This document shows, one piece after another, positions 1 to 64,000 of a stretch of DNA of 64,000 nt. Made by a program: the position numbers and the translations under genes. Below the pieces are notes generated by a model. It worked only from the letters and a program-made list of their open reading frames with translations, made no database searches and was not told the origin of the DNA. Origin of the DNA: a virus; the IMG/VR virus record IMGVR_UViG_3300042549_005531, positions 1 through 64,000 of that record. One strand, 5' to 3'. Position 1 is the first letter of the stretch, and the number at the start of each line of letters is the position of its first letter.

Positions 1-2
1 AC

Positions 3-677
3 TTTGACCTTAACGGCTTTATTCTTGGCGTAAATGCAATCTTTTTGAAGGCTATGGGCTTTCAAGAAGATGAGCATGACAAGCTAATTGGCAAGCATCA
101 CTCTATCTTTGTTGATTACGAGTATGGTAAGTCGGAAGAATATGTAAAGTTTTGGGAAGTGCTACGAAGCGGAAAGTTCTTCGAAGGAGAGTTTGAAAGG
201 AAGAAGATTGATGGCAGCCCTATTTATTTGCAAGCTACCTATAACCCAATCTTTGATGAAGACGGAAACATCACTAAAATAATGAAGATTGCAACCGATA
301 TTTCTCAGATGGTTGTAAGTAAAAAAAAGATTGATGAATTGTCCGCTAATCTACAAGCAGAATTAGAAAATTCAAACAAACTAAAAGAAGCGATTGAGAT
401 AGAAAAGGATGCTGCTTTAAACGACCTAGACGCAAGTATTAAGAAAAGCCAAAACGAACTAATAAAAGTGATTGTGAAAAGTGCTTTATTTGTCATTATG
501 AGCGTGGGCTTCATTACAACTATTATGTATTCCTTTGCTATTCTCTCAAATAAAGATACTCAGATAATCGGCTCAACTTGGAGTAATATGTTTAGTGTTT
601 TATTGACAAACGCATTCTCTATTGTCGGAACAATTATGGGTATCAAATACGCAACATCAGATAATCAACCTAAATAA
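3..677 (+). CDS. PAS-domain membrane protein, 5'-truncated by window edge
   Basis: The frame is open from base 3, so the gene begins before the window; 224 residues are visible. Residues 1-100 form a PAS domain of the chemotaxis/aerotaxis receptor kind: it opens with FDLNGFILGVNAIFLKAMGF, continues through GKHHSIFVD and ends with YLQATYNPIFDEDGNITKIM and ATDIS. A probable coiled coil follows (about 105-154), then two hydrophobic helices (about 158-180 and 197-217) and a short polar tail. PAS domains sense ligands, redox state or oxygen through small cofactors; the ligand here is unknown. The stop is 2 bases before the M15 endolysin start, so the two are surely co-transcribed. The two-helix C-terminus is holin-like in shape, suggesting a role in lysis (inference). 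Base composition is less AT-rich than the genes after 1144, suggesting recent transfer from a cellular genome. Confidence 0.85.
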   Translation, partial: FDLNGFILGVNAIFLKAMGFQEDEHDKLIGKHHSIFVDYEYGKSEEYVKFWEVLRSGKFFEGEFERKKIDGSPIYLQATYNPIFDEDGNITKIMKIATDISQMVVSKKKIDELSANLQAELENSNKLKEAIEIEKDAALNDLDASIKKSQNELIKVIVKSALFVIMSVGFITTIMYSFAILSNKDTQIIGSTWSNMFSVLLTNAFSIVGTIMGIKYATSDNQPK

Positions 678-679
678 AT

Positions 680-1144
680 ATGCAATTAAGTACTAATCTT
701 TCACTAGCCGAAGTTACAAGAAGCGAAACCGCTAAACGCAGAGGCATAAGCAATATGCCAACTCCTGAGCATATTGAGAACTTTAAGAAGTTAGCTGCAA
801 ATATATTCCAACCAATTAGAGAACACTTTGGCAAACCTATTATAATCAGTTCAGGTTACAGAAGCGCAGAGTTAAACAAGGCTATCAGTGGAAGTTTGTC
901 CAGCCAACATTGCTCAGGTGAAGCGATTGATATTGATATGGATGGAACGGACATTACCAACAAGCAAATCTTTGATTACATTAAAGACAACTTAAATTTT
1001 GACCAAATGATTTGGGAGTTTGGAACAGATGCTAACCCTGATTGGGTTCACGTTTCTTTTGCTGCAAATAGGTCACAAAGAAAACAAATATTAGTTGCTA
1101 AAAAAGTAAACGGAAAAACCACCTACACTCCTTACGTTAAATAA
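680..1144 (+). CDS. Peptidase M15-type endolysin
   Basis: 154 residues, one domain, no signal peptide. It shows the M15_3 (D-Ala-D-Ala carboxypeptidase-like) zinc signature SxHxxGxAxD, seen as SQHCSGEAIDID with H77 and D84 as metal ligands, and a third ligand H124 in DWVHVSF. GYRSAELN near residue 59 is also typical of the family. Such phage enzymes cut peptide bonds in peptidoglycan during lysis. The gene sits directly after the PAS membrane protein and before a run of small membrane proteins, so a lysis cassette is the natural reading. No secretion signal is visible, so a holin or other pore would be needed for access to the wall. Composition matches the PAS gene rather than the more AT-rich genes downstream. 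Confidence 0.9.
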   Translation: MQLSTNLSLAEVTRSETAKRRGISNMPTPEHIENFKKLAANIFQPIREHFGKPIIISSGYRSAELNKAISGSLSSQHCSGEAIDIDMDGTDITNKQIFDYIKDNLNFDQMIWEFGTDANPDWVHVSFAANRSQRKQILVAKKVNGKTTYTPYVK

Positions 1145-1145
1145 A

Positions 1146-1421
1146 ATGGCTGAAGCTAAGTTGACTGTTATAGATAGAATGAAGATATGGGCGTTTCCTG
1201 TAAGTATGTCTATTATATCTTTTTACCTTTTTGCTACATTTAAAAAATTAGATGAGGTGCATGCTGATGTTCATGCAGTAAAGATTTCTATAGAAGTGCT
1301 TAAAAAGGATATAGATTATTCTAAAGCTACTGTTAGTGACCATGAACAAAGACTTAGAGGTTTAGAAAAATCAACATCAGTAGATAATACTAGAGTAAAC
1401 TATGAAGCTTATAACAATTAA
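1146..1421 (+). CDS. Small membrane-anchored coiled-coil protein (lysis-cassette candidate)
   Basis: 91 residues. One hydrophobic segment (about residues 14-32) is followed by a heptad-like helix (about 33-75) and a polar tail. This shape, a membrane anchor plus a soluble coiled coil, occurs in holin-associated and XhlA-like phage proteins, but I see no decisive motif. It starts 1 base after the endolysin stop and precedes three more membrane proteins, so it probably acts in lysis. An alternative is a membrane-anchored structural accessory. Confidence 0.7.
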   Translation: MAEAKLTVIDRMKIWAFPVSMSIISFYLFATFKKLDEVHADVHAVKISIEVLKKDIDYSKATVSDHEQRLRGLEKSTSVDNTRVNYEAYNN

Positions 1422-1442
1422 AACTAATTTTATAAAAATATA

Positions 1443-1874
1443 ATGAAATACTTAATTTTACTTTTAGTAATTATCTTTTGTTCAGCTGTAATGGACACAA
1501 CAAATTACATTGCAGCTTTTTTAAAAAGAAAAGGCTATCAAAAATTATTTGAATGGTTTAATAGTAATAGCTGGAAAAACAAATGGCGTTTTTCAGAGTG
1601 GCTTCAAAAAATTGGATTAAGTAAGAGGTTAGCTAAATGGCTTGCAGCAGATGTACTTGTTATATTTACTGATGGATGGCATTTTTTTAAAGCAATAATG
1701 ATGGCTTTGATTCAATATATGGTTGCTGTTCTATCTATTGGTAATGTAAATAGCTTTTTGATTTTCATTAACTTTCCTATTACAAATATTAGCGTTGAAG
1801 TATTAGCCTTTATTTTGTTCTTAGTAGGAGGTCAAATATTTAATTTAATTTTTTACAGATTTAGAAGATTATGA
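1443..1874 (+). CDS. Membrane protein, lysis region, unknown
   Basis: 143 residues with hydrophobic segments at the N-terminus (2-18), near 68-95 and near 100-135, separated by a Lys/Trp-rich amphipathic stretch (about 28-65, with SNSWKNKWRFSEWLQKIGLS). I do not recognise the family. It overlaps the next gene by 4 bases (ATGA type), indicating translational coupling with the two-helix holin-like protein. A holin, antiholin or other inner-membrane lysis role is inferred from position only. Confidence 0.7.
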   Translation: MKYLILLLVIIFCSAVMDTTNYIAAFLKRKGYQKLFEWFNSNSWKNKWRFSEWLQKIGLSKRLAKWLAADVLVIFTDGWHFFKAIMMALIQYMVAVLSIGNVNSFLIFINFPITNISVEVLAFILFLVGGQIFNLIFYRFRRL

Positions 1875-2155
1875 TGCCAAACATTCAAGAGTTTAAATGG
1901 ATAGAAATGTTTACTGATAGTAAAGGTAGAACAAGTCCAAGTAAAGTATTAGGATTTTTTGGAGGAGTAATTTCTTTATTAGTATTCTTTATAGCTGCTA
2001 TGGATGCTATATTTTTTTCTTTAAATGAATTTAGTAATGGTACATTAACAACACTTACTGTTCAAGCATTAGCTTTATTTACTGCTAGTGGAACATTATT
2101 AGGTATTAGACGTTTTACAAAAGATAAAGAAGTATTAGATGAAAAAAACAATTAA
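1871..2155 (+). CDS. Two-helix holin-like protein
   Basis: 94 residues. A conserved-looking amphipathic start containing MFTDSKGRTSPSKVLGFFGG leads into a first transmembrane helix (about 27-50). A second helix follows (about 60-80), then a charged C-terminal tail. Two helices with a polar tail, small size and position two genes after a muralytic enzyme fit a class II holin. The start overlaps the previous gene and the end overlaps the next by 17 bases, giving a tightly packed lysis operon. Confidence is good for the topology, moderate for the function. Confidence 0.7.
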   Translation: MMPNIQEFKWIEMFTDSKGRTSPSKVLGFFGGVISLLVFFIAAMDAIFFSLNEFSNGTLTTLTVQALALFTASGTLLGIRRFTKDKEVLDEKNN

Positions 2156-2528
2156 AAATTTTAAGATAAAAAATATGAGTGTTGATAAAGTATTAAATTT
2201 TATATTATTGCTATTTATAGTGTTAATTGTTATTTTTAAAAATAATGAAACAAATAAATTAGAAAAACAAATAAATGAAATGTCTTTAAAAGAAGACACT
2301 TTATTTACTAATTACAATAAGTTATTGAATAATTATGAAACTCATGATTCAGTATTAAATTTATCTATAAATAATAGAAAACAAAATGTATATGTTACTA
2401 ATAAAATAATTTACGAAAATGAAAAAAAAGATATTGTTAACCTTTCTGATTATCACACCGATAGTTTGTTTAAGTCAAATCTCAAATGGGCTTACGCTAG
2501 ATACTTCTATTTATTTAACGAAAACTGA
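2139..2528 (+). CDS. Inner-membrane spanin-like protein
   Basis: 129 residues: a basic N-terminus, one signal-anchor helix (about 17-35), then a long Asn/Lys/Glu-rich coiled coil (about 38-110). This is the layout of an i-spanin (lambda Rz type): anchored in the inner membrane with a periplasmic coiled coil. The last 110 bases overlap the next gene in another frame, and that gene has a signal peptide. Such deep out-of-frame overlap is characteristic of Rz/Rz1 pairs. Met13 (position 2175) is an alternative start that removes the overlap with the holin-like gene. Confidence 0.65.
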   Translation: MKKTIKNFKIKNMSVDKVLNFILLLFIVLIVIFKNNETNKLEKQINEMSLKEDTLFTNYNKLLNNYETHDSVLNLSINNRKQNVYVTNKIIYENEKKDIVNLSDYHTDSLFKSNLKWAYARYFYLFNEN

Positions 2529-2811
2529 TAAAATTGTAGTTAATCTTATGGCTAAAGAAATTAAACAATTAGAAAAACAGTCTTTAGGTAAAGATACTAT
2601 AATTAATGAATTGGTTGAAAGAATCAATTGGAAAGATGTTATGATTAATTCAAATAAGAAAACTATTGCAGACTATAATAATAAAACTTCTAAATTAGAA
2701 AAAGAAAACGTAAATTTGAAGAATTCAATTATTAAATATAAATCTAGATATAATATTGCATTAACTGTTGCAATTATAGAAGGAGTTATATTAACTTTAT
2801 TATTATTATGA
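2419..2811 (+). CDS. Exported coiled-coil protein with C-terminal anchor (spanin candidate)
   Basis: 130 residues. An N-terminal signal sequence runs to a Cys at residue 17 followed by LSQ, which resembles Flavobacteriia signal-peptide ends; the lipobox is poor (PIVC). The middle (about 45-108) is a charged coiled coil, and the last 20 residues are a hydrophobic helix. An exported N-terminus with a C-terminal membrane helix at about 130 residues is the architecture of a unimolecular spanin (T1 gp11 type). The gene also overlaps an i-spanin-like gene by 110 bases, so an o-spanin reading is equally possible. It overlaps the next gene by 4 bases. Confidence 0.65.
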   Translation: MKKKILLTFLIITPIVCLSQISNGLTLDTSIYLTKTDKIVVNLMAKEIKQLEKQSLGKDTIINELVERINWKDVMINSNKKTIADYNNKTSKLEKENVNLKNSIIKYKSRYNIALTVAIIEGVILTLLLL

Positions 2812-3473
2812 CAAAAAACGAAATAGTTTATAATTGGTTAAATTTAATTAAGTCTGGAAGAATATCAGATGATTTTACTCCCAGCATAAATCAATTGTCT
2901 TTTATAGCTGATTATAAAAGAGCACAATACATACGTCAAGACCAAACTAAAAACTATTTCGATACTGACCAGTTTTATCAAGATTTAGGTTGCATCAACA
3001 TGATTAAAGTTGATAAAGCTGAATGTTGTACTATTGGTTTAGATTGTGAAGTCTTAAGAACTGAAGTTAAGATTCCAGCTATTATTAGATTAAAAGAAAG
3101 ATATGGTTTAAAGATATCAGCAGTAGATAGACAAACCAGATTTACTATTGTCTTACCAGAAAGAAGTCCTTTTTTAGGTAATACTAAATTTCCTCAATTA
3201 GGAGTTAAAGTTTATTTTTTAAATGGATATATTTATATTCCTGAAAGTTTTGACATTAGAGCTCTTAATGTAAGAGCAATATTAGAAAAACCTGAACAAG
3301 CTAAAACTTTTATTTGTGATGGTGATGCTTGTTATACTAATGATTCGGATTATCCAATGACAGCAGACATGATAGATTTAATTACAAAAGATATAATGAG
3401 TAGTGAATTGAATATTTTAACGAGAATGATTCCTGATGAAACAAACGATGGAACCGATAAAATCCAAAGCTAG
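2808..3473 (+). CDS. Putative virion ring/connector protein
   Basis: 221 residues, soluble, no signal peptide. An N-terminal helical part contains SFIADYKRAQYIRQDQTKNY, and a beta-rich middle follows. I assign it to the small structural proteins that precede the muzzle gene in crAss-like genomes (the ring proteins of the tail barrel). This rests on gene order and general character, not on a decisive motif. Cysteines cluster in the middle (CCTIGLDCE) and near residue 166 (CDGDAC); whether they bind metal is unknown. It overlaps the next gene by 38 bases. Confidence 0.6.
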   Translation: MTKNEIVYNWLNLIKSGRISDDFTPSINQLSFIADYKRAQYIRQDQTKNYFDTDQFYQDLGCINMIKVDKAECCTIGLDCEVLRTEVKIPAIIRLKERYGLKISAVDRQTRFTIVLPERSPFLGNTKFPQLGVKVYFLNGYIYIPESFDIRALNVRAILEKPEQAKTFICDGDACYTNDSDYPMTADMIDLITKDIMSSELNILTRMIPDETNDGTDKIQS

Positions 3474-3936
3474 ATATAATTGGTATAAAGAAAATTATCA
3501 AAAACCTGTAGATTTAGTTTTATATAATCAGATATGTTGGGAATTAAACCAAGAAGTAATTGATTATTTAATTTTAGGTGAAGGTAATAAGTTTTATTTT
3601 AATTCAAGATTAGGCTATATATCTGTATATAAGTTTATTAGAGAAATAAAATTAAAAAATGGTAAACTAAATGCTCCTCCTGATTGGGGTAGAACTCGTA
3701 AACTTAAAGCTGAAGGTAAACTAGAAAAAGGTAAAGTAGTTTATATAACTGACAATTACTATGTAGGTTTTAAATGGGTTAAAGAAAAATGTAATGTCAA
3801 AGGACATAACGCATATAAGTTTAAATCTTCTAGAACTAATGGAATTGAAAGTACTACTGGAGCTAACAATAAACTAAGACAAGTTCTTAAAGAACCTTTA
3901 AATCATTTTAAATTTCCTATATATTCTAAAAAATAA
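3436..3936 (+). CDS. Putative virion connector protein, conserved type
   Basis: 166 residues, basic, rich in Tyr, Lys and Asn. It begins with an ARYNWYKENYQKPVDL helix and continues with a compact beta region containing FYFNSRLGYISVYKF and DWGRTRKL. This pattern recurs in hypothetical structural proteins of large Bacteroidota phages, but no precise function is known to me. It lies between the first ring-type protein and the promoter of the next. Met5 (3448) could be the true start, since the first 13 codons lie inside the upstream gene. Confidence 0.6.
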   Translation: MKQTMEPIKSKARYNWYKENYQKPVDLVLYNQICWELNQEVIDYLILGEGNKFYFNSRLGYISVYKFIREIKLKNGKLNAPPDWGRTRKLKAEGKLEKGKVVYITDNYYVGFKWVKEKCNVKGHNAYKFKSSRTNGIESTTGANNKLRQVLKEPLNHFKFPIYSKK

Positions 3937-3959
3937 TTACCTTTGTAACTCAAAGGTAA
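3937..3959 (+). promoter_or_regulatory. Bacteroidota-type promoter -7 box inside a perfect palindrome
   Basis: TACCTTTG at 3938-3945 matches the Bacteroidota -7 consensus TAnnTTTG exactly. The box lies in the left arm of a perfect 9-bp inverted repeat, TTACCTTTG (3937-3945) and CAAAGGTAA (3951-3959), with a 5-base spacer, just before the ATG at 3965. A clear -33 TTTG is not seen at ideal spacing. It would drive the connector, muzzle and cargo genes from host RNA polymerase. A palindrome over the -7 box could be an operator. Confidence 0.65.
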
Positions 3960-3964
3960 AAGTT

Positions 3965-4690
3965 ATGAATTATAAAGCTGTTTCTTGCAAACGTGTAATA
4001 GATAAAGTATTTGGTGCTTATGGTAATTTACTTTCTCAACATACTGATAGATTAATTGGCGAAAGTATTGTCTGGGCAGGTGATGCTTTAGAAAGTATTG
4101 GTAGTGTAATTAATCTTGAAGACAAAACAGCTTATCTTACTATAACTAATGGTAAGACACCTTTACCTTGTGATTTACATTTAATTAAATCTGTAAGCTA
4201 TAGAGGTCATTGGTTAAGATATGGTTCTCAAACATTTAATTATAATTTACATTGTGATGATTGTATTAATGCTACTATAAGTGAATATGATTTTAGCTAT
4301 ACAGTTAATCCTAATTATATTAATACTAATATAGAAGATAACGAAGAGATATGTGTTTTCTATCAAGCTATTCCTACAGATGAAGAAGGTTATCCTTTAG
4401 TTCCAGATAATTTTGCTACAAGTGAATGTATATTTTGGTACATTACTAAACAGTTAATGCTAGGAGGATTTGAACATCCTAATAGACAAATTACTTATGA
4501 GAAAGCAGAAATGAATTATATTAAACATAGAGGTCAAGCAGAAAATCAATTAGAGATGTTTGATATTCCTAGATTTGAAGCATTTGCTAATAGTTGGGCC
4601 CGATTAATTCCTAACACTAATGCTGCTAGAGATTTCTTCTATACTAATAGTATTCCTGAAACATTTATCAATCAAAAATATAGAAGATAA
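3965..4690 (+). CDS. Putative tail ring/adaptor protein upstream of muzzle
   Basis: 241 residues, soluble, mixed alpha/beta. The C-terminal half carries TSECIFWYITKQLMLGGF followed by a helical segment with KAEMNYIKHRGQAENQLEMF, the kind of helix-rich end seen in head-tail adaptors of the P22 gp4/ring-protein type. It is immediately upstream of the muzzle-like gene, with the stop and the next ATG sharing one A (TAATG), so translation is coupled. In crAss-like phages the ring protein that contacts the muzzle is encoded here; the specific match is inferred from order. It is the first gene after the 3938 promoter. Confidence 0.65.
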   Translation: MNYKAVSCKRVIDKVFGAYGNLLSQHTDRLIGESIVWAGDALESIGSVINLEDKTAYLTITNGKTPLPCDLHLIKSVSYRGHWLRYGSQTFNYNLHCDDCINATISEYDFSYTVNPNYINTNIEDNEEICVFYQAIPTDEEGYPLVPDNFATSECIFWYITKQLMLGGFEHPNRQITYEKAEMNYIKHRGQAENQLEMFDIPRFEAFANSWARLIPNTNAARDFFYTNSIPETFINQKYRR

Positions 4691-7600
4691 TGCAACCATT
4701 TTTATTAAATACTGAAGGCGACCCTAAGAATCAACCTGATAAAAGTTCAAGATTAAATATAAATGTTAACTTAACTTCTGAACTTGGTTCTATTGTAACT
4801 GAAGATGGAAACGACCCTTTACATCTATATCCTACTATTGAAACTTTTACTGCTGTAACTATTGGTAAAATTCCATTATTAGATGGAAAAACTGTTATAT
4901 TTTCTTGTGTTCCTGGAAATTCAGTTATTAATAGTCTTAATAGAAGATTGGTTAATGCTGAAATAGGAGTCTTGTCTACAGATGGAAGTTATAGAGTTTT
5001 GTTGCGAGATAATTATCCTGACCCTGCTGCTGGAGATGTTATTGATTTTGGTTGGGATTTAAATACTCAAATTCAAGGAACATATAAAATCAATTTTGAT
5101 AATACAATTACTGTTTATTTTGTTGATAATAAAAATCCTATAAGATGTCTAAATATAGACAATCCTAATATAAATACTGATAATTTTTATAGAATAGTTA
5201 GTACTGTTGAGTTTAATAAATTAAATGTATTAACTCCTTTTACTAATAATATAATAAATTTACAAGAAATAAATACTGGTGGAAATTTACCTTCAGGTGT
5301 ATATTATGCTATAGCTGCTTACGCTGATGAAAATTTTAATGAAACTAATACTTTATTTCCTTCAAATCCTATATCTATAGTAGATGAAAACTTTTTAAGT
5401 GATGTAAGTCAATATGATGGTTGTGCAGCTAATACTCCTACTTCTAAAAGTTTTACTATATCTATATCTAATGTTGAAACATCTTTTACTTATTTTAGAA
5501 TATATATTGTAGCTAAGATAGGTGGTGTATTTACTGTTTATGATTATGATTTTCATGCTATAACTGGTTCTACATTTTCTTTATCAATACCTACTTTAAC
5601 TAATAAACCTACATCTTCTTTAGATGTATTAGTAAATAAAATTGGTTGGATAGCTAAAACTGTTACTCAAATTGATAGTCAATTATATATAGGTAATTTA
5701 AAAGAAAAAGAAAGAACTAGTTTACAACCTTGGATTAATAATATAGTAGTTAATGCTGATATTGATGAAATAGGTAATGTAAATAATAGTGATGACTTTC
5801 GTAATGAAAAAACTATATATACAGATAGAGTATTTCAATATGATGAAGTATATGCACTTTACGCAACTGTTTCTTATGTAGATGGTAGCGAAAGTGAAGC
5901 TTATCATATTCCTGGAAGAAGTTCAGCTAATATAGATTTACCCAAATATGCTGGTGGTGTTAAAGCTACAACTGAAACTATTAGAATTGCAGATTTTGGT
6001 TTACCATATGATGTTTGGACATATGATGGTGGTGGAGCTGCTGATACTAGCCCAGGTGGAGAAATGACTAATATAGATATTAACTCTCAAACTTTTCATG
6101 CATTTGATACTTCTTATAATCCATTAGCTAGTACTAACTTAGGATATTGGGAAAATCAAAATGAATTTTATCCTAATTTAAGTGATTGGGATATTTTAGA
6201 TTCAGATGGAACAGGTTTAGGTACTTTAAGAGGTACTCATGTTAAACATCATAGAATGCCTAATCCTAAATATTTACAAACTGATGGAAATGATACAAGC
6301 CAGTATAAAAGATTAGGTTTAGTTTTTAGTAATATAAAACTTCCTGAAGAATTAGAAAATGAAATAGTTGCTATTAATTTTTACTATGCTAAAAGAAGTA
6401 ACGAGAATAGATTAGTATTTGGTCAAAGTTTATTATTAAATGATGTATTGTTAGTTAAAGTTAGTGACAATCTACCTTTTCAAGATGGTTCAGGTCAATG
6501 GTCTAACGATACTGTTTATAGTTTAGGAACTACATTAGTTGTAGCTGATTTTGGTAGTACTGGTACAACTTCAGGAGGGTCTCCTCTTGCTAAAAGACTT
6601 ATACTTTCTGAAGATAGATTTAAAGCAGCACCTTTTGATGCTATATCTCAATTAACAAACCCTTCTTCAATTTCATATTTAAAACCTATAAAAACTTTAA
6701 AGATGAAATTACTTAATTATAATAGTAGTGGAAGTCTTTGGTCTAATACTGGAAATTTAAATTATGTAGTTAAAGCTTATTGGGATATAGATGATGCTAA
6801 TGCTGAAATTATGCATTCAACTAATCCTAGTATAGCTTTAAGAAGAACAAAACCTTGTTTAACAATAGAAAACATACCTAACAATGCTCTTACTGGAGGT
6901 GTACCTTTAGCTGATTTTACATTAAAAACTAATCATTATAAAAGTGATAAACATATAATTCTTGAAACTGAAAATATATTAAAAACATCTGAGTTATATC
7001 CTAATGGAGTAGTAACTTATACTTTTAGTGCTGCCCACCCTGGTTTTGAAACTTCTGGTTCTCCTGGTACAGAAAGTAATGAGTATAACGAATTAGTTGT
7101 ATGTAACTTATATAATTATAAAACAGATGTTTATAATTCATTTGATTTTCAAGAATTAGCTTTTACTAATAATAGTTTTGCTCTTACTTCTGATGCTTTT
7201 GACGGAACAGGTCAATCTACATCTGTAGTTTATGGTGGAGATACTTTTGTTGGTTGGAGTGGTTATAGAGGTACAAGTGATATTGTTCCTGCTCTTAATT
7301 TTGCAACAACTGGTAATACAGCAGGTGAATGGAGAATATTACATAAATACTTAGCTGAAACTATTAACAATGTAAACTATAGACATGAAGGTCCTAATCA
7401 ATATGATATATATTATCCTAAAACAGGCATACAACCAGTATTAGACGTACCTCTTTTACCTAATGGATTTGGTAATTATTATGGTTACAATACTGATTAC
7501 ACTTCTGTTAATGATTTAAAACAACCTAATATTCATTCTAAAAATTTTATACCTAGTGTTGACTCTTTTCCTACTAGAATAGCAAGGTCAAGTAAAGATA

Positions 7601-9333
7601 ATCCTGAAGGTATTGTTGATAACTATAGAACATTTTTAGCTAACGAATATACTGATATTGAAAAATCAAAAGGTGAAATAGTAAATATTACAAATTATAA
7701 TAATAGATTAATAATACATCATGAAAATAGTATTAAAGCTACAGCTACAAGAGATAGGATTAAAACTGATGAAAGTGAAGCATTTGTTGGAGCAGGCGAT
7801 TTGTTTGATTATCCTCCAAAAGATTTAATTCTTACTGATAGTGGGTATGGAGGATTACATCACCAATTTGCTAGTGTTCTTACTCAATACGGTATATTCT
7901 ATCCAGACGTTAATACTAATAAAATTATATTATTAGCTGATGGATTAAAAATTATATCTGATGAAGGTTTGTCTATATTTTTTATGAGAAATATAAAATT
8001 AAATTTTGAAAACTTTTATAGAAATTTAATATTTAATCTTTGTCCTACTTGGACAGCAGGTACTTATGTAACAGGACAAGTTCGTAAATATAATAATGCT
8101 TTATGGAATTGTTTAAATACAACAACTGATGTCCCTACTTTTACAAGTACTAATTGGGAAATACTATATAGTTATGATAATTTTAAATTTAAAGGTAAAG
8201 ATTCTATATATTATGGATACATAGCTGGATTTGATAATTATTATAAAAGATATTTACTTACTAAAAAAGATTTAACTGTAACTGATACTTTTATAGACCA
8301 ATTTAAAGGTCAATATGATAAAGAAGAAATTGACAACAATTGGTCAATAGGAAATCTTTTTATATATGAAAATCAACTATACAGAATAACTTCTACTTTA
8401 TTACCTGATGGTATAGATTTAGGTGGAGGTCATTATGCAGTAGGTGTATACTTTAACGATAAAACTTATTTTGTTCAAGAAAGATATACAATAGGATATT
8501 ATCCTGATTTTAAAGGTTGGGCTAGTTATTATAATTTTTATCCTGATAATTATGTAAATAATAATACTCAATTTTTTTGGACTAAAGAAAATGTTATGTT
8601 TGAACATAATAAAGATGTATTGCTTATTCCTAATAACAATGGGCCCGTACCTTCAATTATTGAACCTGTATTTAATAATAATGAACCAGCTAGATTGATA
8701 TCTAGTCAATGGAAGACTAAAGCTTTAGATACTAGTAACAATGAAGAAGTACTTACTACATTTGATACTGCTCAAGCTTATAACTCTTATCAACTATCTA
8801 AAGAAAATACAATTGTAAATACTGATAATAGTAGAAACTTAGAAGGATATTGGTCACATAATGAATTTAGAGATAATACTGCTGATAATAATTTAAAAGT
8901 AGTTGACAATGATTTATGGTATAGACCTTTTACTAATAACTTAAATCTTAATAAACATTGGACTAAGATTAAAAAATTAGTAGATTTTTGGTTTGGAGTT
9001 AGATTTAAATATTTTACTCATACAGAAGAAGAAGATTTATTAGGTGGTACAAGTGGATTATCGTCACCATCTGATTATGCTACTTATATTACTGCTGATT
9101 TAAATACTCCTGTACCTATTAGTGCAGGTGATATATTAAAATTAACTACAAGTACTTTTTCTATATATGTTAAAGTTATATCTTACAATTCAGGTGTAAA
9201 TTATTTTATTAAATTATATGAACCTATTGTATTTGGTGGTAATTTTGAATTAACTGAAATAAGTAGAATTAATAAAAAACCTAAACTGTATTTACTTGAT
9301 GTAACTAAATTAGTAATTAAAAATATACGATAA
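4690..9333 (+). CDS. Muzzle-like tail protein
   Basis: 1547 residues, beta-rich throughout with few long helices and no signal peptide. It starts with a short extended segment (MQPFLLNTEGDPKNQPDKSS). A central part (about 1000-1100) has NRLIIHHENSIKAT, VGAGDLFDYP, DSGYGGLHHQFA and QYGIFYPDV in order. This series is typical of the very large tail-barrel proteins related to P22 gp10-type hubs and of the crAss-like muzzle protein. The protein would form the distal end of the short tail through which DNA and cargo proteins leave. The gene follows the ring-type protein and precedes a ferritin-like gene and the cargo genes, as expected. AT-richness and codon use match its neighbours. Confidence 0.75.
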   Translation: MQPFLLNTEGDPKNQPDKSSRLNINVNLTSELGSIVTEDGNDPLHLYPTIETFTAVTIGKIPLLDGKTVIFSCVPGNSVINSLNRRLVNAEIGVLSTDGSYRVLLRDNYPDPAAGDVIDFGWDLNTQIQGTYKINFDNTITVYFVDNKNPIRCLNIDNPNINTDNFYRIVSTVEFNKLNVLTPFTNNIINLQEINTGGNLPSGVYYAIAAYADENFNETNTLFPSNPISIVDENFLSDVSQYDGCAANTPTSKSFTISISNVETSFTYFRIYIVAKIGGVFTVYDYDFHAITGSTFSLSIPTLTNKPTSSLDVLVNKIGWIAKTVTQIDSQLYIGNLKEKERTSLQPWINNIVVNADIDEIGNVNNSDDFRNEKTIYTDRVFQYDEVYALYATVSYVDGSESEAYHIPGRSSANIDLPKYAGGVKATTETIRIADFGLPYDVWTYDGGGAADTSPGGEMTNIDINSQTFHAFDTSYNPLASTNLGYWENQNEFYPNLSDWDILDSDGTGLGTLRGTHVKHHRMPNPKYLQTDGNDTSQYKRLGLVFSNIKLPEELENEIVAINFYYAKRSNENRLVFGQSLLLNDVLLVKVSDNLPFQDGSGQWSNDTVYSLGTTLVVADFGSTGTTSGGSPLAKRLILSEDRFKAAPFDAISQLTNPSSISYLKPIKTLKMKLLNYNSSGSLWSNTGNLNYVVKAYWDIDDANAEIMHSTNPSIALRRTKPCLTIENIPNNALTGGVPLADFTLKTNHYKSDKHIILETENILKTSELYPNGVVTYTFSAAHPGFETSGSPGTESNEYNELVVCNLYNYKTDVYNSFDFQELAFTNNSFALTSDAFDGTGQSTSVVYGGDTFVGWSGYRGTSDIVPALNFATTGNTAGEWRILHKYLAETINNVNYRHEGPNQYDIYYPKTGIQPVLDVPLLPNGFGNYYGYNTDYTSVNDLKQPNIHSKNFIPSVDSFPTRIARSSKDNPEGIVDNYRTFLANEYTDIEKSKGEIVNITNYNNRLIIHHENSIKATATRDRIKTDESEAFVGAGDLFDYPPKDLILTDSGYGGLHHQFASVLTQYGIFYPDVNTNKIILLADGLKIISDEGLSIFFMRNIKLNFENFYRNLIFNLCPTWTAGTYVTGQVRKYNNALWNCLNTTTDVPTFTSTNWEILYSYDNFKFKGKDSIYYGYIAGFDNYYKRYLLTKKDLTVTDTFIDQFKGQYDKEEIDNNWSIGNLFIYENQLYRITSTLLPDGIDLGGGHYAVGVYFNDKTYFVQERYTIGYYPDFKGWASYYNFYPDNYVNNNTQFFWTKENVMFEHNKDVLLIPNNNGPVPSIIEPVFNNNEPARLISSQWKTKALDTSNNEEVLTTFDTAQAYNSYQLSKENTIVNTDNSRNLEGYWSHNEFRDNTADNNLKVVDNDLWYRPFTNNLNLNKHWTKIKKLVDFWFGVRFKYFTHTEEEDLLGGTSGLSSPSDYATYITADLNTPVPISAGDILKLTTSTFSIYVKVISYNSGVNYFIKLYEPIVFGGNFELTEISRINKKPKLYLLDVTKLVIKNIR

Positions 9334-9351
9334 CAATTAAAAATAAAAATT

Positions 9352-9732
9352 ATGATGCTTAATATTAAAAAATCTGAATCTAGATATAGTGTTCCTCAAT
9401 TAGTAGCTGAATTATTAGAATCAGTAACTATTATACATAAATTTCATTTAGTATCTAAATCTTATTCTGAGCATAAAGCTTTAGGAGGATTTTATGAAGA
9501 GATAGCAGGTTTTGCAGATTCTTTATTTGAAACATTTGCTTGGAGAAATAACTCAATAGAAATACCTCGTCCTACTTTAACGGATGTTAATGCAATAAGT
9601 TATTTAGAAAAATTAGCTAACTTTGTAGAAAATGCTAGAATGGTTACAACTTTTTCTGATTTACAAAATCAAATGGATGAAGTTAAAACATTGATTTACG
9701 GCACGTTGTACAAACTTAAGAACTTAAAATAA
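9352..9732 (+). CDS. Ferritin-like/Dps-like small protein (DUF5856-like)
   Basis: 126 residues, all helical: two long helical hairpins. HKFHLVSKSYSEHKALGGFY is followed by EEIAGFADSLFET, so His and Glu/Asp residues are spaced as in ferritin-like four-helix bundles (H..H...SxxH...E..D...E). I believe this is the DUF5856 type found in phages. Whether it binds iron is not shown. It sits between the muzzle and the first cargo protein, so it may be a minor virion component. Met2 at 9355 is an equally good start. Confidence 0.65.
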   Translation: MMLNIKKSESRYSVPQLVAELLESVTIIHKFHLVSKSYSEHKALGGFYEEIAGFADSLFETFAWRNNSIEIPRPTLTDVNAISYLEKLANFVENARMVTTFSDLQNQMDEVKTLIYGTLYKLKNLK

Positions 9733-12261
9733 ATGAAACAAAGAACGTTATCTAAATATTCTGATGGAGGAAATGTTCCTAAAAAACCTAAGTATTCTTT
9801 AAAAATGAATACTGAAAGAATAGCTAGTGACAACACTTCTTCATATACTAAACCTTACAAAACAGTTAACGAAAGACCTATTGAACCTATGAGTTTTTTT
9901 GACCCAACAGGTGTAAGTAATTATCCAGAGTTAATGCAAGCTTATAATGAAGGAAGATATAAAGATTTACCCATTGAATTATTAGGTTCTTTACCTATGA
10001 TTGGTAAATTTGGTAAAGTTATGAGTACACTTAAAACAAAACGTAATGTACCTATTGGTAGATTTTTACCATTAATAGATGATGCTAATGAAATTATTAA
10101 ATATCAAGATGGAGGTCAAATTATGAAACAAAAAACATTACCCGAATATAAAAAAGGTGGAATGATTAAAAGAGCTGATGGTTCTTATTCTAAACGTGGA
10201 CTTTGGGACAACGTAAGGGCTAATGCTGGTTCTGGTAAAAAGCCTACCAAAGAAATGTTAAAACAAGAACGTAAGATTAAAGCTAAAATGGAAGAAGGAG
10301 GTGTCATAGACAATCCAGGATTCAATGCTTTACCTAAAGAAGTTCAAGAAAATATTATAGCTAATATGGCTATGGGAGGTTATATTTATAGTGAAGGAGG
10401 TAATATACATATTAAACCTGAAAACAAAGGTAAATTTACTTCATGGGCAGAATCTCATGGTATGGGAGTACAAGAAGCAGCTAGTCACGTAATGGCTAAT
10501 AAAGAAGATTATTCTTCTACTATTGTTAAACGTGCAAACTTTGCTAAAAATGCTTCTAAGTGGAAACATCAAGATGGAGGAACAATTAATCGTTCTTTAA
10601 ATCAATATTCTCAAGGTGGAAATATGACTGGACCTATTCAATTAGGTGCTATGGTTGGTGAACTAGCATTAGGTGCTATTCCTGATAATCAAGTAACTGA
10701 TACTGAAGGTAATGCTGTTGGTACATACCAAAGTACAGGAAAATCTATTGGTCAAGGTGCTTTAAAAGGAGCAGCTGCTGGTTCTATGTTTGGTCCTGTA
10801 GGTACTGTTGTTGGTGGTCTTGCTGGTGGAGCAATGGGATATTTTCAAGGTAAAGAGGAAGAAAATGAAGTAAAGAAAATGCAAGCTGATGCTAATAACA
10901 TTATCATGTCTAAAAGAAGAATTGGAGGACCTAATTCTCCAATAACTACTATGCCTACTAATGTTAATAATATGTATCCTTATGGCGGTACTATAAATGA
11001 TGACCAACCTGGTGCTATTGCTGAATTAGAATTGCAAGAACAAATGCAATTACCTAATGGTACTGTAATGGGAGTTGATGGTCCAAGTCACGAACAAGGT
11101 GGTATTGAAGTTAATGTACCTGAAGGAACTAGAGTATTTAGCGATAGATTAAAAAATGGTAAAAGAACTTTTGCTCAAGACGCTAAATCAATTAATAGTA
11201 AAATAGCTAAATTAGATAAAAAACCTGATAGTCAAGCTAAGTCTAATACTGAAATGTTATTTAATAAACAATTAGATAATTTATTTAATACTCAAGAAGA
11301 AATGAAAATAGTTAAAGAACAAAAAAGAATGTTTAGTAAAGGAGGAACAATACCTCCTGCACATAATGGTATGTACCCTGCACATAATGTTAGAATTATG
11401 AGGCATGGTGGATTAATGCATTATGATGGTGAAAACGGTAATGGTGTAATTTTTAGCGACCCTGCTGTAGTTATTACAGACCCTTTAGCTCAATATAAAT
11501 GGGGAATGGAAAACAAAAATTCTAATCTGTTTCCTTCACAACCTAATCAAGTTGTTGCTGATAATTATGGAGTTCAAAGACCTTCTGTAACAAAAGGTAC
11601 TCAATCTTTTAGACAAAGTGAACCAAATAATACAAATTCTAATTATTTTACTCCTCAAAACATGGGTTATGTTAGTCAAGGTTTAACTAACTTAATACAA
11701 AATCAACAAATTAATAAAGTTAAAGCTCCTAGAAGTATTGCACCTGTAACTTTTAGTGCAGGTAGAAGTCCTGAGTATGTTGACTATTCTGCTGAAAGAG
11801 CTGCTATTGATGCTGAAATTGCCGCTGCAAGAAGAGGTTTAAATTTAGGAAGTGGTAGTTATTCTACTCAAGCTGCTAACTTACAAAAGATTAGAAATCA
11901 ACAAATGATGGGTAAAGGTCGTTCTTTCCAAACTCAAGAAAACGCTAATAAACAATTAAACAATGCTTATAGTGGAGCACAAGCTGCTGCTTATAATCAA
12001 GGTGTAAGTTCTAATTTAGGTATTGACCAATATAATTTAGAAAATAGACAAAATTATGAATTATGGAAAGCTGGCAATAGAATGAAATCTACTGGTGCTA
12101 TGGGAGATAACATGACTAACATGTTCAATAATCAAATAGCTAAAGAAAATCAACTAGCTTATTATGAAATGATGAGTAGAATGTATGAAGATAAAATACG
12201 TAAAGATATAGCTGTTAAAAAATATGGCGGTACTATTAAAAAACGCTCTCTAAAAAAATAA
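9733..12261 (+). CDS. Virion cargo-type protein with Y-x-x-GG repeats
   Basis: 842 residues. A short motif of the form K/N-x-x-T/S-L-x-x-Y-x-x-GG recurs at residue 2 (KQRTLSKYSDGG), near 131 (KQKTLPEYKKGG) and near 285 (NRSLNQYSQGG). Related YGG and GG motifs continue to the C-terminus. Residues about 300-375 are very Gly/Ala-rich and hydrophobic, like a glycine-zipper membrane segment. Near residue 450 is VDGPSHEQGGIEV followed by PEGTRVFSDRLK, a combination I associate with virion proteins of crAss-like and related phages. The last 250 residues are Gln/Asn-rich and helical. The gene order muzzle, this gene, next gene, RNA polymerase fits the crAss-like cargo proteins that are packed in the tail and ejected. 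Confidence 0.7.
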   Translation: MKQRTLSKYSDGGNVPKKPKYSLKMNTERIASDNTSSYTKPYKTVNERPIEPMSFFDPTGVSNYPELMQAYNEGRYKDLPIELLGSLPMIGKFGKVMSTLKTKRNVPIGRFLPLIDDANEIIKYQDGGQIMKQKTLPEYKKGGMIKRADGSYSKRGLWDNVRANAGSGKKPTKEMLKQERKIKAKMEEGGVIDNPGFNALPKEVQENIIANMAMGGYIYSEGGNIHIKPENKGKFTSWAESHGMGVQEAASHVMANKEDYSSTIVKRANFAKNASKWKHQDGGTINRSLNQYSQGGNMTGPIQLGAMVGELALGAIPDNQVTDTEGNAVGTYQSTGKSIGQGALKGAAAGSMFGPVGTVVGGLAGGAMGYFQGKEEENEVKKMQADANNIIMSKRRIGGPNSPITTMPTNVNNMYPYGGTINDDQPGAIAELELQEQMQLPNGTVMGVDGPSHEQGGIEVNVPEGTRVFSDRLKNGKRTFAQDAKSINSKIAKLDKKPDSQAKSNTEMLFNKQLDNLFNTQEEMKIVKEQKRMFSKGGTIPPAHNGMYPAHNVRIMRHGGLMHYDGENGNGVIFSDPAVVITDPLAQYKWGMENKNSNLFPSQPNQVVADNYGVQRPSVTKGTQSFRQSEPNNTNSNYFTPQNMGYVSQGLTNLIQNQQINKVKAPRSIAPVTFSAGRSPEYVDYSAERAAIDAEIAAARRGLNLGSGSYSTQAANLQKIRNQQMMGKGRSFQTQENANKQLNNAYSGAQAAAYNQGVSSNLGIDQYNLENRQNYELWKAGNRMKSTGAMGDNMTNMFNNQIAKENQLAYYEMMSRMYEDKIRKDIAVKKYGGTIKKRSLKK

Positions 12262-12265
12262 AATT

Positions 12266-12299
12266 AAAAAAAGTCCAAGTAATAATTTGGACTTTTTTT
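12266..12299 (+). terminator. Intrinsic terminator between cargo genes
   Basis: A-rich stem AAAAAGTCCAA, loop GTAATAA, TTTGGAC and a run of seven T. It follows the 842-residue cargo gene by a few bases and precedes a new promoter, splitting the late arm into two transcription units. Confidence 0.85.
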
Positions 12300-12321
12300 A
12301 TTTAAAATATATCTATCTTTG
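12286..12321 (+). promoter_or_regulatory. Bacteroidota-type promoter for second cargo gene and RNA polymerase genes
   Basis: TATCTTTG at 12314-12321 matches TAnnTTTG. A TTTG at 12286-12289 could be the -33 box, though the 24-base spacing is long. The expected start site, about seven bases downstream, is some 20 bases before the ATG at 12350. The preceding terminator supports a fresh transcription start here. Confidence 0.7.
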
Positions 12322-12349
12322 TAGTTCAGTATTAAAAATAAAACTACAA

Positions 12350-14158
12350 ATGGCTATAAATTGGAATCAGGCGGAATATGTCGCACCAAAACTACAAATT
12401 GTTCCAGAACAACTACCTGTTGAAGCAGGTGTTAAAGTAGGAGCAGTGCTTCAAGACAGATTTGACAAATCATACGAAAATTTAACTAAGTCAGAAGAAG
12501 CTCTTCGTCAAATGGCATTGAATGCTAATGAAGTTGACAGACCTGAAGTTGAAAGAATATACAATCAATATTCAGAACAATTAAAAGGTATTGATAAAAC
12601 AGATTTACATAATGCTAGATGGAAAACTTTAAAGTTAGCTACTGAAGCTGCTAATAATTATATGTCTGTTGCTCAACGCAATAAAGAAATTAAAGCACAA
12701 GAAGAAATGATTTCTAAAGACCCTAGATATGCTTTAAAACGTGAAGAAGCTTTACAAGATTTTAGAAAAGGTTTATCTTCTGTTGGATGGGATGCAGACA
12801 AAAGAACATTTTCTAATTTAAATATATCTCCATATAGTGCTGCTGCTGACGTAGATAAAGTTAAATACTATACTACTTATGGTAAGTTAATGGAACCTAT
12901 TGTAAAATCTATTAAAAATAAAACAGTTGTACCTGTTGATGAAAATGGTAACGAAACTACTTTAGAAAAAGCTCCTTATTTTAAAACTATTAACACTCAA
13001 GGTCAAGTTTCAATACTACCTGCTTCTCAATTATTTAGAACATTAAAAGATGTAGGGATGTCTGACGATAATGTTAGAGCTGAATTAGAAAGAGATGCTA
13101 GACGTACAGGTAAAACTGTTGACCAATTATTTGAAGAAGAACACGTTCCTGCATTAAAAGCTGTATCTAAATTACTTGCTCAAAGCAAAACTCAAACTGT
13201 TGACCAAGAAGATATAAAAGTTAATAAAAACTATGGTGCTAGTACTGCTGGAGGAGTAAAATCTTACCAAACTTTAGATAATACTTTTAATTTACCTATG
13301 ATACCTTCTCAAAATAAAGTAGAAATAGATGAAAGTTATGGAAATTTACAAAAAAGTTTATCGAAATTAGAATTTGATGAAAACGGAAATCAAATAGAAA
13401 AACCTTTAACTGATGATGTAAAATCAGCAATAAAGAATATGCCACCTTGGCTTAATATACCTAAAGTAGATTTAGAAAAAATGATACCTGGAGGTAAACT
13501 TACTGACTTTGTTCCTCCTAAAATGTACGAATATCTTAAAGGTAAAAATCTTACAGATAGGCAAATAAAAAATGCTTTTGAAAATCATGCAAACAAAATG
13601 CATAAATTAGTTAATACAGATTATACTTTTTTAAATAAGTCTGACCAATCTCAAGCATTAAATGCTATATTAAGTGCTACTTCTGGAGGAGAATTTGTTG
13701 ATGAAAACGGAGAAACAATAAGTAAAGTTGAAGGCTTAGAAAAAGGAAATATTAAATTTAATCCTTCTTTAAGTAAATTTTATATTGTAAAAGATAACAA
13801 ACAATATTATCCTAAAATTGAGTTACCTACTGTAATTACAGCTTTAGAGCAAGCTAAAGAATTAGTTGATGATTTTACTAATTTAAATTCTAAAACTAAT
13901 ATTGTTAATATGGGAGATAGAATATTTACAATAACTAAAAGTGATATTAGACCTGATGGAACTTATACTGGTACAATAGGAGAAGTTCAAGAAGTTGGTG
14001 GTGAACAAGGCAGTAAGAAATATAAACAAATTACTAAACCTACTATTTATGATACAAAACAAGGAGGTACTGATTTATTACCTACACCAGTTAAAGCAAT
14101 AATTTTAAATTTATTAAAAGAATCAACTAACCAATTAGGAGTAATAGGAGTACAATAA
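12350..14158 (+). CDS. Virion cargo-type protein
   Basis: 602 residues from ATG 12350. The open frame extends upstream to 12287, but that part lies in the terminator and promoter, so 12350 is the real start. The N-terminus (MAINWNQAEYVAPKLQIVPE) leads into a long helical region (about 40-140) with many Lys/Glu/Gln. The rest is mixed and rich in Asn and Lys. No catalytic motif is visible. Position between the first cargo protein and the giant RNA polymerase gene fits the second crAss-like cargo protein; the match is by gene order. It is separated by 2 bases from the next gene. Confidence 0.65.
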   Translation: MAINWNQAEYVAPKLQIVPEQLPVEAGVKVGAVLQDRFDKSYENLTKSEEALRQMALNANEVDRPEVERIYNQYSEQLKGIDKTDLHNARWKTLKLATEAANNYMSVAQRNKEIKAQEEMISKDPRYALKREEALQDFRKGLSSVGWDADKRTFSNLNISPYSAAADVDKVKYYTTYGKLMEPIVKSIKNKTVVPVDENGNETTLEKAPYFKTINTQGQVSILPASQLFRTLKDVGMSDDNVRAELERDARRTGKTVDQLFEEEHVPALKAVSKLLAQSKTQTVDQEDIKVNKNYGASTAGGVKSYQTLDNTFNLPMIPSQNKVEIDESYGNLQKSLSKLEFDENGNQIEKPLTDDVKSAIKNMPPWLNIPKVDLEKMIPGGKLTDFVPPKMYEYLKGKNLTDRQIKNAFENHANKMHKLVNTDYTFLNKSDQSQALNAILSATSGGEFVDENGETISKVEGLEKGNIKFNPSLSKFYIVKDNKQYYPKIELPTVITALEQAKELVDDFTNLNSKTNIVNMGDRIFTITKSDIRPDGTYTGTIGEVQEVGGEQGSKKYKQITKPTIYDTKQGGTDLLPTPVKAIILNLLKESTNQLGVIGVQ

Positions 14159-14160
14159 TT

Positions 14161-17100
14161 ATGGCAGAAATAGATGAAAATTTAATATTAGGTTTAGATG
14201 ATAATACAGATGACCCTATTGATTATAAAGGTTCAACAAAATTAAAAAAAGTAATGAAACTTCAAGCTGAACAGGATATGATGAATACTGTTAGAAGAGG
14301 TTTATTAAATACTCCTGTTGCAGAAAGTGTTTCTAATTTAGCACCAATAGATTCTTATTGGGAAGAAGGAGAAACTTTATATGATTTAAAAAGAGGACAA
14401 TCTAATTATCTTGCTGAACAACAAGGAAGTCTTATAAAAATAGCTAATAGTTTAGGTCAAGGTGTAGGTACTTTTGGTACAACAATAGCTTCAACATTAG
14501 CTACATTAGGTAGTGCAGGTATAGCTGCTGGTGGTCAAATAGGTGATTTAGTTACTGGTCAAGATAATGTTGATTTTTTAGATTTTACTTTAAACAATCC
14601 TGTTACACAAGCTATTAGTGAATTAGATAAACATATTAAAGAAGAACTACTTCCTACTTATTATACTGATGAGCAAAAAAATAGTCTGTTATCTGCTTCT
14701 ACTCTTACTGAAGGTGTTAACGGTGTTGGGTTTTTATTATCAAATATTGTTCCTAATGCTTTAATTACTAAAGCTTTTGGTAGTTTAGCTAAAACTATTG
14801 CTATGGCTAAAGTTGGTAAATTAACTCCTGCTTTAGAAACAGCAATTATGTCTGGTAAGATTACTTCTCAAGAAGCAGCTAAGATAGGAAGTTTTGTAAA
14901 ACCTTTGTTAAAAACAGGTGAAATAACTGGTGCTTTAGTAGGTAGAGTCGGAGAATCTGCTATGGAAGCTTACGGTACTTACGAACAGTTAATTAATGAA
15001 GGTACTGACGAAGAAACTGCTAAAAAAATGAGAGATAACGTATTTATGGGTAATATGTTATTAGCTACAAGTGATTTTCTTCAAGCTACACGTTGGTTAA
15101 ATAAAGGAGGTATTGCTGATGATATTATAAAAGTAGGTTCTAAAGCTGCAATTAAACCTTCTACTTTTAAAGATAAATTAGGAAGTTTATTATATGAAGG
15201 TGTTACTGAAGCAGGTGAAGAAGGTTTTCAGTTCCTTTTACAAAAAGGTGCAGAAAAAGCAGCTAAGTCAGGTAATTTTGCTTCAGAAGTTATAGGTTCA
15301 ACTGAAGAATTATTCAATACAGTTGAAGGACAAAAGTCAATGTTGTTAGGTGCAGTTCTCGGTGCTGGTGCATCTACTGCATTTGCTGCAATGAATAAGT
15401 CAGAAAAAAATAAATTTCTAAATGAAACTGTAGCTCAAATAAATGCTAATCCTACAATTAAAGATAGATACATAATTAATTCTGAAGGACAAAGAATTAT
15501 AAATCCTGAATTTGAAAAAAGTTCAGAAGAATTTGTTCGTTTTGAAAATATAAAAGAGCAAGCTAAAGCTGAAAATGATATGGAAACATATAAATTAGCT
15601 GAAGATTTACAATTTGCTAATTTAGTTGCTTCTAGAAAAAGAGCTGATTTATTTGATGATTTTGTTATAGAATTAGAAGCTTTAGGTAAAGCTAACCCTT
15701 CTGAAATAAAAGCCATGTTTGGAGAAATGCCAAAAGATGAATTTGGTGATGAAATAAGCCCTTCTCAATTATCAAGAGAGTATATTACTAAAGCTAAAAA
15801 TATTTCTAAAATGATTGATGGTATAGATTCAGTACCTCAATTTAACAATTTATCTTTAGAAGGAAAAAACGTAATAGCTAAAACTTTATTAACTCAAGAT
15901 GCTTTATTAAAGTCATATAAAGATTTACAAATAAAAGTAGATGCTATGGCTTTATCTGAAAATCCTTTAGATTTAGCTAAAGCTACCGATTTAAGAAACA
16001 AAGCAGAAAGTATTGAAAAAGAATACAAAGCTAATACTGATTTATTAAATTCTTTTTTAGCTTCACCAGCTAAAGTTGAAAAAGTTGTTGAGCAAAACGT
16101 AGAACAAGAACTTAAACAACAAGAAAATTTTGTTGAAAAACAAGTAAAGGATTTTAATAATAATAAATTAAAAGTTTCTGAACTTGAATCTCAATTAGAA
16201 AGTTTAACTAGAAATGAAGAAACTGCTGAAAGTAATTATGAAATATTATTACCTAATGGAGATAGAGTTGATATATTAAAAGCTGAAGATAATAGTACTG
16301 TTTTTATAGATAAAGATGGTAATGATGTAACTGAAAATTTTTATAATAAAAATCCTAATGCCAAGATAGTTGAAAAAGGTACTTTAGAATTACTTAAATT
16401 AAAAGTTACTGATGTAGATTTAGATGATTCTCAAGAAGCTCCTGAAGGAACTGTTAGAGATGAATTTAAATTTAAAAAACCTACTTTGTTTTCTAGTTCT
16501 GGCAGAAGTTCTTTAGGTAAAGATGAATTTAATGATTTAGGAGATAGAAGAGATTTAAATATTAATCCTTCACGTAAATTATATTTTGACACTTTAGCTG
16601 AATTATCTAATTCTGATGTACCTTTATCTTTAAAATTAGAAGTAGCTCCTCAAACATTTGAAGGAATTACTTATCCTACTACTATAAGAGGAGTGACTTA
16701 TAAAACTCCACCTATTATAGCAGTATTATATAAAAACGGTAAAGTTGTAGAAAAAGATGGTGTTCGTGCATATACTGTATTAAACGAAGCTAATAATGCT
16801 AATGTTAAAGCAAACGAACAAGAAAAACTTGACTATAATAAGTTTATAGATAATGTAAAAGATAGAGAAGAACAAGGTTTAGAAAGTTATGTTACTGTTG
16901 AAAGTATATCTCCTGGATTTTTAAATCTTAAAAAGGATTTAATGGAAGAACCATTATCTACTTTAAAAGATATACCTGCTGTTACTGCTGGAGGTTATAA
17001 GTTAGCTGTATCTAGGATTGACCTTGTAACTGGAATACCTGTTATAGAACATAATGGTCAAAAAGTAAATGTTAAATGGAGTGGTAGACCTTATATAGCT

Positions 17101-20100
17101 ATACTTACTGGTACTAATAATGGTAAATCTCAATATGTATATCATGAATTACAAACTCGTAATCTTAGTGCTTTTGAAGTAGATAATATTATACTACCTT
17201 TAATTAAAGAATATTTAGAAGGTAATAGAGTTAAAAAAATAGCTGGTAAAGAAGTATCTATTTTATCTTACGACCCTAATGTATATTCTGTATTAGATAT
17301 GTTTTTGTTTTTTGGAAATTCATCTAATAGTAAAACTTCAATGAAGTTTGAAAAACAAGGTGATACTGAAGTTTTATATTTTGCTTCTGGAGAAAACAAT
17401 ACTAAACTATTTGTTACTAAAGATACTTTTGAGGGAAGTATAGACCTTTTAAGAAATGCTTTGTTAGCAAAGAAAAGAACTATAAGTAATAAACATTTAG
17501 GTAATTTTCTTGGAGAAAGAAATTTGCCTATTTTAAAAGATGGTAGTTGGTCAATGAGTAAAACTACATATGCTGATTTAATGTTATATGGAATTCCTTC
17601 AGCATTTCCTCCAGCAGTTTACCATAACATTTCTACTTTAGATAAAAACAATATATTTTTAAACAAGTATGCTATTTTTAATCCTAAGATAGAAGAAAAA
17701 CCTAACACTAAAGTTAAAGCTATATTAAAAGCTACACCTAAACCTGTTATTGTTATTCCAACTGAAGAAGAAAAATCTAAAATTATTAATGGAGAAGTTA
17801 ATGCTTTTCAATTTATTACTTTAACTTCTGAGCAAAAAGATGAATATAGAGAATCAGGTAAAAATATATTACCTGTTCCTGAACATTTAAAGTTTATTAA
17901 TAAATTATACGGTAACTATCTTATAAAATTTGAAAATGGTGAAATTCAAGGTGATAGAATGAACCTTTTAAGTTTTGTAAAAAGTAATGTAGAAACTATA
18001 CCTTTTTATCAAGAAGTTTTAGATTTAAGTAAAGGTGGTCCAGTATTTTCTGCACCTGTTGTTGAAGAAAAAATTGTTCAAGCACCAGAAATAGTTCTAG
18101 AAACAACTGTAGAAACTGTTGATGAAAAAGCTGATATAGAAAAAAAAATACAAGAAGAATTAAATAAACAAACTCCAATTAAAAATGAAAATATAACTGT
18201 AGATTTTGGCGATAATGTATCTGTCAAGTATCAAGTTATTACTTATAAAGATGGTAGTGTAAAAATTTCTACAGGTAACGAAAAATCAAAAAGATATGAT
18301 AAATTGTCTGAAGAAGCTTTTAAAGATTATGCGAAAATTGATTTTGAATCAAATGCAAAAGGTGTTATAAAAACAGAACTTATAAAAGATGATTATACCG
18401 ACAAACAATCTCAAGAAACAAAAGCGTCTATTGAAAAAAGTATTAGAAATAAATATACTGTTGCATTAGAAAGTAAACCTGAAACTGTTCAAGCCCCTAG
18501 TGCTACTAAAAAACCTAATCCTTTTCAAAAACAAAAACCTTTAACTAGAAAAGTAGATTCTTTACCTTATAAACTAGGAAATATAGAATCAGCTAAAAAA
18601 TGGACTCAAGCTAAATTAGGTATAACTCCTGAAGTAGCTGAAGGTTTAATTAAATTAGCTGGATTTAAAGGAGATTATTTTGGTTATTTTAAAAATGGAG
18701 CAATTACTTTATCTGATGTATTAGAAGAAGGTACTGAATATCATGAAGCTTTTCACTTAGTAAGTCAAATGTATTTAAGTCGTACTGAACGTGATAGTTT
18801 ATATGATGAAGCTAGAAAAGTATCAGGTAAAGACATGACTGATTTAGAAGCTGAAGAGTATTTAGCTGAAAAGTTTAGAGATTATGTAATGTCTGATGGT
18901 AAATTAGCATTTCCTACTAAACAACAATCTTTGTTTGGAAGATTATGGAATTTTATTAAATCTTTTTTAAATTTAAATACTGCTACTGTTAATGAAGTAT
19001 TTGGTAAATTAAATGACGGTTATTATAACAAAGCTTCTTACATTAATAGATTAGGTAGAGGTAGTAAAGATTTAACTTTATTTAGTACATTTGAAATATC
19101 TCCTTCTGAAAACAGAAAGATTGATGAAGCTTTACTTTCTTACTTTAGATTATTTATATCTCAAAAAGGAGTAAACTTTGCTGATTTTGAATTAGCTGAT
19201 TCTCTTCCTGAATTTAATACTTATGTTAAAGCTGAAATGTCAAAATATAATTCAGCTTTTAATTTGAAACCTGATGAATTTTTAAATACTTTTAAAGAAA
19301 AAACATTAACTGATTTAGGTTTTGAATTTGAAGAAGATGAAGAAAATAGCGACAATAATGTAAGAAATAGAGGAGAAAACTACGCTGAAAGTAATAAGTT
19401 ATCAGGTTTTACTGGTATGTCTAAAAAAATAGATTTTTTACTTAATACTGTTGTAGACCAAACTGCTGATTATAATGAATATGGACATCAACCTTTAATT
19501 CCTGCTAGTGAAGTAAAAGCTTACCTTGCTAATTTATTAAGCGATACATTTACTTTTGCAGAAATGATGGATAAATTTAATGAGATTTATGATTCTGAAC
19601 CTACTACTGAATTTGAAGGTAGAAATTGGGGATTAGTAGGTCAAATAAAAGAAAGCTTAGGCGATATGAATTCTACTGCAAATCAAGTTTTTCTTCATAC
19701 TCAGTTTTTTGATGCATTAAGTTTAGTTTACCAAACAATGTTAACTCAAATATATTACGGTAATAATAGTAATGTTGTTCTTGATTCAATGAAAGAGTCA
19801 ATTAAAAATAGAATTAGACAAGTTTGGAGAACAGGTTTAATGTCTACTGATATAGTTGAAACTGTTGATGGACAAAGGTTTATTAGAAATTATTCTGAAT
19901 TACAAAAGTTACCAGCTAAAGAATTTGCTGAAAAAGTAGGTATGAAGTTTAATGCACCTTTTGATTCTAATCTTGAAAATCTAATTAGTAATTTTAAAGA
20001 AGCAATAGGAATATTACCTAAAAAGATTGTAGTAATTGATGGTCAAACTTTAAGTGTAACTACTCCTTTTTGGTATGAATCTTCTTTAGAAGAAGCTATA

Positions 20101-23100
20101 TCTGTTAGAGATAAATCTAGTAAGCAAGCTGTAGCTAAATGGAGAAATGCTTTAAATAATTTAATTGAAGCAGATATTGAAACTACAAATTCTATTACTG
20201 AAAATCAATCTAGAAATACTGAAAACGAAACTGTTTATGCTTTTGCTAAACCTTCATTTTTATTTCAAAAATTAGCTGCAATTAAAAAAGGATTAGCTAA
20301 AACTATAACTACTCAAAACTCTAAGTTATGGGATGCTATTGCTCAAGGAAAAGTTAATGTAACTTTAGTTGATGGTCAAAAGTTTAATGAAATAGGAAGT
20401 GAAGGTCAACATATATCTACTCTTACTGAAGAAGAATTATTAATGCATAAAATAATAGGATTGTATGGAGATAAAAATAAATATCCTACAGTTCAATTTA
20501 TGCAGATGGCTGATAAGAAATCAGTATATGGTTTGACTATAAATGATAAAAATTTAATTGTTAAACCAGATGAAGTTACAATTAATGATGATTATCTTGA
20601 AGTACCTGATTCACTTATAAATAGATTATTTGATATATATTTAAACTACAAAGAGTTTGATAACGTATTTGAAGAAAAAGGAATTAATAAGAAGTTTAAA
20701 GTAACTAAAGCTGCTTCTATATTTGATGAATTAGGTGATTTCTCAACTAAAGAAGAATTTTCTAATGCTATCAAGAAAGAATTATATAAAGCATATCTTG
20801 ATGCAATGGAGTTAACTAGAAATTATGTTGGTACAGATAAAACTGGAAAAGATTATACTGTATTAGGTAATTTAGTAAATGATAGTATAACTATAAATAA
20901 AATTGTTGGAGCATTAGTTTCTACTGAGTTTGTTACTAATTTAGAACAAATGAATATCTTTTTTGGTAATCCAGCATTTTATAAAGATTTATTTAAACGT
21001 ACTCCTGCTATTCGTGCTAATGGTCGTATTCCTTCTATTGATTCTAATGTTAATGATTTTATTGTAGATAGCAGAAAACAATTTTACGGAGAATATGAAA
21101 AGAATTTACCTACTGATTCTACTTTATTTAAAGGATTAGTATTTTCTGATGTAGAAGTTGAGTCTAAATACAATGCAGATTATGTAAAATCTTTAGATGT
21201 TACTGGTTATGATAAAGTTAATGCTACTGATGCACAAGGTTTTTCTACATTTCAATTCTATCGTGAATACATGATTAGAACTGGTCAATGGAATGCAAAA
21301 TTAGAAAAACAATTTATAGCTGAAATGCAAGGAAATTCTCTTTCTGATTCTGCATGGCCTCCGTTAAAGTTAGTTCATTTTGGACCAGAAGCTAGTTATA
21401 CTGAAGAATTTATACCTGTATATTATAAGTTTGCTGTTTATCCTTTAGTACCTTCTTTAATTAAAGGTAGAGTTTTAGAGCAAACTAATTTAAAAATGTT
21501 AGAATCAGGTTCATCTATTGGTGTATTTGAAAGTGGTAACAAAGTAGGTACTCTTATAAATAAATCTGATTATTATGGAGAAGTAAATGAAAATTCTATT
21601 CATACTCTTAATATTCAAGATTTAAAAATTCAAGTAGATATTTCTCCTAAAAAAAATAAATGGGAAGTTTTATTTGGTAGTCAGATTCGTAAATTAATTA
21701 CTCAAAATGCAGTTAATGCAGGTAAAGAATTTAAAAACGAAGAAGATTATAACGAATTTCTTAAACTTATAAATGATTTAGTTGAAATAGAAAGTGCTAA
21801 TTTAGCTGAATCTTTAGGTGTATCTTTAGATAGATTAAGAGAAGGGGATTTAGATAGAGATGCTTGGGGTAAATTAATTGATATTTTTAAACAATCAGCT
21901 ATCGAAAGAGAAGAATCTGATAATGTTATATATGGATTAGATTATCTTAAAAGTCAAGAATTAACTATTGATGCTTTACCAAGTAGAAATAAAATTCAAA
22001 ATTTAATGAATGCTTTATTAAATAATAGAATTTTAAAACAAAAAATGTTTGGTAGGTCTTATGTACAAACAAGTTCAGTTGGATTTGAATATGCTACTGA
22101 AGAATCTTTAAGTAAAGCATTAAGAAATGGTGATATATTAGAAGATAGTGAATTTTATAAATCACATTTTGTAAATAAAAAATTTGATAATACTAAAGCT
22201 AGATTAGGTTTTGTTAATAAAGTAGATGATGAAATTTATGTTGCTGAAATATTATTACCTAATTGGTTTAAAGGTAAGTTTAATATTAATACATTAGATA
22301 GTAATTTATTAGAATCTTTAGGTTATCGTATTCCTACTCAAGGTCTTAACTCAATGTTATCTTTTAAAGTAGTTGGATTTTTACCTAAAAATACTGATTT
22401 GTTAGCAGCAGTTCCTTACGAAATTACTGTACAGTCAGGTGGTGACTTTGACGTGGATAAGTTAAATATGTTTTTATATAACTATATAACTGACATGTCT
22501 GAAGAAAAAATCAAAGAATATAATAAAATTAAAAATACAATTACTGATGATGAGATTTTAGATTTATTTATTAAAAATAATGAAAAACCTTTACCTATAC
22601 CTTTAGGTGGTGATTTAGGACGTAGATTTGAAAAGAAACGTTTACAAAATAAACTTTTAACTTTATTAATTAAACGTCTTAAAGACCCAGAAAGATTTGT
22701 TGATTATGTTACTCCTAACTCTGCTGAAAATTTACAAAAACAAGCTCAAGAAATTAATAATGCTCAACAAGAAAAATATAAAGTAACTGTTGATTATAAA
22801 GGTATTAAACAATTTTGGACAGGTACTAATGTTAGAGTAGGTAAAAACTTTTGGTCAGCTAAAGCTGGAGTAGGTCAATCTGCTAGTCAATCTGTATTTG
22901 CTGCACTTACTCAAATATCTCCTTTAGTTCAAAAAGTTTATAGTAATAGATTATTTGTACCTAAAGGTTATTTAAATTTAAATGAAGATAATAAAATTAT
23001 TTTAGGTAAAAAGAATAATACTGAAGGCAAATCTATTATAGATTTAATTGGTAATCAACATCTATCTGCAAATGTGGATGCTGCTAAAACTCCATTTATT

Positions 23101-25869
23101 TTTCAATTAAATGCTAATGGTAAAACTAATGATATTCATTATTATCTTTTAGAAGCAGGAATACCTGATAAATGGGTTAATCGTTTTATGACTCAACCTA
23201 TTATATTAGAGTTTATTAAGAAAACTGCTGAAAATAAAGGTTTAGTTTCTAAATATAGAAGAGTTAATTTAGCTGAAAACAAAACTAAAAATGATATAAT
23301 TCTTGAAGTTAGAAAAATGTTTGGAGGAGAAGGTGTTGATTCTGAATATTTAAAAGCTAATGTAGATTTTAATGGTAAAAGAATACCTACTGCAAATCCT
23401 GAAGGTAGAATTTACGATGAAGAACAATTATTAAGTTTTATTAAAAAACCTATAAACTCTTCACAATTAAATATACTTGATGATTATTTGTTTTATACTG
23501 AATATGCTATGGATTTACGTAAAGCAATTAATTCTTTAAAATTTGATACTCAAGGTGCTGGTAAAAACTTACCTGAAAGTATGATTTACGACTATAACTA
23601 TAAAAAACTAAATGATAATATTTTTGATGGAATTTATACTTTAGTTGACAAAACTATTATACGTCCTTTTAAAGTAAATGTATTAGATACAGCTATTGCT
23701 TTGTACAAACCTTCAGTTGCTGTACATAAAATATTTAATTCAGATATAGCTTTAAAATCATTAATGAACATTCTTGATAAGAATTCTCAATTAAAATCTG
23801 AATCTTTATATAAAATCTATGGAATGTTAACTAACATTATTATTCAAAATAATTTACAAAACAAAAAAGAATGGTTTGATAATAATGTATACGGTGATAA
23901 TAGTGTAAGTAAACAAATATCTAAATTAATTAAGTCTGATGAAATGAAAGGTAATTATCTTTTTGATAATATGCTAATTGTAGATTTTGCTCAAACTCAA
24001 GGTAAACCTGATATTGTTAGATTTGATAATACTATTAGAATTGATAATAATTTAGATAAAGTTATTAACGAAAGCTTTAGAGATTTTAAATTTAAACACC
24101 CAGCTTTGTATACAGATTTAATTAAATTATCTTTGTTTCAAACAGGAGTAATAGAATCTCCAGTATCTTTTTACAAATATATACCTGTTGAGGATTTTGT
24201 AGAAGTTGTTGGAAATCTAACTAAAAACTCTTTAGTAGAATATCCAGATATGATAGAAAAAGTAATTCAAAATTTACCTACATTAAAAGGTCTTGCTAAT
24301 AAGATATCTTATAGTAAAATACTTGAAGGTAGAATAGGATTACCTGATTATCTTGAAATTCAATATAATAATAATCCTGAATCTTACATTACTAAATTTG
24401 ATTTTAAATTAAACGAATTAGGTTTATATAAATTAAATAGTATAAACGAAGAGTCATTATCTTATTACAGAATACCTATTACTGGAGCTTCTAATTTATA
24501 TAATGGTATTATAGGTGATGATGTTGATGTTAAAGCTAAATTTGATAATGATGAAGAAACTGATACTCAAGAAGAAACTGAACGTCCTACTTCTAAATCA
24601 TCAACTTCAACTTTTCCAGTTAAACCAGGAGTAGAAGAACTATTTAATACTAATCCTGAATTAGCTAATATAGGTACACAAGAAGAATATTCTCAATATT
24701 TAGATTCTGTATTTCCTAATAGTCAAGTAAAAGATATTGTTTATCATGGTAGTCCTAATAAATTTGATAAATTTAAAATTGGTGATATAGGATATCATTT
24801 TGGGACTAAACAAGCTGCTAAAGACAGAATAGAAAACGTTGAAAATCCTATTATTTACAATGTAATCTTAAATATTAATAATATTGCTAAAATTTCTGAT
24901 ACAGGTACACATAAACCAGATTATATTGCCGAAGAACTTTATAATAAAGGATTGTTTAAAAAATATCCTGATTTAAAATATGATATAATGGATAGTCAAA
25001 TTGTTCATGAGGATAAAATAGGATATGATTTAATTAGAGAAAACTTAGAAGTTGATGGATTAATGTATATTAATGAGTATGAAGACAAAGGTTCAGAATC
25101 ATTTATTGTATTTGAACCAGAACAAATTCACATATTAGGAAATAAACAAGATATAGAAGGATTTAAAAAGTTTACAGAAAAACCTGATACTCAAGAAGAA
25201 AGTGATAATATGGAAAATTTAAAATTTTTACCGAATAAAAATGAAAAAATTAACATTTATGCTGGAAGTAACGAAAATGCTGATTTAAGTAATTTTGCTA
25301 TTAGACCTTTTACAATTAATGTAGAAACTTCTTCTGGTAATAAACAGTATACTTTTCAATCTGTAGAACAAGGATTTCATTTTCATAAAGCAGTAATAGC
25401 TAATAATTCGCAAATAGCAGCACAAATTTTAAAAACTACTAATGGAGGAACATTAAGAAATTTAACAAATAGAAATAATCTTAAACTAACTCCTGAACAA
25501 GTTAAAGAATGGGATAATACTTCTAAATCAATAATGTTGAATTTAATGTACGATTCTTATATTCAAAATCCTCAAGCTGCTCAAAAATTATTAACTACTG
25601 GAAATGCTATTATAACTCATACCCAAGATAATACAAGATGGAAAACAGATTTTCCTCAAGTTGTCATGACTGTAAGAGATATGTTAAGAGAAGAATCTCA
25701 AAATTTAAAATCTCAATTAACTTGGGATTCTTTATCAGAAGATGATAAATTTGGTATAGAAAGAGCTGGAATATCTCCAGAAGAATTTGAAGACATGACT
25801 GAAAAACAAAAAGATATGGCAATTGAATGTTATGGTTCTAAAAAAATAAATAATTATGGGAAATTATAG
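14161..25869 (+). CDS. Giant virion RNA polymerase/polyvalent protein
   Basis: 3902 residues. The N-terminus has Gly/Ala-rich hydrophobic stretches near 100-125 and 400. A zincin-like HEAFH motif is at 1528-1532. ILKQKMFGRSYVQ at 2624-2636 looks like the lysine-bearing first barrel segment, and SGGDFDVDK (Asp 2762, 2764, 2766) is the DxDxD metal site of the double-psi beta-barrel RNA polymerases found in crAss-like virions (Cellulophaga phage phi14:2 gp66 type). Near 3525-3662 is an ADP-ribosyltransferase-like domain: VYHGS with H3529, then GYHFGTKQAA and EPEQIHIL. Residues 3698-3842 resemble the NADAR/YbiA fold (IYAGSNENADLSNF, FQSVEQGFHFHKA, TRWKTDFP). The protein would be injected and transcribe early genes, carrying enzymatic passengers. 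Ends in TAG; overlaps the next gene by 14 bases. Confidence 0.85.
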   Translation: MAEIDENLILGLDDNTDDPIDYKGSTKLKKVMKLQAEQDMMNTVRRGLLNTPVAESVSNLAPIDSYWEEGETLYDLKRGQSNYLAEQQGSLIKIANSLGQGVGTFGTTIASTLATLGSAGIAAGGQIGDLVTGQDNVDFLDFTLNNPVTQAISELDKHIKEELLPTYYTDEQKNSLLSASTLTEGVNGVGFLLSNIVPNALITKAFGSLAKTIAMAKVGKLTPALETAIMSGKITSQEAAKIGSFVKPLLKTGEITGALVGRVGESAMEAYGTYEQLINEGTDEETAKKMRDNVFMGNMLLATSDFLQATRWLNKGGIADDIIKVGSKAAIKPSTFKDKLGSLLYEGVTEAGEEGFQFLLQKGAEKAAKSGNFASEVIGSTEELFNTVEGQKSMLLGAVLGAGASTAFAAMNKSEKNKFLNETVAQINANPTIKDRYIINSEGQRIINPEFEKSSEEFVRFENIKEQAKAENDMETYKLAEDLQFANLVASRKRADLFDDFVIELEALGKANPSEIKAMFGEMPKDEFGDEISPSQLSREYITKAKNISKMIDGIDSVPQFNNLSLEGKNVIAKTLLTQDALLKSYKDLQIKVDAMALSENPLDLAKATDLRNKAESIEKEYKANTDLLNSFLASPAKVEKVVEQNVEQELKQQENFVEKQVKDFNNNKLKVSELESQLESLTRNEETAESNYEILLPNGDRVDILKAEDNSTVFIDKDGNDVTENFYNKNPNAKIVEKGTLELLKLKVTDVDLDDSQEAPEGTVRDEFKFKKPTLFSSSGRSSLGKDEFNDLGDRRDLNINPSRKLYFDTLAELSNSDVPLSLKLEVAPQTFEGITYPTTIRGVTYKTPPIIAVLYKNGKVVEKDGVRAYTVLNEANNANVKANEQEKLDYNKFIDNVKDREEQGLESYVTVESISPGFLNLKKDLMEEPLSTLKDIPAVTAGGYKLAVSRIDLVTGIPVIEHNGQKVNVKWSGRPYIAILTGTNNGKSQYVYHELQTRNLSAFEVDNIILPLIKEYLEGNRVKKIAGKEVSILSYDPNVYSVLDMFLFFGNSSNSKTSMKFEKQGDTEVLYFASGENNTKLFVTKDTFEGSIDLLRNALLAKKRTISNKHLGNFLGERNLPILKDGSWSMSKTTYADLMLYGIPSAFPPAVYHNISTLDKNNIFLNKYAIFNPKIEEKPNTKVKAILKATPKPVIVIPTEEEKSKIINGEVNAFQFITLTSEQKDEYRESGKNILPVPEHLKFINKLYGNYLIKFENGEIQGDRMNLLSFVKSNVETIPFYQEVLDLSKGGPVFSAPVVEEKIVQAPEIVLETTVETVDEKADIEKKIQEELNKQTPIKNENITVDFGDNVSVKYQVITYKDGSVKISTGNEKSKRYDKLSEEAFKDYAKIDFESNAKGVIKTELIKDDYTDKQSQETKASIEKSIRNKYTVALESKPETVQAPSATKKPNPFQKQKPLTRKVDSLPYKLGNIESAKKWTQAKLGITPEVAEGLIKLAGFKGDYFGYFKNGAITLSDVLEEGTEYHEAFHLVSQMYLSRTERDSLYDEARKVSGKDMTDLEAEEYLAEKFRDYVMSDGKLAFPTKQQSLFGRLWNFIKSFLNLNTATVNEVFGKLNDGYYNKASYINRLGRGSKDLTLFSTFEISPSENRKIDEALLSYFRLFISQKGVNFADFELADSLPEFNTYVKAEMSKYNSAFNLKPDEFLNTFKEKTLTDLGFEFEEDEENSDNNVRNRGENYAESNKLSGFTGMSKKIDFLLNTVVDQTADYNEYGHQPLIPASEVKAYLANLLSDTFTFAEMMDKFNEIYDSEPTTEFEGRNWGLVGQIKESLGDMNSTANQVFLHTQFFDALSLVYQTMLTQIYYGNNSNVVLDSMKESIKNRIRQVWRTGLMSTDIVETVDGQRFIRNYSELQKLPAKEFAEKVGMKFNAPFDSNLENLISNFKEAIGILPKKIVVIDGQTLSVTTPFWYESSLEEAISVRDKSSKQAVAKWRNALNNLIEADIETTNSITENQSRNTENETVYAFAKPSFLFQKLAAIKKGLAKTITTQNSKLWDAIAQGKVNVTLVDGQKFNEIGSEGQHISTLTEEELLMHKIIGLYGDKNKYPTVQFMQMADKKSVYGLTINDKNLIVKPDEVTINDDYLEVPDSLINRLFDIYLNYKEFDNVFEEKGINKKFKVTKAASIFDELGDFSTKEEFSNAIKKELYKAYLDAMELTRNYVGTDKTGKDYTVLGNLVNDSITINKIVGALVSTEFVTNLEQMNIFFGNPAFYKDLFKRTPAIRANGRIPSIDSNVNDFIVDSRKQFYGEYEKNLPTDSTLFKGLVFSDVEVESKYNADYVKSLDVTGYDKVNATDAQGFSTFQFYREYMIRTGQWNAKLEKQFIAEMQGNSLSDSAWPPLKLVHFGPEASYTEEFIPVYYKFAVYPLVPSLIKGRVLEQTNLKMLESGSSIGVFESGNKVGTLINKSDYYGEVNENSIHTLNIQDLKIQVDISPKKNKWEVLFGSQIRKLITQNAVNAGKEFKNEEDYNEFLKLINDLVEIESANLAESLGVSLDRLREGDLDRDAWGKLIDIFKQSAIEREESDNVIYGLDYLKSQELTIDALPSRNKIQNLMNALLNNRILKQKMFGRSYVQTSSVGFEYATEESLSKALRNGDILEDSEFYKSHFVNKKFDNTKARLGFVNKVDDEIYVAEILLPNWFKGKFNINTLDSNLLESLGYRIPTQGLNSMLSFKVVGFLPKNTDLLAAVPYEITVQSGGDFDVDKLNMFLYNYITDMSEEKIKEYNKIKNTITDDEILDLFIKNNEKPLPIPLGGDLGRRFEKKRLQNKLLTLLIKRLKDPERFVDYVTPNSAENLQKQAQEINNAQQEKYKVTVDYKGIKQFWTGTNVRVGKNFWSAKAGVGQSASQSVFAALTQISPLVQKVYSNRLFVPKGYLNLNEDNKIILGKKNNTEGKSIIDLIGNQHLSANVDAAKTPFIFQLNANGKTNDIHYYLLEAGIPDKWVNRFMTQPIILEFIKKTAENKGLVSKYRRVNLAENKTKNDIILEVRKMFGGEGVDSEYLKANVDFNGKRIPTANPEGRIYDEEQLLSFIKKPINSSQLNILDDYLFYTEYAMDLRKAINSLKFDTQGAGKNLPESMIYDYNYKKLNDNIFDGIYTLVDKTIIRPFKVNVLDTAIALYKPSVAVHKIFNSDIALKSLMNILDKNSQLKSESLYKIYGMLTNIIIQNNLQNKKEWFDNNVYGDNSVSKQISKLIKSDEMKGNYLFDNMLIVDFAQTQGKPDIVRFDNTIRIDNNLDKVINESFRDFKFKHPALYTDLIKLSLFQTGVIESPVSFYKYIPVEDFVEVVGNLTKNSLVEYPDMIEKVIQNLPTLKGLANKISYSKILEGRIGLPDYLEIQYNNNPESYITKFDFKLNELGLYKLNSINEESLSYYRIPITGASNLYNGIIGDDVDVKAKFDNDEETDTQEETERPTSKSSTSTFPVKPGVEELFNTNPELANIGTQEEYSQYLDSVFPNSQVKDIVYHGSPNKFDKFKIGDIGYHFGTKQAAKDRIENVENPIIYNVILNINNIAKISDTGTHKPDYIAEELYNKGLFKKYPDLKYDIMDSQIVHEDKIGYDLIRENLEVDGLMYINEYEDKGSESFIVFEPEQIHILGNKQDIEGFKKFTEKPDTQEESDNMENLKFLPNKNEKINIYAGSNENADLSNFAIRPFTINVETSSGNKQYTFQSVEQGFHFHKAVIANNSQIAAQILKTTNGGTLRNLTNRNNLKLTPEQVKEWDNTSKSIMLNLMYDSYIQNPQAAQKLLTTGNAIITHTQDNTRWKTDFPQVVMTVRDMLREESQNLKSQLTWDSLSEDDKFGIERAGISPEEFEDMTEKQKDMAIECYGSKKINNYGKL

Positions 25870-28800
25870 ATGTATAAGACCTACTTTTCCTAAAGTAGAA
25901 GCATTAAGTAAAAAATTAGGGTATTCTTCTGCAGCAACTGCTATTAAAATAGAAGATTGGCAAGATGCTAATAATAAAGGTTATAGTGTTATTCCTACTA
26001 TGTTTGATATGGGAATGATATCTTTACCTTGGGGAAAAAATATAGAACTTTATAAAAGTTTTAAATTATTAACTAATCAAGGTGAACGTAAACTTTTTAC
26101 TAAAGAAACAGCTACTAAATTCGCTGATAGTTTAAATGAAAAAGGTTATGATTATGCTGCTGAACCTGTTAAGATGAGCATTGATGGTAGCAAATGGTCT
26201 GTAAATTTAGCTAAAAAGTTATGGACTAGTAGAGATGGTGATTCTAATCAAATGTCTTTGTTTCAAGAAGAAGAAGGCATAGATTATAATAGTAAAATAT
26301 TAGACTTTTTAGGTGTTCCTTTTACTAATTCAACTGATGTGTTAGATAAAATTGCTAACAGTGATAGTGGTATGAGTGGTATTGCTAAAAAATTACTAAA
26401 ATTAGATTTAAATATACCTATTGAAGTAATTAGCGTACCTTATTTTACTAAAGACAATGTACCTGATTCTAAATTTACAAAAGATTTAGATGATGATTTT
26501 AAAGGAAGTGCTTTTTTTGACCCTGATGAAAATAAAATATATGTAGCTGCTGGAACAAAACGTAGTCCTATTTCTTTAATGTTACATGAAATATTACATG
26601 GTTATACTGCTAATTTTATTAAAAACAATCCTAATAATGAAAATGTAAAAAATCTAAATAGATTATGGTTACATTTAAAAAATAACAAAGATAATATTAC
26701 TAAACAATATTCTATTTTTGATGTGGATGAAGTTTTAACTCATGTTTTTACTGACTCTATTTTTATTAATGATTTAAAAAACTTACCTGCAACTAGAAGT
26801 TCTTTTAAAAATTTATGGGAAGAAATACTTCAAATATTTAAAAATATTTTTAAAATAAAAGATGTTAGTTTATTTGATGAAATATTTGCTGTAAGTAGTA
26901 ATATAGTAGAAGAAAGTATGATAGCTGATAAATCATATTCTTCTGGTAAAGTTTCATTTCAACAAGAATCAGAAAGTCAAGCTACTATATATAATGATTT
27001 ATTAAAAAATAATATTACTTTATCAGCAGATAATAAAACGTATATAGTTAATGGCGAATCAGGTTTTTCTAGAATTAGTACTTTAATTCAAAAGAATAGA
27101 AATTTAAATAATTTAACTGATACTACTGCTCAAACATTAGGTGATGTATTTCATGCTATTGCTGCTAATAGAATAGCTAGTTCTTTTCCTGAATATAATA
27201 AACATTTTAACGGAATACCTTTAGAAGGAGTTAGTGAAGGTACAGTAATAAATGTTCATGCTATTATTGACCCTATTATTAATAAAGCTAAAGAAGAAGG
27301 TAGCGTTTTAGTTACTGAATTACCTATTGCTTCTATAAAGAAAAAGAAAGCAGGTACTATAGATTTATTAGAGATAACTAAAGATAAAGGTTTAAAGATG
27401 TTAGATTACAAAACTTCAATGCGTAGTAAAAATCCAACTACTAAGTATAAAAAGTTTAGAGGTAATTCTGAACAACAAGAACATTATAAAGAAATGATAG
27501 AAGAAACTTTGCAAGAGAAAAAAAAGAAAGTAGACTTTCAAGAATTACTTTATGTCAAAGCTTCTACTAAAAATGGTATATCTTATACTGTTTCTGAAAG
27601 ACTTCCTGTATTAGCTCAAACTTCTAAAAATAAAAAGATTAACACTATGTTAAGTTCTTTATTTAAACAAGTAGAAAAATTAGTAAGTACTAGAAATAAA
27701 AATAATTCTGATAAAATAGATAGACTGATAGCTGCTAAAACTTCTTTAATGAGTAAACTTCAACAAGATATATCAAATGAAGAAATTTTAAGAAATGCTT
27801 TTTCTGATTTAGCTGCTATAGAAAGTGCTTTATCTTTAAGTGATGATATTGATGCAAACTATCGTGATTTTAAAAATGATTTAATAACATATTCAGAATT
27901 AAATAAATATATCAAAACTGATAATAGTAAAGATGAAGCTATGATTAAAGAAATAGTTGGTAGAGCTTCATTATTATATCAAGAATTAAACGATAAAGTT
28001 CAGAATAAACTTGTTCAAAATGTTTTTCAAGATTTAAGTTTTAAAGGAAGTCCTATTGAAACTGAAGATGATGTGTTAAAGCCTATTAAAGACACTAATG
28101 TTTTTCAAGGTTTTGCTTTAGGTGCATCTTATTCTGAAGTTCCTATTATAGCTTCTATGTATAGACAAGTGCAAGAAAGATTGGCAATAGGTAGAAATAA
28201 AGCTAGAACTTTAGGAAGTAAATTACAAAAATTAGTTAGCGATTTACAAACTTTTACTGGTAAAACTGGTGAAGATATGTACAGTATGTTTTTACAAACA
28301 GTTAAAGGTAAAAAAACAGGATATTTAATTCGTGAGTTTAAAGGTGAATTTTATATTGAAGCTAAAGAAGCTATTTCAAAAGGAGATGTTTCTTGGTTTT
28401 CTGAAAATGCTACTTTTGATAATGAAAAATATTTACTAGCTAAATCTAGACAACAAGAAATGTTAGAAAATTCTACATCAGAAGTTGCTCGTAAATTAGC
28501 TTATATAAAATCATCTGAAAAATATGCAGATTTAACTAATGAAAAACAACAAGAATTAGCTGAAAAATTTGTTAAAGAAGATAATGTCAAATATTTACAA
28601 GAATGGGTTAAAGACAATAAAACAATAACTAAATTTTACAAACCTAAACTTAAATGGAGAGATTCTAAATGGGTAGATATTAAAGAAGGTAAATATAAAG
28701 GTACAGTTGTAGAAGAATTCTATGATTTGTATACTTATGTTATGGAAGAAATTGAAGATGGAGGTTTACCTTTTGATATATCTGAAAACTTTATACCTGA

Positions 28801-30499
28801 ATTTAAAAAAGATTTACTAAGTAAAGTTATTAATAACGGAATAGGCAGTTTAAAATTAGGAGAATCTTTAATTGATAGTATAACTATTAATTTTGATGAA
28901 GCTGAAGTTAATAAAGTTGACCCTTTTACTAAAGAACTTATTAAGAGTATTCCTGTATTAGGTAAAAGAAAATTTGACCCTAATAATACAAGAGAAAACT
29001 TTGTTCAAAAAGATAAATCTTATGATTTAGGTTATAGTCTAGCTGTATTTTATGAATCAGCAGTAAGATATCAAGAACTTAAATCTATAGAAACTACATT
29101 AGAAATAGCTAAAAATGTATTACAAGAACAAGAAAAAACAATAACTAATGTTGTTGGAGAAGAAGTTAAAGAAGGTTACGGTAATGTCAAGTTATCTAAA
29201 AATCTAGAAAATGAAATTAAAAGATTTGAGAATTTTATTGATACTACTGTATATGGTAAAACTATAGGTAAAGAAACTGGAGTTAAAGTTACAGGTAATG
29301 GTATTACTGAAGCGTTAGGTTTAATACCTAAAGGAACAGAAAAAATAATATCTTGGAGTAAATCAAAAGATATTTTACTTAAATATACTGGCTTAAATAA
29401 TATAGGTTTTAACTTATACTCTCCTGTAACTAACATACTTGGTGGTAAATCAATGCAGTTATTAATGGGAGTTGGAGGAAAATGGTATAGTAGTAAAAAT
29501 TATGGTTTTGCTTCACTTGTTGTAACTGCTGGACCATTTAGTGAATTAAACGAAGATGTCATTAAAGCTAACAAATTTGTTGAAATGTTAAATGTAGAAA
29601 TTAATGAATTTGTTAAAGATGAATTTAATAAAATACGTTCTGAAAACAAATTGTTACATAAAATTCCTGGACCATATTCACTTATGCAATGGACTGAAGC
29701 ACATTTACATAAAGCAGGTTTAATTGCAATGATTAAATCTAACAAACATTCTATTAAATGGGATGATTGGAAACTAGTTAAAGGAGAATTGCAATATACA
29801 GGTGAAGAACAAATGAGTGAAGGAGTTAAAGAATCATTTAGACAAAAAGTTCTTCATGTTAATGGTAGAGCTTTAGGTAATATGAATCCTGATGATAAAA
29901 TTTTATTAAAAAAATGGTTTCTTGGTAGAGCAGTAATGCAACATAGAGGATGGATGCCAGCAATGATTCAATCTCATTTTGGTAAACGTCAATATGATTA
30001 TCAATTACAAGAATATATTGAAGGTAGATTTGTATCATTAACTAAATTTATTTTTACTAAATCGTTAAATTGGAGTAAATTAGATGATATAGAAAAAGCA
30101 AATGTTAAAGAATCTGTTGCTGAATTTAGTATACTAGCTGCTGCTACATTATTATTATCTGCTTTAAAAGGAGATGATGATGATGAAGAAAGACGTAAAA
30201 GATTAGCGTATGTTATTAGAGTAACTGATAGATATGTAGCTGAAATGGGATTTTTTACTCCTTTTGAAATAGAAGGTAAAGGTCAAATTCTAATATCACC
30301 TGCACCAGCAGTATCTACTGTTCAAAGTGTAGGAAGAATGTTTAATAATTTTGGTACTTTAATTTTTGGTGATGAAGAAAGTTCTGAAAAAGCACGTAAA
30401 AAATTAGGAAAATCTGTAACAAGAACTATTCCTATATATTCTCAAGGAGAAAGATTTATAAACGAAGCTTTACAAATTCAAATTGAAAATGAAGATTAA
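25856..30499 (+). CDS. Giant virion protein with zincin and PD-(D/E)xK nuclease-like domains
   Basis: 1547 residues. HEILH at 244-248 is a second zincin-type metal motif. From about 425 to 570 there is a RecB/Cas4-like nuclease signature: GDVFHAIAANR (H433), then GTIDLLEI (D503) and LDYKTS (D517, K519), the H...D...DxK order of PD-(D/E)xK enzymes. The remainder is largely helical. Near 1425 there is a hydrophobic helix (EFSILAAATLLLSALKG) followed by an acidic DDDDEE patch. It follows the RNA polymerase polyprotein with a 14-base overlap in another frame and is the last gene of the late arm. A co-ejected internal virion protein is likely. Whether it also supplies an RNA polymerase part is unknown. 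Confidence 0.75.
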   Translation: MGNYRCIRPTFPKVEALSKKLGYSSAATAIKIEDWQDANNKGYSVIPTMFDMGMISLPWGKNIELYKSFKLLTNQGERKLFTKETATKFADSLNEKGYDYAAEPVKMSIDGSKWSVNLAKKLWTSRDGDSNQMSLFQEEEGIDYNSKILDFLGVPFTNSTDVLDKIANSDSGMSGIAKKLLKLDLNIPIEVISVPYFTKDNVPDSKFTKDLDDDFKGSAFFDPDENKIYVAAGTKRSPISLMLHEILHGYTANFIKNNPNNENVKNLNRLWLHLKNNKDNITKQYSIFDVDEVLTHVFTDSIFINDLKNLPATRSSFKNLWEEILQIFKNIFKIKDVSLFDEIFAVSSNIVEESMIADKSYSSGKVSFQQESESQATIYNDLLKNNITLSADNKTYIVNGESGFSRISTLIQKNRNLNNLTDTTAQTLGDVFHAIAANRIASSFPEYNKHFNGIPLEGVSEGTVINVHAIIDPIINKAKEEGSVLVTELPIASIKKKKAGTIDLLEITKDKGLKMLDYKTSMRSKNPTTKYKKFRGNSEQQEHYKEMIEETLQEKKKKVDFQELLYVKASTKNGISYTVSERLPVLAQTSKNKKINTMLSSLFKQVEKLVSTRNKNNSDKIDRLIAAKTSLMSKLQQDISNEEILRNAFSDLAAIESALSLSDDIDANYRDFKNDLITYSELNKYIKTDNSKDEAMIKEIVGRASLLYQELNDKVQNKLVQNVFQDLSFKGSPIETEDDVLKPIKDTNVFQGFALGASYSEVPIIASMYRQVQERLAIGRNKARTLGSKLQKLVSDLQTFTGKTGEDMYSMFLQTVKGKKTGYLIREFKGEFYIEAKEAISKGDVSWFSENATFDNEKYLLAKSRQQEMLENSTSEVARKLAYIKSSEKYADLTNEKQQELAEKFVKEDNVKYLQEWVKDNKTITKFYKPKLKWRDSKWVDIKEGKYKGTVVEEFYDLYTYVMEEIEDGGLPFDISENFIPEFKKDLLSKVINNGIGSLKLGESLIDSITINFDEAEVNKVDPFTKELIKSIPVLGKRKFDPNNTRENFVQKDKSYDLGYSLAVFYESAVRYQELKSIETTLEIAKNVLQEQEKTITNVVGEEVKEGYGNVKLSKNLENEIKRFENFIDTTVYGKTIGKETGVKVTGNGITEALGLIPKGTEKIISWSKSKDILLKYTGLNNIGFNLYSPVTNILGGKSMQLLMGVGGKWYSSKNYGFASLVVTAGPFSELNEDVIKANKFVEMLNVEINEFVKDEFNKIRSENKLLHKIPGPYSLMQWTEAHLHKAGLIAMIKSNKHSIKWDDWKLVKGELQYTGEEQMSEGVKESFRQKVLHVNGRALGNMNPDDKILLKKWFLGRAVMQHRGWMPAMIQSHFGKRQYDYQLQEYIEGRFVSLTKFIFTKSLNWSKLDDIEKANVKESVAEFSILAAATLLLSALKGDDDDEERRKRLAYVIRVTDRYVAEMGFFTPFEIEGKGQILISPAPAVSTVQSVGRMFNNFGTLIFGDEESSEKARKKLGKSVTRTIPIYSQGERFINEALQIQIENED

Positions 30500-30506
30500 T
30501 AACTAG

Positions 30507-30540
30507 AAAAAAAAGAGAGTAGCTTTTACTCTCTTTTTTT
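30507..30540. terminator. Bidirectional terminator at convergent gene ends
   Basis: A-tract, AGAGAGTA stem, GCTT loop, TACTCTCT and a T-tract. Symmetric A and T tracts make it work for both the plus arm ending at 30499 and the minus arm ending at 30539. Confidence 0.9.
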
Positions 30541-30730
30541 AATTATTATTTAATAAAACATGAAGAAACTTTTGTTTAAAAGCTTCTTTTATTTCATTGT
30601 TAGTGTAACCTACTACTCTCATTCCAGTTATTAGAGAGTCTAATACTTCATGTACATCATCTTTTTCTAATGTATGAGTATATTCTGATGCATCTGTAAA
30701 AAATTTTATTTTTATTAACTTGCTATCCAT
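30539..30730 (-). CDS. Small hypothetical protein
   Basis: 63 residues, soluble, alpha/beta, charged; last gene of the minus arm, with its stop touching the shared terminator. The start overlaps the upstream membrane protein by 16 bases. I do not recognise a family. Confidence 0.6.
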   Translation of the reverse strand: MDSKLIKIKFFTDASEYTHTLEKDDVHEVLDSLITGMRVVGYTNNEIKEAFKQKFLHVLLNNN

Positions 30731-30927
30731 AGTGTGTATATTATATAAGAAATTATTGCAAAAATACTTATTACAGATAGTATGAAAAATAATATTTCTA
30801 TCATTAAAAATATATAATCAATAAAATCAATACTATTAGTAATATTAGGCATCATTTTATAAGAACTTACAGCGAATTTAAAAAATAGCAAACATAATAA
30901 GATTGCTAATATTATATCTATTACCAT
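30715..30927 (-). CDS. Small membrane protein
   Basis: 70 residues with an N-terminal helix (2-20) and one or two C-terminal helices (about 35-65), almost entirely hydrophobic. Overlaps the uracil-DNA glycosylase-like gene upstream by 7 bases and the next gene by 16. Function unknown. Confidence 0.6.
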   Translation of the reverse strand: MVIDIILAILLCLLFFKFAVSSYKMMPNITNSIDFIDYIFLMIEILFFILSVISIFAIISYIIYTLWIAS

Positions 30928-31571
30928 ATTATTTCAATTAAAGGTCCATAGTGTTTTTTTAAAAACTTATTACATTCTGCAAAACAATCATCAGCATTCC
31001 AAGAAGATGCAGAAGGATGACGAATTTGTTGTACAGTAATGTAATCATTTTTAATAAGTTGTGTATATTCTTTAGCTAAATCTCCCATTGATATTATATA
31101 AATAGGCCATTCTAAAGTATTAAGTAAGTTTACAAATTCATAATTAAATCGTTTCCAAAATTCATCATGATGAAATTCAGATACAGTTAAATTAGAATTG
31201 TAAAGTAAAACTCCTTGTGTAGATAAATACGATAAATCATTGTCATAGTTTAATTTTAAACCATCGTATATTTGATTTTCTATTTCCGAATGTATCTTAC
31301 TTAAAATATAAGGAGTTATAGAAGAGTTTGCTGAAAAAGCTAATCCATCAGAAATGTTACTAGCGTATGGTTCATCACTCCATACGATAACAACAGTTTT
31401 GTTTATATCAGTTTCTTTAAAACATCTAAAAACATTTTGTCTTTCAGGATAAACTTTTTGAATTTTTCTAAGTTTAGCTAAAGTACTTCCTAATTCAGCA
31501 AACATGGTTGATGAGGTTATAGATGAGAATTTCTCATTCCATGTATTAAATAAAGGTTTATACATTTCCAT
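30921..31571 (-). CDS. Uracil-DNA glycosylase-like protein (family 1)
   Basis: 216 residues, the usual UDG length. In order it shows VVIVWSDEPYASN..DGLAFS (motif A, normally GQDPYH..GLAFS), LSTQGVLLYNSNLTV (the RQGVLLLN..LTV signature) and HPSASSW (the HPSPLS loop with the catalytic His). The enzyme would remove uracil from DNA, a known component of crAss-like genomes. If motif A is aligned on its Pro-Tyr, the water-activating Asp is replaced by Glu67; a gap-free alignment would keep Asp66, so activity is uncertain. It lies at the distal end of the nucleotide-metabolism/repair cluster and shares one base with its upstream neighbour. Confidence 0.8.
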   Translation of the reverse strand: MEMYKPLFNTWNEKFSSITSSTMFAELGSTLAKLRKIQKVYPERQNVFRCFKETDINKTVVIVWSDEPYASNISDGLAFSANSSITPYILSKIHSEIENQIYDGLKLNYDNDLSYLSTQGVLLYNSNLTVSEFHHDEFWKRFNYEFVNLLNTLEWPIYIISMGDLAKEYTQLIKNDYITVQQIRHPSASSWNADDCFAECNKFLKKHYGPLIEIIW

Positions 31572-31756
31572 TAAAGTATATTAGCTTTACCGTTTATAGA
31601 TTCTCTAATATACTTAACAGTAATGCTAAAGTCTTTATACTTTTTTTGTATAAGATTTAATATATAATCTTTATTATTTGAGTCTGAAGATACTGTTTCA
31701 AATTTAGATTGAGTATTTCCATCTTTTTCTATTGTAAATGAACAATTATATCTCAT
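31571..31756 (-). CDS. Small hypothetical protein
   Basis: 61 residues from the ATG at 31756. The frame is open further upstream to 31813, but that would overlap the preceding gene by 68 bases. The sequence (MRYNCSFTIEKDGNTQSKF at the start) suggests a small beta-sheet domain. Function unknown. Confidence 0.55.
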   Translation of the reverse strand: MRYNCSFTIEKDGNTQSKFETVSSDSNNKDYILNLIQKKYKDFSITVKYIRESINGKANIL

Positions 31757-32006
31757 TTTCTTTAATTTTAAATCCCCACATAAGGTTAATCCACATAAAT
31801 TGTTTTTCAGCAAAAGTTTTGTTAAACTTAAGTTTTTTTCTTAATAACTCTATACTAAAGTTTTTCCATTCTTTAAATTGTTCTTCAGTAAAAGAATTTT
31901 CTTCATACCATTTTTCATTATCTTTAACATCATCTACAGTTTTGTCAAAGTAATATAATTGTTTATTAAGTATTTCTAATACTACTTCATCTTTTTTAGA
32001 GGTCAT
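31746..32006 (-). CDS. Small hypothetical helical protein
   Basis: 86 residues, charged and helical with several Trp/Phe (FKEWKNF, FMWINLMWGF). Overlaps both neighbours by about 11 bases, typical of this packed arm. No recognisable family. Confidence 0.6.
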   Translation of the reverse strand: MTSKKDEVVLEILNKQLYYFDKTVDDVKDNEKWYEENSFTEEQFKEWKNFSIELLRKKLKFNKTFAEKQFMWINLMWGFKIKENEI

Positions 32007-32403
32007 CTATTTTAATATTATTTTGTTTACGATACTCTATTTCATTTTTATAGATAGGTAAGTATGGATTATCAGGTTCACAATAAGTAAGTAAAGCATT
32101 TAAATGTCCATCTGTCATATTTTTTAATAAAGTGACTGTAAACTTACCATAATCTTTAGTACCAGGTTTACCGTAACCAAATCTTTTTACATATTCTCTT
32201 ATTGCCCAATGAGGGTCAGTAGAATACGTATCTAATTCAACATAATCTATTCCATCTCTATGTGCTCTATGAATATAATCTAAACCTCCATCAGTTGTAC
32301 AACCACCACAACTGCATAATTTGCAATCATGGCGGTATTTACTTTCTATTACATCATTGCAATTTAAACATTGCATTGCATTTCTAACTAAAAAACGTTC
32401 CAT
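31996..32403 (-). CDS. Zinc-binding Cys-rich protein
   Basis: 135 residues. The N-terminal 45 residues hold CLNC and HDCKLCSCGGC followed by TDGGLDYIHR, a treble-clef-like cysteine cluster also seen in small phage proteins (DUF7695-like, as I recall it). The C-terminal part contains KFTVTLLKNMTDGHLNALLTY. A nucleic-acid-binding or regulatory role is plausible but not shown. It overlaps the exonuclease gene by 16 bases. Confidence 0.65.
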   Translation of the reverse strand: MERFLVRNAMQCLNCNDVIESKYRHDCKLCSCGGCTTDGGLDYIHRAHRDGIDYVELDTYSTDPHWAIREYVKRFGYGKPGTKDYGKFTVTLLKNMTDGHLNALLTYCEPDNPYLPIYKNEIEYRKQNNIKIDDL

Positions 32404-33164
32404 TCTTTTACTACATTATTATCAACAATTATATTATCTATAACTTTTAACGATTTAAAATTCTTATAAAATTCATCAATAGCTAAAGTTACATCTTTAT
32501 AATGGTCAATATACTCAATTAAAATAACATTAGCTGTATGGTCTTTAAATATATCTATGCCTTTTAAAACATTTTCTGCATATTTTGCACCTTTCTTAGC
32601 TAAACCCTTAATATTATTATGATTTCCTGTAATCATTTGACTCCAAAAAGCATATCTTTCTTGGTCTTCTGTTACAGTTACCCACTCATTTTTTCTCCAG
32701 TTGTAATGAGTACCTGTTGTTGCAAGAATATCTGAGTCAATAGCTACAATATGAGAATTAGGAATACATTTATAAGCTGAAACAACATAATCGTCAACTT
32801 CAAAATCATTAGCTAAAAATATATTATAGTTGTTTACTAAATAAGATTTAACAAAATTCCACCACTTAGGTTGTTCTAATTTTCTATCTTGTTTGTAAGT
32901 TGGATTAAAACTTAATTTATGAGATATAGTGTTAACTCCTTTAATATAACCAACATAATGAGTAAAACCTCCTTTGTTTAAAATATCTCCTATAACATAA
33001 TTACAAGATTCTATTAGTTGTTCTTCGGTTTTCTCATTGTAAACTAATCTTCCTAATTCATCTCTTTGATATACAGGTTGTCCATCAACTTCATCAATTT
33101 GTATTTTGTTACCATGACCAATTGTGTAAGCAATTGAATCACAATCAAGAATAGCTATTTTCAT
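32388..33164 (-). CDS. 5'-3' exonuclease/flap endonuclease-like
   Basis: 258 residues. The FEN/PIN-type acidic residues appear in order: ILDCDSIAY at the N-terminus, FEVDDYVVSAY near 124, and HIVAIDSDIL near 140. GLAKKGAKYAENVL near 190 corresponds to the helix-hairpin-helix region that follows in T7 gp6/T5 D15-type enzymes. It would remove RNA primers or process 5' flaps during replication. It lies with a MazG-like gene upstream (4-base overlap) in the replication/repair arm. Confidence 0.85.
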   Translation of the reverse strand: MKIAILDCDSIAYTIGHGNKIQIDEVDGQPVYQRDELGRLVYNEKTEEQLIESCNYVIGDILNKGGFTHYVGYIKGVNTISHKLSFNPTYKQDRKLEQPKWWNFVKSYLVNNYNIFLANDFEVDDYVVSAYKCIPNSHIVAIDSDILATTGTHYNWRKNEWVTVTEDQERYAFWSQMITGNHNNIKGLAKKGAKYAENVLKGIDIFKDHTANVILIEYIDHYKDVTLAIDEFYKNFKSLKVIDNIIVDNNVVKEWNVF

Positions 33165-33451
33165 ATCTTATTGTATTTGTTATGGTCAATATATTCTTCA
33201 AACTTAGTTAATTTATAATCAATTCTTTCTTGAATTTTATCATTATTAAACATTAACTTAAGTATTTCTAATCTAATAATTACATCACCAATTTCATCAA
33301 TAATTGCTTCATCTGCAACTTTTTCTTGTTTTAATAACTTTTGATTAAGAATTAATCCTAATTCTTGACATTCTTCTGAAGCTTTATGAAGATTATAAAA
33401 ATATCCATTTCTATCGTGAATAGTTTTAATTATTTCTTGATTTATTTCCAT
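33161..33451 (-). CDS. MazG-like nucleotide pyrophosphohydrolase
   Basis: 96 residues, helical. EECQE (26-30) and DEIGDVIIRLE (about 51-61) are the ExxE and ExxD metal-binding motifs of all-alpha NTP pyrophosphohydrolases. It would hydrolyse a (d)NTP or an alarmone; the substrate cannot be read from the sequence. Neighbours are the 5'-3' exonuclease, another all-alpha candidate (33916-34251) and thymidylate synthase, which argues for nucleotide-pool control. Confidence 0.8.
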   Translation of the reverse strand: MEINQEIIKTIHDRNGYFYNLHKASEECQELGLILNQKLLKQEKVADEAIIDEIGDVIIRLEILKLMFNNDKIQERIDYKLTKFEEYIDHNKYNKI

Positions 33452-33932
33452 CTATTATTTTCTTTAATTTGTTAACATATTCAGTATCTTCAGCATATAT
33501 ACTACGAAGAAGATTAAAATAACCTTCCTCAGTAGTAATATTATAAGCATTTTGCATTTGCCAAGCTTTATAATCTAAAACACAACTTTCAATATTATCA
33601 TATTTTGCGTAATTTCCATAATCATAAGGATTATTACAAAATGTAAATCTTTGTGCTGGAACTTTCATTCCAAATATATTGTTGTTTTCTTTACAAAGTT
33701 TTGATTTAAAATTGTTAGATTCTAATATTGCTTGAGCATATACTATATGTGAAAATCTAATTTTATGCTTTTCAAAATATAAAGTTTTACATAAATTATT
33801 ACTATCAGTAATACAATAAACTTCATTTAATTGTTTTGATTCTTTATTGTAATATTGACTTTTCAAGCCTATAAACAAACCTAAAATAAATACTGCTAGT
33901 ATTATTGTTATATCTCTAATCCACTCTTTCAT
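33426..33932 (-). CDS. Membrane-anchored glucosaminidase-like (GH73-type) protein
   Basis: 168 residues. A single N-terminal anchor (about 7-24) is followed by a lysozyme-like fold: AQAILESNNFKSKLC (catalytic Glu71), NNIFGMK, then YAKYDNIESCVLDYKAW. This is the order of N-acetylglucosaminidase/Bax-type domains. It would cut peptidoglycan glycan strands from the periplasmic face of the inner membrane. Its place among replication and nucleotide genes, far from the lysis cassette, is odd. Roles in wall remodelling during infection or superinfection control are possible. Overlaps both neighbours. Confidence 0.75.
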   Translation of the reverse strand: MKEWIRDITIILAVFILGLFIGLKSQYYNKESKQLNEVYCITDSNNLCKTLYFEKHKIRFSHIVYAQAILESNNFKSKLCKENNNIFGMKVPAQRFTFCNNPYDYGNYAKYDNIESCVLDYKAWQMQNAYNITTEEGYFNLLRSIYAEDTEYVNKLKKIIDGNKSRNN

Positions 33933-34251
33933 TTTTTTCTATTTTATCTGTAATACTTACTTCTAATAAACATAAATAATTTATTAAATCTCCAATTTTT
34001 TCATCTAATAAATGTTTAGAAGGTAATTGTCCAACGCTTACTTTATCAATAATATCTGTAACAGATACTAAATGTTTTAAAGCCATTCCCCATAAACATT
34101 CTTCTCTAGATTTACCTGCAAATGCAGCAGCTTTATTAAAGTTATGTAATCTATCATCATTAACTGCATATTCTGCTGCTTTTTTAGTTAAAGTATCTTC
34201 GATTAAATCTAATCGTCTTGATACTATTTTGTTAAAATCTTTACTATTCAT
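33916..34251 (-). CDS. DUF1599-like/all-alpha protein
   Basis: 111 residues, helical. AAEYAVNDDRLHNFNKAAAF, then CLWGMALKHLVSVTDIID, then LLDEKIGDLINYLCLLE: this matches the phage proteins of DUF1599 type, a branch related to all-alpha NTP pyrophosphohydrolases. The acidic pair in DEKIGD is conserved. It is next to thymidylate synthase, so a role in nucleotide metabolism is likely; the reaction is not known. Confidence 0.7.
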   Translation of the reverse strand: MNSKDFNKIVSRRLDLIEDTLTKKAAEYAVNDDRLHNFNKAAAFAGKSREECLWGMALKHLVSVTDIIDKVSVGQLPSKHLLDEKIGDLINYLCLLEVSITDKIEKNERVD

Positions 34252-34262
34252 ATTTTTTTAAT

Positions 34263-35204
34263 TTAATTACTTAATGGTGCTTTAATTGTTGGATGTGATT
34301 GATAGTTTTCTAAAATAACATCATTAACTGAACTACAAAATATTCCATCTCTAACATGTACTGTTGGTAAATCAAAAGGTTCTCTATTAATTTGTTCTTT
34401 AGCTTGTTCAATATGATTACTATATAAATGAGTATCACCTAAATTACCAATTAATTCGTCAGGAACCATGTTAACTTCATCTGCTAACATTATTAATAAC
34501 AACGCATAACTTGCAATGTTAAATGGTAAACCTAAGAATGTATCTACTGAACGTTGATTCCACATTAAAGAAATGTAACGTTTTTCATCTTTACCTTTTC
34601 TTGTATAAACTTGAAACCCGTAATGACAAGGTGGAAGAATCATTTGGTCTAATTCACCTACATTCCAAGCATTAACCATCATTCGTCTACTATCAGGATT
34701 TGTTTTAAGGTCGTTGATTAGGGTTGCGATTTGGTCTAAATAAATTGGTTTATCATCATCTGTTAAATCTTGTAAACCATCCCATTGTCTCCATTGCTTG
34801 CCATAAATTGGACCTAATTCTCCATATTTAGCAGCAAACTCAGGATTACTTTTAATTGCTTCTGCAAACTCTTCTATAGTGTAAGCATCTCTATTATTTG
34901 GTCTAGCTTCACGATAAACTTTGTAAGCATCACCGTCCCAAATATGACAATCATTATCAACCAAATACTTAATGTTTGTATCACCACGTAAAAACCATAA
35001 CAATTCAACTACTATTGATTTAAAATGTAATCTTTTAGTTGTAATTAAAGGAAATCCCTCACTCATTTTATGTCTTATTTGTCTACCAAAAACACTTATA
35101 GTTCCAGTTCCAGTTCTGTCTTTCTTTTCTATACCATTATCAAGAATATCTTGTAAAAGTAATTGATATTGTTTATCTATGTTATTTATGTTTTTATTCG
35201 TCAT
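34263..35204 (-). CDS. thyA: Thymidylate synthase
   Basis: 313 residues, full length for ThyA. It has the N-terminal DRTGTGTISVFGRQ, FPLITTKRLHFKSIVVELLW, LGPIYGKQWRQW, the dUMP-binding PDSRRMMVNAWN, the catalytic Cys in LPPCHYGFQVY, and the Asn-containing GLPFNIASYALL. The enzyme makes dTMP from dUMP with methylene-tetrahydrofolate, useful in an AT-rich phage. No insertion or frameshift is seen. The small gene upstream overlaps its first codons by 11 bases. Confidence 0.97.
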   Translation of the reverse strand: MTNKNINNIDKQYQLLLQDILDNGIEKKDRTGTGTISVFGRQIRHKMSEGFPLITTKRLHFKSIVVELLWFLRGDTNIKYLVDNDCHIWDGDAYKVYREARPNNRDAYTIEEFAEAIKSNPEFAAKYGELGPIYGKQWRQWDGLQDLTDDDKPIYLDQIATLINDLKTNPDSRRMMVNAWNVGELDQMILPPCHYGFQVYTRKGKDEKRYISLMWNQRSVDTFLGLPFNIASYALLLIMLADEVNMVPDELIGNLGDTHLYSNHIEQAKEQINREPFDLPTVHVRDGIFCSSVNDVILENYQSHPTIKAPLSN

Positions 35205-35373
35205 GTTCGCCTTTAATATGTTCGTTAACTGTTTCGTCTGTATATCCGCAAGCTTTTAATAAACCTTTTAAAGCATCGCAAACTTCTCCTATTGATGAAT
35301 CACATGGTAATTCTGCTGTAAATTTTCTACCATAATGCGTTATGCTTATAATTGCTGGTTCTGTTTTAATCAT
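35194..35373 (-). CDS. Small hypothetical protein upstream of thyA
   Basis: 59 residues (MIKTEPAIISITHYGRKFTA at the start), compact alpha/beta with a helix containing SIGEVCDALKGLLKACGY. The start overlaps the upstream stop as ATGA, and the end overlaps thyA by 11 bases. That tight fit in an otherwise empty gap supports it as real. Function unknown. Confidence 0.65.
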   Translation of the reverse strand: MIKTEPAIISITHYGRKFTAELPCDSSIGEVCDALKGLLKACGYTDETVNEHIKGEHDE

Positions 35374-35663
35374 TTGTTACCTTCTTTCTTTTCTTTTAAT
35401 TTTTTAACTATTTCATGAACTTGCGATTCCTCATTGCTTACTAGGTCTAAAAATGTTTTGCCGTATTTTTCTGCGTAATATTTTTCAGAATTTAAATCAT
35501 TTGTTTTTGAAGATATTTTACCAATAACAAATGCTTCTTTAATATTATGCTTGTCTATTTCATTAGCTTGTTTAAGAATAGCATACCACGTAAATTTATC
35601 TTTAGGCTCATCCCATAGCTGTTTGAATAGCCATTCGACTGCCGTCATAGATTTATTTTCCAT
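35370..35663 (-). CDS. Conserved small phage protein
   Basis: 97 residues, charged and helical. It begins MENKSMTAVEWLFKQL and ends in a Lys/Glu tail. The MTAVEWL start recurs in hypothetical proteins of Bacteroidota phages. Met6 is an alternative start. No function is known to me. Confidence 0.65.
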   Translation of the reverse strand: MENKSMTAVEWLFKQLWDEPKDKFTWYAILKQANEIDKHNIKEAFVIGKISSKTNDLNSEKYYAEKYGKTFLDLVSNEESQVHEIVKKLKEKKEGNK

Positions 35664-36150
35664 ATAATTTAAGTGTTGTTTTATTGTTATTTTTACTTGT
35701 AAGCATATTAGACAAATAACTTCTTGATATTGTATTATCTTTAGCTGCTTCTGTTACACTTTCATAAATTTTATTATTACTCGTATCAATTACTTTTTTG
35801 CAAGGTCTTGTAACTTTTTGCAATCCATTAGCAAATGAATGTAAACTATTTTCAGATTGAGTAACCCATTCAAGGTTATCTATTCTATTGTCGTGCTTTA
35901 TGCCATTAATATGGTTTACCTGTAATTTATTCAACGGATTTGGTATAAACATTTCAGCTAGTAATCTATGTTGTGAAACTGTAATAGGCATATTACTATT
36001 CCAAATAGTACATCTTATGTATCCATTTGCATCTTTACTCCATTTTTTAAACTTTTTAGTTTTTTCATTAAATAATCTACCGTCTTGGTAAATTAAATAA
36101 TCACCTTGATTTATTTTATATGCCGTTTGTTTATTTGATTCGTTTTCCAT
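35653..36150 (-). CDS. HNH homing-endonuclease-like protein (NUMOD4-HNH-NUMOD1)
   Basis: 165 residues from the ATG at 36150; the frame is open to 36189, but that start lies inside the upstream gene. An N-terminal NUMOD4-like part (GDYLIYQDGRLFNEKT) is followed by the HNH_3 core (HRLLAEMF, VNHINGIKHDNRIDNLEWVT, SEN..HS). A C-terminal NUMOD1-like repeat (VIDTSNNKIYESVTEAAKD) closes it. Free-standing HNH enzymes of this kind nick DNA and spread themselves between phage genomes. It is inserted in the operon without an intron being evident. Confidence 0.85.
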   Translation of the reverse strand: MENESNKQTAYKINQGDYLIYQDGRLFNEKTKKFKKWSKDANGYIRCTIWNSNMPITVSQHRLLAEMFIPNPLNKLQVNHINGIKHDNRIDNLEWVTQSENSLHSFANGLQKVTRPCKKVIDTSNNKIYESVTEAAKDNTISRSYLSNMLTSKNNNKTTLKLYGK

Positions 36151-36151
36151 T

Positions 36152-36769
36152 TTATATTTCTTTAATGTCATAATAAAAAGAATTTGCATCTTCTGTAACC
36201 CAACGATTGCTTACATTCTCTACGGATATTAATTCTGTATCTACTTTAAATTGTTTTAAATTTTCTGGCATTTCTTTGGTAATCCAATTGCTATCTCTCC
36301 AGAATATCCTGTTGTTAGGTTGACATAGTAGGTAGCCATCGTCAGCCCTGAATATATGCCCGCACTTGTAATCACTAGCTTCATTGCTGTATGGATTGTC
36401 ATACCAGTCTACGGTGAATAAATATGTACCCCAAACTTTAGTTCCATCTCTCAGGACTATTTGAGCTTTATGGTATGATAGGAAGTCGTATTCTATTACA
36501 GAAACATTTTCACTAAAGCAATCCCACAATTGTTTAAAGATGTTAGGTATATCATTTTCAGGTTCTTTGAAGTATATTTCAGATAGCGGAACTCTGCTTC
36601 TTAGCATTCCTGTATCTGTCATAACGTGAAAGGTTAGTATCTTGCCTGAGCAGGATTGAATGCCAAATACATACACATTGTAGAATTCTTTTTCATCTGC
36701 TTGATTTTTAGTAAAATAACTTTTTTTTACCAATGCTTTAAACGATGGTATGTTGCTATTCAATTTCAT
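36152..36769 (-). CDS. Hypothetical protein with less AT-rich composition
   Basis: 205 residues, soluble, beta-rich, many Tyr/Trp/Asp. Notable stretches are FTVDWYDNPYS, CGHIFRADDGYLLCQPNNR and IFWRDSNW. Family not recognised. The reading frame is clearly less AT-rich than its neighbours over about 36200-36650, and it sits beside the HNH gene, so transfer as part of a homing event is possible. Confidence 0.65.
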   Translation of the reverse strand: MKLNSNIPSFKALVKKSYFTKNQADEKEFYNVYVFGIQSCSGKILTFHVMTDTGMLRSRVPLSEIYFKEPENDIPNIFKQLWDCFSENVSVIEYDFLSYHKAQIVLRDGTKVWGTYLFTVDWYDNPYSNEASDYKCGHIFRADDGYLLCQPNNRIFWRDSNWITKEMPENLKQFKVDTELISVENVSNRWVTEDANSFYYDIKEI

Positions 36770-36785
36770 TTTTTTAATTTTAAAA

Positions 36786-36817
36786 ATAAAGTAGAAGAAA
36801 TTAATCTTCTACTTTAT
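36786..36817 (-). terminator. Intrinsic terminator hairpin within the minus arm
   Basis: AAAGTAGAAGA and TCTTCTACTTT form an 11-bp stem around AATTAA, followed on the minus strand by a T-rich run. The stem includes the stop region of the RusA-like gene. Just beyond it the next gene begins with only an A-rich leader. Confidence 0.75.
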
Positions 36818-37430
36818 GTAATTTTAATATTTCAGGTCTTTCATCTTGATAAAAATGATAAACTAATTTTCTATCATCAAATGAATCAACAGGATAAAAT
36901 AAAGGAGCTGAACAAGGTTTAGTTACATAAGGTACTTTGTCATCAACTAATCTACCCATATTTACCATAGTGTCAGTCAATACTTTACCATACATATAAC
37001 CTAAATTATCTAAATCTGCTTGAGAATGTCCTGTTATAATATGAATTTCACATTCCATTGCAATGCTACCAATAAAAATTGGCATATCTTTAATGTAATC
37101 TATAAAAAATTCTTCTAATCCATTTTTAATAGCAACTCTGTTCCATGTACTACCTACATAAAGTATTTGAGCATTAATAGGAACTTGTCTAGCTTTACCT
37201 ACACTTTTTGTATTAGCTATAATTTTATTACCATATTTGTCAAGATAGAAACCTTTATTATCTACTTGAGCACCTTCTAATTTCTTAGGACACTTATTGA
37301 CTCTACCTATTCCAGCAACATTAGAGTAATATTTAGGTCTAATTGATTTAGAAGTTTGTACTGATGTTATATACTTAGGAATTTCTAATGTATATATATG
37401 TTTAAAGTTTTTATCCATTTTGTATTTCAT
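36801..37430 (-). CDS. RusA-like Holliday junction resolvase
   Basis: 209 residues. The C-terminal half has DLDNLGYMYGKVLTDTMVN then GRLVDDKVPYV, the D.DN..K...D......DD pattern of RusA endonucleases; the acidic residues would bind the metal. The N-terminal part is longer than in E. coli RusA. Resolving branched DNA fits its place with RecT, helicases and polymerase. Met5 (37418) is an alternative start that reduces overlap with the upstream gene. Confidence 0.75.
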   Translation of the reverse strand: MKYKMDKNFKHIYTLEIPKYITSVQTSKSIRPKYYSNVAGIGRVNKCPKKLEGAQVDNKGFYLDKYGNKIIANTKSVGKARQVPINAQILYVGSTWNRVAIKNGLEEFFIDYIKDMPIFIGSIAMECEIHIITGHSQADLDNLGYMYGKVLTDTMVNMGRLVDDKVPYVTKPCSAPLFYPVDSFDDRKLVYHFYQDERPEILKLHKVED

Positions 37431-38733
37431 TAGCTATTCTACGTAATTCATCTTCTAAATCTGCAAATGTATTGTCAATTTGAGAAACTGCTTCTTCTGG
37501 AATTAAATTAAGTACTAAATCATCGTATTCTATACTATTACTAACAGCTTCATGCATTATGTCTGTAATAGTATCAATTGTAAGAAGATTATAAGAACTG
37601 TCAGGATAAGTTTCTATTTGATTTAGTAAACCTCCAGAAAGAATAATTGGAGAAGGAGGTGTGTCTAAAACAGCTACTTCTTCTACATTATCTTGAAATA
37701 ATGAATCAATTAAAGACATTTCTTCTGAAGTTAAACTTCTAGTTTCTAATATTTCAGGTTTATTTTCTTCAATATTTTCCTTCTCTTTTCTATTCTCTTC
37801 TAGTAGTTTATTATATTTATCTAAAAATTCTTTTTGTAAAGTCTTATAATCAAAATCATCTGTATAACCTTCTTTTGTTAAAGTTTCACAAAGTTTAGCT
37901 TCAATTTCAGTAAAATATTTCTTTCTTTTAGCAAGAGTAGAAAATGATAAAGATTGATAAGAAAACATATTTTGATTAGCAAATTCTTTACCGTCAAATA
38001 GTATAAGTTCGTAATTATAATATCTTTCGTTTAAACTTTTTAACAAATAAGTTTTTAAAGATTTATTACAAGATTGTAAATACCAATCTTTATCTACATA
38101 AACTTTAACTGAATTAAAATCAGTAGGTTCTTTTATATAACTATACATTAAATTTAATTTAAAAGAATTTATTTTACTTGCATCAATACCTGATAACAAA
38201 ACAGGATATGTACCTTCATCAACTTCTTTAAAAACAGAACCAAAATAAACAACTAATTTTTCATTATTTCTAATTACTTTTTTTGTTAAAAAATTATCAA
38301 AAGCACTTTTTATATATGAATTATTACCTCTAAATTGAAAATTATCTGATATTAGATTAACATTAATATATACTTTTTCATTAAATTGAAAATTAGTAGT
38401 AACAATATTATTAAGAAAATTTACTTTATGATTAAAAATATCATAAACTGATTTTTTTAGTCTTTCTTTATAATCTGTATATTTTGATTTTAAATACGTA
38501 TAATCATATTCTATTGTATTATCTGAAAAATACTGATAATCAGCTAAATCTCTATTAATTAAAATTCTACGAGCAGTTTTATTTTTAGGAAGTGTTCTAT
38601 TTAAATCAATTTTTTCTAAATCAAAATTGCAAGAATTTATATCAAATAAAGGAATAATATTTAAACTTCTTACATTTATTTCTACTTCAGGATGTAAAGG
38701 ATTAAAATGTCTTGTATTTCTAAGAATTCTCAT
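37411..38733 (-). CDS. Hypothetical protein next to E1/JAB module
   Basis: 440 residues. The N-terminal two thirds are mixed alpha/beta, Asn/Lys/Tyr-rich. Then comes an acidic coiled coil (about 290-335, with KEKENIEENKPEILE) and a Ser/Asp/Glu-rich tail. No catalytic motif is recognised. It overlaps the ThiF/E1-like gene by 4 bases (ATGA), so it belongs to the same translation-coupled block; it may be a target, adaptor or regulator of the conjugation module (inference). Confidence 0.65.
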   Translation of the reverse strand: MRILRNTRHFNPLHPEVEINVRSLNIIPLFDINSCNFDLEKIDLNRTLPKNKTARRILINRDLADYQYFSDNTIEYDYTYLKSKYTDYKERLKKSVYDIFNHKVNFLNNIVTTNFQFNEKVYINVNLISDNFQFRGNNSYIKSAFDNFLTKKVIRNNEKLVVYFGSVFKEVDEGTYPVLLSGIDASKINSFKLNLMYSYIKEPTDFNSVKVYVDKDWYLQSCNKSLKTYLLKSLNERYYNYELILFDGKEFANQNMFSYQSLSFSTLAKRKKYFTEIEAKLCETLTKEGYTDDFDYKTLQKEFLDKYNKLLEENRKEKENIEENKPEILETRSLTSEEMSLIDSLFQDNVEEVAVLDTPPSPIILSGGLLNQIETYPDSSYNLLTIDTITDIMHEAVSNSIEYDDLVLNLIPEEAVSQIDNTFADLEDELRRIANEIQNG

Positions 38734-39413
38734 ATACTTTCAAACATCATTAACGGAAAATTATAAGTTGTTTTAAAAGATAAATTAACTGGTAAATCTG
38801 GATTTAAAGTTGTACCTACATAATTACAAAATAATGCTGTCATTATACTTGCAATAGCCATACCACTAAAAGTAGTTGCTTTCATACTACAAGCAGCATC
38901 TTCAACTTCAGAATCATCAAATAAAGTTCTTTCGTATTCTTTTTCTTTTCCTTTTGTTACACAATAAACTTCTCCTGTGGTAAGTGCCATTCTTCCATCA
39001 ATAAAAAGTTCTCTATCATCTTCAGCTTTCCATTTATCAAAAGCTAATTTTCTTGCAGCCATATTGTCAAAACAAGAAAATACTATTGGACCAGTTAAAC
39101 TTTTATCAGTATATTTTTCATTTAAAGAAATTATATTAGGTTTATCACATAATAAATTAACTAAACTATTAATACTATCAAGTTTTCTCATTCCAATATC
39201 AGTATTAGCATACATTTGACCAGCTAAATTTACTTCATCAATTAAATCATAATCGTATAAATGTAAATTACATTCTAGTCTAGCAAGATTAAGGGTCAGC
39301 CATGAGCCGATACCCCCTAATCCTAATACTAACACTTCCACATTTGGTTTGTAAAAGTAAGCTTCTGAAAATCTTACTGTACTTTGTTTAATTGTTTTTA
39401 TTCCCATACCCAT
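38730..39413 (-). CDS. ThiF/E1-like adenylating enzyme
   Basis: 227 residues, a stand-alone E1/MoeB/ThiF Rossmann domain. The glycine-rich ATP loop is GLGGIGS (31-37). DYDLIDEVNLAGQMY (53-67) corresponds to the DDDxVExSNLNRQ motif with the Arg replaced by Gly. IGMRKLDS follows, with the helix Lys. FDNMAARKLAF and IDGRMALTTGEVY follow the usual order. C175 in AACSMKATTF is where E1-type enzymes carry a conserved Cys. It would adenylate the C-terminus of a ubiquitin-like protein. The JAB gene overlaps it by 16 bases. No C-terminal ubiquitin-fold or adenylation-accessory domain is present. Confidence 0.85.
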   Translation of the reverse strand: MGMGIKTIKQSTVRFSEAYFYKPNVEVLVLGLGGIGSWLTLNLARLECNLHLYDYDLIDEVNLAGQMYANTDIGMRKLDSINSLVNLLCDKPNIISLNEKYTDKSLTGPIVFSCFDNMAARKLAFDKWKAEDDRELFIDGRMALTTGEVYCVTKGKEKEYERTLFDDSEVEDAACSMKATTFSGMAIASIMTALFCNYVGTTLNPDLPVNLSFKTTYNFPLMMFESI

Positions 39414-40570
39414 TTGTCCATCTCCTCTATAATTAATTTTGTTGTTGGATGATTTCTGAAACTACTTACTTTTAGAAAATTAATACAATCTATCCATATA
39501 TCATTTAAATTACTTGTATTATCATAATCATCAGAAGTAATTGAAAAGAATTCAAATATATCATGTGCATTATTTATTCTAATTTCAATAAATTCTTTAA
39601 CTTCTTTGTTGTTTTTAAATTTCCCTTTGTTTTTAGGAATTAAACTATCTAAATAACCATGTAAAGGAGAAGAATACTCTTGATTATAATTAAAATAAAA
39701 AGGCATATCTTCTATAGTATAGTTAATATCAATTAATCTTTTAATAAAATTTACAGCTTGAGAATCCCAAGTTAATTGGTCTTCAGTTCTTTCTTTGTTT
39801 TTTTCGTCAAATAATTTACCTTGTTTGTAATTATTTTGTGTAAAACTTTTATTATAACCTATACCATAATTTTCATAATTATCATCCCATGCTTTATTAT
39901 TTAACGTAGGAAAAGTTTGTACTGGTTTAGCTGCAATTACTTTTTTGTATTGTCTAACAAAGAAATCATCAATTAAATTAGAACTTTCAGCAAATATTTC
40001 CATTTCATAATAAAATGTAACTTGTTTATTTGGTGAACTTATCATTTGTTCTACTCCGTGTCTATCTTTAAATTTTATTGTCCTACCTTCAATTTCACCA
40101 ATGAATGCAATTCTAGCGCAATATTCATTTTTGTTATTTACAATTAACGAAAGGTAGTAGTTATAATTAGGAGCATTATCTGTAAGTTCTTCGTTGTCAG
40201 TTGCACTAAAGAAAACTGCCATGTTGTTATGTGAATGAATGTGACTCATTGACCATTCCATAAGTTCTGGTTTTTCCATTAAAGCTTCTGTAAAAGAAGG
40301 AGAAGAAAAATCATATTCTGTATAACCTGAAGTGCCTTTATCTAATAGCAATATATATTCAGCTTTACATGTAAATTGTTCTGGATTTTGTAAATCACCT
40401 TCACTAGTGTGATACAATACACCTGACCATTCTACTAATGGCATTTTAGAACATAAATATTTAATTTGGTCAATTACAGTTTGACTCAATATTAATTTAC
40501 CTTTTTTCTTAGAGAACTCAGTCAATTCTGAATAAGGGTTTTTTTTCAAGGAAGTTATTTGATTTGTCAT
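39398..40570 (-). CDS. JAB/JAMM-domain protease
   Basis: 390 residues. The N-terminal JAB/MPN domain (about 25-180) has the catalytic Glu in MPLVEWSGVLY and a perfect HxHx7SxxD zinc motif: HSHNNMAVFFSATD with H112, H114, S122, D125. JAB enzymes cut after a C-terminal Gly of ubiquitin-like proteins or remove them from targets. Residues 190-390 are a separate, Asn/Lys-rich C-terminal region without a recognised fold. The gene overlaps the E2-like candidate by 53 bases and the E1-like gene by 16, a strong sign of one functional block. Confidence 0.88.
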   Translation of the reverse strand: MTNQITSLKKNPYSELTEFSKKKGKLILSQTVIDQIKYLCSKMPLVEWSGVLYHTSEGDLQNPEQFTCKAEYILLLDKGTSGYTEYDFSSPSFTEALMEKPELMEWSMSHIHSHNNMAVFFSATDNEELTDNAPNYNYYLSLIVNNKNEYCARIAFIGEIEGRTIKFKDRHGVEQMISSPNKQVTFYYEMEIFAESSNLIDDFFVRQYKKVIAAKPVQTFPTLNNKAWDDNYENYGIGYNKSFTQNNYKQGKLFDEKNKERTEDQLTWDSQAVNFIKRLIDINYTIEDMPFYFNYNQEYSSPLHGYLDSLIPKNKGKFKNNKEVKEFIEIRINNAHDIFEFFSITSDDYDNTSNLNDIWIDCINFLKVSSFRNHPTTKLIIEEMDKWVWE

Positions 40571-41822
40571 TTATAATATTATTTATTTTGTCGATTAATT
40601 GACTTTTTATACTTTGATAATGAAGTCTATATACATCTAATTCTCCAGAAAAAATTGTTTCAGCTGAAGTTTTGTTTAAAGAATAGTCAATTGTAAGTGT
40701 ACCAAGTTTTTTTCCGTTAAAAGTAAAAAAGTTACTTCCAACAATTTCTGTAGTATTACTAGTATTTTTATCACTTTTATTTAGTTTATCTAAAGAAATA
40801 TAATTTCCGTTAATAGTATAGAAAGAATTAACTTCATCTAAAGAAGAATCAGTTATGTAAACTTTATTTCTGTTTATATCTAAAATTAAATTATTAAATT
40901 TATTTGCCATTAAACTTTTTATCATTTTTTCACGAAACACAGAATAAAGTACATTTTCAGTTGTACTATTAGAACGAATATCACTAATTTTAATATAAGG
41001 TCCGCCTTCTAAAGATTCCCAAGAAAGATAATTTTCTAAAGCTACACAATAACTTATAGCAAATTCTTCACTAGAAATTGGGATATTTCTATATTTACTT
41101 AACAATCCTTCACCTAAACAAGTATTTCTCCATTCATCAAATCCTCTTGAAAAATGAGAAAAGACATATGAAGAAGAATATTCTTCTTGAGATGCTTTAG
41201 TTCTTGTACCACTAACTAATGAAAAACAAGGATTTGAGTTACTATTTTCTAAAAATTTACTAAAATACTTAGCAAAATCACTTAAATATTTTTGTCTAAA
41301 TGTATTTTGATAAGATATATCAACTTTTAAATATACATCATAAATAGTATGTTGTCTTCCTGAACTATTTTGAACATGCTTTATTGGAAAATATACTATA
41401 AAAAAGCCATCTTGTATATCTACTCTATCTCCAAAAAAGTCTTTAATTACTTTTTTCCAATCAAAACTATCTTCAGTTTTATTTTCTGAATGTCTATTAA
41501 AAAATTCTTCATCAGTAAGATGTTCTTTTCCTGTTAATTTATTATAAGAGTTTAATGTAAAATCATCTAAAAAACCTCTACTAACATTATTGTGATATTC
41601 TTCAGATTGACTATAACAATCAGGATTATAATCTATTTCAGGAATTTCATCTTCTATAACTATAACATCTTTTTTATCAATTGACCAGTGAGATATAGTT
41701 ATATCATCAATAATGTTATAATAATTATCAACTAATTCAAATTTTTCAAATATTCTATATATTACAGTTGCAGATGCACCTTGAGAGTTTTTTCCTGTAA
41801 CTCCAGTTACTAATATTTTCAT
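40518..41822 (-). CDS. Candidate E2-like protein of ubiquitin-like module
   Basis: 434 residues. The middle part (about 140-260) runs GFFIVYFPIKHVQNSSGRQH, then DVYLKVDIS, SGTRT, SSSYVFSHFSR and NTCLGEG (C235), then WESLEGGPYI. A beta-meander with a fairly conserved Pro, then S-H and a Cys-Leu-Gly is the layout of prokaryotic E2/UBC-like domains, where the Cys carries the thioester. I infer this from pattern and from location between the ubiquitin-like gene and JAB; sequence similarity to classical E2s is low. The rest of the protein has no assigned fold. Start at 41822 follows a terminator hairpin. Confidence 0.55.
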   Translation of the reverse strand: MKILVTGVTGKNSQGASATVIYRIFEKFELVDNYYNIIDDITISHWSIDKKDVIVIEDEIPEIDYNPDCYSQSEEYHNNVSRGFLDDFTLNSYNKLTGKEHLTDEEFFNRHSENKTEDSFDWKKVIKDFFGDRVDIQDGFFIVYFPIKHVQNSSGRQHTIYDVYLKVDISYQNTFRQKYLSDFAKYFSKFLENSNSNPCFSLVSGTRTKASQEEYSSSYVFSHFSRGFDEWRNTCLGEGLLSKYRNIPISSEEFAISYCVALENYLSWESLEGGPYIKISDIRSNSTTENVLYSVFREKMIKSLMANKFNNLILDINRNKVYITDSSLDEVNSFYTINGNYISLDKLNKSDKNTSNTTEIVGSNFFTFNGKKLGTLTIDYSLNKTSAETIFSGELDVYRLHYQSIKSQLIDKINNIINDKSNNFLEKKPLFRID

Positions 41823-41833
41823 TTTTTTAATTT

Positions 41834-41876
41834 AAAAATAAAAAAACTCTCTTGTTGTATTAACAAGAGAGTTTTA
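41834..41876 (-). terminator. Intrinsic terminator after the ubiquitin-like gene
   Basis: AACTCTCTTGTT and AACAAGAGAGTT form a 12-bp stem around a 4-6 base loop, with flanking A and T runs. On the minus strand the T-run lies just before the E2-like candidate gene. It would lower transcription of the enzymes relative to the ubiquitin-like protein. Confidence 0.85.
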
Positions 41877-41883
41877 AATAAAA

Positions 41884-42288
41884 TTACAGACCTAATTCTC
41901 TTTTAATTTTAGCTGCTTCTGCTGCTAAACTTGAATCAGATGAACTAAGATGTGAAGTAGATGAATGTTCTCCATCTTCGATTTCGTTTAAGATGTCTTC
42001 AAAAGCTTCGTCAAATTTTTCTTTAAGACGAGCAATTACTGAAGCTACATCAATAGATTCAGAACCAGATTTAGTCTTAGCAGGAGTCAAAACTAATTTG
42101 AATTCACCTTCAGGAAGAATTGCTTCCATAGATACTAATTGATTTCTAGTTTCTACAATAGTAGCTACCATGTCTTCATTTAATAATGAAGGAATTTCTG
42201 CTCTAAGTTCTCCCCATGTTGAAGAAGTTGAAATTAAACTTTGCGATGTGTTTGTTTTTGTTGAAAAAACTACAATTTTTCTAGCCAT
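41884..42288 (-). CDS. Ubiquitin-like beta-grasp protein with C-terminal extension
   Basis: 134 residues. Residues 1-75 read as a beta-grasp fold: KIVVFSTKTN (strand), LISTSSTWGELRAEIPSLL (strand-helix), MVATIVETRN, then EAILPEGEFKLVLTP as the last strand, followed by AKTKSG. The LVL strand plus short basic tail ending in Gly75 matches the end of ubiquitin, which is 76 residues long. A helical acidic and Ser-rich extension (76-134) follows, as in precursors trimmed by JAB proteases. It resembles PRTRC-type and other prokaryotic ubiquitin-like proteins. Its own terminator follows. Start overlaps the primase end by 19 bases. Confidence 0.65.
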   Translation of the reverse strand: MARKIVVFSTKTNTSQSLISTSSTWGELRAEIPSLLNEDMVATIVETRNQLVSMEAILPEGEFKLVLTPAKTKSGSESIDVASVIARLKEKFDEAFEDILNEIEDGEHSSTSHLSSSDSSLAAEAAKIKRELGL

Positions 42289-43238
42289 TTTGTTAAATTA
42301 TTTTTTGTTTGATTTATTCCATATGACCTTATATAGTCACTAATGTCTTTTTGATTTGATTCTATCGGAATAAATAAAGGAATCAAATTTGGATATTTAT
42401 TAATTACAGCATCTGCTGCTATATACCCAGCTTCATCATTATCAAAATTAATTATTATTTGGTCATAATTATTTTGTAAATGAGGTAAATGGATTTCCCA
42501 TTTAGATAAAGCTTCAGAATGTGGAGCAACTGATTCGTGCTCTAAAAAATCATAAACCATAACATCTTTTTTACTTTTTGTTATGATTAATAAATTACTC
42601 TCATATCTAAGTTGCTCTAGTCCTTGTAACATCGAGGAATTTATGTTGCTCACAAATCTGAATTCTTTTCTCTTATAATGATACATTTTCCATTTACCAT
42701 CTTCTAAATATCCTAAACAAGGGTCGCTATTTCTATAACTATAAACTTGTTTACCATTAATCCAATACATTGCTACACTATAGACATTATGTCTTTTGCA
42801 AATATTTGCGGTTAGATGAAAAGATTTAAGATAATCAATATCTTGTTTAGTATAATTTTGAATTCTACAATCAATTAGTGTTCCTTCTTTAACTAATTTT
42901 GGTATATATACATAATCTGATTTTACATAATCACTTCCTTTACCTAAAAAATCTTGATATACCATTTCTAGTACCTTCGGGTAAGATATATTATACATAT
43001 CTTTAAGTATTGTAAAGCAATTATATACTTTTTTTCTAGCAAAATCAGTTAACCACCAATAACCAGATTGTTCAAAAAACTTACAACCTGCATTTACATC
43101 ATGTCTTGATGGATTTGTATATAAAGTTAATGAATCTGGAGTTAAATTTGTATAGTATTTCCAAATATCTTCTTGTGATATTTTACTTAATAAATAATTT
43201 GGAGTTAAATATTCAGGTTTATCGTTTATACTATACAT
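42270..43238 (-). CDS. DnaG-type primase (TOPRIM)
   Basis: 322 residues. An N-terminal DNA-binding part (about 40-75: NPSRHDVNAGCKFFEQSGY, WWLTDFA) looks like a primase zinc-ribbon region that has lost most cysteines. The TOPRIM half has LLIITKSKKDVMVYDFL (Lys in place of the usual Gly-Glu context) and INFDNDEAGYIAAD, the DxD metal motif. The KSKKDVM form is common in primases of Bacteroidota phages. It would synthesise RNA primers together with the DnaB-type helicase encoded upstream in the same direction. Confidence 0.85.
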   Translation of the reverse strand: MYSINDKPEYLTPNYLLSKISQEDIWKYYTNLTPDSLTLYTNPSRHDVNAGCKFFEQSGYWWLTDFARKKVYNCFTILKDMYNISYPKVLEMVYQDFLGKGSDYVKSDYVYIPKLVKEGTLIDCRIQNYTKQDIDYLKSFHLTANICKRHNVYSVAMYWINGKQVYSYRNSDPCLGYLEDGKWKMYHYKRKEFRFVSNINSSMLQGLEQLRYESNLLIITKSKKDVMVYDFLEHESVAPHSEALSKWEIHLPHLQNNYDQIIINFDNDEAGYIAADAVINKYPNLIPLFIPIESNQKDISDYIRSYGINQTKNNLTKWLEKL

Positions 43239-43262
43239 AATTTAAATCATTTTTTGTTTTTA

Positions 43263-43796
43263 CTAAAATGCTTCTGGAACAAAATTAGCTATTTCATCAT
43301 TAGAAGTAGGAGCAGCTTTAGTTATTTTCTCAGTACTACTAATTTTTAAAGTACCAGCATCTTTAGCAATAAAACCTACGTATTTAGGAAAACCTAAATT
43401 ACCTCTATCATCAAATAATAACTTGATTTCAAAAGTTTTACCGTTATAATTGTCAGCTGCAATACGAATGATTTCGTTAGCATATTCTTGAAAAGTAGAA
43501 ACATTACCTACTACAATACTATCTTCAGCTACAAACTTAGATAAAATATGCTTAATGCGCTTACTCATGTTAGCAACTTTACTTTCTGCTTTATCGTCAG
43601 AAGATTCTACAGGCCATTCTACGTGTCTAAATGTTTCACCTTTAGCACCTTTAAAATGAAAAGCTAAAACGTCTTTACCTGTTCCGTCTTTCTTTGCATT
43701 CTCGTAAGAGATTTTTTCGATGATTACTCCACTATGGATTCCACCGTCAAAACGATTGTTTTCGTCAATCGTTAGGTTTTTTGATATTTCGTACAT
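43263..43796 (-). CDS. Putative ssDNA-binding/recombination accessory protein
   Basis: 177 residues, beta-rich first 130 residues then an unstructured tail ending in acidic and aromatic residues (FVPEAF). Acidic C-terminal tips are typical of SSB-like proteins. Its setting between primase and RecT-like genes supports a replication/recombination role. No decisive motif, so the function is inferred. The composition is somewhat richer in GC than its neighbours. Confidence 0.55.
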   Translation of the reverse strand: MYEISKNLTIDENNRFDGGIHSGVIIEKISYENAKKDGTGKDVLAFHFKGAKGETFRHVEWPVESSDDKAESKVANMSKRIKHILSKFVAEDSIVVGNVSTFQEYANEIIRIAADNYNGKTFEIKLLFDDRGNLGFPKYVGFIAKDAGTLKISSTEKITKAAPTSNDEIANFVPEAF

Positions 43797-43803
43797 ATAT
43801 TAA

Positions 43804-44073
43804 TTAATTTACGTGTGATTCTGATTCAACATTTTGAGAAAAAGCTTCTGTAAAAGGAGTCATCTCAACTGCTTCATTTACTACATCATTTACAATTGTA
43901 TCATCTACAATAGTATAAGTAGCATGTTGTTTTCTACTAATTTTTAAACCAAAAGTTGTCATAATCTTTTTGATTTCTGTTTCTGGCAACTCATACTTAG
44001 CTGCTAACTCTTTGCGAGTCATTTTTGTTTCTGTAACGTCTGTTACAAATTGTGATTTAATAATCTGCTTCAT
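43804..44073 (-). CDS. Helix-turn-helix protein
   Basis: 89 residues. MTRKELAAKYELPETEIKK followed by MTTFGLKIS is a clear helix-turn-helix; the C-terminal half is acidic. Probably a DNA-binding regulator or replication accessory. It lies 6 bases downstream of the RecT-like gene in the same operon. Confidence 0.7.
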   Translation of the reverse strand: MKQIIKSQFVTDVTETKMTRKELAAKYELPETEIKKIMTTFGLKISRKQHATYTIVDDTIVNDVVNEAVEMTPFTEAFSQNVESESHVN

Positions 44074-44079
44074 CTTTTT

Positions 44080-44682
44080 TTAATTAATAATTTTTACATC
44101 TCCGTCTTCAGTAATGCTTACATTACTTGCATTTGTTACATCTACCATTTCTTCAACAGTATATAGACCTAGTAACATGTCTGGTGCGATACGATTTGCA
44201 CCTAAAGATAAACAACGAGCGTAAAGCATTTGCTTAGGCATCTTAACCCAATTGTCTTTAGTAGTCCAGCCTGCTTTAACAGCATCAGACCAATAAAAAC
44301 TTGTAGTTTCTACAATGTTTCCTCTGTAAAATTCAATGGTAGTTACTCTATCTTTTATCTCTACTCCATTACTATCAACTCCTCTTACTACAAGTTCGCC
44401 ATCTTTTATTGTTTTTATAGATATATCGTTTCTCCACATCAAAGCACCTAATGCTTTAGATGAAAGAGCTAATCTACCTTGAATAGAATAAATTTGATGA
44501 AAAGCTTGCATAGGCTTCATTCCTAAATCTTTACCGTATTGAGCGATAGCAAATGCTTGCTCAATTGTTTTGATGTTAGAAGGAAGTACCTTTGAGTCAA
44601 TAAGTAATTGTAATTGTTCCATTTCGTTAGCAGGAACTGGCTTTGTGATTTGTTGTTCTTGAACAACTATTGCATCTGTCAT
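44080..44682 (-). CDS. RecT-like recombination protein
   Basis: 200 residues. It has the hallmark order of RecT-type annealing proteins: AQYGKDLGMKPMQAFHQIY, GRLALSSKALGALM, a central IEFYRG strand, FYWSDAVKAGW, then NWVKMPKQMLYARCLSLGAN and a YTVEEMVD end. It would bind ssDNA and anneal strands. No RecE-type exonuclease is adjacent, but the 5'-3' exonuclease (32388-33164) or the nuclease domain in the 25856-30499 protein could provide ends. It overlaps the helicase gene by 4 bases. Confidence 0.85.
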   Translation of the reverse strand: MTDAIVVQEQQITKPVPANEMEQLQLLIDSKVLPSNIKTIEQAFAIAQYGKDLGMKPMQAFHQIYSIQGRLALSSKALGALMWRNDISIKTIKDGELVVRGVDSNGVEIKDRVTTIEFYRGNIVETTSFYWSDAVKAGWTTKDNWVKMPKQMLYARCLSLGANRIAPDMLLGLYTVEEMVDVTNASNVSITEDGDVKIIN

Positions 44683-45614
44683 AAATTGAAATTGATTTGT
44701 CCTTGTTGTGGAGGGCTATCATATATTCTATTAATCGCTAAATTATGATACATAGCAATCTCACACAATGAACCCTCGCGTTGTTTTAAAATTTGAGTAA
44801 TCAGTAGGTTTTTGGTATCTAGACTTTTATATCTACTAAGGTCATACATTTCTGGTCTATGTAATGCTAATACAAGTGTTGCACATTGCATAACACTATC
44901 TGCACCGAAAATATAACTAGGAAGAATACCAGTAGTACCGACATCACTTCTCTCACCATCTTCTATTTTTCTATTAAGTTGAGACAAGAATACGTTAATA
45001 CATTCTAGTTTGTTTTTTAATCTTACTCCAGCAAGCATTAGATTAGTAATTTTTTCTTCTTCTGTTTTCTCATTAGATGATGTTATCAAACGAGTATGGT
45101 CTACTATATTAACTATAGTTCTGTTTGGAAATAATAACGCTACTTCTTCTACTTTGCTTTCCCATTGTTTATGATTAACAGGAATATCTCTAAAATACAT
45201 AGGTATTTTTCTCAATTCGTTACCTGCATTAACAAGTGAAGCATAAGTATCTTCTTCTAAAGGTGTATTAGCAGATAACATTTCTTTTACAGGTAACATA
45301 GCTTCGGCAGAATACATACGAGCTACATTTTGCCATGATTTCATCTCGAATGACCAATAAATAAAAATTAAATCAGGATATTTAACCGCTAAATCTTTTA
45401 CAAGTATAGTAACAAAAGCACTTTTACCAACACCACTTCTCGCTGGTATTACTAGTTGGTCGCCTTTATATATACCAGTAATTTTATCATTTAGTTTTTC
45501 ACTAAATGTTTTAAATGGTCTTAATTCTCCTGATTTATACTTACGTATAATTTCATTTGTTTCGTCTACAATTTCCGATATATGTTGTAGACCACTAATA
45601 GATAGATTTTCCAA
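44679..45614 (-). CDS. DnaB-type replicative helicase (SF4)
   Basis: 311 residues: essentially the RecA-like motor without the DnaB N-terminal domain. The Walker A is ARSGVGKSAF (about 57-66) and FIYWSFEM follows. NIVDHTRL is the Walker B region, and a Gln-containing SQLNRKIE is motif H3. It would unwind DNA at the fork, with the primase encoded downstream. It overlaps the upstream gene by 20 bases. Confidence 0.88.
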   Translation of the reverse strand: MENLSISGLQHISEIVDETNEIIRKYKSGELRPFKTFSEKLNDKITGIYKGDQLVIPARSGVGKSAFVTILVKDLAVKYPDLIFIYWSFEMKSWQNVARMYSAEAMLPVKEMLSANTPLEEDTYASLVNAGNELRKIPMYFRDIPVNHKQWESKVEEVALLFPNRTIVNIVDHTRLITSSNEKTEEEKITNLMLAGVRLKNKLECINVFLSQLNRKIEDGERSDVGTTGILPSYIFGADSVMQCATLVLALHRPEMYDLSRYKSLDTKNLLITQILKQREGSLCEIAMYHNLAINRIYDSPPQQGQINFNL

Positions 45615-46179
45615 AGCCTTCTCCTTCCGATTCTTTAATTTTCTTTATACTTTCCCAAACTTTACCTGCTATAAATTTATCTATTTTCATATTTAGTAAG
45701 TTCTTTTCAATGGCGTAAGTTAATATTTCTTTAACTTCTTCATGCTTACTTTGAGAATTTTTAATAGCTTTTACATAATTTTTCTCTAATTCGTCTAAAT
45801 CTACAGTTTTTGTAAAAACTTTTGTTGAATTTACCATAAAAGTATCTGGATATAATTCTAATAATTCTTCAAAAGCTTCGCCACCATTAATAAACATCAA
45901 ATCTACAAATTTACTTGTAAGTATAAGTTGGTCAAAAGCATAATCTTGAGATAAAGATATAACATATTCTTTGTTTACTAAATCCTTTATCTCATCTTTA
46001 GTCCAACCAGCTCCCTCATGACTCCATTTATATATTAAACCTCCTTTGGTAAATTTCAAAGATGCACCTTGTTTTACCATTTTCTCAGTATATAATAAAT
46101 AAAGCAGAAGGAATTGATTGGTCTTTAACTTGTTTTTACATAGAAATTCTACGTAATTTTCTGGGTTATCTAACAGCAT
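45595..46179 (-). CDS. Putative replication accessory/helicase-loader protein
   Basis: 194 residues, helical, no enzyme motif. The N-terminal 80 residues (NQFLLLYLLYTEKMV, GLIYKWSHEGAGW, TKDEIKDLVNKEYV) look like a winged-helix domain. The C-terminal half is a helical domain. Its 20-base overlap with the helicase gene suggests a partner such as a loader; this is inference from position. Confidence 0.55.
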   Translation of the reverse strand: MLLDNPENYVEFLCKNKLKTNQFLLLYLLYTEKMVKQGASLKFTKGGLIYKWSHEGAGWTKDEIKDLVNKEYVISLSQDYAFDQLILTSKFVDLMFINGGEAFEELLELYPDTFMVNSTKVFTKTVDLDELEKNYVKAIKNSQSKHEEVKEILTYAIEKNLLNMKIDKFIAGKVWESIKKIKESEGEGFGKSIY

Positions 46180-46234
46180 TTGTTTTTCTATTTAAATCTC
46201 TTATACGAAATTAATTCCCAGAAAACAAGAATAT

Positions 46235-46597
46235 TTATGAATATTTAGCTATAAGTTCTTTTTCTAAACTTGCTAAATCTTTTTTATCAAATTCTAATGA
46301 TAAAACTATATCACTATATATTTCATTATATGAACTAGATGGATTTTGTTTAGGTACCCAATTAATAATGTTTTTATTACTTATATAACTTGATTTCATA
46401 TAATAACCTAAATTAGAAAGTTGTGCACTTAAAGAACTTAATTTAGCACTTAATTTTTTACTTTCTTGATTAAGAGCATTATAACCATCTATTAATTTAG
46501 TTATTTTAGTTGGAATAGCTACTTCTTTTTTGCTATCTATTACTTTAGATATTCTTTGAGCTAATATTTGTATAGCTTCTTTACTTACTTTTGCCAT
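46235..46597 (-). CDS. Coiled-coil protein, unknown
   Basis: 120 residues with a Ser/Leu/Lys coiled coil in the centre (about 45-70, ALNQESKKLSAKLSSLSAQL) and another at the C-terminus. Stands between two short gaps. No family recognised. Confidence 0.6.
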   Translation of the reverse strand: MAKVSKEAIQILAQRISKVIDSKKEVAIPTKITKLIDGYNALNQESKKLSAKLSSLSAQLSNLGYYMKSSYISNKNIINWVPKQNPSSSYNEIYSDIVLSLEFDKKDLASLEKELIAKYS

Positions 46598-46602
46598 AAT
46601 TT

Positions 46603-46707
46603 TTATTTTTTATTTAATATTTCAAAATCTTCTTCTATTTCTATAACTTGTTCATTTTCTAATATCCAATAAGCAGTTGATATATCTTCTGCTGAATAAT
46701 TATTCAT
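46603..46707 (-). CDS. Very small acidic protein
   Basis: 34 residues (MNNYSAEDISTAYWILENEQ at the start, then an acidic Glu-rich end). It fills the gap exactly: it overlaps the DnaA-domain gene by 8 bases and ends 6 bases before the next start. Real coding is likely from fit and residue use, but it is short. Confidence 0.45.
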   Translation of the reverse strand: MNNYSAEDISTAYWILENEQVIEIEEDFEILNKK

Positions 46708-47140
46708 CAATTGCTGTATTGGAATCTCTTTTTTTATTAAACAAATTATCTCTGTAATCTTTGACGTTTTGTTCATAATACTTGTAATTTGGAAAAATGT
46801 TATCTTTTAATTTTAAACTATTATCTATAGTTTTAATACCATAAATAATAGTAGAATGATTTTTGTTACCTAAAAGTTTTGCTATTTTAGATAAATTAAA
46901 ACCGCTATTTTCATAAGTTAATTTAGAAATCATCATTCTAGAAAAAGCTAAATTTTGTTTTTTACAAGAAGAAATTAAATCATTATAAAGTATATTTTCT
47001 TTTTCACAAACTATTTTAACTATATAATTAAAAATCATATCGTTTACATCTTTATTTTGACTTTCTAAAAAAACTATTTCTGCTCTAATTCTAGAAAGTT
47101 CTTTATAAAGAATTTCTAACTTTTTAATAATATCACTCAT
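46700..47140 (-). CDS. DnaA domain IV-like DNA-binding protein
   Basis: 146 residues. After an N-terminal coiled coil, residues about 50-110 match the DNA-binding domain IV of DnaA: ILYNDLISSCKKQNLAFSRM, then FNLSKIAKLLGNKNHSTIIY, where NKNHST replaces the classical GRDHST signature that reads the DnaA box. The ATPase domain is absent. It probably recognises the phage origin or competes with host DnaA. It overlaps the SF2 helicase gene by 8 bases. Confidence 0.8.
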   Translation of the reverse strand: MSDIIKKLEILYKELSRIRAEIVFLESQNKDVNDMIFNYIVKIVCEKENILYNDLISSCKKQNLAFSRMMISKLTYENSGFNLSKIAKLLGNKNHSTIIYGIKTIDNSLKLKDNIFPNYKYYEQNVKDYRDNLFNKKRDSNTAIDE

Positions 47141-48344
47141 TTATTAACTGTTTTAACTGTTCTAAATCATCTAACCATAAACATTGTGTTCCTTTACTTG
47201 CTTTACGTAACCAAACTTCGTCTTGAGAATTTTTAACATATAAATTAATTACATATGCTTTTTTACCTTCTTTAGCTCTACAAATTCTACCAGACCTTTG
47301 ACCATTTTGAATACGTTTACTTGTTCTTGAGCAAATGATAGCCATATCAGCATCAGGAGCATCAAAACCTTCATCCATAGATTTAGCAGTACATATGCAA
47401 TTAACTTTAGTTCGTTTATCCATAAATTTACGTAAAGCTTCTCTATTAGCTTTAACTCCATTTTTAGAATGATAACTTACTGCTTTTTCACCTATCTCAT
47501 CACATAATTGTTGAGTAAAATCTACAGATTCACTAAAACAAATCATATGTTTATCAAGTTTAACTAACTCTTTAGCTATAGTCATTTTAGAATGAGCATG
47601 ATAAAGAAAAGTTTTACGTTCTCTCATATTACGATTCCATTCTAAAGCAGATATCATAACTCTTTCAACAGGTATGTTGAATTCTCTTGCATGAGCTTCT
47701 CTAATGTTTTTGTTTGTTAAACAAGACATAGCTTTATCAAAGTCATGACCAAAAGTAGCAAAGTATTTGTTAAAAGCTTTATGTAATGTATCATAATGAT
47801 TTCTATCTATGTCATCTAATTCTACTCCAAAATTAATTGTAATAAAATCAGCAACCCAACCATTAGTTTTACATTCTTCAGCAGTAACTTTACCTACAGA
47901 TACTATATTTTTTCTATTAAGAAAAGCTATATGGTTTGCTTCTAATGTTGCAGATAAACCTAAAAACCAGCTGTATCTAGTTTCATTAATTACTTTAGTA
48001 AAATGTAAAGCATTATCATTTGTCATTCTATGAACCTCATCACAAATTAACAAATCGCAACTTCTTTCAAATTTTATATATGTATTAATAACAAATACTT
48101 CTACGTTTTTAAGTTTAAATGCATCAATAAAACCTTTTTTAGATTTTGTCCAACTATTCTTTAAAGTTGTTGTTGGTACTATTACATGAGTAGTTCTATT
48201 TGCATCACGTCTATTGCATTCTTGTATAGCAAGAATAGCTAATCTTGTCTTACCAAAACCTGTAAAAGCTTCTACAAAACCCATAGCTTTATGTTGAATC
48301 CAATTGTCTATTATGTCTTCTTGTCTTTTATTTCTATCTATCAT
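47133..48344 (-). CDS. SF2 DNA/RNA helicase (UvsW-like)
   Basis: 403 residues, a complete two-domain SF2 helicase: Walker A FTGFGKTRLA (about 27-36), DEVH box in LLICDEVHRM, motif III GLSATLE, and motif VI QRSGRICRAKEGKKAYV. A Q-like motif precedes (RQEDIIDNWIQHKAMGF). It probably unwinds or remodels replication/recombination intermediates, as UvsW-type enzymes do in other phages. Overlaps both neighbours slightly. Confidence 0.9.
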   Translation of the reverse strand: MIDRNKRQEDIIDNWIQHKAMGFVEAFTGFGKTRLAILAIQECNRRDANRTTHVIVPTTTLKNSWTKSKKGFIDAFKLKNVEVFVINTYIKFERSCDLLICDEVHRMTNDNALHFTKVINETRYSWFLGLSATLEANHIAFLNRKNIVSVGKVTAEECKTNGWVADFITINFGVELDDIDRNHYDTLHKAFNKYFATFGHDFDKAMSCLTNKNIREAHAREFNIPVERVMISALEWNRNMRERKTFLYHAHSKMTIAKELVKLDKHMICFSESVDFTQQLCDEIGEKAVSYHSKNGVKANREALRKFMDKRTKVNCICTAKSMDEGFDAPDADMAIICSRTSKRIQNGQRSGRICRAKEGKKAYVINLYVKNSQDEVWLRKASKGTQCLWLDDLEQLKQLINE

Positions 48345-48826
48345 TTAATTAATTCTTCTAATAATTTTGGTTTATAGTTTATAACTTCAGCACATATATT
48401 AATATATCTTTCATTATCAATCATATTTAAATGAGTATGACCATGAATATTAACATTAAATCTATAGTCTAATTCTTTTGGATGAATAGGAATATGACTA
48501 AATATAATATTTTGATTCTTAAATGTTTTGTATTGTACTGCACATACATAATTAACATATTTTAATAATTCTGGAACGTGTTGTGGTTCATCGTGATTAC
48601 CTAGTATTACTTTTTTAATTCCATTAAGTCTATTAAGTAATGGATAAGGTGTAGACTTTTCCATAGAAATATCCCCTAAAATCCAAGTAACATCACGTTT
48701 ACTAACAACACTATTCCATGAATTAATAATATGTTCATCATGTTCTTCTACTGTTTCAAATCCTCTACGCTTAGCCATATTTAAATGACTAAGGTGAAGG
48801 TCTGAAATATAACGAATTACTGACAT
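48341..48826 (-). CDS. Calcineurin-like metallophosphoesterase
   Basis: 161 residues with all motifs in order: ISDLHLSH (DxH), WILGDIS (GD), ILGNHDEP (GNHD), IIFSHIP (H) and NIHGHTHLN (GHTH). Substrate unknown; the small single-domain form resembles the phosphoesterases often placed beside phage polymerases. It is 2 bases from the polymerase stop, so co-translated with it. Confidence 0.85.
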   Translation of the reverse strand: MSVIRYISDLHLSHLNMAKRRGFETVEEHDEHIINSWNSVVSKRDVTWILGDISMEKSTPYPLLNRLNGIKKVILGNHDEPQHVPELLKYVNYVCAVQYKTFKNQNIIFSHIPIHPKELDYRFNVNIHGHTHLNMIDNERYINICAEVINYKPKLLEELIK

Positions 48827-48828
48827 TT

Positions 48829-50694
48829 TTATAATAGTTTTAATTGTTGTATATCTTCTATATTGTTTATAATTTCTCTAGCTTTACTTATATAATAACT
48901 ATAATCAATATTGTATTCTTCTATTGGTAACTCATAATAATTGTTAAAATAAGTTACTTTCCATTCTTTAATTAATTTGTTTCCTTTCATAATAGGAGCT
49001 TCTACTTGAGCAGTAGTATTATCTGCATATTCTTTAATAAGATAACCTCCACGTTTAGAAACAAAATATCTAACTATTTTAGATAGTTTTTTTCTTTCTA
49101 ACTTACTATCAATTACTTGATAGAGAACAAATTTAGATTTACCTTTTTCAGGTGAACTGCTTGCTTTAACTCCAGCACAAAAATCATATATGTTTTTATG
49201 ATTACGTATTGTATCTTCAATAGCTATATTTTTTACAAAATAATTATAAATTGCTCTAGGTATAATAGAATATGATTTATTTTTATGAAGAGGAATGTTT
49301 TCAAATTCAAACATACCTTTACATTTAGTTTTACCATTACTATATATACTTGTGTAATTGTTTACATCTTTTATAATCATTTTACTATAAGTATCATGTT
49401 CTAAAGGTATAGTTGTTAAATCTTCCCACCATTTACATATAGACATATATTTATCCATATCTTCATTAGGTATTAAAAACTCACAACCATCTGTATTTAT
49501 CATAATTACTTTACTACCAGCTATTTCAGTTGTAACTTTTTCTACTAGCATTGATAAAAGCAATTGACCATTAATACATATAGTTAAACCTACCAAAGGG
49601 TCTTGAAGAAAACTATATTCATCATTCATTAAACCATAACTTGCATTTAATATAATTTTTAGTATATAATTTTTAGGATTAGATTTTGGTATTTCTTTTC
49701 TTTTAAGATAAAAACCTTTATATAATTTTAAAAATGCATCTTTAGGTAAATGAGCAGGACATAAATCATTTTGAAAATCTAAATGAGGATAGTAACTTGT
49801 TGCATCTACAGTTTTAATTGTATGAGTTTGAGTAGTTACAACAATACTATTTTTAGGAGCAGCATGTAAACCACCTAAACCATAATCTATTTCTATTCCT
49901 TGATAAGGTAATGTAAAAGTAAACTTTTCATCAGGTCTTATTTTAAGTTTATTAAACTCATTTAAAACTAAATTAAAAAGTTCTGTTTCAAACTTAACAT
50001 ATAGAAATATTATATCTTTTACATTTATAACATCTCTTTTAGTTCTTAAAGCTTTTAACTCATTTTCTGGTATTCCAGTTTCATCAGATAAATATCTTAA
50101 GAATAATTTCTTAGCCATATCTGGTTCAGTAGAATTCATTAAATTTACTTTTTCAGATTCACTCAAAGTTTTTCTTAATTCTATTTCATGATAATAAGTT
50201 TTGTAAAGAAATTTAGTTGCTTGAACGTCATTTAGATTGTAATATAAAACTGATTTTAAATCTAATGTATCAGGTATTTCTTCTATATTAGGAAAGTCTA
50301 ACATAAACTCACACCATTTTAAACCTGTACGTTTAGCAGATGTACTTAAGCTTAATGCTTTAAACAAATCTAATTGAAGTATACTTAGTTTCCATTCAGG
50401 ATAATCAGGTCTTCTGTTTTCAGATAAAATAATTAAATCTGAATAATCTCTAAGTTGCTGAGTTGTAGAATTTCTATTTTTTAAGAAATATTCTATTATT
50501 TGACTATCGTAATGTAAATTATTATAACCAATTAAGGCTATAACTTCATTTGACAAAAAATTAAAAAATTCTTTTCTATCATCTCTATCTTTAGTAATAA
50601 CAAAAACTTTTGTTTCTTCACTATCTTTATCAATAAATGTAGCAGTAAATATTTCTTTAAATACTTCTAAATCATATATCCATGTTTTTTTCAT
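48829..50694 (-). CDS. DNA polymerase family B
   Basis: 621 residues. N-terminal proofreading exonuclease: WIYDLEVFKE (Exo I), IGYNNLHYDSQIIEYF (Exo II), YYNLNDVQATKFLY (Exo III). Polymerase motifs: DATSYYP (A, about 299), KIILNASYGLMND (B, about 345) and INTDGCEF (C, about 400, in place of YxDTDS). It is short for family B, and thumb and insertion regions appear reduced. It replicates the phage genome with the primase and helicase encoded in the same arm. The gene begins right after a terminator hairpin, with an A-rich leader and no Shine-Dalgarno. Confidence 0.9.
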   Translation of the reverse strand: MKKTWIYDLEVFKEIFTATFIDKDSEETKVFVITKDRDDRKEFFNFLSNEVIALIGYNNLHYDSQIIEYFLKNRNSTTQQLRDYSDLIILSENRRPDYPEWKLSILQLDLFKALSLSTSAKRTGLKWCEFMLDFPNIEEIPDTLDLKSVLYYNLNDVQATKFLYKTYYHEIELRKTLSESEKVNLMNSTEPDMAKKLFLRYLSDETGIPENELKALRTKRDVINVKDIIFLYVKFETELFNLVLNEFNKLKIRPDEKFTFTLPYQGIEIDYGLGGLHAAPKNSIVVTTQTHTIKTVDATSYYPHLDFQNDLCPAHLPKDAFLKLYKGFYLKRKEIPKSNPKNYILKIILNASYGLMNDEYSFLQDPLVGLTICINGQLLLSMLVEKVTTEIAGSKVIMINTDGCEFLIPNEDMDKYMSICKWWEDLTTIPLEHDTYSKMIIKDVNNYTSIYSNGKTKCKGMFEFENIPLHKNKSYSIIPRAIYNYFVKNIAIEDTIRNHKNIYDFCAGVKASSSPEKGKSKFVLYQVIDSKLERKKLSKIVRYFVSKRGGYLIKEYADNTTAQVEAPIMKGNKLIKEWKVTYFNNYYELPIEEYNIDYSYYISKAREIINNIEDIQQLKLL

Positions 50695-50709
50695 AACTTT
50701 TAAATTTAA

Positions 50710-50738
50710 AAAACTCTAGGCCGTAATACCTAGAGTTT
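50710..50738 (-). terminator. Strong intrinsic terminator downstream of structured RNA region
   Basis: AAACTCTAGG and CCTAGAGTTT form a 10-bp stem around an 8-base loop; the minus strand continues with seven T. It ends the tRNA-like/structured transcript and lies 15 bases before the polymerase start. Confidence 0.9.
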
Positions 50739-50855
50739 ACACACACATTTTACCCTTAAAGTCTAATTACGTAGACCAATAATGACTTTCCAACAGTCCT
50801 TCTGTGACTCTCCGTACTCATGTCTTTTACCTAAATGGTTACTTGAACTTTCTGT

Positions 50856-50899
50856 TTACTGTTTCATCACTAATGGAAAGTGCTTTCTTACTGTTTCAT
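50856..50899 (-). repeat. Two direct copies of a 12-base unit in structured region
   Basis: TTACTGTTTCAT occurs at 50856-50867 and 50888-50899, 32 bases apart. On the minus strand each reads ATGAAACAGTAA. Confidence 0.7.
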
Positions 50900-50960
50900 G
50901 CAAACCTATAAAATAAAATTGCGTTGTAGAATCTCTCTACACACCATACAGAAAGCTTTG

Positions 50961-51073
50961 CAATCAGGACAGGAATCGAACCTGTAATTTACTTGTAGCG
51001 ACATCACCATACCGCTCTTCCAATCACTTCTTTTTACGGAAGCAAGTGTGTCTACCAATTCCACCACCTGACT
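50961..51073 (-). tRNA. tRNA-Leu-like gene with expanded anticodon region
   Basis: Acceptor arms AGTCAGG and CCTGATT pair over 7 bp (one G-T). Next come T8-G9 and a canonical leucine-type D arm (GTGGAATTGGTAGACAC). At the 3' side is a perfect T arm (ACAGG, TTCGATT, CCTGT). The part between D and T arms is 62 bases, about 25 more than a normal tRNA-Leu. It can fold as stem ACTTG/CAAGT enclosing CTTCC/GGAAG and AGCG/CGCT hairpins, so no clean anticodon loop is evident; GTAAAAA with a UAA is one candidate. CCA is not encoded. It may be a functional leucine tRNA with an insertion or a tRNA-like RNA. Confidence 0.6.
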
Positions 51074-51220
51074 ATGTCCCAAACTTCACTTAATGCGTCC
51101 ATTAAGGATAGATTTGGTAATCCACCTTAACTTATGCCTTGGGCTATTCGTTTACGTGGAGATAAGACCACTGAAGTGTGCTGTTCTTACGGGAAGCATC
51201 GTGGTACTTTCTTAAATGTT

Positions 51221-52084
51221 TTAAAATATATATCTTATCATATTCCAAGGAATTGTTTCATTATGAATCTTTTTAAATTCATCAATGTATTGGTATTTTA
51301 GATTGTGTTTGTAACGTATATTTATACCTCCATATTGAGAAATTTTATTTTCTTGTATTTCAGGATTCCATAACAAATCTTCACCTTTTACATTATTATT
51401 TAAATTATCAATATGTTTATTTTTATTATGAGTAAGAAATATAACTTCACTTTTAACTTGATTTTTATAAGAATCGTTTACTAAAGTGTCTACTAATTGA
51501 AACAATTCTTTATATTCTTGTAACCAATTATCAGTTACAATTACAGGAGAAAAATTAATATGAACATCATAACCTGCTTCAATAAAAGTATTTATAGCTT
51601 GTATTCTATCAACAATTTTACTTGTATTAGGTTCTAATAAATCAGAATACTTTTGAGGCATTAATGAAAATCTTATTCTTATTTTCTTTTCAGGATTATA
51701 ATTTAATAAATTTACATTTACATATTTAGTTGCAAATGAACCCATAGCTTTAGGGCTATCTTTAAAAAAATCAAAAATATATTTCCAATTATGATATTTT
51801 AAATGTAAAGCAAAATCTTCATTACAACTTATATCATATGTTATCAATGAGTTATGAGTTTGATTAGGTTTGTCTACAATAATAAACATTGAATGATTAT
51901 TAATAGCTGTTAAAATATCTCCTGTATTTTTAGCAACATCTAATCCTTGAGGTTTATGACGTTTCATGTAGCAATAAGTACAATTAAATAAACAGCCATG
52001 ACCAAAGCTAGGTGATATAAAGTCAGTACTTCTACCACTTTCTCTAATAAGCATTGATTTTCTATTAATCTTTTTCATTTTCAT
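51221..52084 (-). CDS. Spore photoproduct lyase-like radical SAM protein
   Basis: 287 residues. The radical SAM cluster motif is GCLFNCTYCYMKRH with C31, C35, C38 (Cx3Cx2C), the spacing and context of SplB-type enzymes. Later parts (IRIRFSLMPQKYSDLLEPNT, DRIQAINTFIEAGYDVHINF, SPVI) fit the SPL barrel. SPL repairs the UV thymine dimer spore photoproduct; the substrate in a phage may be another DNA lesion. Met3 (52078) is an alternative start. It precedes the structured RNA region. Confidence 0.85.
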   Translation of the reverse strand: MKMKKINRKSMLIRESGRSTDFISPSFGHGCLFNCTYCYMKRHKPQGLDVAKNTGDILTAINNHSMFIIVDKPNQTHNSLITYDISCNEDFALHLKYHNWKYIFDFFKDSPKAMGSFATKYVNVNLLNYNPEKKIRIRFSLMPQKYSDLLEPNTSKIVDRIQAINTFIEAGYDVHINFSPVIVTDNWLQEYKELFQLVDTLVNDSYKNQVKSEVIFLTHNKNKHIDNLNNNVKGEDLLWNPEIQENKISQYGGINIRYKHNLKYQYIDEFKKIHNETIPWNMIRYIF

Positions 52085-52190
52085 TTAATTTAAAATCAGC
52101 AGAAGCAATTTTGAACGATATTCTGTTTTCTTTTGAACGATATTTTAATTCGTTTTCTAATTGCCACTCTTTCGAGTATCTGATAAATAT
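52065..52190 (-). other. Open frame with coding character but no usual start codon
   Basis: On the minus strand, the frame reading YSKEWQLENELKYRSKENRI and ending NENEKD is open from just after the 52190 stop to 52065, about 40 residues, with natural-looking residue use. No ATG, GTG or TTG is available in frame, only ATA/ATT codons. It overlaps the start of the radical SAM gene. It could be a gene remnant or use a rare start. Confidence 0.3.
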
Positions 52191-52498
52191 TATATTTCTT
52201 GTTCAGCTTTTATAAGCATTTCTGCTTTTTTAGCATAAACTTCTTTTCTTACAATCAGTTCTTCATCTAATTGTTCCAATAATTGTGTGTGTAAATCGCA
52301 AATATCGGCACATTTTTTGACTTGATAAAGAGCTTTTTCTTTAAAATTGTAATATTTGTTCATTAAAGAACTTGATATTTTTCTAGCTTCTATTAATTCT
52401 TCATCATTTAAAGTATTAATGTTTACTAAACTACCATTCTTCTTTTTCCAAAGAAGTTGGTCTTCTCTGTCTTTTGCTTGTATTTCTACGCCTTCCAT
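52190..52498 (-). CDS. Helical coiled-coil protein
   Basis: 102 residues, almost all helix and charged (NDEELIEARKISSSLMNKYY, LLEQLDEELIVRKEVYAKKA), with two Cys near the centre. No family recognised. It follows a terminator, so it may have its own transcription start. Confidence 0.6.
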   Translation of the reverse strand: MEGVEIQAKDREDQLLWKKKNGSLVNINTLNDEELIEARKISSSLMNKYYNFKEKALYQVKKCADICDLHTQLLEQLDEELIVRKEVYAKKAEMLIKAEQEI

Positions 52499-52532
52499 CT
52501 AATTTTATATTTAAGGGTTTTTAAAATAAAAA

Positions 52533-52560
52533 TAAAAGGGGGAAATTAATCCCCCTTTAT
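52533..52560 (-). terminator. Intrinsic terminator (G/C-rich stem)
   Basis: AAAGGGGG and CCCCCTTT around AAATTAAT, an 8-bp stem with five G-C pairs, standing out in this AT-rich context. It follows the gene ending at 52563. Confidence 0.85.
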
Positions 52561-52562
52561 AA

Positions 52563-52997
52563 CTAAAATGTTCTTTCTGATTCTGCTGGAGCTAAACTAA
52601 CAGCTTCAGCGTTTAGAACAGTTGCGTCATTTTGCTTCAAATTACGGTTTGCGTAAGTTGTTGCATCTTCATTACTGAATACAACACAAGAATATTGAGT
52701 AACTTGTTTGTCACCAATAGCATAAGGAGTTGTTTGGAAAGTATGGAAAGAACCTTCAACGATGTCATTTACAGCAATGTTACTAAACAAAGCATCAGCT
52801 TTAATTAATACACCATCTTCTGTATGACCTTCACCCCATACATTTCTTGTTCTGTTGTTGTTGTTAGATTTAACACTAACTTCTCTACCATTTAATTTGA
52901 TAGTTTTGTCTAATTCCTTAAATATTACTACTTTGTAAGGACGGTTGTTTTTTGCAGTTTTAGTTTCCGAAACTGATACGACTTGAATTAAATTCAT
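52563..52997 (-). CDS. Putative OB-fold/ssDNA-binding-like protein
   Basis: 144 residues, beta-rich first 110 residues (LIQVVSVSETKTAKNNRPYK, VVIFKELDKTIK) then a flexible tail. Small size, beta content and a location between replication and accessory genes suggest a ssDNA-binding or similar OB protein; no decisive motif. It is flanked by strong terminators on both sides and is less AT-rich, both signs of high expression. Confidence 0.5.
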   Translation of the reverse strand: MNLIQVVSVSETKTAKNNRPYKVVIFKELDKTIKLNGREVSVKSNNNNRTRNVWGEGHTEDGVLIKADALFSNIAVNDIVEGSFHTFQTTPYAIGDKQVTQYSCVVFSNEDATTYANRNLKQNDATVLNAEAVSLAPAESERTF

Positions 52998-53061
52998 AAT
53001 TTTGATTTTTAAATTGTTGTTAATTGTTATTAGTTTTTATTTGTTTTTGTTTAAATAAAAT

Positions 53062-53110
53062 AAAACTTTGTGTTTCTAATCTACATTTCGTCTATGAAAC
53101 ACAAAGTTTT
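53062..53110 (-). terminator. Long-stem hairpin terminator
   Basis: AAAACTTTGTGTTTC and GAAACACAAAGTTTT form a perfect 15-bp stem with a 19-base loop and T-run on the minus strand. It follows the gene ending at 53118. Confidence 0.8.
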
Positions 53111-53117
53111 AAGTTAA

Positions 53118-53462
53118 TTATTTTTTAGTTGTACGTCTGCTAACTGTTTTCTTAGGAGCAGCAGGTACTTCTTCTCTTGCAGATGTCTTAACTCCTTCTG
53201 GAAACAACTCAGCACCTAATTCTAAAAGGTCTAAAAAGTTTCTAGTAGCAGCTTCAGCTTCGTATTGTGCTTCAAGAATAGCTTGAGTGTCAATAGGAAA
53301 TTGACCTTTTAATGCTTCAACTCTACTTTCAGCAGCTAAATTGCGTTTTTCAGCATCTAAAGCATCTTTAGTTAATTGTAAATGAGCTTCACGAGCATTC
53401 ATTAAAGCTTTGCTTGCATCTTTAGAGTCTTTAGACTGTTGTAATCTTTGTACGTAATTCAT
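53118..53462 (-). CDS. Helical protein with basic tail
   Basis: 114 residues. A long Ala/Glu/Leu/Lys helix (about 8-90) is followed by a Pro/Ala linker and a basic Arg/Lys/Thr tail (TVSRRTTKK). It could bind nucleic acid through the tail. No family recognised. It is isolated from its downstream neighbour by a strong hairpin. Confidence 0.6.
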   Translation of the reverse strand: MNYVQRLQQSKDSKDASKALMNAREAHLQLTKDALDAEKRNLAAESRVEALKGQFPIDTQAILEAQYEAEAATRNFLDLLELGAELFPEGVKTSAREEVPAAPKKTVSRRTTKK

Positions 53463-53466
53463 AATT

Positions 53467-53688
53467 TTAAAATTTAAATGGTTTTTGTTTAATAAAACTT
53501 ATCTTTTTCAAGATAGATTTTGGATAAACGATTTGATTAAATGTTGATTTTAAAGTTTTATGTGCTGGCATAAAAATTTCTTTTTCAACTACTGGATAAA
53601 TGAATGTAAAACTAGAAGCAGTCTTGCTTTTGTTATACCATACTGATTTTAAATCATTTACTGTCTTTTTTCTTGTTAAAGTACTCAT
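53467..53688 (-). CDS. Small basic protein
   Basis: 73 residues, strongly basic and aromatic (MSTLTRKKTVNDLKSVWYNK at the start, Lys/Phe-rich end). The start overlaps the upstream gene by 4 bases. Function unknown. Confidence 0.55.
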   Translation of the reverse strand: MSTLTRKKTVNDLKSVWYNKSKTASSFTFIYPVVEKEIFMPAHKTLKSTFNQIVYPKSILKKISFIKQKPFKF

Positions 53689-54017
53689 TTTGTTTTATAT
53701 GGATAATGGTCAATAACTTTTATTTTACCTGTATAACTAAATTTCCTTTTAACATTATTTAAAATTCTACCTAGTTTTACTACAATACCTTCTTCATCTT
53801 TAATAGTTTCAGGAACTAATTGGATATATTTACTGTTTTTAGAAATTCCATATAAAGGATTTTTAACTATTTTTTGTAAATATTGTCTTCTTTGTCTTCT
53901 GTTAGGGTCTTTACTTGGATTAAATCCTAAAGCTAAAGGTTCAGTGTATTGTTTTTGATTGTCTTCTAATATTGGTGTTCCATCAGGATTACGCAAATAT
54001 CTTATTGGTTTGTTCAT
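53685..54017 (-). CDS. Small basic protein
   Basis: 110 residues, basic, with NKPIRYLRNPDGTPIL at the start and PSKDPNRRQRRQYLQK near the centre. ATG overlaps the upstream stop by one base. Family not recognised; nucleic-acid binding is plausible from charge only. Confidence 0.6.
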   Translation of the reverse strand: MNKPIRYLRNPDGTPILEDNQKQYTEPLALGFNPSKDPNRRQRRQYLQKIVKNPLYGISKNSKYIQLVPETIKDEEGIVVKLGRILNNVKRKFSYTGKIKVIDHYPYKTK

Positions 54018-54184
54018 TATATGTGACTATAAGTTAAAAAGTTAGCTAAATAATTTTCTGTGTTTACTTGAATGTTTTCATTTACATATATTTTTTCAAT
54101 ATTGTTTTCAAATAAATAATTTTTGATTTTTTCTAAATCATGCTCAAAAGCTTGAATTAAAAATAAATGTGTTGTTACTTTCAT
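54017..54184 (-). CDS. Small hypothetical protein
   Basis: 55 residues from the ATG at 54184 (MKVTTHLFLIQAFEHDLEKI at the start). The frame is open to 54217, but that part is covered by a hairpin and lacks a good leader, so the downstream Met is preferred. Alpha/beta, unknown. Confidence 0.5.
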   Translation of the reverse strand: MKVTTHLFLIQAFEHDLEKIKNYLFENNIEKIYVNENIQVNTENYLANFLTYSHI

Positions 54185-54196
54185 AATTAAATTAAT

Positions 54197-54227
54197 TAAA
54201 ATATACCTCTTTTTCAAGAGGCATATT
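54197..54227 (-). terminator. Hairpin between small genes
   Basis: AAATAT..CTCTT and AAGAG..ATATTT pair around TTTC with a small mismatch, followed by a T-poor but AT-rich stretch on the minus strand. Likely a weak terminator or RNA-processing hairpin. Confidence 0.55.
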
Positions 54228-54232
54228 TAGTT

Positions 54233-54379
54233 TTAAATTGAATAACCGATTTTAAAATAAGCATTGTTTCCTATAAGCTTAGCAGTATAAACTACATACT
54301 TTTGCATTAAATAAGATTTGATTGCTTGAAAAACACCATAAGTGCTGATGCTTAACATAAATGTTCTAGTTTTTTTCAT
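54233..54379 (-). CDS. Very small protein
   Basis: 48 residues starting MKKTRTFMLSISTYGVFQAI and ending with a short beta-like segment. It overlaps the upstream small gene by 14 bases and ends just before the hairpin. Coding is supported by packing and by the lack of any other gene in this gap. Confidence 0.5.
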   Translation of the reverse strand: MKKTRTFMLSISTYGVFQAIKSYLMQKYVVYTAKLIGNNAYFKIGYSI

Positions 54380-54536
54380 AAAGTTTAATGTTTAAATTTC
54401 CCCATTCAGGAAGATTGTTTGAATAACTTAAAATACTACTTAGGAATTCATTTTTCAATGATTTTGCTTGCGGTGTGTTACGCATTTGTTTTGCAATTTT
54501 TGCAATTTTGTTTGTTGTTTTTTTTTCTTCAGTCAT
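54366..54536 (-). CDS. Very small protein
   Basis: 56 residues, starting MTEEKKTTNKIAKIAKQMRN, with a helix and a C-terminal LPEWGNLNIKLYEKN. Ends in TAG. It starts 4 bases after the upstream stop. Unknown function. Confidence 0.55.
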   Translation of the reverse strand: MTEEKKTTNKIAKIAKQMRNTPQAKSLKNEFLSSILSYSNNLPEWGNLNIKLYEKN

Positions 54537-54540
54537 AATT

Positions 54541-54888
54541 TTAAAAATTAAAAATAATTTCTATAATTTTCTTTTTGTTTTCAGCACGTAATTTTTTAAT
54601 TAGTTTTACTACTATTTCAAACTGGTCATTTTCACTTAAATTTTCTAAAGGTCTTCTAATAGAATTTTTTTGATTATGTAAAGTATACATACCAGAACTA
54701 GTAATTGTAGATAATACAGCATTTGCATTTTTTCTTAAATGATTGTAATATCTACCTTTAACTACATTAAATTTTACATTTAATTCTGCCGAAACTTGTT
54801 CTAAAGCATAAGAAATGTTTGAAGGATACTTACTTATATATTCTAATATAAGATTATCTTCTTCTTTTGTAAGTAACGTTTGTCTCAT
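54541..54888 (-). CDS. Putative HTH/Myb-like DNA-binding protein
   Basis: 115 residues. LTKEEDNLILEYISKYPSNI, YALEQVSAELN and VVKGRYYNHLRKN give a three-helix arrangement like a Myb/SANT or phage regulatory HTH, reminiscent of prophage anti-repressor-type HTH proteins. The C-terminal half is helical and Lys-rich. Probably a regulator. Confidence 0.6.
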   Translation of the reverse strand: MRQTLLTKEEDNLILEYISKYPSNISYALEQVSAELNVKFNVVKGRYYNHLRKNANAVLSTITSSGMYTLHNQKNSIRRPLENLSENDQFEIVVKLIKKLRAENKKKIIEIIFNF

Positions 54889-54925
54889 TATGTTTTTTAT
54901 TTAAAGGTTTTTGTGTGTAAAAATT

Positions 54926-54957
54926 AAAAAAAGCATAGTGGACTACCTATGCTTTTT
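54926..54957 (-). terminator. Intrinsic terminator
   Basis: AAAAAGCATAG and CTATGCTTTTT, an 11-bp stem around an 8-9 base loop, with seven T on the minus strand. It lies just upstream of the HTH gene, about 70 bases after another terminator. Confidence 0.85.
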
Positions 54958-55025
54958 CAGACAATTATATTATTTAGATATTCAAACTATTTTTTTAAAT
55001 TGTTTTTTATTTATTTGTTTAATTA

Positions 55026-55048
55026 AAAACTAGTGTCCTTCTAGTTTA
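55026..55048 (-). terminator. Intrinsic terminator
   Basis: AAACTAG and CTAGTTT around a 7-base loop, with TTTTTAATT following on the minus strand. It directly follows the small membrane-protein gene ending at 55054. The two hairpins enclose about 70 bases with no gene. Confidence 0.75.
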
Positions 55049-55053
55049 TCTTT

Positions 55054-55281
55054 CTAATCGTCAAAATATTGACGACCAGTGGAAAACCAAACTTCTGCAT
55101 ATAAACAAGATATTGTTAATGATGCAAAAGTTGTAATCCATAATAACATTGACTGAACTATTGTATAAAATTTAAATCCTAACACTTGTGGTGAATCAGC
55201 TATTATAGCGATAACAATTGTTATTATAAAAAATAATAAACATATATATCCAGATATTTTTTTTCTATTTTCTTTTTTCAT
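55054..55281 (-). CDS. Small two-helix membrane protein
   Basis: 75 residues: a Lys-rich start, then two hydrophobic helices (about 9-30 and 37-62) and a short polar tail. Unknown function; host-takeover membrane proteins of this size are common in early arms. Confidence 0.6.
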   Translation of the reverse strand: MKKENRKKISGYICLLFFIITIVIAIIADSPQVLGFKFYTIVQSMLLWITTFASLTISCLYAEVWFSTGRQYFDD

Positions 55282-55286
55282 TATTT

Positions 55287-55463
55287 TTAAACTATAACAT
55301 TATTTGCACATACTTCTAAACACCAATTCATTAGTTCATCTAACATAGGTGATTCATCTTCTTCATCAAAAGCATCTGTTGTAGCAATACATAGTAAATC
55401 TGATTGATTTGGATGCATTTTAATTAATTCACTTGTTTTATTTGAAAATTCTGTTACTGTCAT
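55287..55463 (-). CDS. Small acidic protein
   Basis: 58 residues from the ATG at 55463 (MTVTEFSNKTSELIKMHPNQ at the start), with an acidic EEDESP patch. The frame is open to 55487, but the preferred Met lies 1 base after the upstream stop. Unknown. Confidence 0.55.
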   Translation of the reverse strand: MTVTEFSNKTSELIKMHPNQSDLLCIATTDAFDEEDESPMLDELMNWCLEVCANNVIV

Positions 55464-55464
55464 A

Positions 55465-56094
55465 TTATTTCTTTTTAAATTGTTCAAACCATTTTTTTAC
55501 ATTACCATATCCAACCATTGAAGTTTTTCTTGTTTCATATTTCCAAATAAGTTCTAAAACCTCTTCCTCACTATACATTCTCTCTGCTTGCCATTTAGCA
55601 CCAAACCTAACTGCTTTGTTAATGACTATGTCAATCTCTCCATAGCGACTTGCATATTCTTTAGCCACTTCTTCAATTGTTTCTTGTTTAGTTTCTTCTT
55701 TTGTAATGATGATTTTGTATATTGTTGAACCAAAATGTAATTTATAATCTCTAATTTCAACACTCTCACAACTTGTATTCTTAACAAACCATTCTAAGAA
55801 AGTATCATCAATAGCTTGAACACCATATTTGATTAGGTCTTGGTCTATTGTTAGGATGATTTTTTTACTTAAATGAAAAAGTTCATTATCACCTCTTTCT
55901 ATTTTAGAAACTTTATTTTTATAAATAATCCAATCTCCATCTTTAATTTCTTCATCAGAAGTGATGTAGATGTTTTGACATTTCCCTTTAGTGAATATTT
56001 TTTGAAGTGTGTATTGATTATTTAATAAAAGTGTATTTTCTTTTAAAAACAACCTACTTGGTTTATCTGTTGGTATTAAATATAAGTTTTTCAT
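55465..56094 (-). CDS. Conserved hypothetical protein of Bacteroidota phages
   Basis: 209 residues. It contains LYLIPTDKPSRLF, QNIYITSDEEIKDGDWIIY, KKIILTIDQDLIKYGVQAID and FLEWFVKNTSCESVEI, a series I recognise from many hypothetical proteins of Bacteroidota phages and metagenomes, with no known function. The C-terminal end (SRYGEIDIVINKAVRFGAKW) is also typical. Less AT-rich than the surrounding small genes. Confidence 0.75.
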   Translation of the reverse strand: MKNLYLIPTDKPSRLFLKENTLLLNNQYTLQKIFTKGKCQNIYITSDEEIKDGDWIIYKNKVSKIERGDNELFHLSKKIILTIDQDLIKYGVQAIDDTFLEWFVKNTSCESVEIRDYKLHFGSTIYKIIITKEETKQETIEEVAKEYASRYGEIDIVINKAVRFGAKWQAERMYSEEEVLELIWKYETRKTSMVGYGNVKKWFEQFKKK

Positions 56095-56096
56095 AA

Positions 56097-56315
56097 TTAA
56101 AAATTTATATGTTTATCATCTCTTAATGCTACAGTCCATCTTATTATAGTCATAACAAACATTCCTATTGTTATAAAAAATAATATTATATAAACAAGAG
56201 TCAAATTTACATTAGATTGACAAAATGTTAATTTATACCAATCTAAAAATGGCATCATAAATAAAGGAAACACTATTAATGTTATAGTGTGAATAATTGC
56301 GATAATGTATTTCAT
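56097..56315 (-). CDS. Small membrane protein
   Basis: 72 residues with two hydrophobic helices (about 3-24 and 38-62) and a charged C-terminus. It follows the structured gap 56316-56579 in the direction of transcription. Unknown. Confidence 0.6.
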   Translation of the reverse strand: MKYIIAIIHTITLIVFPLFMMPFLDWYKLTFCQSNVNLTLVYIILFFITIGMFVMTIIRWTVALRDDKHINF

Positions 56316-56579
56316 GTTTTTGTTTGTTAATTGTTTTTAATTGGTTTGTGTTTAGCACCCTCTTTCTTATTTACCCCAACTAATCGTATAGATAGTTGCT
56401 TATGTTTAAGGATAAGAGTAGGGTTGCTAACCCCTCTGCACTCAGTTGTAATAGATATATAAAAGCCGAGTTTTTACACAACAGATTTTTTACGTGTTCG
56501 TCTATTACAACTGCTCATCCTTGGGAAATGAGAATGGTGCATTAATTAAGCAGTTTTACATCATGCTTAGGATTAGGAG
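56316..56579 (-). ncRNA. Gene-free stretch with long inverted repeat (possible RNA)
   Basis: No protein gene fits. It holds a perfect 13-bp inverted repeat, CAGTTGTAATAGA (56443-56455) and TCTATTACAACTG (56501-56513), with a 45-base loop. A short hairpin GGGTT/AACCC (56421-56433) lies beside it. One copy of a 20-base repeat (56554-56573) is at the upstream end on the minus strand. A structured RNA or leader is likely; which strand is transcribed is inferred from the neighbouring genes. Confidence 0.45.
56554..56573 (-). repeat. 20-base direct repeat, copy 1 (candidate phage promoter)
   Basis: TTTTACATCATGCTTAGGAT, identical to 57292-57311 and in the same orientation. On the minus strand it precedes the structured gap. 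Confidence 0.7.
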
Positions 56580-56783
56580 TTATTCTTCTAAAAAATCAAT
56601 TTTAGTTGGTGTACCAGTTAATCTTTTGTAATGAACTTGAGCAACACTTGTTCTAGTTGCTTCTGCCATTGCTTTAACTGCTAGTAATCCAGCTTTTAAA
56701 TCTTCTGATTCAGCGTATTTTTCATGCGCTCTGTTTCCAATTTTAATTAGAGATTCTCTAACTTGTTTAATTTTAGTTGCCAT
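56580..56783 (-). CDS. Small helical protein
   Basis: 67 residues, helical (MATKIKQVRESLIKIGNRAH at the start, AGLLAVKAMAEATRTSVAQV later). Similar small helical proteins occur in the accessory arms of many phages; function unknown. It ends where the 20-base repeat region begins. Confidence 0.6.
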   Translation of the reverse strand: MATKIKQVRESLIKIGNRAHEKYAESEDLKAGLLAVKAMAEATRTSVAQVHYKRLTGTPTKIDFLEE

Positions 56784-56790
56784 TTTTTAT

Positions 56791-57276
56791 TTATTTTATT
56801 GAATAAATTGAAATATTGTGAGTTTTAGCTAATTGTCTTTTAAATAATATAATATTTTTAAATTCTTGATATAATTCAGGTGTTATATATTTAACTGGTA
56901 TTTTTAATAAAGTAGATACATAAGATTTAGTTATATTAATTTTTATTTTTTTTTGGTCTTTTTGATGTCTATTTGTTTGACATTTTAAACAAAGTTCATT
57001 TTTTGAAATTGTAATATTAGTATCACAATATTTACATTTAATATTGTTAAAATGTTCAATCAATAATTTTTTAATTTTAATTGTTTTATTTTTATTATTA
57101 ATTCTAAGAATAACTTGTTTACAGTTTTTACTACTTTTACTTTCTTTAAGTATTTTATTTTTATAAATAATACTATAAACACCATGAACTTTTAAATGTC
57201 TATAATGACTAATTACAACTCCATCTTCTCTAATAGAGTATTGTTGGTTAGTTCCTTCAATGAATTTAGTTTCCAT
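56791..57276 (-). CDS. NUMOD4-like zinc-ribbon protein (homing-type)
   Basis: 161 residues. QQYSIREDGVVISHYRH is a NUMOD4-like start; KTIKIKKLLIEHF follows as the usual second part. Then comes a C4 zinc ribbon (CKYCD...CLKCQ, about 78-99). The C-terminal third is a helical, Ile/Lys-rich region that could be a DNA-binding helix-turn-helix. No HNH catalytic core is visible, so it may be a DNA-binding derivative of a homing endonuclease. One copy of the 20-base repeat lies 16 bases upstream. Confidence 0.6.
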   Translation of the reverse strand: METKFIEGTNQQYSIREDGVVISHYRHLKVHGVYSIIYKNKILKESKSSKNCKQVILRINNKNKTIKIKKLLIEHFNNIKCKYCDTNITISKNELCLKCQTNRHQKDQKKIKINITKSYVSTLLKIPVKYITPELYQEFKNIILFKRQLAKTHNISIYSIK

Positions 57277-57291
57277 AATTTTAAAAAGCCT

Positions 57292-57311
57292 TTTTACATC
57301 ATGCTTAGGAT
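57292..57311 (-). repeat. 20-base direct repeat, copy 2 (candidate phage promoter)
   Basis: TTTTACATCATGCTTAGGAT, identical to 56554-56573, lying just upstream of the gene that starts at 57276. Confidence 0.7.
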
Positions 57312-57317
57312 GTTGTT

Positions 57318-57440
57318 TTACATGAGATACGTAATTTTGTTTTCTTTCTTAGTTTTATCAGCTTTGTTGTTTGATTCAACATAGTTGCAAAACATACCAG
57401 TTAAGATAGCTATGCAAGTTAAAGTTAGTAGTGATGTCAT
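57318..57440 (-). CDS. Very small membrane protein
   Basis: 40 residues with one hydrophobic N-terminal helix (MTSLLTLTCIAILTGMFCNY) and a basic tail. Its ATG overlaps the upstream stop as ATGA, supporting reality. Confidence 0.5.
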   Translation of the reverse strand: MTSLLTLTCIAILTGMFCNYVESNNKADKTKKENKITYLM

Positions 57441-57613
57441 TTTTTATTATTTTCTTGAATGAATAAAAATATACTAGTTGTCATACATAATATTGAACCA
57501 AATGAGAAGAACAATAGACTTTGATTGTCTATGTTGTCAATAAATGGAGTAATTATGAGCATTAATGTGCTAATAATTGCCATGATGAAGAATAAATCTG
57601 TTTTGTTTTTCAT
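57437..57613 (-). CDS. Small two-helix membrane protein
   Basis: 58 residues, two hydrophobic helices (about 7-24 and 33-52) and a short Asn/Lys tail. ATGA overlap with the next gene. Function unknown. Confidence 0.55.
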   Translation of the reverse strand: MKNKTDLFFIMAIISTLMLIITPFIDNIDNQSLLFFSFGSILCMTTSIFLFIQENNKK

Positions 57614-57840
57614 GATGTTAATGTTTTGTTAGAATTATGGTTGGAAATGTGTGGTTAGTTTTTTGGTTGAGTTGTTGGAAGTGTTATATCTATTACTATA
57701 GTTTTGTAAGAACAATTGGGAAGACAATCTAAAATAGGGATGGATTGCCTTCCACAATTACCAGTATACTTGACTGAATATCAACAACTTGTAGAAGAAA
57801 ACAAATGGTTTAAATGAATGACTATGAAGAATTACAAGCG
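57614..57840. other. Short gap with two tiny plus-strand frames
   Basis: No minus-strand gene with an ATG fits this 227-base gap. On the plus strand, 57740-57817 encodes 25 residues (MDCLPQLPVYLTEYQQLVEE at the start). It overlaps by ATGA with a 20-residue frame 57814-57876 (MNDYEELQALSNACNPCILN), which runs antisense into the neighbouring gene. Both look protein-like but are too short to call. Confidence 0.3.
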
Positions 57841-58137
57841 TTATCTAACGCCTGTAATCCTTGCATACTTAACTAATTCTTTCTTGTCATTTGTAAATTC
57901 AAACAAACCAACAACGGCAACATCGTTAATGTAAATTGCATCTCTTACTTCAGAGGTACATTTTAAATTAAACGCTCCGATACTTACTTTGTACAGCTTA
58001 GTTGTACTTGTAGTATCTTCAACAAACTTTAGAGTTCTAAAATCTAACGCATTAACCTCCAACTCTCTAACAGGTACTAATGCTTTTCTTAAGCCAAAAT
58101 TCTCTAATTCTGACAATAAATTTTCTAAATTAATCAT
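57841..58137 (-). CDS. First minus-arm gene, hypothetical
   Basis: 98 residues from the ATG at 58137 (MINLENLLSELENFGLRKAL at the start). The frame is open to 58194, but the Met at 58137 gives a better leader. Beta-rich, with a C-terminal KKELVKYARITGVR. It is less AT-rich than the following genes. As the gene closest to the divergent control region on the minus side it may be early expressed. Function unknown. Confidence 0.6.
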   Translation of the reverse strand: MINLENLLSELENFGLRKALVPVRELEVNALDFRTLKFVEDTTSTTKLYKVSIGAFNLKCTSEVRDAIYINDVAVVGLFEFTNDKKELVKYARITGVR

Positions 58138-58194
58138 GACGGGTATATTAAATGTGTGTTCATAAGTCGGGGGTGGATTGTTGACCTGCAACAC

Positions 58195-58573
58195 GCTCTC
58201 ATACCCTTACCAATTTTTTCATATAGTTTTTAGGTAGGGGGATATGGAAACAAAACCTATTTTATATTCAATTTTTAACAAGTCGAAAAAAAAATTAAAA
58301 AAAAATTTTACAAAATATAACATCTTGACTTTACATATTATTAAAAGAGTTTAATTTTTGCAACATTGCGCTATGTTCTAAGAACATAAAGCGGCCTTAA
58401 TATACTTAAGAAGAGAATAGCTGGAAACCCTTGGTATCATTACATACCCAGTTCATGATTTATGAACTCGTAGTTTTCATTTCAGTTACTTTTTAAATAA
58501 AATGAACTAAAAAATAAATAAAGTACTTGTTTTATATATAATAATGATATAATTTTGAACCAGTAACTGAAAT
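58195..58573. promoter_or_regulatory. Divergent control region with palindromes
   Basis: No gene. From left to right: an A-rich tract (58285-58315); a perfect 17-base palindrome TATGTTCTAAGAACATA (58372-58388); a hairpin GTTCAT/ATGAAC (58451-58467); and an inverted repeat ATTTCAGTTAC (58479-58489) with GTAACTGAAAT (58563-58573), whose right arm ends at the RepL-like start codon. Promoters for both arms must lie here. TAATTTTTG near 58351 is only near the -7 consensus. An origin of replication is possible given the RepL-like gene next to it, but no clear iterons are seen. Confidence 0.65.
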
Positions 58574-59035
58574 ATGAACAAGAAATTAAATGATTTTGAA
58601 TCTTATAGTGAGAATCCTTCTAAGGTATTAAAGGAAGATATTAAGACTTTGCATTATATTAGTAAAGGTAAGGTAGTTTACTTTGTAGATGAGAATGGGG
58701 AGCAAAAGCAATATCAAGAATTAGGAGAAGAGGTACATAAGACTATAGATACTAAAGAGTACAGGAAGGTATTTGTTGAAGATTTACAAAATCTTAAAGA
58801 TTTATCTACTGCTGGACTTAAAGTGTTATGTTATGTATTAAAAAACCTAGGTGTTAAAAGAGATGAAGTAAATATTGATATTATTGAGTGTATGACTTTT
58901 ACAGGTTATAAGAGTAAAGTTAATATTTATATAGGTATAGTAGAGTTATTAGATAAAAAATTAATTTTTAGAAAAGTAGGTTCAGGTAATTATTTTATTA
59001 ATGTAAATTCTTATTATAATGGTAGCAGACAATAA
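58574..59035 (+). CDS. RepL-like winged-helix replication protein
   Basis: 153 residues. The C-terminal 100 residues read LSTAGLKVLCYVLKNLGVKR, then a recognition region (MTFTGYKSKVNIYIGIVELL) and a wing with LIFRKVGSGNYFINVNSYYN, the layout and ending of RepL-type plasmid replication initiators (Y.IN...F/Y.G). RepL-like genes are known in crAss-like phages. It may bind the adjacent palindromic region to start replication or control it. The start codon is preceded by a repeat arm rather than a ribosome-binding site. Confidence 0.7.
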   Translation: MNKKLNDFESYSENPSKVLKEDIKTLHYISKGKVVYFVDENGEQKQYQELGEEVHKTIDTKEYRKVFVEDLQNLKDLSTAGLKVLCYVLKNLGVKRDEVNIDIIECMTFTGYKSKVNIYIGIVELLDKKLIFRKVGSGNYFINVNSYYNGSRQ

Positions 59036-59369
59036 CTTAGAAATTGTAGATGGAAAAGTAATAAATACTCTTACTGGAGAAATAGTTAGTGATTACTCTT
59101 ATTATATAGATGCAGATGGAATCATTACATATAGGAATAAAAGAAAATATGTTAGGAATCATGATGTTAATATAGAAAAGTTTATTGTTAAAGAGTATAA
59201 TAAAATTGTAGAACATGGTCATAAGAAAGGAGCTTTATATTTTAGAACTTTAGATTATGTTAAAGGTACTGGTAATCATATGACTAAAAGAATATTAGAA
59301 AAAATAGCTAATCTTTGTGAGTATAATGAGTATTGGGTAAAGTATAAATGTGAGGAATTCGGAATCTAA
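59019..59369 (+). CDS. Hypothetical protein downstream of RepL-like gene
   Basis: 116 residues. An N-terminal beta segment (LEIVDGKVINTLTGEIVSDY) is followed by a helical half with EHGHKKGALYFRTLDYVKGT and KRILEKIANLCEYNEYWVKY. It overlaps the RepL-like gene by 17 bases, so it is probably translated with it. Family not recognised. Confidence 0.65.
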   Translation: MVADNNLEIVDGKVINTLTGEIVSDYSYYIDADGIITYRNKRKYVRNHDVNIEKFIVKEYNKIVEHGHKKGALYFRTLDYVKGTGNHMTKRILEKIANLCEYNEYWVKYKCEEFGI

Positions 59370-59370
59370 T

Positions 59371-59469
59371 ATGGAAGAGATTCTCAAATTAGCATCATTA
59401 TTACTTTTAGAAGAAGTAGAATACGAAATAGTAATTGGAGAAGATAATATAAGTATAGAAATAAAATGA
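59371..59469 (+). CDS. Very small acidic protein
   Basis: 32 residues (MEEILKLASLLLLEEVEYEI at the start), one helix then a strand. Stop and next ATG overlap (ATGA), and it starts 1 base after the upstream stop, which supports it despite its size. Confidence 0.5.
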   Translation: MEEILKLASLLLLEEVEYEIVIGEDNISIEIK

Positions 59470-59642
59470 AAAAAGATTTACAAGATTGGTTTTTAAGCCA
59501 AAGATGGTTATGGAGAAAGTTTTATAATCATTATGACAACAGATGGACATACGAACATTTGATTATTAGAGGTTGTGTTATTAAATGTAATGACCCAGAC
59601 TTAACAATAGAACAGATTAAAGAATTCATGTATATAAAATAA
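59466..59642 (+). CDS. Small aromatic protein
   Basis: 58 residues, rich in Trp, Tyr and Arg (MKKDLQDWFLSQRWLWRKFY at the start), followed by CNDPDLTIEQIKEFMYIK. Fits tightly between neighbours. Function unknown. Confidence 0.6.
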   Translation: MKKDLQDWFLSQRWLWRKFYNHYDNRWTYEHLIIRGCVIKCNDPDLTIEQIKEFMYIK

Positions 59643-59648
59643 AACAAA

Positions 59649-60041
59649 ATGAAAGAAGTAAAAGGAAAATTAGGAGTATCATCAGATGGTACACTAATCG
59701 AAACGAATCAGCTAGACATTACAAAGATTGATAAACTAGCTAAGTTAAATGGAAAAGTTACTGAAGGACGTATTGTACTTCAACCACTTCCTCAAAAAGA
59801 AAAAACTATTGGAGGTATTATATTACCAACAGTATTAGGAGAGTTTAGATGTGCAGTAATTCTTTCACATTCTAGTTCTGAATATCTTAGAGGAGATGTA
59901 GTAGCACTTAAGTTAAGTGATTTTCCTGGAGGAATGCCTCCTCAAGTTGATTTCTTAGAAGGAAATCCTTGTGTAATTCTTTTTGAATCTTTTATATGGT
60001 ATAAGTATGCTTATAGAATCGAAGATGAGCAAGCAGTATAG
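59649..60041 (+). CDS. GroES-like co-chaperonin
   Basis: 130 residues. GRIVLQPLPQKEKTIGGIIL is the Cpn10 signature with the mobile-loop region. Next come EFRCAVILSHS, GDVVALKL and a C-terminal EGNPCVILFESFIWYKYAYR that replaces the usual closing strands. An N-terminal extension of about 35 residues is extra. Phage GroES analogues (T4 gp31 type) help the host GroEL fold the capsid protein; no GroEL is in the window. It overlaps the next gene by 17 bases. Confidence 0.75.
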   Translation: MKEVKGKLGVSSDGTLIETNQLDITKIDKLAKLNGKVTEGRIVLQPLPQKEKTIGGIILPTVLGEFRCAVILSHSSSEYLRGDVVALKLSDFPGGMPPQVDFLEGNPCVILFESFIWYKYAYRIEDEQAV

Positions 60042-60207
60042 AGATAAAGCATTAGAAGAAGGTCTAGCTATTGAAGTTAGACCTAACTTCTTAATGTTTA
60101 ATGTCTTAGATAATGCTAGATTATCTTTTGAAACATATGAAGAATATAAATTCAGACAAAAAGTTACTAAAAGAACAAGCAAAAAGTATTTAAATCCTAA
60201 AAATTAA
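60025..60207 (+). CDS. Small hypothetical protein
   Basis: 60 residues from the ATG at 60025 (MSKQYRDKALEEGLAIEVRP at the start). The frame is open from 59983 but that part is inside the GroES-like gene. Basic C-terminus. Unknown. Confidence 0.55.
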   Translation: MSKQYRDKALEEGLAIEVRPNFLMFNVLDNARLSFETYEEYKFRQKVTKRTSKKYLNPKN

Positions 60208-60217
60208 ATTATCTTTG
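60188..60217 (+). promoter_or_regulatory. Bacteroidota-type promoter with near-leaderless start
   Basis: TATCTTTG at 60210-60217 matches TAnnTTTG, with TTTA at 60188-60191 as a weak -33 box at 18 bases. The next ATG is at 60223, about where transcription should begin, so the mRNA would be leaderless or nearly so. It would drive the fibre-like and HU genes. Confidence 0.65.
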
Positions 60218-60222
60218 TCAAC

Positions 60223-60849
60223 ATGAATGAATTGTTTACAGTTAATTATGCGTTATTTTATGAAGGATGGAAATATGCTAAAAACATAGCTCCTTATAAT
60301 GTATATCAACTTGACCAATTTATTATTAGAGTTAGAAGAAATGATTTTTATTTAGTTTTATTTATTTATAATGGATGTCAAGAGTTAGTTTTTTGTGGTA
60401 GAATATATACTATTCGTGATTACAAAATGAAAATTAAAAGACATTTAAATAAATGGAAATGTAAACTAACTACTACTGTAACTCCTACTCCTCCTACTCA
60501 AGGATTAGTTATAAGTAATAATGATTATACTAATAGTTTTTTATTAGCAAGTTCTGTTAATGACTTGGTTACTAATACTTTTAATGAAGATTTTACTTTT
60601 ATTAGTAATATTAGTATTAGCGGATTAACTTTAGTTAAGTCTGGTACTGAAATAAGAATTAGTGGAACACCTGATACACTTGAAATTTATAACCAAACTG
60701 TTTTAGTACAAGGAAACATAACAGGAGTCATATTAAGTATAGCAATTAATGTAACTGTTTATGAATTAAATCCTGAATCTTATATTTTACTAGAAGATGG
60801 TAATAAAATACTTTTAGAAAACAATGTTAACTTTATAATAATAGAATAA
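60223..60849 (+). CDS. Putative virion fibre/decoration protein
   Basis: 208 residues. The N-terminal 85 residues are mixed and basic (YALFYEGWKYAKNIAPYNVY, ending KIKRHLNKWKCK). A Thr/Pro linker (VTPTPPTQ) leads to a beta-sandwich-like C-terminal domain that ends with a repeated SYILLEDGNKILLENN element. Such modular beta-proteins next to another beta-rich gene fit head-fibre or decoration proteins of crAss-like virions; inferred. It stands first after a late-type promoter. Confidence 0.55.
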   Translation: MNELFTVNYALFYEGWKYAKNIAPYNVYQLDQFIIRVRRNDFYLVLFIYNGCQELVFCGRIYTIRDYKMKIKRHLNKWKCKLTTTVTPTPPTQGLVISNNDYTNSFLLASSVNDLVTNTFNEDFTFISNISISGLTLVKSGTEIRISGTPDTLEIYNQTVLVQGNITGVILSIAINVTVYELNPESYILLEDGNKILLENNVNFIIIE

Positions 60850-60850
60850 A

Positions 60851-61435
60851 ATGTCAAATCAAAAAATATCACAAATGACTTATAAGCAGTTAGCTGTTGA
60901 TGATGAATTTCCAACAGTTAACTCAGGTAGTATATTTAACACTAAAGCTTTAGGTGGAGATATTCCTTTATTAATAGGAATACTTCAATGGAATGCTAGT
61001 GCAATATATACTGTTAATCAAATTGTTATTTATAACAGTAATACTATTAAAGGAATGTTTTTAGTTACTAGCACTACTTTAGCAGGAGATGCTCCTGAAG
61101 GAACAGGATTTAATAAATTTAAATCAGTTTCTTTGTCTTGGGTTAGAAATGACACAGCTTCTTTAAGTAATGCTTCTCCTAATGTTGATATAGGATATTT
61201 AAGAACAAAAGAAATTACTATAAATCAAACAGCTTCTACAACAGTTAGTTATAATATAACTAGTAATCTTTCTACTCATGTTATGGGAACTAAAGTAAAT
61301 GTATATACTTTTAATGACCCTCAAAGTATTGTAGTAAATTATATTGATATACAAAGCGGGTTTATAGTTATCAATATAACTGTTGGTTCTGGTAGTAACC
61401 AAGGTATGAGAGTAATGGTTCAAATAGATGGATAA
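60851..61435 (+). CDS. Putative virion fibre protein
   Basis: 194 residues, beta-rich. NASAIYTVNQIVIYN followed by FLVTSTTLAGDAPEGTG looks like the small carbohydrate-binding/fibre modules common in tail and head fibres. The C-terminal half is a Ser/Thr/Asn-rich beta domain. One base separates it from the previous gene, and it shares one base with the HU gene start. The role is inferred from fold character and place. Confidence 0.55.
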   Translation: MSNQKISQMTYKQLAVDDEFPTVNSGSIFNTKALGGDIPLLIGILQWNASAIYTVNQIVIYNSNTIKGMFLVTSTTLAGDAPEGTGFNKFKSVSLSWVRNDTASLSNASPNVDIGYLRTKEITINQTASTTVSYNITSNLSTHVMGTKVNVYTFNDPQSIVVNYIDIQSGFIVINITVGSGSNQGMRVMVQIDG

Positions 61436-61707
61436 TGAATGAATTTTTAAAACCTAAGATTAAAGAATTAGCTTTAAAACATAAACTAACTCAAAGTCAA
61501 GTGATTGACATATTTTATTCTCAATTTAAACATGCAGCTAAAGTAATATCAGAAGATTCATTTAAAGACCCTAACGAAAGAAGAAGTGTTAAGTTTAAAG
61601 GACTTGGCACTTTTGAATATAAAAAATATAAAGCTATTAGATTAACAAAAATTAAACAAGAACAAGATGCAAGAAAGAACATGGTTGAAACCGCTTCCGA
61701 AGATTGA
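61435..61707 (+). CDS. HU/IHF-like DNA-binding protein
   Basis: 90 residues. A helical N-terminal half (LALKHKLTQSQVIDIFYSQF) is followed by RRSVKFKGLGTFEYKKYKAI, the strand region of HU/IHF proteins with the conserved LGTF. The family is a known element of the crAss-like core, encoded near the structural genes. It would bend or package DNA. It overlaps the following gene by 41 bases in another frame. Confidence 0.8.
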   Translation: MNEFLKPKIKELALKHKLTQSQVIDIFYSQFKHAAKVISEDSFKDPNERRSVKFKGLGTFEYKKYKAIRLTKIKQEQDARKNMVETASED

Positions 61708-61885
61708 CAAAGAATTAGAATTAATTAAAATTTGTGTAGATACATTGCAAACATGTGCTGTACTACCTCAGTCTCCTGCTACTAAAAACATTCAGTTAAG
61801 TGCAGAAAATATCTTAATGAGATATTTACAACAATTAGATATCTTAACTAGACCTAATGAAACTTCTTTAAAAACAACATTATGA
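61667..61885 (+). CDS. Small protein following HU
   Basis: 72 residues, helical (LELIKICVDTLQTCAVLPQS, LSAENILMRYLQQLDIL). It overlaps HU by 41 bases and the phosphoesterase gene by 4. Family not recognised. Confidence 0.6.
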   Translation: MQERTWLKPLPKIDKELELIKICVDTLQTCAVLPQSPATKNIQLSAENILMRYLQQLDILTRPNETSLKTTL

Positions 61886-62901
61886 TAAACAAAGAAATTA
61901 TTACTAGCGTGTTAGATTTACATAATCTTAACGTTGATGCTAGTTATAGTGAAATAGCTGATGAATTAGTTAAAGTTTTTCCTATTTCTCACAGAACAGC
62001 TAGAAGGTATGCTTCTATTATTATTAATAGTAATAATCCTACTCCTGAAGAAGTAACAATGCCTGAAATGATTACTGATAAAAAGGTAGGAGTTTTTAAT
62101 TGGAGAGATGCAGTAGAGCATGTTCAAAAAGGACAGTCTTTGTTTAGTCAAGCTAAAAGTAGTCAAGATAAAGCTACAGTTAAAATAGTTACAGATGAAC
62201 CTATTTATATACTTGCTTTAGGTGATGCTCACTTTGGTAGTTGGGGTACTGATTACGAAGTGCTTAAAAAAGTAACTGATGAAATTCTTAATACACCTAA
62301 TTTGTATGTAATTCTTTTAGGAGATTTATTACAAATGTCTATTAAGTTAAGAGGAGTACTAGAAGTAGCAGATAATGCTCTTCCTCCTAAATATCAAATG
62401 TTATTGTTAGACAGTTGGTTACAAGAAATATCTCATAAAGTTATTTGTTCTACTTGGGACAACCATGCAGTAATGAGAGAAGAAAATGTAACTGGTTATT
62501 CTAAATATGCTGAGATATTTGAAAGACATCATGTTTATTTTAATGGTATTGGTCATTTAGATTTACAAGTAGGAGAACAGATTTACAAAATAGCTGTATC
62601 TCATTTCTTTAGAGGTTATTCTTTAGAAAATCCTTGTCATGGTGGAATGAGATATATGAGAAGAATGGCTCAAGATAGAGAAATAGCAATGGCTGGAGAT
62701 TCTCATAATCCTGGAGTCATTAAGTATATTGATGGAGATAGAGTAAGATGTGTTGTAAATAGTGGAACTGCTCAAACAAATAGCGGTTATGCTAAAAGAT
62801 TCTTTTCTCTTCACACTTCATCAGCATTTCCAGTTATTAAATTAGACCCTAAAACTCATGAATTTACACCTTATTGGAATTTAAACGAAGCAACAAAATG
62901 A
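61882..62901 (+). CDS. HTH-metallophosphoesterase protein
   Basis: 339 residues. The N-terminal 55 residues form a helix-turn-helix-like domain (YSEIADELVKVFPISHRTAR). The calcineurin-like domain (about 105-320) has ALGDAHFGSW (DxH), ILLGDLLQ (GD), STWDNHA (variant GNHD), VSHFFRGY (H) and AGDSHNPG (variant GHTH). The fused HTH suggests action on DNA. This protein is recurrent in crAss-like genomes next to the IHF/HU gene. The substrate is unknown. Confidence 0.8.
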   Translation: MINKEIITSVLDLHNLNVDASYSEIADELVKVFPISHRTARRYASIIINSNNPTPEEVTMPEMITDKKVGVFNWRDAVEHVQKGQSLFSQAKSSQDKATVKIVTDEPIYILALGDAHFGSWGTDYEVLKKVTDEILNTPNLYVILLGDLLQMSIKLRGVLEVADNALPPKYQMLLLDSWLQEISHKVICSTWDNHAVMREENVTGYSKYAEIFERHHVYFNGIGHLDLQVGEQIYKIAVSHFFRGYSLENPCHGGMRYMRRMAQDREIAMAGDSHNPGVIKYIDGDRVRCVVNSGTAQTNSGYAKRFFSLHTSSAFPVIKLDPKTHEFTPYWNLNEATK

Positions 62902-63161
62902 AAATTATAGAATTTGAAGTATTAGTAAAATTAGTAAACGATGGTCATATTGACTATAGTAGTTTAGGTATTGCTCCACCAGTAGAAGATGAAGAAGAAC
63001 TGTTTTCTGAAAAAAGATGGTACAATTCTAAATGGTTAGAAGCTGAAATAGAGTGTGTTGCTGAAAACAAAGAAAACACTATATTGAATTTATACGATGG
63101 TCGTTGTATATTTGTACAAGAACCAATCAATATAGTTCTATCTAAACTTCATGATACCTAA
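62898..63161 (+). CDS. Small acidic protein
   Basis: 87 residues from the ATG at 62898, which overlaps the upstream stop as ATGA; the frame is open to 62874. Acidic with ALGIAPPVEDEEELFSEKRW-like content near residue 35, ending in a beta segment (NTILNLYDGRCIFVQEPI). Overlaps the SprT-like gene by 11 bases. Unknown. Confidence 0.6.
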   Translation: MKIIEFEVLVKLVNDGHIDYSSLGIAPPVEDEEELFSEKRWYNSKWLEAEIECVAENKENTILNLYDGRCIFVQEPINIVLSKLHDT

Positions 63162-63495
63162 AGAATTCCAAATATTAAATCATACTATTAATGTTGTTAT
63201 TGATAATGAATACTGCCAAAAAAACGATTGTTTTGGACAATATCTTTATAAAGACAACAAAATAGTATTAGCTGACAAATATAAAAAAAGAAAAAATTGG
63301 ATAAGTTATAAAAAAGAAACAATAGAACATGTGTTTTATCATGAATTAGTACATTGTATTCTTTATTATATGAATAGTGATTTATGGTTAGACGAAAAGT
63401 TTGTAGACCAGTTTTCTGGTTTGCTTGCTCAAACAATGAAAAAAGATGAAAGTATTGAAATTAACAGAAGAATTGAATCTAGAGATTCAGAGTGA
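63151..63495 (+). CDS. SprT-like zinc metallopeptidase
   Basis: 114 residues. An N-terminal beta segment (FQILNHTINVVIDNEY) and GQYLYKDNKIVLADKYKKR lead to FYHELVHCIL, an HExxH motif (H64, E65, H68), then YYMNSDLWLDEKFVDQFSGL. This is the compact SprT/phage metallopeptidase layout. Substrate unknown. It overlaps the next gene by 50 bases. Confidence 0.75.
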   Translation: MIPKEFQILNHTINVVIDNEYCQKNDCFGQYLYKDNKIVLADKYKKRKNWISYKKETIEHVFYHELVHCILYYMNSDLWLDEKFVDQFSGLLAQTMKKDESIEINRRIESRDSE

Positions 63496-64000
63496 ATTAT
63501 TTGAAATAGAAGATTTTAAAACATTAATTAAAAGAGTCAAGATTGGAAAAGGCGATAATGATGGTAGAAGAAAACTTATAGCTAAAAAAGAAATAGCTTA
63601 TGTTTACCATATGGCTGACCCTAACTCTAGGTATTATAATTATGGTGAATCTGAAAGAAAAACTAAATTAAAAAGTGATATTTTTAATGAAGTAGATGAA
63701 GATTGGGAACCAGATGAAGCAGTTGAAATAGCTATATTAAAATATAGAGAGTTAATTAAAACTCCTTCACTTAGAACTGTAGACAGTATGTTAAATTCAC
63801 TTCATGAATCTGAAGAAATTATTATTGAAATAACTAAACAGCTAAAGCAAGATTTAAAAGACGGTAAACACAAAAGTGGTATAAATAATAAGAGAGGTCA
63901 AATCGTATCAGGAACAGAGTTAATGTTGAACGATTTGACTGCTCTCTTAAAAGTTAGTAAAGAAATTCCTAATCATATAGAAGTATTAGAAAGATTACAA
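63446..64000 (+). CDS. Hypothetical protein, 3'-truncated by window end
   Basis: The first 185 residues are visible, from the ATG at 63446. Helical and charged: QSELFEIEDFKTLIKRVKIG, then DPNSRYYNYGESERKTKLKS, then SMLNSLHESEEIIIEITKQL. The frame is open to the last base. Position after HU, phosphoesterase and SprT-like genes is where crAss-like genomes approach the terminase/portal genes, so a head-assembly role is plausible. Family not recognised. Confidence 0.65.
   Translation, partial: MKVLKLTEELNLEIQSELFEIEDFKTLIKRVKIGKGDNDGRRKLIAKKEIAYVYHMADPNSRYYNYGESERKTKLKSDIFNEVDEDWEPDEAVEIAILKYRELIKTPSLRTVDSMLNSLHESEEIIIEITKQLKQDLKDGKHKSGINNKRGQIVSGTELMLNDLTALLKVSKEIPNHIEVLERLQ

Follow-up and report, generated by a model that had tools for sequence, protein, structure and literature searches.

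The window, a 64,000-nucleotide stretch of viral DNA (positions 1 to 64,000 of IMG/VR record IMGVR_UViG_3300042549_005531), encodes a giant crAss-like RNA polymerase (RNAP) whose C-terminal end carries an ADP-ribosyltransferase (ART) domain followed by a NADAR domain. Sequence comparison indicates that these are two discrete modules which were gained or lost together recently, and that each of them moves independently among phages. The relevant features are:

14161..25869 (+): giant crAss-like protein of 3902 aa, presumed virion RNA polymerase, homologous to phi14:2 gp66
22438..22458 (+): RNAP catalytic motif GGDFDVD (aa 2760-2766), aligned with 4 other crAss-like RNAPs
24572..25712 (+): 1141-bp stretch with ART and NADAR, in place of which the sister phage has 70 bp (blastn)
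24634..24753 (+): ART cassette, conserved N-cap (PGVEELF...YSQYLDSVFPNSQVKDIVYHGS), from per-position conservation in 51 copies and DNA-level sharing
24730..25131 (+): ART-PolyVal domain (aa ~3524-3657), from Pfam, alignment of the HFGT lineage and fold
His3529 (24745), His3546 (24796), Glu3641 (25081), Ser3647 (25099) (+): candidate ART active-site residues
25108..25173 (+): ART cassette, conserved C-cap (VFEPEQIHILGNKQDIEGFKKF), from conservation and DNA-level sharing
25243..25695 (+): NADAR domain (aa ~3695-3845), from Pfam, fold and the E/K/H residues invariant in 47/47
Glu3736 (25366), Lys3743 (25387), His3820 (25618) (+): NADAR active-site residues
25717..25866 (+): conserved RNAP C-terminal tail (LTWDSLSEDDKFGIERAG...), also present in the sister phage, with a similar end in L011
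25856..30499 (+): next ORF, likewise giant (1547 aa); the ORF in this adjacent position often houses the ART cassette in relatives

The reading frame of the carrier is uninterrupted across all 3902 aa. Its match (9e-29) to gp66, the catalytic subunit of the Cellulophaga phage phi14:2 RNAP, together with the DFDxD motif (GGDFDVD, at aa 2760), identifies it as a homologue of crAss-like virion RNAPs and bears out the earlier note, which had placed the two domains at the end of an RNA polymerase. That note also supposed that the protein is ejected at infection. The class is known to be packaged, the RNAP-associated proteins gp47, gp49 and gp50 of PhiCrAss001 having been detected in virions by mass spectrometry (PMC10172136), and by extension the window RNAP is presumably packaged as well. 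It shares motif and homology with these polymerases but has added NAD/ADP-ribose modules, which are not mentioned for them in the literature searched. When the whole protein is scanned with hmmscan, only two Pfam families are found, NADAR (PF08719) and ART-PolyVal (PF18760). A conserved tail of 50 aa (aa 3853-3902) lies C-terminal of NADAR.

The identification of the NADAR domain from sequence and model is secure. The Pfam match in the whole protein (aa 3705-3823, 5.7e-13, above the curated cut-off) agrees with the NADAR/YbiA pattern previously read at 3698-3842. The fold is confirmed by structure prediction: the AF2 model (pLDDT 89) matches 8bau, a NADAR with bound ADP-ribose (Z 16.6), YbiA (2b3w, Z 16.1) and 8bat (Z 8.2), while the next unrelated structure reaches only Z 2.6. 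E3736 and K3743 show the spacing of seven found for E43/K50 of P. nicotianae and E88/K95 of E. coli C7, and their equivalents are kept in all 47 independent crAss-like NADARs. H3820 lies in the last strand, in a TH pair that is likewise invariant (47/47); the profile pairs it with E125 of 8bau, with a one-residue ambiguity relative to YbiA. This position is occupied by Glu in YbiA, Asp in BC4488 and DarT1-linked NADARs, and His in phage NADARs. The Asp at the D171 position of DarT1-linked NADARs is absent from the window domain, which has a THT motif. The NADAR active-site residues that the earlier note had called for are present, by alignment and profile, as E, K and H. The domain has the fold of phage-type (gp30.3-like) NADARs and, at each active-site position sampled, their residue. 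T4 gp30.3 (Phage_30_3) belongs to the same fold family, is also of phage origin and has the last-strand His at the Glu/Asp position; however, it was tested as a 208-residue protein, whereas the window NADAR is a module of a giant virion RNAP. The corresponding Pfam match (PF08010) is weak (0.048 in the window NADAR) and is also found in 9 of the 47 relatives. Models for BTB and influenza NS2 also matched (E 0.01-0.08), which was put down to chance and discarded.

The ART domain is considered real but less certain than NADAR. PF18760 covers aa 3526-3657 with 26.5 bits (1.2e-5), just below the 31.2-bit cut-off, when the whole protein is scanned, and with 34.5 bits (4e-8), over that cut-off, when the domain is scanned in isolation. 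Structure prediction returned mostly ART superfamily members as best neighbours (ParT, MbcT, PARPs), but the model has a pLDDT of 63.6 and the matches a Z of only 6-6.8, values of 6-7 being under the level which the aligner counts as safe; the fold is supported at moderate confidence. The top Foldseek match is 9k3a, a phage ejectosome protein, and diphtheria-toxin structures and the anti-CRISPR 6kyf are also among the matches. A PDB sequence search with the ART domain gave no ART match. No DarT was found among the ART structural matches listed, a result compatible with DarT kinship.

The ART pattern previously proposed at 3525-3662 stands as a domain, but a Tyr as second triad residue is less likely. 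The window motif probably reads H-H-E instead of H-Y-E: after His3529, the better candidates are His3546 (in GYHFGT) for the second residue and Glu3641 (in NEYE) for the acid, with a Ser at the PARP E988-like site. His3546 and Glu3641 are preferred because neither varies within the matching ART lineage, where His, His, Asn-x-x-Glu, Ser and HFG are maintained in crAss-like phages, pT24, Rctr197k and Tunturi_5. The His of YHG occurs in 50/50 ART copies; the E988-like position is E, Q or D in 28/50, and 36/50 have either that residue or the NxxE acid. The ART-PolyVal polyvalent proteins (Iyer et al. 2017) are likewise multidomain and expected to be ejected, and the window ART has its HFGT and NxxE motifs in common with pT24, Rctr197k and Tunturi_5. 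The window carrier differs from them in being a crAss-like RNAP cassette whose ART has DNA-conserved ends and an exchangeable body.

The modular nature of both domains is apparent from the sister phage L002, which has neither. The blastn breakpoints (24571/25713 in the window, 12251/12322 in the sister) lie within DNA that is 93-95% identical, and the two proteins share 77% aa identity over RNAP aa 39-3474 and 82% over the C-terminal tail (aa 3852-3895). The window NADAR is 90.9% identical at the DNA level to that of L203, whereas the RNAP cores of the two are only 27% identical in amino acids. An ASCH-like look of a mid-protein module in the sister phage was not confirmed on checking. With the whole 409-aa tail as query no close relatives were found in viral contigs, and relatives were gathered with separate alignments for each domain.

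Sequence comparison further shows that the ART is a cassette open to exchange, its ends conserved at the DNA level and its body hypervariable. Among 50 copies, 413 pairs have at least 80% DNA identity at both ends and 365 of these have no DNA match at all in the middle. The same-codon rate is 0.76 and 0.74 in the two ends, compared with 0.57 in the RNAP cores of the same loci and 0.55 expected from codon usage; for ART copies found without use of the ends it is 0.79 and 0.82.

NADAR itself is, from sequence, a module of crAss-like RNAPs in most lineages where it was found. A NADAR and the RNAP motif occur in one ORF in 47 independent lineages, with NADAR on the C-side in 41. An AlkB-like dioxygenase lies beside it in 7/47 (1/51 control tails, p=0.02) and a SLOG domain in 8/47 (1/51, p=0.01), small counts obtained against control tails that are on average shorter. 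A Macro-like segment spotted by eye ahead of the L009 NADAR was not confirmed by Pfam. In the literature searched, largely outside subscription journals, neither domain was found described for crAss-like RNAPs, and nothing was found on the cyanophage A4 ejectosome structure. Relative to that literature, NADAR as a crAss-like RNAP module and the ART cassette with DNA-conserved ends and hypervariable body are new here.

We lean, on balance, towards a reading in which effector modules dock, exchangeably, on the tail of the packaged crAss-like RNAP; here these are ART and NADAR, which would work in parallel rather than as a dedicated pair. From what is known of the family, the polymerase and its tail modules would be ejected together with the genome, and NADAR would probably strip ADP-ribose off guanines of DNA or RNA near the polymerase, a reaction carried out in vitro by T4 gp30.3 and the other NADARs tested in the literature searched. 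The polymerase that first reads the incoming phage DNA would in this way bring along a means of cleaning its bases, directed against guanine ADP-ribosylation of the DarT1-like kind. The presence of AlkB-like domains on other tails fits a role in nucleic-acid repair. An anti-DarT1 role is not secured, since gp30.3, the nearest tested NADAR type, left E. coli unprotected from DarT1 despite hydrolysing guanosine-ADPr in vitro. For the ART, modification of a host target is probable, and its swapped body suggests that this target varies from phage to phage. A bolder version, possible though rather less probable, sees the ejected RNAP as the chassis on which crAss-like phages shuffle their counter-defence weapons: NADAR, frequently accompanied by AlkB-like or SLOG domains, would repair ADP-ribosylated or alkylated template while it is transcribed, and the polymorphic ART would exchange its body by recombination between the DNA-conserved caps to reach phage-specific host targets. 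Such a cassette would be the phage's counterpart of polymorphic toxin tips.

The earlier note had proposed a writer-eraser pair that could modify host targets at infection and undo host ADP-ribosylation defence. A dedicated pair, resembling a fused DarT1-NADAR or YarT-YbiA toxin-antitoxin pair, in which the ART would act on guanine (or some other base) in host nucleic acid and NADAR would protect or reset that of the phage, is improbable. ART adjoins NADAR in the window and L186, five lineages (window, L009, L143, L185, L206) have both within one ORF, cr130_1, cr131_1 and others have them in neighbouring ORFs, and bacterial ART-NADAR pairs with guanine specificity are known. However, the early impression of pairing (L009, cr130_1, cr131_1) did not hold in a larger sample. 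In unselected RNAP loci the two are found together in 3 clusters, close to the chance level (Fisher p=0.15), and an ART is found in 12/50 NADAR-anchored RNAP lineages as against 10/56 without NADAR (p=0.29); both samples are small, with odds ratios above 1. A conserved pair was rejected for lack of enrichment in either set. Order and position differ between lineages, most ARTs and most NADARs in the surveyed lineages occur without the other, and the sister phage has neither, which leaves the proposal unsupported. The DarT1-NADAR and YarT-YbiA toxin-antitoxin pairs also place an ART next to a NADAR-superfamily hydrolase, but the searches run detected no DarT or YarT kinship of the window ART, the window NADAR has His instead of the DarT1-linked Asp, and pairing is inconsistent across phages.

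It is also unlikely that the task of NADAR is to break down soluble immune signals derived from ADP-ribose, such as Thoeris-type cyclic ADPR, which host NADase defences release at entry. Iyer et al. argued that phage NADAR, Macro and SLOG domains act in this way, with NADARs mainly on soluble ADP-ribose derivatives, and SLOG, which has nucleotide or NAD-derived ligands, is a significant neighbour on RNAP tails. Characterised NADARs nevertheless act on guanosine-ADPr in nucleic acids, to which the AlkB-like neighbours also point, and direct evidence for soluble substrates was not found in the literature searched. We equally doubt that the ART is degenerate or binding-only, with NADAR the sole active enzyme. 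The Ser at the E988-like position, the His replacing Tyr, the incomplete conservation of an acid among the 50 copies and the low model confidence favour such a loss; the lineage motifs invariant from crAss-like phages to pT24, Rctr197k and Tunturi_5 and the universal YHG His speak against it. A YbiA-like housekeeping function, clearing damaged riboflavin intermediates or other reactive N-glycosides outside any host conflict, appears very improbable. The fold match to YbiA is strong, and the E. coli protein, as cited in the literature searched, was originally assigned this activity, but the His subtype is phage-specific and attachment to an ejected polymerase with AlkB, SLOG and ART modules suits conflict better. 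T4 Alt offers a parallel at the level of concept, as a packaged and ejected ART; Alt is a separate internal head protein that modifies host RNAP, whereas the window ART forms one polypeptide with the RNAP of the phage itself.

NADAR, AlkB-like, SLOG, helicase and ART domains cause crAss-like RNAPs to be mislabelled in databases (for example 'DNA helicase' or 'DUF1768 protein'), and annotations should be read with this in mind. With the ART cassette, 50 natural variants are available of an effector that is presumably ejected, and labelling could reveal their targets. Few phages of the human gut are as abundant as the Crassvirales, and the RNAP-borne NADAR opens their survival of host defences at entry to a concrete test: whether guanine-ADPr in the template blocks the virion RNAP and whether the attached NADAR clears the block.

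The C-terminal part of the virion RNA polymerase (RNAP) of this crAss-like phage carries two additional domains, arranged in the order polymerase, ART-PolyVal (an ADP-ribosyltransferase domain, ART), NADAR (an ADP-ribose-processing domain) and a conserved 50-aa tail:

14161-25869, + strand: RNAP ORF, 3902 aa, homologue of Cellulophaga phage phi14:2 gp66, the catalytic virion RNA polymerase
aa 3526-3657, + strand: ART-PolyVal (Pfam)
aa 3705-3823, + strand: NADAR (Pfam)

The double-psi-barrel motif GGDFDVD lies at aa 2760. The Pfam ranges agree with the ART and NADAR coordinates that an earlier note had read from the sequence by eye. The NADAR match is far from chance in the full protein (E 5.7e-13), while ART-PolyVal clears the curated cut-off only in a scan of the domain by itself (4e-8), scoring 1.2e-5 and falling just below that cut-off in the full protein. 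A zincin-like HExxH motif, EEGTEYHEAFH (aa 1522-1532, window 18724-18756), also present in the sister phage, is without a Pfam match and is possibly a candidate metallopeptidase for self-processing.

An AlphaFold2 model of NADAR, built on 12 aligned relatives, has a pLDDT of 89. Only NADAR proteins come out as strong structural neighbours, namely the ADP-ribose-bound 8bau (Z 16.6), E. coli YbiA (16.1) and the NADAR of G. lovleyi (8.2), and no match beyond these three exceeds 2.6. The proposed fold is thus borne out, and the active site is present: E3736 and K3743 match the catalytic residues defined by Schuller et al. (PMC11543638) with their seven-residue spacing kept, and H3820 occupies the position of Glu in YbiA and Asp in DarT1-linked NADARs, where His marks phage NADARs (PMC11543638). 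All 47 independent crAss-like NADARs compared keep these three residues. The T4 protein gp30.3, which shares the His subtype, hydrolyses guanosine-ADPr in vitro but failed to rescue cells from DarT1 (PMC11125620). The domain (window 25225-25866) also matches the PADLOC candidate defence model PDC-M42C (5.8e-10), so that defence finders may label a phage NADAR protein a host defence gene.

The ART was modelled with less confidence (pLDDT 63.6). Most structural neighbours of this model belong to the ART superfamily (ParT, MbcT, PARPs), with Z of only 6-6.8. The best Foldseek match is a chain of the cyanophage A4 pre-ejectosome (9k3a); diphtheria-toxin structures are among the Foldseek neighbours, and the next matches include the anti-CRISPR structure 6kyf, which we take to be AcrIF11. 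The window ART belongs to a lineage whose motifs (YHG, HFGT..AA, Y.N..E, S.IVF.P) recur in Tenacibaculum phage pT24, virus Rctr197k and Tunturiibacter phage Tunturi_5. Within this lineage, H3529, H3546, N3638, E3641 and S3647 are invariant in the alignment; since these include two His and the Glu, the predicted triad is H-H-E and not the H-Y-E assumed previously.

Both modules appear mobile. The sister contig IMGVR_UViG_3300032335_001059 (L002) is 93-95% identical in DNA to the window along the polymerase and has the same C-terminal tail, but the 1141 bp that hold ART and NADAR in the window are replaced by 70 bp in L002; the two domains are apparently a recent acquisition. The same gene pair differs at two further sites. 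At window 18142-18474 (L002 5855-6154) the two phages have unrelated segments in a linker in the middle of the RNAP protein, that of L002 (ASCH-like by eye, MQPDNIAKIINGTKTTTTRS) having no Pfam match. Near 26270, in the next giant ORF, about 1.5 kb of L002 (12881-14407) is missing from the window, a third module site differing between two 93% identical genomes. The window NADAR shares 90.9% DNA identity with that of another locus, L203, whose RNAP core is only 27% identical in amino acids.

ART cassettes were compared in 50 distinct copies, partly collected by peptide patterns in their caps. The N-cap (about 35 aa, ending KDIVYHG) and the C-cap (VFEPEQIHILGSKQDIEGFKKF) show median DNA identities of 83% and 80%, whereas the body between them lacks detectable DNA similarity in 89% of pairs; among 413 pairs with both caps at least 80% identical, the body is without a match in 365. 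Where amino acids agree, the same codon is used in 76% (N) and 74% (C) of cap positions versus 57% for the RNAP cores at these loci; codon usage predicts 55%. Ten copies retrieved via the RNAP instead of the caps gave 0.79 and 0.82. This suggests that ART cassettes may be swapped by homologous exchange through their caps. The N-end of NADAR shows a milder effect (0.71). Phage polyvalent proteins, packaged ARTs and phage NADARs are already known (PMC5512222, PMC9503650, PMC7824862). A literature search of incomplete coverage found no paper placing NADAR or packaged-ART-type domains on crAss-like RNAPs, and no description of an ART with constant ends and a variable body; both are apparently new.

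Among 80 crAss-like RNAP loci collected through the DFDxD region, Pfam finds 12 records with NADAR, which is part of the RNAP protein in 9 of them, and 12 with ART-PolyVal. Of the latter, 11 have it in the RNAP protein or adjoining giant ORF; in the twelfth (L050) it lies in an ORF of 5005 aa from that region, where the motif pattern did not register DFDxD. A later scan gave 63 NADAR loci, grouped into 55 clusters; the RNAP was in view for 50. A single ORF encodes both NADAR and the RNAP motif in 47 independent lineages, and NADAR lies C-terminal to the motif in 41 of them; in the uncultured phage cr126_1 (Steigviridae), unlike this majority, it is N-terminal. Other tails carry SF1-type helicase domains (L080, L060, L064, cr118_1, cr50_1), and public records label the RNAPs of the last two 'DNA helicase' or 'exonuclease V'. 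One RNAP tail of alignment A6 has a histidine phosphatase domain (His_Phos_1, 4.6e-30). The loci L179, L242 and L245 each have a second ART copy near the RNAP, in some cases adjacent to the first. In L009 a segment ahead of NADAR (before nt 9965; VFGSNPEGRHGAGAAKYA...YALPTKD) looks Macro-type by eye, where Pfam reports no Macro domain.

The earlier note had proposed that the two domains form a writer-eraser pair. They share one ORF in five lineages, in variable order: RNAP-ART-NADAR (window), RNAP-NADAR-ART (L009, L143, L185) and ART-NADAR-RNAP (L206). With near-identical loci taken out, ART is found with 12/50 RNAPs that have NADAR and 10/56 that lack it, which is no significant enrichment (p=0.29, or p=0.15 within the RNAP-selected set), and a dedicated pair is unsupported. 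Pfam families on the tails, compared between sets of unequal tail length by p values uncorrected for the number of families, give 3/47 with NADAR versus 1/51 without for ART (p=0.28), 7/47 versus 1/51 for AlkB-like 2OG-Fe(II) oxygenases (p=0.02) and 8/47 versus 1/51 for SLOG cpYpsA (p=0.01). Because tail lengths differ, the latter two associations are only indications.

RNAP-associated giant proteins are present in PhiCrAss001 virions (PMC10172136), making it a reasonable inference that the window RNAP would be delivered with its domains together with the genome. NADAR is probably a phage-type guanine-ADPr hydrolase carried by the first enzyme to read the phage DNA, and the AlkB-like partners on other tails would fit a base-repair setting. 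A serious alternative is that NADAR acts on soluble ADPR signals, as has been argued for phage NADARs (PMC9503650). For the ART, a host target that differs from phage to phage is likely.
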